Shown in pieces: positions 1-37,054 of a stretch of 37,054 nucleotides of DNA. The notes under the pieces were generated by a model. The model made no database searches. It was not told the origin of the DNA and saw only the letters and a list, made by a program, of their open reading frames with translations. The translations under genes and the position numbers were made by a program. How positions within the stretch are numbered: the stretch's first letter is position 1; every line of letters starts with the position of its first letter. This DNA comes from Candidatus Aenigmatarchaeota archaeon (GTDB taxonomy: Archaea; Aenigmatarchaeota; Aenigmatarchaeia; PWEA01): positions 1 through 37,054 of the forward strand of contig PWHK01000004.1 of assembly GCA_003554845.1 (NCBI GenBank). The letters run 5' to 3'.

Positions 1-45
1 TCTCCGTTGTCTCCGTTGTCTCCGTTGTCTCCGTTGTCTCCGTTA
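1..45. repeat. 9-bp tandem repeat (tctccgttg, about 5 units) encoding Gly-Asp-Asn on the minus strand
   Basis: tctccgttg x5 read directly; in frame with the partial minus-strand CDS. Confidence 0.9.
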
Positions 46-623
46 CCATCATTACCACAGACGTAGTCAACATAAGCCTTGGTTGCAGCATCATTATCAT
101 CTTCAGGCCAATGTAAAAACACTGCACGATTTCCATAAAAATTTGCATTACCATCGGCTTCGATTCTCAGAGAATCCTCCTCTGTTCCGCCTGGTCTAAA
201 CCTTATATCATTCTCTGCATCGATTCCCATGTTAGTAGTACCCCAGAAAACACTCCCCTCGGGTCCGTATATTCTTCTTGTAGTATCTCCAGAAAGTGTA
301 ATATCTCCAGTTATTACAAAATCACTGTCCCATGTCTCCCATTTTTCTACATAGCTGTCCTCAATATCACCAACTTCTCCGTCCACATAGGCTTTGGTTA
401 CCGCATCCTGATCAGCAGACGGTGATTGTAGATTGATTATCCTATTTTCGTTCATATTCAAGTCTTGTTCTGCGCCCGCACTTAGGTCTATCTCGGAGAC
501 AGGATGACCCTGGGAGGCAGACGGTGCCGAGGCTACCAGAGGAAGAATAAAAGCAAGAAAAACTACCATAGTAAAGGTTGTAATATGTTTCTTTGTTATC
601 TCTATCTCTATCTTTATACTCAT
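1..623 (-). CDS. Secreted/surface protein, C-terminus truncated by the window edge; N-terminal signal peptide, two AxTKAYVD motifs, then a Gly-Asp-Asn repeat
   Basis: Open reading frame read by hand on the minus strand: MSIKIEIEITKKHITTFTMVVFLAFILPLVASAPSASQGHPVSEIDLSAGAEQDLNMNENRIINLQSPSADQDAVTKAYVDGEV...DNDAATKAYVDYVCGNDGNGDNGDNG. Absent from the ORF track because no stop lies inside the window. Confidence 0.75.
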   Translation of the reverse strand, partial: MSIKIEIEITKKHITTFTMVVFLAFILPLVASAPSASQGHPVSEIDLSAGAEQDLNMNENRIINLQSPSADQDAVTKAYVDGEVGDIEDSYVEKWETWDSDFVITGDITLSGDTTRRIYGPEGSVFWGTTNMGIDAENDIRFRPGGTEEDSLRIEADGNANFYGNRAVFLHWPEDDNDAATKAYVDYVCGNDGNGDNGDNGDNGDNG

Positions 624-718
624 TAACATAGTATTTGACTCTTCGGTTTATAAAATTCAACCATTGATATTTCAAACTCTGAACATACCAAAGGTACAAG
701 AAAATAAAAATAAGAGGT

Positions 719-1261
719 TTAGAGGGCGTCAATCTCTTTGAGATCTTCTTCTACCTTCTCTACTGCTTTGTTGACGTCATCTATCGAGCGCCCTCCGGTG
801 CAGACGATCTTCCCTGATCCGAAAAGAAGGAAGGCCGCCTCTGGTTCCTCGATCCTGTAGACCAGGCCCGGGAACTGCTCCGGTTCGTACTCCGCGTTCC
901 TGAGTGTGAAGGCTATTTCGTTGAGTCTTAGCTTTCCATCGAGCTGTGCCGACGCAACTATATTCTGGATTTTTATGTCCTTGACTTCGTCTACGTCAAC
1001 ACCTGCCTCTTTGACACCTTCAAGTACCTTGTCGATTGCTTCCCTTGCGCCTTCAGGAGAGTTTGCTCCTGTACACACGATCTTACCCGAATTAAAGATC
1101 AGTGCTGCAGCGCTCGGATCCTTCATCCTGTAGACTAGACCCGGGAACTGCTCCGGTTCGTACTCGGTACCAGGAAGATGGGCCACTACCTTGTTGAGAG
1201 GTATAGTGGCACTCAGGGTGGCGGATGCCACAACGTTCTCTATCTTAAGCTCTTTGACCAT
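719..1261 (-). CDS. tbp: TATA-box binding protein (TBP)
   Basis: 180 aa with two pseudo-repeats, each with YEPEQFPGLVYR and GKIVCTG motifs. Confidence 0.97.
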   Translation of the reverse strand: MVKELKIENVVASATLSATIPLNKVVAHLPGTEYEPEQFPGLVYRMKDPSAAALIFNSGKIVCTGANSPEGAREAIDKVLEGVKEAGVDVDEVKDIKIQNIVASAQLDGKLRLNEIAFTLRNAEYEPEQFPGLVYRIEEPEAAFLLFGSGKIVCTGGRSIDDVNKAVEKVEEDLKEIDAL

Positions 1262-1369
1262 ATAGAATTCACCTAGTTTTAAACTAGTACCTTACATATT
1301 GTTAACAGGCATTTAAAAAGGTTTTATAAATGGTTGAAATGTTTTTATATCCTGAGATGGAGGTGTAAA

Positions 1370-2140
1370 ATGGGGTATATGTCTGAGGTAATATCTATAG
1401 TTTCTGGAAAGGGTGGTACTGGCAAGACCTTCACAGCTGCAAACCTATCACTTGCCCTCCAGCAGTTCGGCGAACAGGTCGTATGTCTTGACACAGATCT
1501 GGACTCTCCTAACCTGGCCCTTCAACTGGGACACACACCTGAAGACTACACCATGGAGGATATTCTAAAGGGAGAAGTAAGCGAGCTCAAGGCAATAAGC
1601 GTACACGACTCGGGACTTATGTTTGTTCCATCTTCTCTGCATCTGACAGGCGATAGGATATCAGAAGACAGGATGAAAGAGGTCGTTGATAGGTTTTCTG
1701 GATTTGCAGACCGAATGGTCATAGACTCTCCACCTGGATTCAAAGAGGGCTTCTACAGCAGCATGAAGATCTCGGACAGAATGATCGTTGTCACAAACCC
1801 GGAGTTCCAGGCCATACAGGATGTAAAAAAGATAGCAGAGGAGGCCGACAAACACGAAGTAAATATAGAGGGTATAATACTAAATAAGGTCGAAGGAATG
1901 CTCGAAGAGGCAAGCAAGGAAGAAATAGAAAGTACAACCGGTCTGGAGGTAATAAAAACAATACCACACCACAAGGATGTACTGAAAAGTATACACACGA
2001 TGAGACCCCTTGTATCTGATCCACACTCAAAGGTCGGCCATAGTTTCAAGGAGATCGCAGCCAATCTAACAGGCAACCAGTTCAAGTCTCCTTGGTACTC
2101 GGGACTTGTGAGAGGATTCAAGAAAATAACCGGTGTATGA
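1370..2140 (+). CDS. MinD/ParA-family P-loop ATPase
   Basis: VSGKGGTGKT deviant Walker A, LDTDLDSPNLALQLG, VIDSPPG; ggaggtg SD before ATG 1370; short C-terminal helix-like tail (SGLVRGFKKITGV). Confidence 0.9.
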   Translation: MGYMSEVISIVSGKGGTGKTFTAANLSLALQQFGEQVVCLDTDLDSPNLALQLGHTPEDYTMEDILKGEVSELKAISVHDSGLMFVPSSLHLTGDRISEDRMKEVVDRFSGFADRMVIDSPPGFKEGFYSSMKISDRMIVVTNPEFQAIQDVKKIAEEADKHEVNIEGIILNKVEGMLEEASKEEIESTTGLEVIKTIPHHKDVLKSIHTMRPLVSDPHSKVGHSFKEIAANLTGNQFKSPWYSGLVRGFKKITGV

Positions 2141-2141
2141 T

Positions 2142-4139
2142 ATGGAAAAAGACTTTACATTCAGATATCCACAGGAGGAAAACCCTGACTGGGGCCATGC
2201 AAGAAACAGAATGTTTGTTCTGAAGGGAACAGACTCCTGCTGGAGTTCGTCTCTTTTTTCGGTAAGGCTCGGTGAATTCACTCTACCCAACAGAGACTAC
2301 CCACAACAGGGATTCCTTCTGAAGACAGAAGGAGATTATATGAAGTTTCTGGATGCACCCATGTTCAAGATTATGCACAAGGGCGATGCCCTGCATCTGG
2401 AAAGAGAGGACGTTGAGTTGACTCCGTGGAAGGCTACATACAGATATCGATCAAAGAACACAGACTTGAAAGTAACATACTACCTCTCGGATTCTGCAGT
2501 CAAAAACAGAGCAGGAGGCTGGATAAAGTTTGATATAGATTCAAGTCTCGAAGATCTCGATCTGGTTGTATCGCCTGTTGTGGACATAAGAAGGATAGGC
2601 GAGGAAAGTTCACCGATGGACGACTATGAAATAAATACAGGCGAAGGATTTCTCGGGGCATCAAGAGGTGAAAACAAAATAATATTCGGACCATGTGACC
2701 GAACTATGGTCGAAGGGGAGACTGAACAATGGAACTACAAACTTGGAAACGGTTACAGAAAGATGGAGGACGGAAAGGTAGTTTTCAGAAGTGTGGACAA
2801 AAAACCTGTAAAGGTAGGTGCACTTACATACGAAATCACAGGAAACGATACTGTCAAAGTTGCATTCGCCTGCGGAAAGGACATAGACAGAACAGACGTC
2901 GAGTTCTTCGAAAACACAGACATGGAACAGGATAAAAAACACGCCCAGGAGCTCCTCCAGAGATTCAAGCTCCCTGAGGATAAGATGGAAAGGAAGTTTT
3001 TGAAAAGCAGAATACTGGCCCATACAAAGTTTTCTACAAGAGAAGGAGGAATGGAAATTCCAGAGGCAGGAGAGTGGTGGTTCAAGGAAATATGGTTCAG
3101 GGACCTCTTAGAATCACTCTACCATGGAATGGATTTCTACAGAGAAACAAAGGGAGACAACTGGATCAAAAAGATGTTAACATGGACAAGGATATACATA
3201 AAGGACGGGCTTATGGCATCAAAGGTTTCCAAGGACGACCCTGTGTACAACTGTATAGACGGGACATTGCTGTACCTTCTTTGTGCTGCAAAGTTCTATG
3301 AAAAAACAGGTGACAGTACATTTAAGAAAAATATGGAAAAAACCTTCCGTTCCGTCCTGAACAGTCTGGGCGAAGACGACGGACTTGTTAGATGTAGGCC
3401 TGAATACTCGTGGATTGACTCTGTTGTAGACGGAAGGTCAACAAGGATACCCGAAGGATGGAACGTGGACAAGAAGGACTGCTTTCTGCTACCAGAGATA
3501 AACGCCCTTTGGATAAAGGTAAAGGAGGAATACAACAGAATTTACAAAGGACAGGAAAATGTAAAAAAGTCCTGGAACTCATTCAAGGAAACATTCTGGG
3601 ACAGCAAGAGGAACTTCATCCACCATATAGTCTATAATGACGGAGAAGAGGAACTAAAGGACCCCAGGGAGAGCTCTGCGGCAGTTGTATCCCTGGCCCT
3701 TCTAGACGACTATTTTTTTGGGTACGAAATAATCGATGCATGGAAGGTCATAGAAAAAAAGCTCCTCGTTGCAAGAAGGCCTGTTTTCTTCGACGATGGC
3801 TACATACCCTTCGGAATAATCACAAAGAACAGCAAGAAAAAAATATATCTCGGCGATGAACAGTACCACGAAGCAGTTGTCTGGCCCAGAGATAGTCCAT
3901 ATCTATTCAGGATACTTGACAAGATAGGAAGGTACAGCACAAAGAAAAAAATAATGAAAAATATGCTTGACCACCAGATGTCCGAAGGTGCTATATTCTA
4001 CAACCATGAACTCTTTTCCCTTCCAGAGGGAAGAAATCCTTCTGAAACCTCATCATCACAGAATCCTGTTCCTGTGAAAAATCCCGTTCAGTTGTGGTCA
4101 CAGTTTTTAACAGAGGATCTTGAAGTAAAGGAAGGGTGA
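2142..4139 (+). CDS. Glycogen debranching enzyme / amylo-alpha-1,6-glucosidase family
   Basis: About 666 aa; (alpha/alpha)6-type region with EWWFKEIWFRDLLESLYHG, WIDSVVDG...PEINALW, VVWPRDSPYLFRIL. Start lies next to the MinD stop. Confidence 0.8.
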   Translation: MEKDFTFRYPQEENPDWGHARNRMFVLKGTDSCWSSSLFSVRLGEFTLPNRDYPQQGFLLKTEGDYMKFLDAPMFKIMHKGDALHLEREDVELTPWKATYRYRSKNTDLKVTYYLSDSAVKNRAGGWIKFDIDSSLEDLDLVVSPVVDIRRIGEESSPMDDYEINTGEGFLGASRGENKIIFGPCDRTMVEGETEQWNYKLGNGYRKMEDGKVVFRSVDKKPVKVGALTYEITGNDTVKVAFACGKDIDRTDVEFFENTDMEQDKKHAQELLQRFKLPEDKMERKFLKSRILAHTKFSTREGGMEIPEAGEWWFKEIWFRDLLESLYHGMDFYRETKGDNWIKKMLTWTRIYIKDGLMASKVSKDDPVYNCIDGTLLYLLCAAKFYEKTGDSTFKKNMEKTFRSVLNSLGEDDGLVRCRPEYSWIDSVVDGRSTRIPEGWNVDKKDCFLLPEINALWIKVKEEYNRIYKGQENVKKSWNSFKETFWDSKRNFIHHIVYNDGEEELKDPRESSAAVVSLALLDDYFFGYEIIDAWKVIEKKLLVARRPVFFDDGYIPFGIITKNSKKKIYLGDEQYHEAVVWPRDSPYLFRILDKIGRYSTKKKIMKNMLDHQMSEGAIFYNHELFSLPEGRNPSETSSSQNPVPVKNPVQLWSQFLTEDLEVKEG

Positions 4140-4153
4140 TGTAGATCAAAACA

Positions 4154-5674
4154 TTGTTTCTCGTTACAGAACTCTACGAGCCCGCAGGTGGACTCCATAG
4201 ATACACTACAAATCTACTCTCTGCATGGGAAAAAGCTATCAGGAAAGGAAAAACTGATCTTGAGCCCGTGGTCGTATCTGTAAAGGGTTCAGACCAACCA
4301 AAAAAAGATCTGGAGATTGCCGAAGAGTTCTCTGGCTTCATGGAAAAAAACGATGTTAAGGTTTTCAAAGGCGAAAGGGGGAATCGGATGTGTTACTTCC
4401 TGGAGGGGGAAGTACCGAACCTCGAAGAATTCCACTGGAAACTCTGGAACCGTTACGGCATAGACTCAACAAAAACCTCCAAGGGACTTGACTGGTACAA
4501 CGATATACTTTCCGCCTTCTGGTACTGGGTTCCTATATTTGCGGAGTATCTAAGAGAAGAGAAAGGGATGGAGTTCAAATGTATAGATGCCCAGGATTGG
4601 CTTTCTTTTCCAGGTGGATTTTTAACAGGAGAAAGACTTAACCTTCCTGTTGTCTGTAGAATACATTCAGGCGAATACGGAAGAAGCCTCGGCAGTCCCG
4701 ACCAAAAAGATGCACCCATACAGATAGAAACCGCTGCACTGAGCTTCTCGGACTATATACAGGGTGTTTCTATATCAGAGACTATCTTCCAGATAAACCA
4801 TCTAATGCCCATGAAAGAAAGGATGGATGAAGACCTGAGAGAAAGGAGAGGTGAAGAATGGTACAGGTACCAAAATCTCAGAAACGAAAAGATAAAGTCC
4901 TTTCTTCTTTATGAATCAGAATCTGATATGACTCTTCTCAAGGACGTGATAGGCGGCATGCCCAACGGAATAGATCTTGAGGAGTGGAAAGATGTAGGTA
5001 AAGATGATATATCGAAGGGTAAGAAAATGCTTTCAGAACTTCTCCCTGGAAAAGACAAATTCGTATTCTTTATAGGCAGAACTTCATACAGAAAGGGTCT
5101 TGATTTCCTTCTCGAGACGTTTTCAAAATACAGAAATGAATACAATAAAACCGGTCTTGTTGTAGCATCGTCCATGGACTCCGATACATACAAAGAATAT
5201 AAGGGCAAACTGGAGAAGCTCGGTATAGGCGACAACACACGGATACTCAACAGGTGGCTTGAACCCACGGAAAAAAAGAAGCTCATGTGTGCATCTGATG
5301 TAATAGCACTACCGTCGGTATATGAGCCCTTTGGAATAGTTGCCTTGGAAGGCCTTGCAGCCGACTTTGCATGTGAAAGAAACGGAACGACGGGACCGGT
5401 GACAGTTGTTGGTAACACAGGTGGAATGTCCGAGATAATAAAAAGCGGTGTCAATGGTTTCGAGGTCCCTATACACAACTTCGAAATAGATCCTGACATG
5501 CTCCACAGAGCCCTGATAAAGGCACTGGATGAGGATAAAAAGGCCTCTTTGTCAAAGAAGGGCGCCGAAAGGGTACAGGACATATACTTTAGATGGGAGC
5601 ACATACTCGGAAAAATATTTGAAGTCTACGACAAGGCAGAAAAAAACTGGAAGGAAAAGCTCAGATACGTTTAG
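4154..5674 (+). CDS. Glycogen/starch synthase-like glycosyltransferase (GT-B fold); start codon uncertain (TTG 4154 or ATC 4145, with ATG-TAG at 4139-4144)
   Basis: LFLVTELYEPAGGLHRYTTNLL N-terminus, MPNGIDLEEW, FIGRTSYRKGLDFLLE, SVYEPFGIVALEGLA. Confidence 0.85.
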   Translation: MFLVTELYEPAGGLHRYTTNLLSAWEKAIRKGKTDLEPVVVSVKGSDQPKKDLEIAEEFSGFMEKNDVKVFKGERGNRMCYFLEGEVPNLEEFHWKLWNRYGIDSTKTSKGLDWYNDILSAFWYWVPIFAEYLREEKGMEFKCIDAQDWLSFPGGFLTGERLNLPVVCRIHSGEYGRSLGSPDQKDAPIQIETAALSFSDYIQGVSISETIFQINHLMPMKERMDEDLRERRGEEWYRYQNLRNEKIKSFLLYESESDMTLLKDVIGGMPNGIDLEEWKDVGKDDISKGKKMLSELLPGKDKFVFFIGRTSYRKGLDFLLETFSKYRNEYNKTGLVVASSMDSDTYKEYKGKLEKLGIGDNTRILNRWLEPTEKKKLMCASDVIALPSVYEPFGIVALEGLAADFACERNGTTGPVTVVGNTGGMSEIIKSGVNGFEVPIHNFEIDPDMLHRALIKALDEDKKASLSKKGAERVQDIYFRWEHILGKIFEVYDKAEKNWKEKLRYV

Positions 5675-6900
5675 TTCGAAAGATTATCTCTTACTCTCTG
5701 TTTGAAGTCTCGAAGAACTTCTACGAACGAACGGAATGCATCATAGTGGTTGTCAAAGGATGAAAAGTACGAATGCACATCACCGTCGCCCATTCCCTTG
5801 TTGCAGAGATAGTATAGATGATCACTTGTGAGAAGCTTTCTCCATATCTCCAAGAGATGTTCATTTTCCGTCTCCTTGACATAGTCCTCGAGCATCTTAA
5901 GCTCCTCGAAGATATACTGCTGCATCCAATTCCCCAACCATGCACTATCGTCCCTCTCCATATCTGCCCATGACACGGAATCGTACTCAAAGACATCAAA
6001 GGTTCCCTTTGGTTCGTATTTTTCCACAACCTCAGATGGGTTACTGAAATCCGTATTTTCTCTGGCCAGTATCTCACCAGGAAGGCTTCTCAGAAATGAA
6101 AATATCCCGGAATCTGCCCAGTGATGCTCCCCAAAGGTCTCGTAGTCCATTGACAGGTTTACAACTTCGCCCTCGCATGACGAAACCCACTCCGCAAACT
6201 TGTCGGCGGTCAGTGGCCACTTATCCCACCATCTTGCAGAAAATCGGAATGCTATATCATCGGAAAGTCCGTAGTTCTTAGTTATAATGGGTATTGAAGC
6301 GATGTCTTCGGGTGGTCTATAAAGGTAGTTGGGAGATCTCCATCCAAGGACTCTATCTGCACCCTCTGTTATTATTCCTCCGAAACCCATGTCCTCGACG
6401 GACTGTGCTATCTTATTGTTATACAAGGCTTCTGTGTTCGAAAAGACAGTTGGTTCTACTCCAAACTCCTCCTTTACAATATTCCTGTGCATTTCAACCT
6501 GACGTTCAAACTCATCGTGGGCTTCGAATAGGGACGTAAGAGAATGGTGGTACGTCTCTCCAAGTATTTCTACGTTTCCTGTACCGACAAGATCTCTAAA
6601 AGAGTCAAGAACACCGGGATCAAACTCCCTGCACTGTTCTATAAATGTCCCTGTAAGAGAAAAGGCAACCTTGAAGTCCTGGCCTCTTTCCTTTAAGTCC
6701 TCTATGGCCTCTTTTATAACATCGTTAGAAGGGTAGTAACACTTTTTTGCAACTCTGTGGAATATCTCCTTGTCCAGCCCGTTCTTGTCGAAATAATGGT
6801 CGTGGAGTTCGTTGTGTTCCTTGTCGGAACTGTCCAAAAAAGCATGGCTTCTGAGTCTCCATGGCTGGTGCACCTTTAAATATAGACATACCGATGTCAT
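5671..6900 (-). CDS. GH57 family glycoside hydrolase (alpha-amylase type)
   Basis: MTSVCLYLKVHQPWRLR N-terminus, VEILGETYHHSL, FSNTEALYNN, LSMDYETFGEHHW; overlaps the stop of the convergent synthase gene by 4 nt. Confidence 0.88.
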   Translation of the reverse strand: MTSVCLYLKVHQPWRLRSHAFLDSSDKEHNELHDHYFDKNGLDKEIFHRVAKKCYYPSNDVIKEAIEDLKERGQDFKVAFSLTGTFIEQCREFDPGVLDSFRDLVGTGNVEILGETYHHSLTSLFEAHDEFERQVEMHRNIVKEEFGVEPTVFSNTEALYNNKIAQSVEDMGFGGIITEGADRVLGWRSPNYLYRPPEDIASIPIITKNYGLSDDIAFRFSARWWDKWPLTADKFAEWVSSCEGEVVNLSMDYETFGEHHWADSGIFSFLRSLPGEILARENTDFSNPSEVVEKYEPKGTFDVFEYDSVSWADMERDDSAWLGNWMQQYIFEELKMLEDYVKETENEHLLEIWRKLLTSDHLYYLCNKGMGDGDVHSYFSSFDNHYDAFRSFVEVLRDFKQRVRDNLSN

Positions 6901-6924
6901 GAAACTACCACACACTGAACCCCG

Positions 6925-6946
6925 TAGATTCCATCCAGGGAATCTA
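6925..6946. promoter_or_regulatory. Perfect 8-bp inverted repeat (TAGATTCC-ATCCAG-GGAATCTA) in the divergent GH57 / glycosyltransferase promoter
   Basis: Read directly; lies 25 nt upstream of the GH57 start codon. Confidence 0.5.
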
Positions 6947-7015
6947 TCTTGGTTTTAATTTATTTCGTTGCTTTAAATAAGTTTTTTTCCTGAATAAATA
7001 TTTTATAAAGATCTT

Positions 7016-7789
7016 ATGGCCTTTTCAAAGGCACAGAGTAAAGTTTTTAAACAACAATACCGAAGTTTACTTAAACAGTCTAAAACAGTCCCTCGGTCTG
7101 TTTGGATATGTGGGGTATTTCCAATGGATGTGAACTCTGTACTTATGTTGACACAGAAGTACAACGAAGGTGAAAAGCTGACGGAGTACTGCCAGAGACT
7201 TGCATCGTATCTCAAGAATAAAGATATAGAAACACATCTTGTATGCTTCGGAGAAGAGGACAGAGATGAAAGTATAGGGAATCTCAACCTACATGAATTC
7301 TCGTTTAAGATGCACGGTGACAACTACTTCTCGTGGTCTATGCTTCTACAGGCAAGGTTTATGGAAAAAATCGAGGAGATCATAAAGAAAGAGGACATAG
7401 AGATAATACATGCCAACGACTGGCCAACACTACCTGCAAGTCTGACGGCAAGCAAGCTACATGATATTCCATTTGTTGTAACCTACCACTCCATAGAGGA
7501 AGAAAGAGGGATGGACAACCCACACTCACACCAGATATCCGATCTCGAGTGGGAGGGAATAGAAGAAGCGTCCTTCATAGTAGTCCACAGGGATAAAACT
7601 GCGGAGGCCATGGAAGTATACGACCTACCCGAAAAGAAAGTTAAACTCCTCGCAGGAGAAGACTGGGAAAAGGACGTTTTGGATCTGTACACGAGATCCG
7701 TAGAGGTAAAAACAAACCTTAAAAATATGGAAAACGGAGCCAAGGAAAATGAAAATTTTGATGCTTACGTGGGAGTATCCTCCCAATAA
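7016..7789 (+). CDS. Standalone N-terminal half of a GT4/GT5-like glycosyltransferase (no donor-binding C-terminal domain)
   Basis: 257 aa; EIIHANDWPTLPASLTA...VVTYHSIEEE...SDLEWEGIEEA is collinear with the next gene's DIIHAHDWSAVTAAASLK...ITTLHSLERS...NDLEWYGAYEA, then ends. Confidence 0.7.
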   Translation: MAFSKAQSKVFKQQYRSLLKQSKTVPRSVWICGVFPMDVNSVLMLTQKYNEGEKLTEYCQRLASYLKNKDIETHLVCFGEEDRDESIGNLNLHEFSFKMHGDNYFSWSMLLQARFMEKIEEIIKKEDIEIIHANDWPTLPASLTASKLHDIPFVVTYHSIEEERGMDNPHSHQISDLEWEGIEEASFIVVHRDKTAEAMEVYDLPEKKVKLLAGEDWEKDVLDLYTRSVEVKTNLKNMENGAKENENFDAYVGVSSQ

Positions 7790-8891
7790 GGTAGGAGGAG
7801 TTGCAGCCCATGTCGAAGATCTTTCTAAGACCTTGAATAGAATGGGTCATGAGATAACCGTAATAACCTTCGGAAAGGAGGAAGAGTCCGAAGTCAGAGA
7901 CGGCATAGAGGTACACAGAGTAAATGCTAAACCAGGGCCGGATATAACCAGCTGGGTTTTGATGTCGAACCATAGAATGCAGAAAAAGGGAGTCGAACTG
8001 CTGAAGGAAAAAGACTTTGATATAATACATGCCCATGACTGGTCAGCCGTTACTGCAGCAGCATCGCTGAAAGAAGTTGCAGATGCTCCCATGATAACCA
8101 CGCTCCACTCGCTTGAAAGAAGCCGTGTGGGATCAATACATTCGGATATGAGCAAACTCATAAACGACCTCGAGTGGTATGGAGCCTATGAGGCAGACGA
8201 GGTAATAACAGTTGGAGAGGATATAAAAAACGAAATACTACATCATTTCTCAGTTCCAGAAGAAAAACTGAACCATATACCCAACGGCGTATTTGCAGAT
8301 AAGTTCAGAAAGGGAAAATCTGTACGCGATGAAATAGCACTGGACTGGGAAATTCCTGTACTCTTTGTAGGCCGGTTATGCCATCAAAAAGGTGTACGTC
8401 ATCTAATACAGGCCATCCCCAAGGTACTGGAAAACAAACCGGAGGTAAAGTTTATAGTAGCAGGTGGAGGTGGAGGGGTAGAACACTATAGAAATATGGC
8501 CGAGTCTGTGGGTGTCGGAGACAAGACACACTTTCCGGGTTTTGTCCCGGACGACCAACTGATAGATCTGTACAACTCGGTTGATGCAACTGTTATGCCT
8601 TCTGTATATGAACCCTTTGGAATAGTTGCCCTTGAATCGATGTCGGCTGGTACCCCTGTTGTCGGGAGCTACGTAGGAGGAATAAAGAACACAGTTGTGC
8701 ACGAGTGGACAGGACTCCACGTGGAGCCTGCAAATCCCGATTCGATAGCATGGGGAATAGAAAAGGCCGTTTCGGACCCAACCTGGAATAGATGGATGGG
8801 TAAAAATGGAAAGAAGAGAGCGAAAAACAAATTTACATGGCAACGGGTGGCAGACATGACAGTAGACGTATACGAGAGGACCCTAAAATAA
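7749..8891 (+). CDS. GT4-family glycosyltransferase / glycogen synthase-like
   Basis: MKILMLTWEYPPNKVGGVAAHVEDLSKTL, IPNGV, FVGRLCHQKGVRHLI, SVYEPFGIVALESMSAGTPVVGS. Confidence 0.9.
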   Translation: MKILMLTWEYPPNKVGGVAAHVEDLSKTLNRMGHEITVITFGKEEESEVRDGIEVHRVNAKPGPDITSWVLMSNHRMQKKGVELLKEKDFDIIHAHDWSAVTAAASLKEVADAPMITTLHSLERSRVGSIHSDMSKLINDLEWYGAYEADEVITVGEDIKNEILHHFSVPEEKLNHIPNGVFADKFRKGKSVRDEIALDWEIPVLFVGRLCHQKGVRHLIQAIPKVLENKPEVKFIVAGGGGGVEHYRNMAESVGVGDKTHFPGFVPDDQLIDLYNSVDATVMPSVYEPFGIVALESMSAGTPVVGSYVGGIKNTVVHEWTGLHVEPANPDSIAWGIEKAVSDPTWNRWMGKNGKKRAKNKFTWQRVADMTVDVYERTLK

Positions 8892-8928
8892 AAAATAATT
8901 TAAACCAACGGACAACAATACTTTCTTT

Positions 8929-10503
8929 ATGTCCAAAAAATCCGTGGCATATTTCTGCATGGAGTACGGCCTTGATTCCGATTTCAAAATATATGCAGGG
9001 GGACTTGGAATTCTATCAGGCGATACATTAAAGGCAGCCGAAGAGAGAAACGACAGTATAATAGGAATAGGTGTCCTGTGGCAAGAAGGGTACACCGAAC
9101 AGGTAATAGAGGACGGAAAGCCTGTGGACAGACCTATGAAGCACAAATACGACTTCCTGGAAGAAACCGACATAGGTTTCAACGTAGAGATAAACGGAGA
9201 AGATGTAACATGTACTGTATTCAAGGTCACAAAATTTGGAAACAAGCCTCTCTATCTCATAGACACCGACCTTGAAGAAAACAGCAGCTGGGCAAGGAGG
9301 CTTACATCCAGACTCTACGGCGGAAACTGGGAGGACCAGCTTGCACAGAAGGTCCTTTTTGCAAAGGCAGGTCTGAAGGTCGTGGACAGTCTCAGCTTCA
9401 AACCCGATATATACCACCTAAGTGAAACAGATTCTATCTTTGTCGGTATAGAACTTCTCCAGAAAAAAATGGAGAACTGGGGCTTCGAAAAGGCCCTGGA
9501 AAAAGTACAGGATGTTGTGAGATTCACTACACATACACCTATCTCCGCAGGCAATCCAAAGTACAACTACAGCATACTCCATAAGATAGGATACCCTGAA
9601 AAGATACCCTACCAAACGCTTGAAAAAATCGCCGACAAACCACTGAACACTACGCTTGCCGGACTAAGACTTTCAAAAAAGGCCAATGCTGTGTCAAAGA
9701 GACACCTAAAGACTGTGAAAGACATGTGGTCCAGGTTTATGAGAACAGAACCCATTGTGTCTGTAACAAACGGCATACACATACCGACTTGGGCATCAGA
9801 AAACATACTAAACTATGAAAACAGAGAGAATCTTTGGAAGGTCCATCAAAAACACAAAGAGGACCTAATAGACCACATAGGTTCCAATATAGACATGGAC
9901 AAACCTCTCATAGGCTTTGCAAAGAGAATGCCCGACTACAAAAGACCCGAACTACTGTTTTACGACATAGAAAGGTTCAAGGAGATAGAAGGAAGAATAA
10001 ACATAGTCTTTTCAGGAAAGGCACACCCCGACTTCAAAGAATCCAAGGAAAGAATCGAAAGGCTGGTCGAATATTCGGAAAGATTTGATTCTGTCCATTG
10101 GATAGAAAACTACTCCATGGAAGATGCAGAAAAGCTCGTCAAAGGTTGTGATGCATGGCTATCGTGTCCTGTTCCACCGAAAGAAGCCTGCAGCACATCG
10201 ACGATGAAGGCGGCGGTAAACGGTGTACTTAATCTCTCGACGCTGGATGGGTGGTGGTGGGAGGCATGTAACCACGGAGAGAACGGTTGGCAGTATGGAG
10301 ATGGAAAGATCTTCAATGAAAGAAAAGAGCAGGATATACATGATTCCGAGGAGCTCTACGGCACAATAGAAAAAGAGTTAATACCAGCGTACAGAGACAG
10401 GGAAAGATGGTTGGATATGATGGAAAGTTCCATAAAAACCGTCAAGGACAACTACACAGCAAAGAAGATGCTTGCAAAATACTATCTGAAGGTGTGGGAC
10501 TGA
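8929..10503 (+). CDS. Alpha-glucan (glycogen) phosphorylase, GT35-like
   Basis: VAYFCMEYGLDSDFKIYAGGLGILSGD, IGIGVLWQEGYTEQ, HTPISAGNPKY, VTNGIHIPTWAS, GFAKRMPDYKRPEL. Confidence 0.93.
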   Translation: MSKKSVAYFCMEYGLDSDFKIYAGGLGILSGDTLKAAEERNDSIIGIGVLWQEGYTEQVIEDGKPVDRPMKHKYDFLEETDIGFNVEINGEDVTCTVFKVTKFGNKPLYLIDTDLEENSSWARRLTSRLYGGNWEDQLAQKVLFAKAGLKVVDSLSFKPDIYHLSETDSIFVGIELLQKKMENWGFEKALEKVQDVVRFTTHTPISAGNPKYNYSILHKIGYPEKIPYQTLEKIADKPLNTTLAGLRLSKKANAVSKRHLKTVKDMWSRFMRTEPIVSVTNGIHIPTWASENILNYENRENLWKVHQKHKEDLIDHIGSNIDMDKPLIGFAKRMPDYKRPELLFYDIERFKEIEGRINIVFSGKAHPDFKESKERIERLVEYSERFDSVHWIENYSMEDAEKLVKGCDAWLSCPVPPKEACSTSTMKAAVNGVLNLSTLDGWWWEACNHGENGWQYGDGKIFNERKEQDIHDSEELYGTIEKELIPAYRDRERWLDMMESSIKTVKDNYTAKKMLAKYYLKVWD

Positions 10504-11198
10504 TGAAGATCAGTTTTGGTCAAAGAAATGTAGAACCCGACGTAAGAATGCTTTACGACATGAAGGAAGTAGTATACGACAAAGAATGGCTGAAAGACGC
10601 CGAAAACATCCCTCTTTATTACATGTTCAGGGATCTATGGAAAGCCGGCGACAGACAAAGGATAGAGAAACTGGGTCTGAGATACGACATAACCATTATA
10701 CCAGGAAGGATGCTTGGACAGGAATATGTAAAGACAAAGGGACATTACCACCCGGTGGCAGGAACGGTTGATTATCCAGAAATATACGAGGTATTAGAAG
10801 GTGAAGCACACTACCTTCTTCAAAAAAGGAAGGCCGAAAGAACTATTCTTGTAAAGGCCAAACAGGGAAATAAGGTGATAATACCACCTGGATATGGACA
10901 TATAACAATAAACCCACAGAACTGTAACCTTAAGATGGCGAACTGGGTATGCAGGAACTTTGAATCTGAATATGAACCCATAGTAGAGAAGGGTGGTGGA
11001 GCTTGGTTTGAACTTGAGGATGGCTTCAAAAAGAATCCAAACTACGGATCAGTCCCTGATCTTGAGATATGTGCAGCAGATGGAAACAATCCCTTTGATA
11101 GAAACCTCTACGACCTCATAAACGAGCCGAATAAGCTTGATTTCCTTGTTTCGCCGGATGAAAATAAAAAAATATTTGAATATCTGGAGTTTTTCTGA
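10503..11198 (+). CDS. Cupin-type (archaeal) glucose-6-phosphate isomerase
   Basis: YDITIIPGRMLGQEYVKTKGHYHP, PEIYEVLEGEAHYLLQ, VIIPPGYGHITINP; ATG overlaps the upstream stop (TGATG). Confidence 0.95.
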   Translation: MKISFGQRNVEPDVRMLYDMKEVVYDKEWLKDAENIPLYYMFRDLWKAGDRQRIEKLGLRYDITIIPGRMLGQEYVKTKGHYHPVAGTVDYPEIYEVLEGEAHYLLQKRKAERTILVKAKQGNKVIIPPGYGHITINPQNCNLKMANWVCRNFESEYEPIVEKGGGAWFELEDGFKKNPNYGSVPDLEICAADGNNPFDRNLYDLINEPNKLDFLVSPDENKKIFEYLEFF

Positions 11199-11206
11199 TC
11201 CTGCCT

Positions 11207-11377
11207 CTATACAGTTATAGCATCAACAGGACATACATCTTCCGCCTGTTTTGCTTCCTCTGTATCCTCATCCTTGATAACAACTGCTTTTCCATTGTCG
11301 TTCATTTCGAAGATATCAGGAGCTACAGAAACACAGGAACCACAGCCAATGCATGTATTTTCATCAACTTCAACCAT
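11207..11377 (-). CDS. Small ferredoxin, single Fe-S cluster type (56 aa)
   Basis: Hand translation: MVEVDENTCIGCGSCVSVAPDIFEMNDNGKAVVIKDEDTEEAKQAEDVCPVDAITV*. CxxCxxC...CP motif. Absent from the ORF track (too short). Confidence 0.92.
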   Translation of the reverse strand: MVEVDENTCIGCGSCVSVAPDIFEMNDNGKAVVIKDEDTEEAKQAEDVCPVDAITV

Positions 11378-11427
11378 ATTATCACATCTTTCATAGAGTT
11401 ACCTGTATATTTAATATTTTGGCCGGA

Positions 11428-11514
11428 TTAGAAAAAATACAGATAACGTAGAGCCAGACCTACAGACAATAGGAAAATGAAGACAACTATCAAAATCCAT
11501 GTTTCCCTTGACAT
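11428..11514 (-). CDS. 28-aa single-pass membrane microprotein
   Basis: Hand translation: MSRETWILIVVFIFLLSVGLALRYLYFF*. ATG overlaps the upstream TAA stop (TAATG). Confidence 0.55.
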   Translation of the reverse strand: MSRETWILIVVFIFLLSVGLALRYLYFF

Positions 11515-11813
11515 TATTCCATCCCGAGCTCCTTTCTGGCATCATCGCTAAGCCTTTCAGGTGACCACGGCGGATCGAAAATCACATTCACTTCAACGTC
11601 TTCAACACCTTCGATGGTTGAAACTCCCTCTTTGATCTTGCTGATGAAAACTTTTTGCATAGGACACCCTGGAGATGTAAGTGTCATCTCTATCTCCACA
11701 GAGCCATCATCAACATCCACGCCGTATATAAAACCCATATTGACGAGATCTATCTTTGTCTCGGGATCTTCTATCTCTCCAAGTTTCTTCATCACGTCTT
11801 CCTCTGAAACCAT
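11514..11813 (-). CDS. MIP18/DUF59 family Fe-S assembly-like protein (PaaD/SufT-like)
   Basis: IEDPETKIDLVNMGFIYGVDV, MTLTSPGCPMQKVF. Confidence 0.92.
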   Translation of the reverse strand: MVSEEDVMKKLGEIEDPETKIDLVNMGFIYGVDVDDGSVEIEMTLTSPGCPMQKVFISKIKEGVSTIEGVEDVEVNVIFDPPWSPERLSDDARKELGME

Positions 11814-11866
11814 TTTAACACACCTACTAGTTCAATCTTTTTAACCTAAAAAACTTTATTGTATCT

Positions 11867-14143
11867 ATGCCTAAGTACGCCGTTGAACTAGGTGAAGTAG
11901 GCAAAGACGATGTAGACCGCGTAGGCGGTAAAAACGCTTCCCTTGGTGAGATGATAGATAAGGTAGATGTTCCCGTACCACCCGGTTTTGCCGTTACATC
12001 CGAAGGATATGATTTTTTTCTATGGAAAGCAGGAATAAGAGATGAAATAAGGCAAGTTATCGAGAAAACAGACATAGACAACATAAAAGAACTCATAGAG
12101 GGGGGAAAGAAGATAAGGGAAATCATAAGGAATTCCGAGTTACCCCGGGAACTCAGAGAAGAGATCAAGGAAGAATACAGAAAACTCGGAGAAAGGACAG
12201 GCTCGGATAAACCGCTTGTAGCGGTCAGGAGTTCTGCAACGGCCGAAGATCTACCAACTGCTTCCTTTGCAGGACAACAAGAGACATATTTGAACATATC
12301 AGGAAAAGAGGATCTAATGGATGCAATAAGAAACTGTATGGCTTCTCTGTTCACCGACAGAGCAATACACTACAGGGAAGAGAGGAACTTCAACCATTTC
12401 AAGGTTAAACTTTCCGTCGGTGTCCAGAAGATGGTGGATGCTGTGTGTTCGGGGATAATGTTTACAATAGATCCCGATTCAGGGTACGAGAAAATACTCC
12501 ACATAGACGGAAGCTGGGGTCTCGGTGAAATGGTAGTCGGAGGAAGGGTCAATCCTGATAGATACAGCTATTTCAAACCCACAGAAAGCCTCGTATCCAG
12601 GGACCTAGGAGAGAAAGCAGAGGAGATGGTTTGGGAAAACATGGAAACCAAGGTAAAGGACGTAGAAGAAGAGAGAAGGAAAAAATATGTTTTAAGCGAG
12701 GGAGAGGTAGAATATCTTTCCAAACATGGCATTCTGATAGAAAAACACTATGGAAGACCCATGGATATAGAATGGGCCAAGGACAGAGATACCGGTAAAA
12801 TATACATACTACAGGCAAGGCCTGAAACTGTCCATTCACAGAAAAAAGGAGGCGTGCTGAGAACCTACAGGCTTGAAGAAGAAGGAAGAGTTCTGTGTCG
12901 GGGCCAGGCAATAGGCCGGAAGATAAGCTCCGGAAATGTAAACGTAATAATGGATTCCGAGGAAATCGAAGATTTTGAAGAGGGCCAGGTCCTGGTTACC
13001 GATATGACAGACCCCGACTGGGAACCTATAATGAAAAAGGCATCTGCCATAGTTACAGAAAGAGGTGGAGCAACTTCCCATGCAGCAATCGTTTCCCGGG
13101 AACTCGGTATAGCCGCTGTAGTTGGTACAAAGAATGCAAGCGATGTACTAGAGACAGGACAGGAAGCCACAGTCGACTGTTCAGGAGGACAAGGAAGGAT
13201 CTTGGAGGGTAAACTTGGGTTCAACGTAGAAGAGAAAAACATAAAGGATATACCTGAGACGGAAACCGATGTTCTTCTAAATATCGGTGTTCCGGAAAAC
13301 GCATTTGATCTGGGACAGTATCCTGTCCAGGGCGTCGGACTTGTAAGACAGGAGTTCATAGTTAGTTCATATATAGGCGAACATCCTCTGAAGCTCGTCG
13401 AGGAGAATAGGAGTGAAGAGTACATACAGGAGCTATCATACGGCATCGGAAAGATAGCGGCAGGTTTCTACCCAAGACCTGTAGTTGTACGGCTCTCTGA
13501 CTTCAAAACAAATGAGTACGCCGACCTCCATGGAGGTGAAAAGTACGAACCGAAGGAAGAAAACCCGATGATAGGTTGGAGGGGAGCATCAAGATATCTA
13601 TCGGAGAAGTTCAAAGAGGCATTCAAGATGGAATGCAAAGCATTGAAGCGTGTCAGAGAAGAAATGGGTCTCACAAACGTCAAGATCATGGTTCCCTTCT
13701 GCAGAACACTGGAGGAGGCCAGGGACATAAAGAAAGAACTTGCAGACAACGGCCTGGAACAGGGTAAAAACGAACTGGAGTTGTACATGATGGCAGAAAT
13801 CCCATCGAACATAGTTCTTGCAGACAGATTCGCCGAGGAGTTCGATGGTTTCTCCATTGGATCCAACGATCTAACACAACTGATCATGGGAGTCGACAGA
13901 GACAACGAAAACCTACAGGATCTATTCGATGAGAGAAACGAGGCTGTCAAAAGAAGGATAAAGGAACTCATAGAAAAGGCAAAGAAGAAGGATAGAGAAG
14001 TCAGTATATGTGGCAATGCTCCCTCGATGTACCCAGAGTACATAGAATTCCTTTTGGATGCAGGCATAGATGCAATATCAGTTACACCCGACGTAGCACT
14101 GAAGACCCTGCTACGCATCCACGAAAAGGAAAGGGGTACGTGA
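11867..14143 (+). CDS. ppsA: Phosphoenolpyruvate synthase
   Basis: VGGKNASLGEMI N-terminus, ATAEDLPTASFAGQQETYLN, VTERGGATSHAAIVSRELGIAAVVGT, EIPSNIVLADRFAEEFDGFSIGSNDLTQLIMGVDRD, CGNAPS. Confidence 0.98.
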   Translation: MPKYAVELGEVGKDDVDRVGGKNASLGEMIDKVDVPVPPGFAVTSEGYDFFLWKAGIRDEIRQVIEKTDIDNIKELIEGGKKIREIIRNSELPRELREEIKEEYRKLGERTGSDKPLVAVRSSATAEDLPTASFAGQQETYLNISGKEDLMDAIRNCMASLFTDRAIHYREERNFNHFKVKLSVGVQKMVDAVCSGIMFTIDPDSGYEKILHIDGSWGLGEMVVGGRVNPDRYSYFKPTESLVSRDLGEKAEEMVWENMETKVKDVEEERRKKYVLSEGEVEYLSKHGILIEKHYGRPMDIEWAKDRDTGKIYILQARPETVHSQKKGGVLRTYRLEEEGRVLCRGQAIGRKISSGNVNVIMDSEEIEDFEEGQVLVTDMTDPDWEPIMKKASAIVTERGGATSHAAIVSRELGIAAVVGTKNASDVLETGQEATVDCSGGQGRILEGKLGFNVEEKNIKDIPETETDVLLNIGVPENAFDLGQYPVQGVGLVRQEFIVSSYIGEHPLKLVEENRSEEYIQELSYGIGKIAAGFYPRPVVVRLSDFKTNEYADLHGGEKYEPKEENPMIGWRGASRYLSEKFKEAFKMECKALKRVREEMGLTNVKIMVPFCRTLEEARDIKKELADNGLEQGKNELELYMMAEIPSNIVLADRFAEEFDGFSIGSNDLTQLIMGVDRDNENLQDLFDERNEAVKRRIKELIEKAKKKDREVSICGNAPSMYPEYIEFLLDAGIDAISVTPDVALKTLLRIHEKERGT

Positions 14144-14189
14144 TACACCACAAGAAAGGTTATAAATTTGGACGATAATTCTAACTGTA

Positions 14190-15140
14190 ATGATAGGCAA
14201 AATCAAGAATTTCTTCAGTAGGAATGACAATCCACTTGTAAGCAAGAACATAAGGTTTTCCTATGCAGACGAAGATGTACTGAAGGACATAAATCTTGTC
14301 ACAAAGAAAAACAAGATATACTCCATTATAGGCAAGTCAGGTAGTGGAAAGAGCACATTTCTAAAGCTCATAGCCGGGGTGATTTCAAAAAAACACAGGG
14401 GAAAAATCCGTATCTTTGGAAAGCACAGATTCCTGAACAAGAACTCCTTCGGATTTGTATCACAGGAACCTGGATTCATTCCTGATCTGAGCATAGAAAA
14501 CAACATCAAGATATCGGGTCTAAACTACGGGATCTCAGAAAAAAAGGCCCTTGAAAGGGCAAAGGATCTCATGGGACAGCTGAAGCTGAATATAGATATA
14601 GATAGAAAGCCTATGGATCTATCGGGTGGACAGAAAACAAGGCTGGGGATCATACTTTCTATACTTCACGATCCGAGGATGATAATTCTTGATGAACCCT
14701 TTGTAGGTCTTGACTTCAAAAACCGATGGCTACTGTGGCGTTTTCTCGAAAACAAAAGAAAGGAGGGAAAAAGCATACTGCTTACTTCACACCTCCTGAC
14801 GGAGATACAGGAACACGCAGACAAGATAATAATACTCAAGGATGGCAAGGTCTTCTTTAAAGGGCAGCTTGAAAAGCTGAAAAACAAACTCAACATGAAC
14901 TACATCTACGAGGTAAGGTTTTCCTGGCTGGCACAATCGAAGTGGGAAAAACTCAAGAACTACTGCAACAAAAAGAATGGAGTTGATATAATCGAGAAAT
15001 ACGAAAAGCACTGTGTGTTCTCCCTAAAGTCGGAGGAGGTAAAGAAGAAACTGGATAAAAAATTCAAGACCATCGGCCTCAAAGACAACATAATAAACTT
15101 CCGTGAACCAAATCTTGATGAAATATTTCTCAAAACCTAG
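14190..15140 (+). CDS. ABC transporter ATP-binding protein
   Basis: IGKSGSGKST Walker A, LSGGQKTRLGI signature, MIILDEPFVGLD Walker B. Confidence 0.95.
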   Translation: MIGKIKNFFSRNDNPLVSKNIRFSYADEDVLKDINLVTKKNKIYSIIGKSGSGKSTFLKLIAGVISKKHRGKIRIFGKHRFLNKNSFGFVSQEPGFIPDLSIENNIKISGLNYGISEKKALERAKDLMGQLKLNIDIDRKPMDLSGGQKTRLGIILSILHDPRMIILDEPFVGLDFKNRWLLWRFLENKRKEGKSILLTSHLLTEIQEHADKIIILKDGKVFFKGQLEKLKNKLNMNYIYEVRFSWLAQSKWEKLKNYCNKKNGVDIIEKYEKHCVFSLKSEEVKKKLDKKFKTIGLKDNIINFREPNLDEIFLKT

Positions 15141-15148
15141 GAGATACA

Positions 15149-16399
15149 ATGTTAAAGAAAAAAATAAAATTCCCACTGAGATACGGCAGAAAGTTCTATG
15201 GTCACCTGAAAAAAGACCTTATGCTCTTTTACAACAGAAAGAAATATCTGTACATATTCCTGATCTTTCCAATACTTATAGCAGGACTATTTTTATTTTT
15301 GCTTTCGCCGACTACAGCCAGTATGAGGGTCGGTGTTTGTGACCTCGACCAAACCCCAGAGACCCAGGATATGCTCACAGACCTGGACGATTTCGATATC
15401 GTTCTTCTTGAAAATGAGAACTGCACAGAAAATCTCAAGAATAGTATAATGGAGGGTAAGTTCGAACTTGGACTTAAGATACCCAATGGATTCACAGAAA
15501 ATATAGAAAATCTGGAACAGGCATCTTTGATCACATACCACGACAACACGGATATAGCACTCTCAAGAATGGTATCATGGAAGATGGACTCATCTCTGAA
15601 TCCCTACAGAAGAAGTATAATAGATGGTCTCAACGAGGAACTGAAACAGAGGATCTCGGTCGCCAGACAGAGTATAGATACCGCAGAACAGCTGACAGGC
15701 GGATCCGGTCCGTTGCATGAAAAGATCATTGAGATCGATCGGGACCTCGAAAGGATAGAAGAACTAGATACAGACTTTATAGTAAACCCCATAAAGACCG
15801 ATTCACGGGGGCTGCATCACGAACTGAGCATGAAATACATATCAATAGCATTTCTCTACCCAATAATAACCCTGTTTCTCATACTGATGCTTGCCTCGAT
15901 ATCAATCATATACGACGACAAAACAGGTTTTATAACAAGGGTGAAAACATCGACCACGGTTCTGACCTACATATTTTCAAAGATACTGTTCTTTTTTATC
16001 CTGTCTGCAATAGTATTTGCTCTTTTCTTTGGTATATTTCTTCTGGCAGGCGCCTCCCTCACCTTCAATCTAATGGAGGTGGTAAAACTCATATTCTTCG
16101 TATCCATTACAAACTCGCTCATAGGAATGCTTATAGGTAATGTGGCGGAAAACGAAGGAATAGCCATCCTTATGTCGCTGTTTATATCTTTTCCTCTTAT
16201 GCTTCTCTCGGGTCTCTTTTTCCCTCTACAAAACATGCCGTATATTGTACAGAGGGTCGTCGAGGTTCTTCCTCTGCACCTACAGATAGAAGCCACGAAG
16301 TCTGTAATACTTTTCAACCAACATCTGGGTATGACACTTCTCTATCTGAACGTTCCCCTGCTGCTGTTCACGGTGTACTTTATCAGAAGAAATATCTAG
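15149..16399 (+). CDS. ABC-2 type transporter permease
   Basis: N-terminal TM, large polar loop, then several C-terminal TM segments (LFLILMLASISIIYDDKTGFITR...LLSGLFFPLQNMP); follows the ATPase gene. Confidence 0.85.
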   Translation: MLKKKIKFPLRYGRKFYGHLKKDLMLFYNRKKYLYIFLIFPILIAGLFLFLLSPTTASMRVGVCDLDQTPETQDMLTDLDDFDIVLLENENCTENLKNSIMEGKFELGLKIPNGFTENIENLEQASLITYHDNTDIALSRMVSWKMDSSLNPYRRSIIDGLNEELKQRISVARQSIDTAEQLTGGSGPLHEKIIEIDRDLERIEELDTDFIVNPIKTDSRGLHHELSMKYISIAFLYPIITLFLILMLASISIIYDDKTGFITRVKTSTTVLTYIFSKILFFFILSAIVFALFFGIFLLAGASLTFNLMEVVKLIFFVSITNSLIGMLIGNVAENEGIAILMSLFISFPLMLLSGLFFPLQNMPYIVQRVVEVLPLHLQIEATKSVILFNQHLGMTLLYLNVPLLLFTVYFIRRNI

Positions 16400-16417
16400 A
16401 ATCCATGAGGCCATGTT

Positions 16418-16780
16418 ATGTACTTGGAAAAGAACGGCGAAAGGATAATAGAAGACCTTGAATACGCCGGGCGTTTTCTCAAAAAAATTAAGGGTCTGAT
16501 GTTCAGAGAGATAGAGGAAAATGAAGGAATTCTCATGGAGTTTTCCGAGGAAGGAAAATGGAGCATATGGATGTTTTTTGTGCCACAGGACCTCTCGGTT
16601 TTCTTTTTAGACTCAAAAGGAGTGGTTGTAGACAGGGTAAAGGCAAAAAAGGTGACACTGGATCCACGGACTTGGAAGATTTATAAGCCTAAGAGGAAAT
16701 GCAAATATATACTGGAATGTAGCCCCTCCTGTTTCGACGATATAGGGATAGGGGAAAGGTTGGAGTGGAACCATGGATAA
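16418..16780 (+). CDS. DUF192 family protein
   Basis: KKIKGLMFREIEENEGILMEFSEEGKWSIWMFFVPQDLSVFFLDSKGVVVD. Confidence 0.85.
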   Translation: MYLEKNGERIIEDLEYAGRFLKKIKGLMFREIEENEGILMEFSEEGKWSIWMFFVPQDLSVFFLDSKGVVVDRVKAKKVTLDPRTWKIYKPKRKCKYILECSPSCFDDIGIGERLEWNHG

Positions 16781-17663
16781 AGAAACCCTGAAAAAGTACA
16801 GAAAGGCAGGTGAAATAGCAGCGAAGGCCAGAAACTTCGGTGAAGATCTGATCAAGGAAGGAAGGTCGTACTGTGAAATAGTCGACGGAACAGAAAAGAA
16901 AATAAAAGATCTCGGTGGGAAGCCTGCATTTCCTGTGAACTTATCAATAAACGATATAGGAGCACACGACACTGCAGATGTAAATGAGAAAAGGGCTGCT
17001 GTAGAAGGTCTTGTAAAACTGGATGTCGGTGTACATATAGATGGCTACATAGGAGACACGGCAACCACAGTTCCGCTCAATACAGACAAGGAAAAACTTT
17101 TAAAGGCATCAAAGGAGGCCTTGGAAAGGGCACTAGGTATGATAAGACCCGGTGTCAAAATATCGAAGATTTCTTCGGAGATAGAAGGTACAATAAAGAG
17201 TTTCGGCTATAAACCCATTAGAAACCTCACTGGACACGGTCTTGGAAAGTACGATCTACATGCAAAAACAAAGTTCCCAAATGTAGGAACAGATCTTGAC
17301 TACAAACTGGAGAAAGGAGATGTTTTTGCAATTGAACCATTTGCTACAGACGGTTCCGGTAAGGTAATAGAATCAAGCAGGGCAATGATATTCAAGTGGC
17401 AGAAGGAGGTACCTGTTAGATCGAGGGAAGGAAGGAAGATTCTGAGAATGTCGAAGAACGACTTCGATAAGCTACCCTTTTCAAAAAGGTGGCTAAAGGA
17501 CAGAATATCAAGGCTCAGACTGAATATGTCTCTCAGAGAACTGACCGACAGAAACGCACTCTACAGATATCCTGTACTCAAAGAGGTAGACGGAGGAGAT
17601 ATATCCCAGGCAGAACACACCGTAATAGTAGATGAAAAACCCGAAATCACAACAAAAATCTAA
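16773..17663 (+). CDS. map: Methionine aminopeptidase, archaeal type II
   Basis: AFPVNLSINDIGAHDT, VKLDVGVHIDGYIGDTATT, NLTGHGLGKYDLHA, FAIEPFATDGSG. Confidence 0.97.
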   Translation: MDKETLKKYRKAGEIAAKARNFGEDLIKEGRSYCEIVDGTEKKIKDLGGKPAFPVNLSINDIGAHDTADVNEKRAAVEGLVKLDVGVHIDGYIGDTATTVPLNTDKEKLLKASKEALERALGMIRPGVKISKISSEIEGTIKSFGYKPIRNLTGHGLGKYDLHAKTKFPNVGTDLDYKLEKGDVFAIEPFATDGSGKVIESSRAMIFKWQKEVPVRSREGRKILRMSKNDFDKLPFSKRWLKDRISRLRLNMSLRELTDRNALYRYPVLKEVDGGDISQAEHTVIVDEKPEITTKI

Positions 17664-20446
17664 CCCGACCAGTACTTCTTTGTTCTTGTATACTCCTTCT
17701 CCTTTTCAAGTATTGCTTCGTAGAACTCTTCCTCACCTTCCTTTTGTTGTGCAAGTATTCGTATGGCGGTCTTCGGACCCACTCCCCTCCCTGCAAGTGC
17801 CTTTATGAACTCTCTTCCGTAGGTAAGTACAAGGTCAGAAACATGCTCCATCTTGCCCCTTATTTCGCTCTCCTTTTCACTGAGTTCTCTTTCTTCACAT
17901 ACCTTATTTAGAACCTCTTCCTTGTCCTTTTCATACGGCTTAATTACAGTTACTCTTCCGGAACCACACACGGAACATTTTATATCTTCCGGGAGGTTTC
18001 TCACCCTCTTTGTAACCCTATACTGGCCACATCTCATACATATCAGACGCATCTTTGTATTGTCTATTCTGTTTTTAAACGCCTTGAATATCTCCCTCTT
18101 CGGCTTTTCAGGACCCATCAACTCCTTGAACTTGTGGCTCAATCCCTTCTCGGATATTTTTCCACCCTCGCACTGCTTTACTTCAATATCCCCCTCCCTT
18201 ATACCTTTCAGTATATCTTTGGCCCCCTCCATATCAAGCTTTTCCTGAAAAACCTCCCTCTTTGCTTCATCGTGTATGGGAGAATCCCTGTATGATCTTA
18301 CAATGCCCCTTATATTTACCCTATCCCACTTTGCGCGTTTCTGAATTGCACCAAAACGCTTTGCTGCGTGTATAAAACGCCACTTGAACAGCTGACTGTT
18401 TTCTATAGAATCGTCCAGTATCATTTCAAGATCTTCCGGATCTGTCTTTTCCAACACAATTTTGATAGACTGTATGTCTGCACCCTGTATCATTATACGG
18501 TAGGGGTCACTTTTCATTGCAATAGATCTGCCTTTTTCCTCCATGAGCACAGAAACCAAGAACTTTCCAAGGGTCTGGTTTGCAAGGGTACCGTTGCATG
18601 AATGTATAACTACAAATTTTCCCTTCTTTCCCAGTAAAATCTCGTTTTCGTCTCCTATCTCATCAAGGCTGCTTTCCACGTATCTGGTAATAGCATCGGC
18701 GGCAGGCCTGCTTACAGGATAATCTTCCATTATCCTATCCTTTGTTTTATCAACTCCGTACTCATCTATCCAGTCCTTGACCCTAGTTCGAAGCTCTCCG
18801 ACGCCTCTGGCAACATTCTTTGGAACAGGTATGAGTTCACCCTCCCAGGCAGGTACAGCAGAATCCACCTCGTTAACCGGTTCTACCATCACCTTTCCCT
18901 CATCCACCGAAAGAATCCTCCAGCTCCTTCCCTTCATTATAAACGTAGTTCCCGGGTCACCGTACTCTGCAACAAAGGACTCATCCAACTGCCCGACATC
19001 CTGGCTTTGAACTGTATCCACGACCTGATAGTTGTATACATCTGGTATGGTAGATAGATTCTGGTAGTAGTACTCCCATGCCTTTTTTGAGCGCTTTACC
19101 TTCTCGTCTATCCAGAGGTAGTAGAGATTTGACATAAATCTCAGGACCTCGTAGAACTTCTGCTCCGAGAGATCCTTATAGAAATAGCTACCTGCTACAA
19201 GATCGTATATTTCCTCCCATTCAAGACCGTAAACATCTACACAGTAGCCTACTATCTGATTTGCAAGAACATCGAGGGCACTCTTATGGAACTTGGTCGG
19301 TTCAAGCTTGTTTTCAAGTGCTCTCTTTGCTATGACAGCAGACTCCATTACATCGTCTTCGTTTCTTGCTATTATCTTCCCACGTGATCTTGATTCGACC
19401 TGATGTCCGCTTCTTCCTACTCTCTGAAGAAGTCTCTTGACCTGCCTAGGTGATCCATACTGCACAACTCGGTCTATATGTCCTATATCTATACCAAGCT
19501 CCAGAGAAGAGGTACATATCAAACTCTTTATATCACCGTCTTTGAACTTGTCCTCGTTCTCTATACGTACACCCTTGGAAAGGGATGAATGGTGTATCGA
19601 ATGGTCGTACTCCTTGTCAAGCCTACTGAGCCTCGATGAAAGTACCTCCGAAGCCTCGCGTGTATTTGTAAAGACAAGGGAGGATTCACTTTCCTCTATA
19701 AGATCATGCACTCTCCTTAGTCTTGAAACAGACTCCTTGTCTGCAAAAAATTTTTCACCGAGCTCGGCGTCTTCCTTTGAAGGTTCAGGCATCTCAACCT
19801 CTATGTCGAAGTCCTTTGTCTCTACTGCACTTATTATCTCTGCGTCATCCGACAGTGTGCTTGCAACCTCCTCTGGAGATCCAACAGTAGCCGAGAGTCC
19901 TATCATCTGCGGCCTTCCACATAGCTTCTTAAGCCTTTCAAGACCAAGGGAAAGCTGCACACCGCGTTTCGACTCCACAAGTTCATGGATCTCATCTACA
20001 ACGATATAACGCACATTTTTGAGATGCTCCTTCATCTTTGAACCCGGTAGTATGGCCTGAAGGGTTTCAGGTGTAGTGACAAATATCTGTTCCGGGAACT
20101 CAGCCTGCTTCCTTCTCTTGTAGTCCGAGGTATCACCATGGCGTATGGTAACCTCAACATCAAGACGGTTACACCACCACAGAAGTCTCTTAAACATATC
20201 CCTGTTCAAGGCTCTAAGAGGTGTTATATACAGAAGAGATATTGGTTCGGGATCCTCGTCCAGAATTCTATGAAGAAGTGGAAGCATAGCAGCCTCTGTC
20301 TTCCCTATACCTGTCTGTGCAGTGAGAAGAATATCCTTGCCTTCTATAATCGGTTCGATGGTTTTTCTCTGGGGCTCGGTTGGTCTATCCCAACCCTTCT
20401 CCTTTATCAGGTCCTGTATCCTGGGATTTAGCCTTTCAAAAGACAT
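17660..20446 (-). CDS. Lhr-like DEAD/DEAH helicase with C-terminal zinc ribbon and HhH-like segment
   Basis: LLTAQTGIGKTEA, VVDEIHEL, GLSATVGSPEEVAS, LLQRVGRSGHQ; C-terminal CMRCGQYRVTKRVRNLPEDIKCSVCGSG and GRGVGPKTAIRILAQ. Confidence 0.93.
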   Translation of the reverse strand: MSFERLNPRIQDLIKEKGWDRPTEPQRKTIEPIIEGKDILLTAQTGIGKTEAAMLPLLHRILDEDPEPISLLYITPLRALNRDMFKRLLWWCNRLDVEVTIRHGDTSDYKRRKQAEFPEQIFVTTPETLQAILPGSKMKEHLKNVRYIVVDEIHELVESKRGVQLSLGLERLKKLCGRPQMIGLSATVGSPEEVASTLSDDAEIISAVETKDFDIEVEMPEPSKEDAELGEKFFADKESVSRLRRVHDLIEESESSLVFTNTREASEVLSSRLSRLDKEYDHSIHHSSLSKGVRIENEDKFKDGDIKSLICTSSLELGIDIGHIDRVVQYGSPRQVKRLLQRVGRSGHQVESRSRGKIIARNEDDVMESAVIAKRALENKLEPTKFHKSALDVLANQIVGYCVDVYGLEWEEIYDLVAGSYFYKDLSEQKFYEVLRFMSNLYYLWIDEKVKRSKKAWEYYYQNLSTIPDVYNYQVVDTVQSQDVGQLDESFVAEYGDPGTTFIMKGRSWRILSVDEGKVMVEPVNEVDSAVPAWEGELIPVPKNVARGVGELRTRVKDWIDEYGVDKTKDRIMEDYPVSRPAADAITRYVESSLDEIGDENEILLGKKGKFVVIHSCNGTLANQTLGKFLVSVLMEEKGRSIAMKSDPYRIMIQGADIQSIKIVLEKTDPEDLEMILDDSIENSQLFKWRFIHAAKRFGAIQKRAKWDRVNIRGIVRSYRDSPIHDEAKREVFQEKLDMEGAKDILKGIREGDIEVKQCEGGKISEKGLSHKFKELMGPEKPKREIFKAFKNRIDNTKMRLICMRCGQYRVTKRVRNLPEDIKCSVCGSGRVTVIKPYEKDKEEVLNKVCEERELSEKESEIRGKMEHVSDLVLTYGREFIKALAGRGVGPKTAIRILAQQKEGEEEFYEAILEKEKEYTRTKKYWSG

Positions 20447-20566
20447 ATATAACACCGTTATATAAACCAACGTGCACTTTTGCACAAAGACATTGTAAAC
20501 AATATCTTAAAAAGATAAACGATTAAAACTTTTAAAAAGTAGTAAAACTTAATAGAGTTGGATAAA

Positions 20567-21754
20567 ATGAAAGGACTTACAGTATCCAAGGCAAGCTGCG
20601 ACAAAATAGAAAACCGGAACATAGAGATCGTAGAGAGAAAGGGCTTCGGACATCCGGATACGATTGCCGATGGAATAGCAGAATCCATATCCAAGTCCCT
20701 TTCGAAGATGTACATAGAGAAGTACGGAAGAATCCTGCACCACAACACAGATCAGGTGGAAGTCGTCGGAGGAAAGGTAAACGTTGATTTCGGAGGAGGA
20801 GAGATAGTCGAACCTATGCATATAATTCTCTCCGGAAGGGCAACCACAGAAGTATCCGGAAAGGAACTACCTGTACATGAAGTAGCAATGAACTCCGCAA
20901 AGGACTTTGTAAGAAGAAAACTCGATGATATCTCTGCGGATAGAAACTTTGTATGGGATTCAAGGATAGGACATGGATCGGTTGATCTTATGAGCCTGTA
21001 CGAAGAAGAGGGTGTGGTCAAGGCAAACGACACATCATTTGGAGTTGGTTACGCACCCTTCAGTAAAACTGAAAAGCTTGTTCTAAACGTCGATAAACAT
21101 ATAAATTCAAAGAAATTTTCCAGAAAGTTCCCTGAGATAGGCGAAGACGTCAAGGTCATGGCAGACCGTCATGGGGATAGAATAAATCTGACCATAGCAG
21201 GTGCCTTCAGAGCAAAAAAGGTACCGGACATGGACCACTATATTTCGGTAAAGGAGGAAGCTATAGATGAGTTAAGGAAGTTCGCGTCCCGTGAGACAGA
21301 AAGAGTTGTAGACGTATATATGAATACAGCAGACGACTACGAAAAGGGCATAGTATACCTTACACTGACAGGAACTTCGGCCGAAGCAGGCGACGACGGA
21401 TCGGTTGGAAGGGGAAATAGAATGAACGGACTTATAACACCATGCAGGCCTATGAGCCTCGAGGCACCCGCAGGAAAGAACCCACTGGCACATGTAGGAA
21501 AGGTTTACAACGTTCTGGCCAACTTCATAGCCAAGGACATAAACGAAAAGACAGATGTAGATGAGGTCTCTGTAAAGATTCTTTCCCAGATTGGAAAGCC
21601 TATATCCGAGCCCAAGGTTGTGGACATAGAAGTAACAAAGGAAGGAAACCTATCCGACGTAAACTACGAAGCAGAAAAGATAGCATCCGACTGGTTTAAC
21701 AACACGAAAAAAGTAACGAAAGAAATACTTGAAGGAAACCTATACGTCTACTGA
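20567..21754 (+). CDS. mat: Archaeal S-adenosylmethionine synthetase
   Basis: [73 protein letters not shown]. Confidence 0.98.
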
Positions 21755-21813
21755 AGTAAAATCAGTAAAGATAGTTCTACGTTTTTCGCAGAACAAAGGA
21801 ACAAAAAAGAAAA

Positions 21814-22176
21814 TTAGAAGGGCATACTGACTTCTTCTTCCTCTTCTTCTTCGAATGTTTCAGTATCCCTGACACCGGTTGGTTCCTCTACTGTGGCTTC
21901 TCGACTTGCGTGTCCCTTAACTGACTCGGAAGAAATGTGCTTTATTATCACTATATCCCCCACTGCTTTGATAAACTGATATGGAATAACTATTCCCTTC
22001 TTACCTCCAAGCATTGTTGCAAGATAGCTTCCTTTCTTGGCCTTCAAAACAATGGAACCCATTCGGAACCTATCAAGGTCTATCTTAACGTTCTTTATCT
22101 GGCCACAGTACTTACCTCTGTCTGTGAAAACGTCCTTTGAGAACATTTCTGAAAGTTTTTCTACATTTACAGGCAT
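21814..22176 (-). CDS. PRC-barrel domain protein
   Basis: MPVNVEKLSEMFSKDVFTDRGKYCGQIKNVKIDLDRFRMGSIVLKA...IVIPYQFIKAVGDIVII; acidic Glu-rich tail. Confidence 0.75.
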   Translation of the reverse strand: MPVNVEKLSEMFSKDVFTDRGKYCGQIKNVKIDLDRFRMGSIVLKAKKGSYLATMLGGKKGIVIPYQFIKAVGDIVIIKHISSESVKGHASREATVEEPTGVRDTETFEEEEEEEVSMPF

Positions 22177-22314
22177 ATATTCACCTCTTGATATCCTTTA
22201 TTATCTTTCCGCTGGTATATATTTCTATCTGGGCATTTTTAAATCTTTATTAGTTGACGACGGGACTCCGGATTAAATAAATTTAAAAATCAAAGAAGAA
22301 GATAGATAGTAGAT

Positions 22315-22398
22315 GTTGGGGTGGCCGAGCGGCTCAAGGCGCAGGATTGCTAATCCTGTGGGCTCACGCCCTCGCGGGTTCAAATCCCGTCCCCAACG
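22315..22398 (+). tRNA. tRNA-Ser(GCT), no intron; CCA encoded at 22399-22401
   Basis: GTTGGGG/CCCCAAC acceptor, CAGGA-TTGCTAA-TCCTG anticodon arm, long variable arm, GGTTCAAATCC T-arm. Confidence 0.97.
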
Positions 22399-22454
22399 CC
22401 ATTCTAAGCGACACAAACAAAAAAGTAATAAACGTACCGGAACAAACCCATTCT

Positions 22455-23039
22455 ATGATAGATAATCTCTTGGATCTGTACGATCTCAAGGACGAAAGAA
22501 GGACAGGATGGGAACTGAGAAGAATAGAAGATCCGGAAACCGTCGCCGGTCATTCATGGGGAACCGCTGTTTTAACTCTTCTCTATGGTTCAAGGGAGAA
22601 TATAAATATAAACAGGGCTGTTAAGATGGCTTTAATACACGATATGGCAGAGTACGACACAGGCGACTTTCCTATACGTGCCGATTCACAGGCAGAACAA
22701 ATAGACAGGGATAGAAAGGAAAGAATGGAAAGAGAGGTAATGGAAAGACTAAACAGAAAAATCGACGGAGAACTTGTTTTGAACATATGGAAAGAGTACG
22801 AAAACAGGAAAACGAAGGAAGCAATTTTTGTGAAGGACATGGACATGGTGGATATGTGTCTACAGGCGCTGAAGTATGAAAAAAGCGGTAGGTACGACAA
22901 AAACGAAGAAAACCCTAACTTCACAGAGTACAAGAGGCTTGACGAGTTCTTTGCAACAACAGAAAACCGTATAAATACCAACACAGGAAAAAAGCTCTTC
23001 GAAGAAATAAAGAAAAGGTACATGGAACTGAGAATATAG
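22455..23039 (+). CDS. HD-domain hydrolase (YfbR/5'-nucleotidase-like)
   Basis: RIEDPETVAGHSWGTAVLTLL...ALIHDMAEYDTGDFP; ATG 22455 chosen because the longer ORF start lies inside the tRNA. Confidence 0.8.
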   Translation: MIDNLLDLYDLKDERRTGWELRRIEDPETVAGHSWGTAVLTLLYGSRENININRAVKMALIHDMAEYDTGDFPIRADSQAEQIDRDRKERMEREVMERLNRKIDGELVLNIWKEYENRKTKEAIFVKDMDMVDMCLQALKYEKSGRYDKNEENPNFTEYKRLDEFFATTENRINTNTGKKLFEEIKKRYMELRI

Positions 23040-23130
23040 ATATTCCAAATACAGAAAACCTTTGTTTCCTATTTTAAACTTTTTTGTGAACATCCGGAAT
23101 TATTTTAAAGCAGACAACAAAGATGTATGC

Positions 23131-24426
23131 ATGAGAAAGCACACCGACTTTATACGTAACCAGTCAAGGAAACACACAGAATGGTTTTCCAAGTCTCTTC
23201 CTATGATAGCATCAGAAAATATAATAAGTCCCCTTGCAAGAGAAATGATGCTCTCGGACTTCCAGGACAAGTATGCAGAAGGTACCGTAGGTAATAGATA
23301 CTACGAAGGTAACAGATATGTGGACAACGTAGAGAGGAGAGTAAAGAAGCTCACAAGAGACATTTTCGGCGTTAACTATGCGGATGTAAGGCCTCTTTCC
23401 GGAACGAATGCCAACCAGGCAGTACTGATGGCCTTCGGAGGCCCAAATAAAAAGATAACAGCACCGGATGTATCCGATGGAGCACATATCAGTAGTGCCA
23501 AGTTCGGTTCCGTAGGCTTTCGTGGCATGGAACCTAAAACTTATCCCTTCGATGTAGATGAGATGAACCTGGACATAGAAGGAACTAAGAATCTGTTAAG
23601 GAAGGAAAAGCCTGATATAGCACTTTTTGGACGATCGGTTTTTCTCTTTCCTCCACCACTAGACGAACTTAAGGATGTATTCGAAGAGGTCGGATGTAAT
23701 GTATGGTACGATGGAGCACATGTACTGGGACTGATAGCAGCCGGAAAGTTCCAGAAGCCGATGGATGAAGGTGTAGATATATTGACAGGGAGCACCCATA
23801 AAACGCTACCGGGCCCACAGAAGGGTGTTGTACTTGCAAATCCTGCAAGTGAGGAAGAGAAGGAAAGGCTTTCGGCTGGTGTTTTCCCGGGTGTTCTTTC
23901 CAACCACCACATGCACTCCGTAGCCGCGCTAGGAATAACACTGGCCGAACAGAAAAAGTTCGGAGAGGAATACGCAGAACAAATAGTTAAGAATGCCAAG
24001 GCCCTGGGACAGGCTTTGTACGAAAGAGGAATAGATGTCCTATGCGAACACAAGGGATTCACAGAGTCACACACACTGGCAGTGGATGTTCAGGAACACG
24101 GTGGTGGCGGAACACTTGCAGAAGCCCTGGAAGAAGCCAATATAATAGCAAACAAAAACCTGATGCCATGGGACGATGTAGAGAGCGCAAAGGAGCCGAG
24201 CGGTCTACGATTTGGGAGCCAGGCACTGACACGTCTAGGAATGAAGGAAGGTCATATGGACGAGGTAGCCGAACTAATAAAAAAAGTAGTTGTAGACAAA
24301 GAAGACCCCAAGTCCGTTAAAAGAGACGTCGAAGAGCTCAGAAAGAACTTCCAGAATATCCATTTCTGCTTCAGCAAAGGAGAAAGAACATATGGGCACA
24401 CAGAGCTCTTGAAAACTACCGAGTAA
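23131..24426 (+). CDS. glyA: Serine hydroxymethyltransferase
   Basis: SLPMIASENIISPLAREMMLSDFQDKYAEGTVGNRYYEG, GSTHKTLPGPQKGVVLAN. Confidence 0.97.
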   Translation: MRKHTDFIRNQSRKHTEWFSKSLPMIASENIISPLAREMMLSDFQDKYAEGTVGNRYYEGNRYVDNVERRVKKLTRDIFGVNYADVRPLSGTNANQAVLMAFGGPNKKITAPDVSDGAHISSAKFGSVGFRGMEPKTYPFDVDEMNLDIEGTKNLLRKEKPDIALFGRSVFLFPPPLDELKDVFEEVGCNVWYDGAHVLGLIAAGKFQKPMDEGVDILTGSTHKTLPGPQKGVVLANPASEEEKERLSAGVFPGVLSNHHMHSVAALGITLAEQKKFGEEYAEQIVKNAKALGQALYERGIDVLCEHKGFTESHTLAVDVQEHGGGGTLAEALEEANIIANKNLMPWDDVESAKEPSGLRFGSQALTRLGMKEGHMDEVAELIKKVVVDKEDPKSVKRDVEELRKNFQNIHFCFSKGERTYGHTELLKTTE

Positions 24427-24471
24427 ATATTTTTAAACTCTGAAGTTCATGCATGTGGTGTAATACGAATA

Positions 24472-24583
24472 GGGCCGGTAGTCTAGTGGCTATGACGCCA
24501 CCCTTACAGTACGAAACGGGATTTCAATTTCCGTTGACGTATCGGAAAGGTGGAGATCGCAAGTTCGAATCTTGCTCGGCCCA
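24472..24583 (+). tRNA. tRNA-Val(TAC) with about 39-nt intron at canonical 37/38 (about 24509-24547)
   Basis: GGGCCGG/TCGGCCC acceptor; CCACC/GGTGG stem; loop CTTACA|intron|A; inner intron helix TACG/CGTA; second helix AACGG/CCGTT. Confidence 0.9.
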
Positions 24584-24604
24584 TCACAAAAGGAGGTGAT
24601 CGAA

Positions 24605-24766
24605 GTGTTGATTGTTAAGAACGCTGTAAAAGAAGCTGCAGGTGACAAGAACGTTAGCTCTGACTTTTACGAAAAACTTGATGAAGAAGTAAAGGAGCTT
24701 ATAGGAAAAGCAGTAGAAAGAGCAGAAGCAAACGGAAGGAAAACTGTACAGGCAAGAGATCTATAG
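24605..24766 (+). CDS. Short histone-fold-like / DUF1931-type protein
   Basis: LIVKNAVKEAAGDKNVSSDFYEKLDEEVKELIGKAVERAEANGRKTVQARDL; ggaggtgat SD upstream; non-ATG start (GTG 24605 or TTG 24608). Confidence 0.65.
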   Translation: MLIVKNAVKEAAGDKNVSSDFYEKLDEEVKELIGKAVERAEANGRKTVQARDL

Positions 24767-24774
24767 GAGATCTC
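24756..24774 (+). terminator. Hairpin spanning the stop codon, followed by a pyrimidine/T-rich run
   Basis: GAGATCT-ATAGG-AGATCTC followed by catccctttcctttttatttttt. Confidence 0.45.
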
Positions 24775-24817
24775 ATCCCTTTCCTTTTTATTTTTTAAAA
24801 CACAGAGTTAGATGGAT

Positions 24818-24933
24818 GCTCCTGTAGTCTAGTCCGGCCAAGGATACTGGCCTTTCGATTTCCGAAAGGATTGAGCCATTTCGGCGATGAAAGAAGAAAG
24901 CCAGTGACCCGGGTTCGAATCCCGGCGGGAGCA
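24818..24933 (+). tRNA. tRNA-Glu(TTC) with 41-nt canonical 37/38 intron (24858-24898)
   Basis: CTGGC-CTTTCG|intron|A-GCCAG; BHB central helix CTTT/GAAG, 3-nt bulges CGA and AAA, inner helix TTTC/GAAA. Confidence 0.93.
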
Positions 24934-24941
24934 TTCCCCAT

Positions 24942-25047
24942 GCGGGGGTACCCAAGCGGTCAAAGGGGCTAGATTCCTGTAAAAGGAAAGCCAAGCTTAG
25001 GACCTAGTGGTTTAGTACCTTCGCAGGTTCGAATCCTGCCCCCCGCA
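24942..25047 (+). tRNA. tRNA-Leu(TAG) with 22-nt non-canonical intron at about 30/31 (24973-24994)
   Basis: Removing the insert restores CTAGG-CTTAGGA-CCTAG; BHB central helix GGCT/AGCC with bulges AGA and AAG, inner helix TTCCT/AGGAA. Confidence 0.88.
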
Positions 25048-25130
25048 CTATTCTAAGAAATTATAGTAAGGACTGTGTATTTTACATAGATCTTTCTGAG
25101 AGCAAAGATGTAAACTAAGTATTTCTTTGA

Positions 25131-25514
25131 TCAGTCAAGAACTGGGTAGTTCTTAAGCTTAGTATCTCCCAGATCTATCTCCACGGGCTCTCCCGACATG
25201 GAAACTCTCTTCGAGGGAAAATAGTCGTTGAATCTTGTTATAGGATCCACGTAGAAAACAGGAACAGGACTATTTCCGTTGACTTCGTACACAAGGCCAT
25301 TGGTCTCTCCCCTTATGCTGCCTTCTACCTTTATACCATCGGAGTATATATCGCAGTCGTCGGATGGCCCAACTGTAAGCTTTTCTCCCTCACCTAACTT
25401 TCCTATGAATCTGTTTTCATCCTCGGTCCTGTATATATTTTTTTCTGGAACATACAGTGATTTCCCTGAACTGATCAAAAAGTAATGTTCTTTGATTTCT
25501 TTTTTCTCTGTCAT
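25131..25514 (-). CDS. Hypothetical protein
   Basis: 127-aa ORF with coding-like composition; family not recognised. Confidence 0.6.
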   Translation of the reverse strand: MTEKKEIKEHYFLISSGKSLYVPEKNIYRTEDENRFIGKLGEGEKLTVGPSDDCDIYSDGIKVEGSIRGETNGLVYEVNGNSPVPVFYVDPITRFNDYFPSKRVSMSGEPVEIDLGDTKLKNYPVLD

Positions 25515-25604
25515 TTTACCACTGCTCTAAGTTTAACGGTAAAACTTATATTTCTTTGTCGGAGGAAATCAAGATTTATATACCTTTATAAAAATCTGTT
25601 ATAT

Positions 25605-26240
25605 ATGGACGTTCTAGAGGCATTGTTGCGAAGAAGGAGTGTGCGAAGATTCAAAGACAAGGAACTCACCAAGGAAGAGATCGCTGAACTGCTCAAGGCC
25701 GCGAGGTGGACGCCCTCTGCGGGAAATAGGCAGCCATGGGAAATAGTGGTTGTAAGAGACAGGGAACTAAGAGAAGAGCTTGCAGATATAGCACTTGAGC
25801 AACGATGGATGGCATCTGCCCCTGTAATATTTGTAGTACTTCTGAACGAAGAGATGGCCGAAAGCAAATACGGAAAAAGAGGTTTGGAACTATACGGGAT
25901 ACAAGCAACAGGAGCTCTCATAGAGAACATACTCCTCAGGGCCACCGAAATGGGTCTTGGAACTTGTTGGGTTGGGTCCTTCGACGAAGACCGTGTAGAA
26001 GACGTTATGAGAACCCATGAAGAAAAGGTAAAACCTGTTGCCATGGTAGCAGTGGGCTATCCCAAGGAAATTCCAGGGCCACCACCAAGAAAAGAGATAA
26101 ACAGTTTTTCATATATAGACAGATACAAGGAAAAAAGCCTCAGGGACTGGAAGGGACTTGTGAAGTATATCAAAAAAGCAAAACTCGAGACAAAGAGATT
26201 TTTCAACTCCTTCCAATCAGAAGAAAACTGCAAGGAATAG
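25605..26240 (+). CDS. Nitroreductase family protein
   Basis: MDVLEALLRRRSVRRFKDKELTKEEIAELLKAARWTPSAGNRQPWEIVVV...GLGTCWVGSF. Confidence 0.93.
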   Translation: MDVLEALLRRRSVRRFKDKELTKEEIAELLKAARWTPSAGNRQPWEIVVVRDRELREELADIALEQRWMASAPVIFVVLLNEEMAESKYGKRGLELYGIQATGALIENILLRATEMGLGTCWVGSFDEDRVEDVMRTHEEKVKPVAMVAVGYPKEIPGPPPRKEINSFSYIDRYKEKSLRDWKGLVKYIKKAKLETKRFFNSFQSEENCKE

Positions 26241-26339
26241 AAGAAATATACCCACAACTGCTGATATCTTTCTTTGATGTTTCTTATATTTCTGAAGTAT
26301 GTTTTGTTTCATATTTATCATGTAGAATTAGAAGTTGGA

Positions 26340-26361
26340 AGGGCGAACTTCCGTTCGCCCT
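26340..26361. repeat. 9-bp perfect hairpin (AGGGCGAAC-TTCC-GTTCGCCCT)
   Basis: Read directly in the convergent nitroreductase/ftsZ intergenic region. Confidence 0.8.
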
Positions 26362-26425
26362 CCCGGTTGTGGGGTGTGGGGGTGTGGGTGTGGAGGTGAA
26401 TTAAAGTGGGGGTGTTAGAAAGTGC

Positions 26426-27592
26426 TCATTTATTGAGCATCCGTATACCCAACTCGTCGGATACACCTTCGTTTTTTTGTTTTGGGTTTTTAGAGGAATC
26501 TTCCTTGGACCTCGGGCCCATTATGTAGGGCGACTTCACTCCTGTAATTATTGCAATTACTTGCATGCTTCCTTCGTACTCTGGAACAACTCTTGCACCC
26601 CAAATCACCTGTGCCTGTGGGTCCAGTTGCTTGGATATCGCTTCACCTATCTCGTTTATCTCATCAAGTTTGAGATCCTCGCCTCCGATGACCTGGATTA
26701 TTGCTCCATCTGCTCCTTCGTACTTCATCTCAAGAAGAGGATGGTTCATTGCTTTCTGTGTTGCTTCTTCTGCTCTGCTACTGGAATCTGCTTCTCCTAT
26801 ACCTATAGAAGCAACTCCACCGTCCTTCATTATGGTCTTGACATCTGCGTAGTCCAGGTTTACAAGAGAAGGCTGAGTTATAGTTTCGCTGATACCCTTT
26901 ATCATAGTCGATATCAGTTCATCAGCAACTGCAAAGGCCTGTTTTACAGGTAGATCACCTGCATAGCTCAAAAGTTTCTGGTTCTCTATTGCTATTACTG
27001 TGTCGGTTACTTCTCTCATCTTCTTCAAACCTTCCTCGGCCTTTACTATCCGTGTACCTTCCATTTTGAAAGGCATCGTAACTGCGGCCAACACTATTGC
27101 TCCTTCGTTGTTTGCCATTTCTGCTACGACAGGTGCTGCTCCTGTGCCTGTACCTCCACCAAGACCGCAAGTTATAAAGACCATATCTGCGTCCTTCAAC
27201 TCTTCGCGTATTTCTCTCTGTGACTCTTCGGCAGACTTCTTACCTACCTTGGGTTTACCGCCGGCACCTAATCCTTTAGTAGTCTCTCGGCCTATGAGCA
27301 TCTTTTTATCAGCATTTGAAGCACCTAAATGCGAAGCATCTGTGTTAAGTGCCAAGGTTTCGGCACCATCTATTCCCATATCTGTGAGTGTGGTAATAGT
27401 ATTGTTTCCTGCTCCACCTACACCTACTACCTTTATTTGAGCCTGATTGATATCTATATCAAACTCTTCCTCCACGTCCCTGTGGTCTATGCTGTTTGCC
27501 CCCCTGGGTAAATTGTGCACAGATTCTCTGTTTTTTTCTTTTTGTGTTTTTTCGAAGTTTCTTTCAAAAGCGTTTTGAATTACGGAATCCAT
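26426..27592 (-). CDS. ftsZ: Cell division protein FtsZ
   Basis: KVVGVGGAGNNTI, GLGGGTGTGAAPVVAEMA, TMPFKMEG; C-terminal DELGIRML conserved-tail-like peptide; AGGAGGTTG SD. Confidence 0.98.
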   Translation of the reverse strand: MDSVIQNAFERNFEKTQKEKNRESVHNLPRGANSIDHRDVEEEFDIDINQAQIKVVGVGGAGNNTITTLTDMGIDGAETLALNTDASHLGASNADKKMLIGRETTKGLGAGGKPKVGKKSAEESQREIREELKDADMVFITCGLGGGTGTGAAPVVAEMANNEGAIVLAAVTMPFKMEGTRIVKAEEGLKKMREVTDTVIAIENQKLLSYAGDLPVKQAFAVADELISTMIKGISETITQPSLVNLDYADVKTIMKDGGVASIGIGEADSSSRAEEATQKAMNHPLLEMKYEGADGAIIQVIGGEDLKLDEINEIGEAISKQLDPQAQVIWGARVVPEYEGSMQVIAIITGVKSPYIMGPRSKEDSSKNPKQKNEGVSDELGIRMLNK

Positions 27593-27654
27593 TTTTTGTT
27601 CAACCTCCTTTCTTATGTTTTTTGAAATATGTTTTCCAATATCGAAATCTTTTT

Positions 27655-27794
27655 AAGGTTTCAAATGAAACCTTCTATTGCCCAAGAAATAGTTCCAGAT
27701 AAGTCTAATTAACACAAAAAGTCTGGTCTGCAAACTTGCCCAAGTTTGCACGAGTACGATACCCAGTTTCCAACCGATGCCCAGTCGGATGGAA
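27655..27794. promoter_or_regulatory. Four tandem hairpins in the ftsZ / nucleotidyltransferase divergent intergenic region, candidate structured ftsZ leader or ncRNA
   Basis: 27655-27674 (8 bp), 27675-27692 (5 bp), 27729-27750 (9 bp), 27768-27794 (5+4 bp); GCCC lies in the loops of the last three. Confidence 0.55.
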
Positions 27795-27939
27795 CGTTAG
27801 TATATTCCAGTACTACTTCTACTATTTTGGGTTATCCTTTATAAAACTTTCCCTTGACATCAAATAAATCAACTGTACAACATATATATTCAAAACTATA
27901 TACGTTAGATTTTAAAGCAACAAAAGGTATCCTTTGACC

Positions 27940-28899
27940 ATGAAGGCTTTAATTCTAGCAGGAGGCCATGCTACTAGACTATGGCCCATAACAAAAAACA
28001 GAGCAAAACCTCTTCTCCCGCTTGCAGGAAAACCCATTCTTTCACATATACTTGACGAACTGGAAAGCATGGACCATGTAGATAGAATATATGTAACCAC
28101 AAACAAAAAGTTCGAGGACGAGTTCAGACGGTTTCTCGGCAGAAGAAGTGAAAAGAACGAACTCATAATCGAGGACCAGGAGTCCGAAGACGAAAAGTAC
28201 GGAGCACTGGGTGGCATAATAAACGTAATCAAAAACAAAGGCATCGACGACTACATAGTAATAGGAGGAGACAACTACTACAGCTTCAGTATAGAGGACT
28301 TTATTCTTTTCTCAAAAAAGAAGAACTCGATTACAAACGCATGCTACGAGCTGGATAATATGGAAGAAGCAAAAAACTACGGAATAGTAGAATTAGGCGA
28401 CGACAAAACTATAGAGGGTTTCCAGGAAAAGCCGGAGAACCCGGGATCAAAAACTGCATCTACGGCGTGCTACTTCTTTCCAGAACAAAGCATGGAGGTT
28501 TTCAACAGGTATGTAGAATATTGGGAGGGTAAGGTTCCAAGGAGCCAGTATCTCGACTCACCAGGAAGGCTGCTCCAGTGGCTTGTCGAGAGGTACACCT
28601 GCCATGCATATCCATTCACAGGAAAATGGATGGATATAGGAACGAGAGAGGGTTACCTAAGAGCAAACAAACAGCTGGAAAAGGACAACAGGATAGAGGG
28701 ATCCATAAGAGATTCTGAGATAGGAGATAATGTAACACTCATGGAGGGTTCCGAAGTAGAGAATTCGGAAATAGAAAACTGCATAGTCATGGAGAAGAGT
28801 AAAATAAAGGACTGTATAGTGAAAAACGCCTTGGTGGGAAGAAATACTACTATAGAAAATAAGGACCTGAGAAACGGTATAGTTAAAAGTACAGATTAG
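27940..28899 (+). CDS. Sugar-1-phosphate nucleotidyltransferase with C-terminal hexapeptide-repeat-like region
   Basis: MKALILAGGHATRLWPITKNRAKPLLPLAGKPIL; C-terminal IEGSIRDSEIGDNVTLMEGSEVENSEIENCIVMEKSKIKDCIV. Confidence 0.92.
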   Translation: MKALILAGGHATRLWPITKNRAKPLLPLAGKPILSHILDELESMDHVDRIYVTTNKKFEDEFRRFLGRRSEKNELIIEDQESEDEKYGALGGIINVIKNKGIDDYIVIGGDNYYSFSIEDFILFSKKKNSITNACYELDNMEEAKNYGIVELGDDKTIEGFQEKPENPGSKTASTACYFFPEQSMEVFNRYVEYWEGKVPRSQYLDSPGRLLQWLVERYTCHAYPFTGKWMDIGTREGYLRANKQLEKDNRIEGSIRDSEIGDNVTLMEGSEVENSEIENCIVMEKSKIKDCIVKNALVGRNTTIENKDLRNGIVKSTD

Positions 28900-28963
28900 T
28901 TTCCTTCCATCTCTATTTTTATAAATTCAAGAATCTATTTACTAGCGAAGGGTTTTGGTAACT

Positions 28964-29242
28964 ATGGAAAATGAAGAGATAGAAAAGGTTGCCTCAATGG
29001 CAAGCATAGATCTCACAGAAGAAGAGAAACAGAAGCTAGAAGGCGACATGGAAAATATACTGGACTGGTTTTCACGCCTGGATGAAATAGATACAGAAGA
29101 TGTAGATCCTGCCTTCCAGCCTATCGAAATAAAGAACGAGATGAGGGAAGACAAGGTAGAAAAATGCCTAGAAAGGGAAAAGGCACTGGAAAATACAAAA
29201 AACAAAGAGGATGGTTTCTTCAAGGGACCGAGCACCGGGTGA
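28964..29242 (+). CDS. gatC: Asp/Glu-tRNA amidotransferase subunit C
   Basis: EKVASMASIDLTEEEKQKLEGDMENILDWFSRLDEIDTEDVDP; directly precedes gatA and gatB. Confidence 0.93.
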   Translation: MENEEIEKVASMASIDLTEEEKQKLEGDMENILDWFSRLDEIDTEDVDPAFQPIEIKNEMREDKVEKCLEREKALENTKNKEDGFFKGPSTG

Positions 29243-30641
29243 TATCTTGAAATACAGCGGCATGAGTGTTTCGGAGTTCATGAAAAAGGATGTAGATATA
29301 GAAGATTTCTACGGAAAACTGAAGAACAGACTCAAGAAGATGGAGAAGATGGGTTACATAAGGCCCGTTGACTACAACATATCGGAAAAGGGAAAACTTG
29401 GTGGTCTTCCCTTCACGCTCAAAGACTCGATATGTTCAAAGAACGATCCCACATACGCCGGTTCAAAAATACTCGAGGGGTACAAACCTCCCTTTGATGC
29501 AACCGTTGCAAAAAAGATAAAAGAAGCAGGGGGAGTGATATTTGCAAAGACCCATCAGGATGAATTTGCATTTGGAACTGCCTCTACAAACTGTGCCTTC
29601 ACAACACCTAAAAATCCATGGGACACAGAGAGATGCTGTGGAGGTTCATCAGGAGGCGCAGCCGGACTTTCCGTAGCCCTTGATCTACCACATATAAATC
29701 TAGGAGAATCGACAGGAGGTTCAATATCCGAACCTGTCTCTTTTACAGGCGCAGTAGGCCTGACGCCGACATACGGAACGGTATCAAGATACGGCCTCAT
29801 ATCCTTTGCAAACTCACTTGATAAGATCGGTCCCATAACAAGAAGTGTAGAAGACGCGGCCATAGGACTAGATATTATCTCAGGCAAAGATCCCATGGAT
29901 CAGACCACAGTGGACACAGAAGGTAACTACGCAAAAGACCTCGACGGAGACTTGAAAGATACAAAAATAGGAATACCTGAGGGATATTTCAAAATATCCG
30001 GAGAAGGGGTATCAGAAACTGTAAAGGAGGCCGTAAAGGTCCTTGAAGACCTGGGTGCAGATATACAGAAAGTAGAGCTCGAGATGACCGAAGCAGCTCT
30101 GCCTGCATACTATATAATAGCCCCGGCAGAAGCATCGACAAACCTGGCCAAATACTGTGGCATGAGGTACGGGATGGAGGAAGACCCCGAAGGAAGCTTT
30201 AGAGAGTACTTCTCCAAAATAAGAGGAAAGGGATTTGGAGACGAAGTAAAAAGAAGGGTTATTCTCGGAACCTACACTAGAATGGCAGGCTACCGTGATA
30301 AATACTATCTAAAGGCACTGAAGGTAAGAAAAAAAATAATTAATGACTTTAAGAGTGCATTCAAAGAAGTCGATGTGTTGGCTGCACCGACTGCTCCAAT
30401 TGTTGCTCCATGTATAGATGAAATAGAAGGGATGTCTCCTGTCGAGCAGTACAAGCTAGACAAACTCACTGCACCTATAAATCTGGCAGGCATGCCCCAG
30501 ATCTCCGTTCCGTGTGGATTCCACAGAGATATGCCAGTTGGACTACATTTAATGGGCGACCACTTCCAGGAAAAAAACATAATCAAGGTTGGACACAGAT
30601 ACGAAAAGGAAAGAGGAAGTATAAAATATCCGGAGGTATAG
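29211..30641 (+). CDS. gatA: Asp/Glu-tRNA amidotransferase subunit A
   Basis: LPFTLKDSICSK, CCGGSSGGAAGLSVALDLPHINLGESTGGSISEPVSFTGAVGLTPTYG amidase signature. Confidence 0.96.
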   Translation: MVSSRDRAPGDILKYSGMSVSEFMKKDVDIEDFYGKLKNRLKKMEKMGYIRPVDYNISEKGKLGGLPFTLKDSICSKNDPTYAGSKILEGYKPPFDATVAKKIKEAGGVIFAKTHQDEFAFGTASTNCAFTTPKNPWDTERCCGGSSGGAAGLSVALDLPHINLGESTGGSISEPVSFTGAVGLTPTYGTVSRYGLISFANSLDKIGPITRSVEDAAIGLDIISGKDPMDQTTVDTEGNYAKDLDGDLKDTKIGIPEGYFKISGEGVSETVKEAVKVLEDLGADIQKVELEMTEAALPAYYIIAPAEASTNLAKYCGMRYGMEEDPEGSFREYFSKIRGKGFGDEVKRRVILGTYTRMAGYRDKYYLKALKVRKKIINDFKSAFKEVDVLAAPTAPIVAPCIDEIEGMSPVEQYKLDKLTAPINLAGMPQISVPCGFHRDMPVGLHLMGDHFQEKNIIKVGHRYEKERGSIKYPEV

Positions 30642-30642
30642 A

Positions 30643-32058
30643 ATGGATGAAAACAACGTAAAGATAGGATTGGAGACGCATCTACAAATCTTGACAGACT
30701 CGAAGCTTTTCTGTGGCTGTCCAACTTCAGGCAACGATGAACCGAACACACGTGTATGTCCCACATGCCTTGGAATGCCCGGTGCAAGGCCAAGGATAAA
30801 CAAAAGAGCAATAGAGATGGGAATAAAGGTTGCAGTGGCCCTGGGTTGTAAAACGCCCGACGAGATGAACTTTTCAAGAAAAACCTACTTCTACCCTGAT
30901 ATGCCAAAGAACTTCCAGATAACACAGTTCTCGGTTCCTGTGGGTGTAGAAGGGGAACTAACAATGGAACTCGATGGAAAGGAAAAAACCGTAAGGATAA
31001 AAAGGGTCCATATAGAAGAAGACCCAGGAAAGCTCAAGCACGTAGGAGGAAGTGTTCTATCATCCGACTATGTTCTCGTTGATTACAACAGAAGTGGAAT
31101 ACCTCTGTGTGAAATAGTTACAAAGCCCGACCTAAGGAGTCCAGAAGAAGCCAGGACGTTCCTCAGGAAACTCTCCGAGATATTTGAATACCTCGGTGTA
31201 TACGACACGACAGGAGATGCTACGATACGCAGTGATGCAAATATATCATCGGGCGGCGAGAGGGCCGAGGTTAAAAACATTACAGGCTTCAAGGATACCG
31301 AAAGGGCTCTCAGATACGAAATAAGAAGGCAGAAAAACCTGAATAAACGTGGAAAAGAAGTCAAGAGAGAAACAAGGGCATATGACGATAAATCAGGAAC
31401 AACGAAGGCACTAAGAACCAAGGAACAAGAAGCAGACTACGGATATATATTTGAACCGGATCTGACAAGAATACAACTCAAGGAGAGCTGGGTAGACAGC
31501 CTTCGAGATGAAATACCGGAACTTCCACATGAGAAAAAGAGGAGGTATATCGAGGAATACAGCCTTCCAAAGGAAATCGCCTCATCAATATGCTCAGACT
31601 TCGCCATGACCAGAATATTCGAAGATCTTGTGAACGAAAGAAATACAGAACTTGTTGCAAACATCCTGTCAGGACCTGTAAAGAAGGTTCTCAACTACAA
31701 CGAAATCAGACTTGATGAATCACAAATAGACAAAGATAAGATTACAAAGATAATCGTTATGATTGAAAATGGAGAGATAACCGATAGAAATGCAGAGATG
31801 ATAATAAGGGAGATAGCCACTGAAGACAAAGATCCCGAGGAGATAAAGGAACAAAAAGGATTTGGAAAGGTATCCACAGATAGAATAAACGGCATGGTCG
31901 ATGAAGTCCTCGAAAAAAACAAAGATGTAGTCGAAGACTACAGATCCGGGAAAAGGGAGGCTCTTAACTACCTTGTAGGCCAGATCATGAAGAAGTCTCA
32001 AGGCAATGCAGACCCACAGAACACAAGAGATATTCTGAAAAAGAGGATTGAAAAATAG
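30643..32058 (+). CDS. gatB: Asp/Glu-tRNA amidotransferase subunit B
   Basis: IGLETHLQILTDSKLFCGC, VCPTCLGMPGARP, VDYNRSGIPLCEIVT, C-terminal YqeY-like region. Confidence 0.97.
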   Translation: MDENNVKIGLETHLQILTDSKLFCGCPTSGNDEPNTRVCPTCLGMPGARPRINKRAIEMGIKVAVALGCKTPDEMNFSRKTYFYPDMPKNFQITQFSVPVGVEGELTMELDGKEKTVRIKRVHIEEDPGKLKHVGGSVLSSDYVLVDYNRSGIPLCEIVTKPDLRSPEEARTFLRKLSEIFEYLGVYDTTGDATIRSDANISSGGERAEVKNITGFKDTERALRYEIRRQKNLNKRGKEVKRETRAYDDKSGTTKALRTKEQEADYGYIFEPDLTRIQLKESWVDSLRDEIPELPHEKKRRYIEEYSLPKEIASSICSDFAMTRIFEDLVNERNTELVANILSGPVKKVLNYNEIRLDESQIDKDKITKIIVMIENGEITDRNAEMIIREIATEDKDPEEIKEQKGFGKVSTDRINGMVDEVLEKNKDVVEDYRSGKREALNYLVGQIMKKSQGNADPQNTRDILKKRIEK

Positions 32059-32652
32059 ATGCGTGAATTTGTAGTTTATTCAGCAAAAGGATCTACTTCT
32101 CCCGACTTCACCACCAAGGATCTTCCAGGAAGTGGTGGTAGAATGGATCTAATTGCAAGATGTGTTATATCTGCACTGTGGTTATCAAAGGATATAAGAA
32201 AAGAAAGCAAAATAACATTTTCCCTCAACGGACCTACCGAGGGTCCTGTAGCCATGGAGTTCAGCGGTAGAAACCTCCAGAGAGTTACTCCCGATGAAAG
32301 GAATATAGCATTATGGATAAAAAAATCACTAGGTAGAATGGATGCACGCGAGGAGTGGAGAAAAGTGCATGAAGGAATCCGCGTTTCGAAAAAAACCTTT
32401 GAGGATATTATAAGAAGCAAGCAGTCAAAAGACCTATATATACTCAAGGAAAATGGGTGTGATATAAGAAATATGGAAATAGATGACAAGCCTGTTTTTG
32501 TGCTCGGAGATCATATAGGACTTCCCGAAGAAAAAAATGGGTTTGTTCAGTCCCTGGGTGGAAGTAAGATTTCTCTCGGTCCAGAGAGCTACTTCACCAC
32601 ACATTCAATAACCATAACACATAATGAGATGGACAGACAGTCCATAACATAG
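32059..32652 (+). CDS. trmY: tRNA (pseudouridine54-N1)-methyltransferase TrmY-like
   Basis: REFVVYSAKGSTSPDFTTKDLPGSGGRMDLIARCVISALWLS...FVLGDHIGLPEE...ISLGPESYFTTHSITITHNEMD. Confidence 0.88.
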   Translation: MREFVVYSAKGSTSPDFTTKDLPGSGGRMDLIARCVISALWLSKDIRKESKITFSLNGPTEGPVAMEFSGRNLQRVTPDERNIALWIKKSLGRMDAREEWRKVHEGIRVSKKTFEDIIRSKQSKDLYILKENGCDIRNMEIDDKPVFVLGDHIGLPEEKNGFVQSLGGSKISLGPESYFTTHSITITHNEMDRQSIT

Positions 32653-32718
32653 ATAAATAAATCAAGATCCATTGGTCTTGAAGAAGGGTCAAATATAAAA
32701 ACTATGATATATAATTAT

Positions 32719-32798
32719 GGGCCCGTAGCCTAGTCAGGATTTAAGGCGGCTGGCTTCGGACCAGCAGATCGGGGGTTCAAATCCCTCCGGGCCCGCCA
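32719..32798 (+). tRNA. tRNA-Arg(TCG), no intron; CCA encoded
   Basis: GGGCCCG/CGGGCCC acceptor, GCTGG-CTTCGGA-CCAGC anticodon arm, G discriminator + CCA. Confidence 0.96.
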
Positions 32799-32827
32799 AC
32801 AAATCCTGGGTTTGGTTATCCTGGTAA

Positions 32828-32916
32828 GCTCCCGTAGTCTAGTCCGGCCAAAGTTTTGCGGCTATGGATACGAGCCTCTCGAGCTCGGGACCCGGGTTCG
32901 AATCCCGGCGGGAGCA
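32828..32916 (+). tRNA. tRNA-Glu(CTC) with 14-nt non-canonical D-arm intron at about 21/22 (32852-32865); CCA follows
   Basis: GCTCCCG/CGGGAGC acceptor, CGAGC-CTCTCGA-GCTCG anticodon arm. Exon context GGCCAA|GGATAC is identical to intact tRNA-Glu(TTC); insert AGTTTTGCGGCTAT. Confidence 0.87.
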
Positions 32917-33013
32917 CCATTTTCACCACATACCGACAGGTAAATGCAGTAAGATAAGAAAAAGAAAATGTAAATAAGAAATTAAACCTGTTTTAAAAAG
33001 AAAGCTGAACTCT

Positions 33014-33208
33014 CTACTCTACCTTCTTTACGTTAACAGCTCTTGGTCCTTTGTCGCTTTCCTCCTGTTCAAACTCTACTTCGTCTCCTTCGTTTAGATG
33101 ACCTTCTTCTACATCACTTGCGTGAACGAAAAGATCTTCGTCTGCGTCTTCAGGTTCAATGAAACCGTAGTTCTTCTGTGTGTTGAAGAACTTTACTGTA
33201 CCTTTCAC
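33014..33208 (-). CDS. Cold-shock domain protein (CspA-like)
   Basis: VKGTVKFFNTQKNYGFIEPEDADEDLFVHASDVEEG; ggaggtg SD before GTG. Confidence 0.96.
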   Translation of the reverse strand: MKGTVKFFNTQKNYGFIEPEDADEDLFVHASDVEEGHLNEGDEVEFEQEESDKGPRAVNVKKVE

Positions 33209-33361
33209 AAAATTCACCTCCTAACTGACTTCGATGTGAACTCCAAGTATTTAAGTGTGTCGTTATTTGACCAAAAACATCCACCCACAGAAACGAGAAA
33301 TTCCTGGGTAGAACATAGACAGATCTAAGCACGTTAAAATAAAAAACTGTTAGAAAGAGAT

Positions 33362-33628
33362 TTATGCTACCTTGCTCTTTTTCTTCTCTTCTATGAGTTC
33401 GTTTATCTCCTGGTTGTTCTTCTTCCAGAACTTGAACTCTGCGTCTGTCATCGCGTAGGGAAGCTCTATGTTTTCTATTAGTTCATACTTCCTTCCCTTG
33501 ACCCTTTTCTTTCCGTTTACCTCTACTACATCGGCCTTGAGTCTTACCTTGGACTTCTGCTTCCCAGGTTTAACTAAGATCTTGTCTTCTGAATCAATTT
33601 TCACGATGGATGCGTGCTCGTATATCAT
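33362..33628 (-). CDS. Hypothetical small protein
   Basis: MIYEHASIVKIDSEDKILVKPGKQKSKVRLKADVVEVNGKKRVKGRKYELIENIELPYAMTDAEFKFWKKNNQEINELIEEKKKSKVA; gggggtg SD. Confidence 0.65.
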   Translation of the reverse strand: MIYEHASIVKIDSEDKILVKPGKQKSKVRLKADVVEVNGKKRVKGRKYELIENIELPYAMTDAEFKFWKKNNQEINELIEEKKKSKVA

Positions 33629-33789
33629 AAAATACACCCCCTAGGAACCTTACGATTTTTTTTTAGACTTTTACATCTCGGAACGTATAAACTACTTTAT
33701 GCTCAAAGTATTTAAATCTTTTCCCTCGATTGTCGAACATTTGATATCAAATAAAAATATATAAACCGCAGACAGAAATCCATAACCAT

Positions 33790-33976
33790 GCGGGGATACC
33801 CAAGCGGTCAAAATCAAAGATTTGAAAACTGTGAGGTTTTCAAGCTTGAGAACCCTAAAGTTCTCAATATTTTGACTTTAGCCAGTCAAGCTGACGAAAC
33901 GATCAAATGGCCAAAGGGGCTAGGTTCAGGGCCTAGTGGTTTAGTACCTTCGTCGGTTCGAATCCGGCTCCCCGCA
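33790..33976 (+). tRNA. tRNA-Leu(CAG) with 103-nt non-canonical D-arm intron at about 21/22 (33812-33914)
   Basis: GCGGGGA/TCCCCGC acceptor, CTAGG-TTCAGGG-CCTAG anticodon arm. Excision restores GCGGTCAAAGGGGCTAG, as in tRNA-Leu(TAG). BHB GGTC/GGCC with AAA and AAA bulges. Confidence 0.9.
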
Positions 33977-33982
33977 TCCAAA

Positions 33983-34348
33983 CTAATTTCTTAAATGGTT
34001 TTCCAGTTCACCCAGTCCTTTGAAAAACTTCTCGGCTGCTTCATCGGAAACCTGTTCGGCAAAAATACTATAGGCCTCAAGTATTCCATAATCTCTTGCT
34101 CCTTTTTTGACCTTTTCTATAATCTCCTCTGAAATCTCAGGAAACTCATCTTCTCCGAGATCTATAAAAAGACTCATCTCCTCGTCGCTGTCTATCTTTC
34201 CGAAGTCATCGGGCATCATGGTCTTGAACTCGTCCAGATCCAGGGATTCGAGATGATGTTTATGGGCACCACAGAAGGGACATACATCAGGTTTGTCTGT
34301 TCCAAGATAGACTTCACCACAGACGTCACAACGGCATGCCTCGTACAT
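33983..34348 (-). CDS. Hypothetical protein with N-terminal rubredoxin-like zinc/iron knuckles
   Basis: CDVCGEVYLGTDKPDVCPFCGAHKHHLE; helical C-terminus. Confidence 0.75.
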   Translation of the reverse strand: MYEACRCDVCGEVYLGTDKPDVCPFCGAHKHHLESLDLDEFKTMMPDDFGKIDSDEEMSLFIDLGEDEFPEISEEIIEKVKKGARDYGILEAYSIFAEQVSDEAAEKFFKGLGELENHLRN

Positions 34349-34474
34349 TATCTAAAATTTGATCCGAAAACTTAAAAGGTTCAACAGCCGAAAACAAAAA
34401 TTAACTACTTATAGGTTGTAAATAACCCCAATCTTTATATAGTAGGAATGTTAATTACTACTTGGTGACAAAAT

Positions 34475-35050
34475 ATGGTAAATATATCTGACTACGAATC
34501 CGAAGAAGTTGTAAGACTCGGTGTTTCCTATCTCGATAGTTTCGACGGAGATACGGTAGAGGATATGTCCAGAGATGAAGTCTATGATGTATTCAACGAA
34601 AGGAAGGGTGACATAGACAAAAAGGTAAAGGAAAATACCGAATATATGTTAGAAAGGGATATGATCACAGAAAAGGAGTACAACTCAATGACACACATGG
34701 GCTTTGATGAAAGGCTTGTAAAGTTCTACGAAACAGAGAAGGATGTATCCGACAGAGCCATGGAAGGAATAATATCCAATATAGGAAAGGACCTCAAGGA
34801 ACTCAGAAAGGATATATTAATTTCTTTAAATATCGACAGAGACAGGGCCAAAGCCTACGAAAAGACGGAGAAACTTAAAGAAGTAGTAGAAAATGCCGTA
34901 GATACATACAAATCAGCAGACGAATACTACACTGAAAACTTAGTTCCATCTATGAAATCATCCATCGAAACTATCAGAGGGATCGATGAAGACTACGAAC
35001 CTCCGTTAGAATTCGAAGAAGAATACCCTGACTGGAAAGACTTTGTATAA
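34475..35050 (+). CDS. Hypothetical acidic, predicted helical protein
   Basis: 191-aa ORF, coding-like composition; family not recognised. Confidence 0.65.
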   Translation: MVNISDYESEEVVRLGVSYLDSFDGDTVEDMSRDEVYDVFNERKGDIDKKVKENTEYMLERDMITEKEYNSMTHMGFDERLVKFYETEKDVSDRAMEGIISNIGKDLKELRKDILISLNIDRDRAKAYEKTEKLKEVVENAVDTYKSADEYYTENLVPSMKSSIETIRGIDEDYEPPLEFEEEYPDWKDFV

Positions 35051-35072
35051 TTAGGTGGCACTGTTTACCGAT

Positions 35073-36197
35073 TTATTTTTCCATTTCACGGGAAACTATA
35101 TCTTCAACTATGTAGGATGCCAGGCCTGTCTCCTGAATTCTCTCTACAAATCCATCATCTGCTCCAGGTGGAAGTCCGTCATCCGAGCCATAAACCCTTT
35201 TGAGGTTTTTCCATCCGGGATTCTCGCCGTTTATCTCCAAGAAGAACAGATTATCATCTTCGTCGTCTATAAGATAATCGATTGCAGATAACCTTACGCC
35301 GCTCTTTCTGTGTATCAAAAGAGAGACCTCCTTTTGGAAGCCGTCCAGATCTATATGTTCCTTGAAAATGTTGTTCTGTGCCCTTACATCTCCATCCTCC
35401 GACTTCCTTATATATGAACCATATATGTCACTTTCCGAATACCCAGAACCAACTATCTGAACCCTCAGTGAATCACCTTCCACCATATCCTGCACAAGGA
35501 AATCACTTCTCTCGTAGTTGTCTATAAGAGCCTTATACGAAGATCCTATATCAAGGGGCATTATTCCATTGCCACCCCTTTCCGAATATGGCTTTAAAAT
35601 CTGTGGTTCATGTGCACCCTGAAATCTCCTTCTAACATATTCCTTCACGCCATCCTTTTCTTCTGTATCTGAATTTTTGAGGTTGAATATTTTGGTGGTA
35701 GGAATAATATCACTTATGTTCCTTCCATCGATCTCTGCATTGGATCTTGATATATCGATCGTAGAAAAAGCCTTATTGTTACAGTATTCTATTGAATCGA
35801 GTGTGTTGGTCATAAAGTATTCCTCGTCATCATCCGTCATTTCAGAAAGTGCCCTTTCAACTACAAACGGGTCGGCATCCGAATTTTTTGGTCTGAAGCC
35901 TCTTATTCTGATATGATCAACCTCGGAAAACTTATCAAAAAAATCGACATCTTTCTTTTCAGAAGCAGGTAACCAACTCCTCGATCTGAAACCATGGGAA
36001 TCAGTTGGGTAGTAGTCTTCTTTTTTCCTTTCTCTGTATCTGAACTCCCCATCTTCAAAAAATATATCCTGGGGATTGATCACGAGATGTTCTACACCGT
36101 CCTGGTAGTTTTCAATTTCCCAGATTTCATCCCACAATCCTTTGCCCTCCTTTGGTTTACCTGTGCATGCAGTTACGTAGCCTATCGTAGTGGACAT
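35073..36197 (-). CDS. ATP-grasp domain protein (RimK/glutathione synthetase-like)
   Basis: PQILKPYSERGGNGIMPLD, SDFLVQDMVEGDSLRVQIVGSG, GVRLSAIDYLIDDEDDNLFFLEINGENPGW. Confidence 0.82.
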   Translation of the reverse strand: MSTTIGYVTACTGKPKEGKGLWDEIWEIENYQDGVEHLVINPQDIFFEDGEFRYRERKKEDYYPTDSHGFRSRSWLPASEKKDVDFFDKFSEVDHIRIRGFRPKNSDADPFVVERALSEMTDDDEEYFMTNTLDSIEYCNNKAFSTIDISRSNAEIDGRNISDIIPTTKIFNLKNSDTEEKDGVKEYVRRRFQGAHEPQILKPYSERGGNGIMPLDIGSSYKALIDNYERSDFLVQDMVEGDSLRVQIVGSGYSESDIYGSYIRKSEDGDVRAQNNIFKEHIDLDGFQKEVSLLIHRKSGVRLSAIDYLIDDEDDNLFFLEINGENPGWKNLKRVYGSDDGLPPGADDGFVERIQETGLASYIVEDIVSREMEK

Positions 36198-36258
36198 AGA
36201 GTTTTAGACTTGGAAGGAAAGAATTTAAAACTAACATTAAAAATAAAAAATAGAGGTT

Positions 36259-36615
36259 TTAAAGGCGGTCCATAAGCCCTTTGAGGGCCTTCTTGTGCCT
36301 CTCCTCGTCCTTTGCAGTGGTAATGAGATGGGCCTTCGTCTCTCCCTCCTGACTCTCTGCTATCTTCATTCTGGTGCTATTGGCATTGTCCTCTCCGCCT
36401 ATCATCTTCTTCAAATTTTCTTCTGTGGTTCCTACCTTTCCTGCCAACTCTGCAGCAATTCCTGCATGTTCGGCCTCTGCCATTGCATTTTCTCTGAACT
36501 GCCTTGCGATCTCAGGATAACCTTCCCTTTCTGCCTGACGTGCCATAGCCATGTAGAGACCAACTTCCTCTGTCTCATCTGCAAACCATTCATTCAAGTA
36601 CTCTTCAAGTTCCAT
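36259..36615 (-). CDS. Ferritin-like / rubrerythrin-family protein lacking the rubredoxin domain
   Basis: ADETEEVGLYMAMARQAEREGYPEIARQFRENAMAEAEHAGIAAEL...TAKDEERHKKALKGL; SD aaaggaggtg. Confidence 0.88.
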   Translation of the reverse strand: MELEEYLNEWFADETEEVGLYMAMARQAEREGYPEIARQFRENAMAEAEHAGIAAELAGKVGTTEENLKKMIGGEDNANSTRMKIAESQEGETKAHLITTAKDEERHKKALKGLMDRL

Positions 36616-36638
36616 AATTTTCACCTCCTTTTGTCTTT

Positions 36639-37054
36639 TCAGGCTTTTCTGTAACACATCCACCAGTCGTAACAGTCTATTTTTCCTTTCTTTTTCTGCT
36701 TCATCCTCTTGTCTATCTCTTTTTCACTCGACGCAGGTGGCATTATGACATCGTCTCCAATAAGTTCGTTTTCGGGCCAGTTAGCCGGTATAGCAACGCC
36801 TTCCTTGTCCGACTTCTTGAATCCCTTTATCATCCTGACTATCTCGTCCATATTCCTTCCAAGTTCTGCAGGATAGTACATAATTGCCCTTATTTTTGAC
36901 TTTGGATCGACGATGAATACGGCTCTTACAGTAGCAGTACCACCACCGCTGTGGATCAAACCTAGTGTCTCGGCAACCCTTCCGTTTCCATCGGCAATTA
37001 TGGGAAACTCTATATCCTCGCCCAGATTTTCCTCTATCCACTGGGTCCATTTCA
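36639..37054 (-). CDS. Peroxiredoxin (AhpC/TSA, Prx6-like), N-terminus beyond the window
   Basis: [76 protein letters not shown]-terminal [12 protein letters not shown]. Confidence 0.93.

Follow-up and report, generated by a model that had tools for sequence, protein, structure and literature searches.

Several described systems control ftsZ from its upstream region or make use of repeated RNA loops. The bacterial sponge RNAs CsrB/CsrC and RsmY/RsmZ contain several hairpins with the same G-rich loop motif, which is widely conserved as GGA and can also be used linearly, and they act in trans on CsrA. In E. coli, the upstream region of ftsZ gives rise to the cis-antisense RNA StfZ, with possible antisense control of ftsZ (PMC9628754). 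In haloarchaea, upstream control has been described for ftsZ2, which is regulated together with cell division by the DNA-binding protein CdrS (PMC7439475, PMC8406309). Furthermore, symmetric BRE-TATA-BRE promoters generate antisense RNA in Pyrococcus furiosus (PMC6640164).

The locus analyzed here lies in a stretch of 37,054 nt (the window) from a genome of Candidatus Aenigmatarchaeota (G000; 633 kb, 20 contigs, about 95% complete). The nearest named relatives, with FtsZ identities of 90–94%, are Candidatus Aenigmatarchaeota MAGs. The ftsZ gene is of the FtsZ1 type (26426–27592, minus strand; Pfam Tubulin 2.2e-46, FtsZ_C 2.7e-31), has homologues with the array described below in the class, and is preceded by the Shine-Dalgarno motif GGAGG (27604–27608, minus strand), which is invariant in four genomes. 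A spacer of 341 nt, inside which the array is situated, separates ftsZ from an NTP-transferase (nucleotidyltransferase) gene on the plus strand (27934–28899). Elsewhere in the window, Rfam detected three tRNA genes of 106–116 nt that were missed by ARAGORN (24472–24583, 24818–24933, and 24942–25047) and that probably contain introns; an ARAGORN call at 32828–32919, with a two-base anticodon left undetermined, possibly represents another intron-containing tRNA.

A first-pass annotation had noticed four inverted repeats upstream of ftsZ, and all four were found where it had placed them (27655–27674, 27675–27692, 27729–27750, and 27768–27794). Three of the four indeed have GCCC on the plus strand, i.e., GGGC in the ftsZ sense, in their loops, and TTGCCCAAG occurs exactly twice, at 27678 and 27736. 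Read on the minus strand, hairpin 1 (AAGGTTTC/GAAACCTT, 27655–27674) is the one without the motif in its loop, and it adjoins and partly overlaps a promoter element, P2. Tag copy 1 (TTGGGCA) lies between the arms CTATT/AATAG of the second repeat (27675–27692), tag copy 2 forms the loop of hairpin 3 (TGCAAACTT-GGGC-AAGTTTGCA, 27729–27750), and tag copy 4 that of hairpin 4 (TTCCA-t-CCGA-CTGGGCA-TCGG-t-TGGAA, 27768–27794). Tag copy 3 is linear (27760–27765) and reads TGGGTA here (TACCCA on the plus strand) and TGGGCA (TGCCCA) in all three relatives from the same genus. When positions 27593–27850 were shuffled 5000 times with dinucleotide frequencies kept, three non-overlapping hairpins with a common loop 4-mer arose 15 times (P≈0.003); among 280-nt windows drawn at random from this genome, 0.5% have them. 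The 9-bp hairpin at 27729–27750 is the only GGGC hairpin of at least 8 bp in the 633-kb genome, and nowhere else in it do three TGGGCA motifs occur on the same strand within 150 nt. The 5-mer count was not significant for this genome alone because one of the four tag copies has degenerated. The single-sequence pattern is thus significant yet modest, and the comparison across genomes is decisive.

In the three same-genus relatives, the DNA of the spacer is 79–84% identical. One of them (G002) has lost the NTP-transferase gene, so that gatC directly adjoins the spacer, and the array is intact; therefore, the array travels with ftsZ. The stem of hairpin 1 is invariant in the four genomes, with a variable loop, and hairpin 4 is almost invariant. 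In hairpin 3, a compensatory change replaces one A-U pair with G-C in G004, and the outermost pair is lost in three of the four genomes. The stem of the second repeat is broken in two of the four genomes and cannot count as a kept hairpin, while its loop, TTGCCCAAGAA, including the tag, is invariant. One compensatory pair in four sequences is weak covariation at the genus level, and the class-wide flank-swap test described below was required. The repeated identical loops of the first-pass annotation held as repeats of a tag, but not as a constant set of four hairpins: the constant feature is a short, lineage-specific tag that is displayed in loops or linearly.

The class-wide sample comprised 102 upstream regions of ftsZ1, with 20 upstream regions of ftsZ2 as control. 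The copies within a genome have a common tag, which differs between lineages (GGGCA, GGGCU, GGACA, UUGGGACUAA, UUGGGGGA, UCUCGU, and GGAAC). Within the same order, G009 has four copies of GGGCA and G010 has six, while G007 has five of GGGC and G013 has three of TGGGCG. Other lineages have GGGCT (G056, G066, G064, G079, and G017), GGACA/GGACT (G059, G049, G016, G029, G113, and G097), TTGGGACTAA (G020, G032, and G074), TTGGGGGA or TTGGGGA (families f14, f18, and f7), TCTCGT (G058, with seven CTCGT copies, G081, and G083), or GGAAC (G026, G068, G069, and G072). The number of copies per array is three to four here and reaches seven elsewhere. Two further elements were observed in these regions. 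A second conserved hairpin, TGTGC-loop-GCACA, is present about 35–90 nt before ftsZ, in its 5′-UTR, at five loci (L063, L066, L068, L083, and L085), and several families have a GTGTTAANTATCT-like element, located inside the array or 3′ of it: G024 (L053), G046 (L045), G017 (L043), and the window (27700–27716).

The class-wide repeats clearly exceeded expectation, although related genomes are not independent, so that there were fewer events in evolution than the counts suggest. Of the 102 ftsZ1 regions, 30 have four or more copies of one GC-rich 5-mer, versus 1.3% of shuffles. At least three hairpins with a common loop 4-mer were found in 15 of the 102 regions, versus 0.34% of shuffles, and in none of the 20 ftsZ2 regions. 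In regions with at least three copies, 219 copies are on one strand and 5 on the other. For the flank-swap test, the 3′ flanks were exchanged among 225 tag copies in 300 swaps. With their own flanks, 53 of the 225 copies form stems of at least 6 bp, versus a mean of 3.3 and a maximum of 9 after swapping, so the stems complement only their own partner; the tags had been picked by inspection, which affects the number of copies but not the contrast between own and swapped flanks. The stem mismatches (4 GT versus 5 AC) are too few to fix the RNA strand.

Tags on one strand, placed in loops or linearly and framed by interchangeable, self-complementary stems, have the look of a single-stranded RNA recognition array. 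Its promoter would be P1, a BRE-like GGGAAAG followed by the TATA element TTTTATAAAG (27837–27853, minus strand), which is kept in the four genomes. The TATA-like element proposed earlier (CTTTATAAAA) is present, one base away from its claimed position, at 27837–27846. The predicted start is near 27815 on the minus strand, and in most lineages a sense TATA is found about 27–60 nt before the first tag, very clearly in family f3 (CGAAAACTTTATAAATA). Just upstream of P1, GTGACATTTGTATTCT is conserved in this family (L031, L032, and L033) as a possible transcription-factor site, and in the window TTGACATCAAATAAATCAACTGTAYAA (27854–27885), kept in all four same-genus genomes including G002 without the NTP-transferase gene, is a possible regulator site of P1.

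We consider it an even bet that the region is a cis-acting leader RNA of ftsZ that presents several single-stranded recognition tags. RNA polymerase would start at P1 (about 27815, minus strand) and produce a transcript in the ftsZ sense whose leader would extend about 220 nt ahead of the start codon and expose three to four copies of UUGGGCA as single strands, in hairpin loops or linearly. Multivalent binding of the tag by a dedicated partner, either a protein that binds RNA or an RNA complementary to the tag, would alter ftsZ output, e.g., by acting on translation, on the stability of the mRNA, or on how far transcription from P1 reads through into ftsZ. The comparison of genomes establishes the array, the uniform strand of its tags, the covarying stems, the linkage to ftsZ, and the sequence elements P1 and P2, and from these we infer transcription of the array, a partner, and a regulatory effect. 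Candidates for the partner are a protein whose specificity shifts, an RNA dedicated to the task, and the predicted antisense RNA from P2. Several findings count against this reading. A few genomes have a C-rich tag in the sense strand (G024, G045/G147, and G067), so the partner would need to be rebuilt there; G067 alone combines GCCCC(C) tags with a GGGGGC ribosome-binding site. Some arrays are held in long hairpins, whereas those of G056, G066, and G030 are linear, and in about 45% of the regions no 5-mer occurs even three times. We rejected base pairing between the tag and the ftsZ ORF, in which the complement of the tag is not enriched.

A further point against a cis-acting leader is the element P2 (27627–27656), which is strongly conserved between the array and ftsZ and resembles ftsZ's own promoter, so the array RNA need not join ftsZ. 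The pattern T(W)2-3AA-N2-5-TTTCG is found in 71 of the 102 ftsZ1 regions, versus 3.2 expected, and in none of the 20 ftsZ2 regions. The BRE-TATA element (27643–27656) reads CGAAAtcTTTTTAA on the plus strand, into the array, and TTAAAAAgaTTTCG, the ftsZ TATA, in the ftsZ sense. The initially melted/initiator stretch AAAACATAT (27627–27635, minus strand; consensus AAAATATAT) is an information peak in the 71 aligned genomes, at +8 to +16 and at a fixed distance from the P2 TATA; it is unforced because it lies outside the alignment anchor. Toward ftsZ, this spacing is normal for archaea, and in the opposite direction the TATA is directly adjoined by a BRE, CGAAA. Scans for sigma-70 promoters and intrinsic terminators found nothing. 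By these elements, P2 is apparently a bidirectional promoter, from which a second ftsZ transcript would start and probably also an antisense RNA that covers the array. A short ftsZ leader may therefore exist as well, and both strands of the array may give rise to RNA. Of the readings in the first-pass annotation, a binding array, or a structured leader or ncRNA, of about 220 nt in the ftsZ sense gains support from P1, strand uniformity, covarying stems, and fixed linkage to ftsZ, but has to be amended for P2; the leader might be autoregulatory, as that annotation proposed.

P2 also opens a different explanation, to which we give a minor share of our confidence: the sense leader from P1 and the antisense RNA from P2 might form a pair whose complementary GGGC and GCCC loops start pairing and thereby tune ftsZ. 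The tag would be free to drift by lineage because both RNA strands come from the same DNA, and differing arrays at paralogous genes would be accounted for as well. Conservation is highest for the antisense BRE of P2, in which CGAAA directly adjoins TTTTWAA (71 of 102); a sense BRE is present in only 23 of the 71 genomes, and both the promoters of P. furiosus and StfZ offer precedents. Many loops start with UUGG, CUGG, or CUCG; such YUNR loops are of the type used by antisense RNAs. However, pairing in register would not need identical loops across the array, and the authors of the P. furiosus study take the antisense RNAs that bidirectional promoters produce to be without function (PMC6640164).

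The main rival outside RNA is control at the DNA level, as by CdrS. The tags would be sites of a transcription factor, e.g., of the ribbon-helix-helix type, that acts on P1 and P2, and the inverted repeats would be DNA sites. Such an operator would agree with the regulation of haloarchaeal ftsZ2 by CdrS, with the nearly palindromic form of some tags (TTGGGCAA), with a first tag that in many lineages lies close to where P1 would start, and with the difference in tag orientation between the sister genomes G066 and G067. The strand bias of 219 to 5 speaks against it, as do the irregular spacing (about 6–75 nt) and the arms, which differ among copies and yet are complementary, the opposite of a conserved operator. 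We therefore regard an operator array as unlikely.

The genomic context bears on whether the array belongs to ftsZ at all. In the lineages with TTGGGCA, whole-genome scans placed nearly all paired matches upstream of ftsZ. The ftsZ loci of Woesearchaeota, Nanoarchaeota, and other DPANN archaea (assigned by record name) have two to three copies of TTGGCG(A) and hairpins, for example AAGTTTTTTGGCGAAAACTT, and in scans of ten such genomes 10 of 13 paired TTGGCGA matches were at ftsZ. The gene on the far side varies (nucleotidyltransferase, permease-like, glutamine-synthetase-like, or methyltransferase-like; outside the window, these names come from visual inspection of ORF translations). By this comparison, the array stays with ftsZ while the other neighbors change, and the constant linkage argues for action in cis. 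In genomes with two ftsZ1 paralogues, the second copy has a different array or none, which counts against the leader reading and favors a locus-specific partner. In G014, G033, and G038 (L288–L291, L299, and L300), one paralogue has a GGACA array and the other a different hairpin or none. An independent, trans-acting ncRNA that merely adjoins ftsZ, either a sponge like CsrB/RsmZ or an sRNA with multiple seeds, would agree with an array that is flanked by two promoter elements and has several identical loops. This is improbable given the linkage across the class and other DPANN archaea, and given that the tag is neither enriched nor depleted genome-wide in G000; with the array unique in that genome, a common genome-wide regulon was ruled out. 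It is scarcely credible that the hairpins arose by chance in a spacer rich in A+T, or that they are iteron-like repeats of a replication origin: the single-window P value is only 0.003 and iterons also change by lineage, but the shared-loop hairpins, the 5-mer repeats, and the flank swap all speak against them, and an origin was ruled out, as Orc1/Cdc6 is far from ftsZ in single-contig chromosomes and no GC-skew extremum was found at ftsZ in G009 (about half of the genome sampled).

For the cis-acting leader RNA, the lineages together suggest a bolder extension, which we put forward tentatively and with less than even confidence: a DPANN-wide ftsZ RNA element whose repeated single-stranded tag changes in step with its partner. 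Each lineage would then use a private tag, with a constant architecture and the same target gene. If true, a regulatory-RNA recognition code would have turned over repeatedly. The identical tag within each genome makes division control testable in DPANN archaea, which are mostly uncultured and often host-dependent, and one tag per lineage provides many natural experiments for a partner search by co-evolution.

Comparison with the known systems places the array as follows. At the gathering threshold, Rfam 15 detected only tRNAs in the window and at 20 related loci, and its sub-threshold matches were unrelated. Searches of the open-access literature alone, without subscription papers and preprints, yielded no account of an element of this kind and are hence no proof of novelty. 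The conserved, double-stranded half-sites of an operator of the CdrS/RHH type were not found, as the arms vary and remain complementary and strand uniformity is strict; moreover, CdrS acts at ftsZ2, whereas the array is at ftsZ1. An adjoining orc1/cdc6 gene together with a GC-skew extremum, as at ORB/iteron origins, was also not found. With StfZ, the array shares the origin of an RNA upstream of ftsZ and a possible antisense control, here by an RNA that is predicted from the conserved antisense BRE-TATA at P2; the abstract on StfZ reports no array of repeated loops. P2 has the same symmetric layout as the bidirectional promoters of P. furiosus, but its antisense BRE is better conserved than its sense BRE. 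The closest likeness is to CsrB/CsrC and RsmY/RsmZ, as multiple loops with the same motif occur in one stretch and the motif also appears linearly. In contrast to these sponges, the array is archaeal and lies upstream of ftsZ, and in place of a GGA motif common to many species it has a motif that changes by lineage (GGGCA, GGGCU, GGACA, UCUCGU, and others). Thus, the array would fall into the known kind of multi-loop regulatory RNAs, with a mechanism that is proposed here, and the row of tags upstream of ftsZ points to a previously undescribed element of division control in DPANN archaea.

Follow-up and report, generated by a model that had tools for sequence, protein, structure and literature searches.

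The introns of archaeal tRNA genes have median lengths per isodecoder of mostly 12 to 25 nt, within a range of 11 to 129 nt (PMC4090602), and a count over 217 archaeal genomes gave 673 non-canonical introns (PMC8450103). The closest described counterparts of the intron analyzed here are the non-canonical (non-37/38) bulge-helix-bulge (BHB) introns of Thermoproteales, Thaumarchaeota, ARMAN, and Asgard archaea, with which it shares the position in the D-arm, the helix formed between exon and intron, and the A-rich bulges. Those introns also occur several per genome and are overlooked by standard tRNA finders, as was the case here. The differences lie in the length (103 nt), the three tandem hairpins, and the host, a member of the Aenigmatarchaeota; no paper on tRNA introns in this lineage was found in the literature searched. 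The intron of archaeal tRNA-Trp that bears a box C/D guide is likewise long and structured, but it occupies the anticodon position and has conserved guide boxes, which were not seen in the 103-nt intron. The latter belongs to a known kind of archaeal intron and is a long representative of it; its length is what sets it apart.

The window, i.e., the whole stretch of 37,054 nt that was analyzed, is contig C20 of the MAG (633 kb, 95% complete) of a tiny uncultured archaeon of the Aenigmatarchaeota. Its GatB is 81% identical to that of Candidatus Aenigmatarchaeota MAG T1Sed10_94, and the next relatives show 75, 72, and 68% identity. The tRNA-Leu(CAG) gene spans 187 nt (33790-33976) and lies, with all its elements given below, on the + strand. 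It is preceded, in order, by gatA, gatB, trmY, tRNA-Arg(TCG), tRNA-Glu(CTC), a cold-shock-like gene, and a 91-aa gene, and followed by a 121-aa gene on the opposite strand (the gatA and cold-shock-like identities are our reading of the ORFs). A TATA-box-like promoter element read from the sequence, AAATATATAAA (33755-33765), lies about 25 nt before the tRNA, and the same stretch precedes the intronless ortholog of a congener (L041). The 5' exon (33790-33811) comprises the acceptor 5' strand, the D stem CCC, and the D-loop up to GGTCAA, while the 3' exon (33915-33976) carries the D stem GGG, the anticodon CAG (33927-33929), the long variable arm, the T arm, the acceptor 3' strand, and the discriminator A. 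A mechanical 68-aa ORF runs across the tRNA gene and the insert (33788-33994), with no sign of being a real gene.

The insert interrupts the D-loop after GGTCAA, a position other than 37/38. The D-loop string GCGGTCAA starts at 33804 and its continuation AGGGGCTAG at 33915, leaving 103 nt between (33812-33914); these strings, the gap, and the hairpins within it all lie where an earlier note on this DNA had placed them. The same D-loop is contiguous in the tRNA-Leu(TAG) gene of this genome at 24942 (GGTCAAAGGGGC), as that note had also claimed. The unspliced gene was missed by ARAGORN and by the Rfam model RF00005 at its gathering threshold, and when the 103 nt were deleted ARAGORN called a tRNA-Leu(cag). 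The D-arm obtained by deletion, GCGGTCAAAGGGGC, is identical to those of the spliced tRNA-Leu(CAA) and the unsplit tRNA-Leu(TAG) of the same genome, so the proposal that removal rebuilds an intact D-arm held. The spliced product stays the same if the boundary is shifted by as many as 3 A residues. A search of the host MAG with the stretch from anticodon to variable arm, allowing up to 3 mismatches, matched only this gene and tRNA-Leu(TAG); it gave no second, uninterrupted tRNA-Leu(CAG), which the note had named as a finding that would speak against it. The observation of an interrupted tRNA-Leu(CAG) gene is confirmed, and the reading of the insert as a D-arm intron of BHB type, which draws support from orthologs with no intron or a short one at this locus and from the splice plan of sister tRNAs, is very likely right.

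When only the acceptor, anticodon, and T stems were imposed, the best fold of the precursor (-66.3 kcal/mol) held the D stem, the three hairpins, and a 4-bp central helix between GGTC of the exon (G18 G19 U C, 33806-33809) and GGCC of the intron (33909-33912). This helix is flanked by 3-nt AAA bulges on both sides (33810-33812 and 33913-33915), as the note had drawn it. The motif is not a strict hBHBh', since the inner and outer helices do not stack on the bulges. On the 5' side the bulge leads into a multiloop and carries no stacked inner helix, and forcing one (ATTTGA/TCAAAT) costs a penalty of 7 kcal/mol; the 3' bulge faces AAGC in a 4x3 internal loop between the central helix and the D stem. 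One extra A-T pair beside GGTC/GGCC in the constrained fold could narrow the 5' bulge. The free fold is 0.9 kcal/mol lower (-67.2 kcal/mol); it joins GGTCAAAAT to ATTTTGACT at the expense of the cloverleaf, and we regard it as a misfold. A relaxed BHB is the best reading of these predicted structures. Splicing at an internal GATC-AAA was discarded, as it leaves no tRNA.

It is highly probable that this tRNA-Leu(CAG) gene, present in a single copy, is expressed and that its long non-canonical D-loop intron is spliced through a relaxed BHB by EndA and RtcB. In the precursor, the D-loop G18-G19-U-C would pair with GGCC at the 3' end of the intron, while the three hairpins would fold the remainder of the intron into the multiloop. 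By the BHB rule and the fold, EndA would cut within both AAA bulges (33811/33812 and 33914/33915), and RtcB would join the exons into a normal tRNA-Leu(CAG). The released intron may be circular, and its persistence as a circular RNA is plausible. The D-loop site is a recurrent intron site in the genus, and the added length and the hairpins would represent a lineage-specific expansion.

An RtcB gene is present in the host genome. EndA was not found in the host MAG, and neither was its usual neighbor, a CBS-domain gene (only a distant match of 26% was recovered). The joint absence of the two genes makes an assembly gap the likely cause, and a biological loss of EndA was judged unlikely on the same grounds. 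EndA was found in all five genus mates searched, as a protein of 364 to 372 aa with two PF01974 repeats, while the EndA of order mates has a single repeat. The catalytic repeat of the Aenigmatarchaeota enzymes (L128-L132, L121-L125) keeps the Tyr and the His and has Ser or Ala at the position of Lys156 of M. jannaschii; in some a Lys occurs one residue later, and in G006 and G011 there is none. The loop between Tyr and His contains a KKGxKS insertion that matches the catalytic subunit of Nanoarchaeum equitans (3IEY_A). We rejected its assignment to the ARMAN-2/crenarchaeal loop (ASL/CSL), because Y160/K161 of the ASL lie upstream of Tyr236. The Aenigmatarchaeota enzymes have no insertion where the ASL and CSL sit, and these loops were likewise rejected as the source of a broad specificity. 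The EndA of N. equitans is described as cleaving non-canonical motifs (Randau et al. 2005, as cited in PMC4090602). Judging from its substrates, the Aenigmatarchaeota EndA would be broad in specificity.

The syntenic locus was compared in four relatives of the genus (L041 to L044), which showed that the intron, and even the gene, differ among close relatives. In L041 (G005), tRNA-Leu(CAG) stands between the same flanking genes without an intron, and its 3' exon shares about 97% identity with that of the host. In L043 (G001), the gene has an intron of about 40 nt at the same site, with a central helix GGTC/GACC, an inner helix AGAA/TTCT, and one hairpin. In L042 and L044 (G004), the flanking 91-aa and 121-aa genes are kept and the tRNA-Leu(CAG) gene is missing between them. 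No tRNA-Leu(CAG) was found in the incomplete MAGs G002 to G004. The absence of the gene at the locus in two relatives suggests that tRNA-Leu(CAG) may be dispensable.

The three-hairpin array is restricted to the host genome, the relatives having either no intron or a one-hairpin intron. Its perfect stems of 8 bp (33822-33843), 8 bp (33846-33867), and 6 bp (33872-33889), identified by string match and fold, each close a 6-nt loop. The regularity remarked on in the note exceeds chance: of 5,000 dinucleotide shuffles of the intron, 4 contained three perfect hairpins of 6 bp or more that do not overlap, and none reached a total stem length of 22 bp. The minimum free energy of the whole intron is only modestly low relative to shuffles (z = -2.0). 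The arms of hairpins 1 and 2 agree at 7 of 8 positions and differ by one compensatory change (A-T to G-C), and the two hairpins share 16 of 24 nt overall, which is consistent with their origin by duplication. For hairpin 3, the resemblance is weak, so the idea of duplicated units applies to the first two only. The kissing contact proposed between loop 2 and hairpin 3 did not hold up, as it amounts to 4 bp between loops and is equaled by some pair among the three loops in 13% of shuffles. A 20-nt segment of the window (33833-33852) matches a Leu tRNA intron of G001 (L191, contig C109) in inverted orientation at 19 of 20 nt (E = 0.027); this is the best local match outside the host genome and possibly reflects either chance or recombination between introns.

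The regular hairpins and the compensatory pair between hairpins 1 and 2 could be accounted for if the intron were a functional structured or circular RNA, a guide or a regulator, for which the box C/D guides carried by archaeal tRNA-Trp introns (PMC4090602) offer a precedent. We consider this unlikely. Rfam families matched the intron only below threshold (E = 0.9 or worse), no box C/C' pair was seen by eye, and the intron alone had no significant relative in 61 genomes. Within the six genus genomes, the pattern TTGARAAC-N6-GTTYTCAA (at most 1 mismatch) occurs only as hairpins 1 and 2; a dispersed hairpin repeat was dropped on this account. The note had set conservation or covariation of the hairpins in relatives as a check, and the hairpins turned out not to be conserved, which counts against them and not against the intron. 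Their absence from relatives gives no evidence of selection for a function, and a function beyond being spliced out finds no support in these sequences.

Introns in the D-loop are common in this genome. Within a host tRNA set compiled from searches and sequence stretches, which may be incomplete, five other genes have clear D-loop introns of 13 to 18 nt that follow the same splice plan, the exon half being the D-loop G18-G19 motif and its complement being supplied by the intron. They are Leu(CAA) (13 nt), Leu(TAA) (18 nt), Glu(CTC) (32828-32919 in the window, with a 14-nt intron at 32852-32865, AGTTTTGCGGCTAT), Gln(CTG) (13 nt), and a gene that we read as probably Ile(TAT) (18 nt). A Val gene has a probable D-loop intron of about 30 nt. 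The D-spliced form of Ile(TAT) was called Pro by ARAGORN, because a further intron remains, and Glu(CTC) was reported as "tRNA-???" and has a nearly identical intron in L041. At 103 nt, the intron in Leu(CAG) exceeds the other D-loop introns of the host several-fold in length. In another cluster of the window (24472-25047), tRNA-Val(TAC), tRNA-Glu(TTC), and tRNA-Leu(TAG) each have an intron in the anticodon region.

In the tRNA-Glu(CTC) gene of L042 (about 7380-7520), the 5' splice site of the 14-nt D-loop intron appears to have taken up a further intron of about 43 nt, and the two look like stacked introns on one exon half-site. The inserted segment has its own GGCC/GGCC pairing at the 5' junction, and the 14-nt intron is identical to the host one at 13 of 14 positions. 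The 103-nt insert might by analogy be no single unit but a pair of D-loop introns that are stacked on a shared 5' splice site and excised one after the other, given that the host GGTC could instead pair with GACT at hairpin 3. That alternative would pair the AAA bulge with TTT, within the same GGTCAAAAT/ATTTTGACT duplex as the free fold, and abolish the 5' bulge, a loss that the single-intron structure does not require; we hold a composite intron to be very improbable. Least probable of all is a disabled or decaying gene with an unspliced insert, CUG being read by tRNA-Leu(TAG), which would agree with the missing Leu(CAG) genes of the genus and with the failure of standard finders but not with two exons that make a full cloverleaf, a 3' exon so close to that of the intronless ortholog, a conserved promoter-like stretch, and boundaries that yield a perfect D-arm.

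Of 160 genomes of the class, 20 matched a pattern for the 3' half of Leu(CAG), a few of them with Leu genes that have another anticodon. In most of the 20 this D-loop site is free of an insert, and some have inserts of about 50 to 70 nt before GGTC. In a member of another family of the class (G106, L206), the Leu(CAG) gene spans 270 nt and contains, besides a 102-nt D-loop intron, about 52 nt inserted earlier in the D-arm and an intron in the T-loop. Its D-loop intron resembles that of the host in isoacceptor, site, length, and possession of several hairpins, but the two lack sequence similarity, the central helix is CTGG/CCAG, and the additional D-arm insertion and T-loop intron have no equivalent in the host. 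The lack of similarity indicates that long hairpinned D-loop introns in Leu(CAG) probably arose at least twice. The intron had been described as unusual; this stands for its length relative to the other host introns and not for the D-loop site, which is common in the genome and the class, nor is the length unmatched, given the 102-nt intron of G106. In other Leu(CAG) genes (L015/L214, L212, L213, L216, L217, L218, and L221), the interruption lies in the T-loop directly after TTCGAA, and in L015 the motif GGCGGCAGCCTTACTTTCCGGG is tandemly repeated in the insert downstream.

The intron of Leu(CAG) in G001 (L043) closely resembles the D-loop intron of Leu(TAG) in G003 (L012/L194), with 85.7% identity over 35 nt, while the Leu(TAG) genes of G004, G005, and the host lack a D-loop intron. 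This similarity points to intron movement, and transfer between isoacceptors, by recombination or otherwise, is the simplest reading of the sequences. Similar introns in different tRNA genes are also the mark of the transposition of tRNA introns that was described for Thermoproteales (Fujishima 2010, as cited in PMC4033280). Compared with that account, the scale here is small, a single pair, and the 103-nt intron has no copy elsewhere. As a tentative and rather speculative extension, the invariant D-loop G18-G19-Y-C of Aenigmatarchaeota could repeatedly serve as a landing site for introns with a complementary GRCY half of their own; such introns would move between isoacceptors, stack as in L042, and grow, perhaps via reverse splicing, with the 103-nt array as a late, expanded state.

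Since standard finders can miss such genes, the tRNA sets of small DPANN genomes may seem more incomplete than they are. These results add a lineage in which D-loop tRNA introns abound. The series observed at one locus within a genus (gene missing, intronless, with an intron of about 40 nt, and with one of 103 nt) allows the gain, loss, and expansion of introns to be tested.
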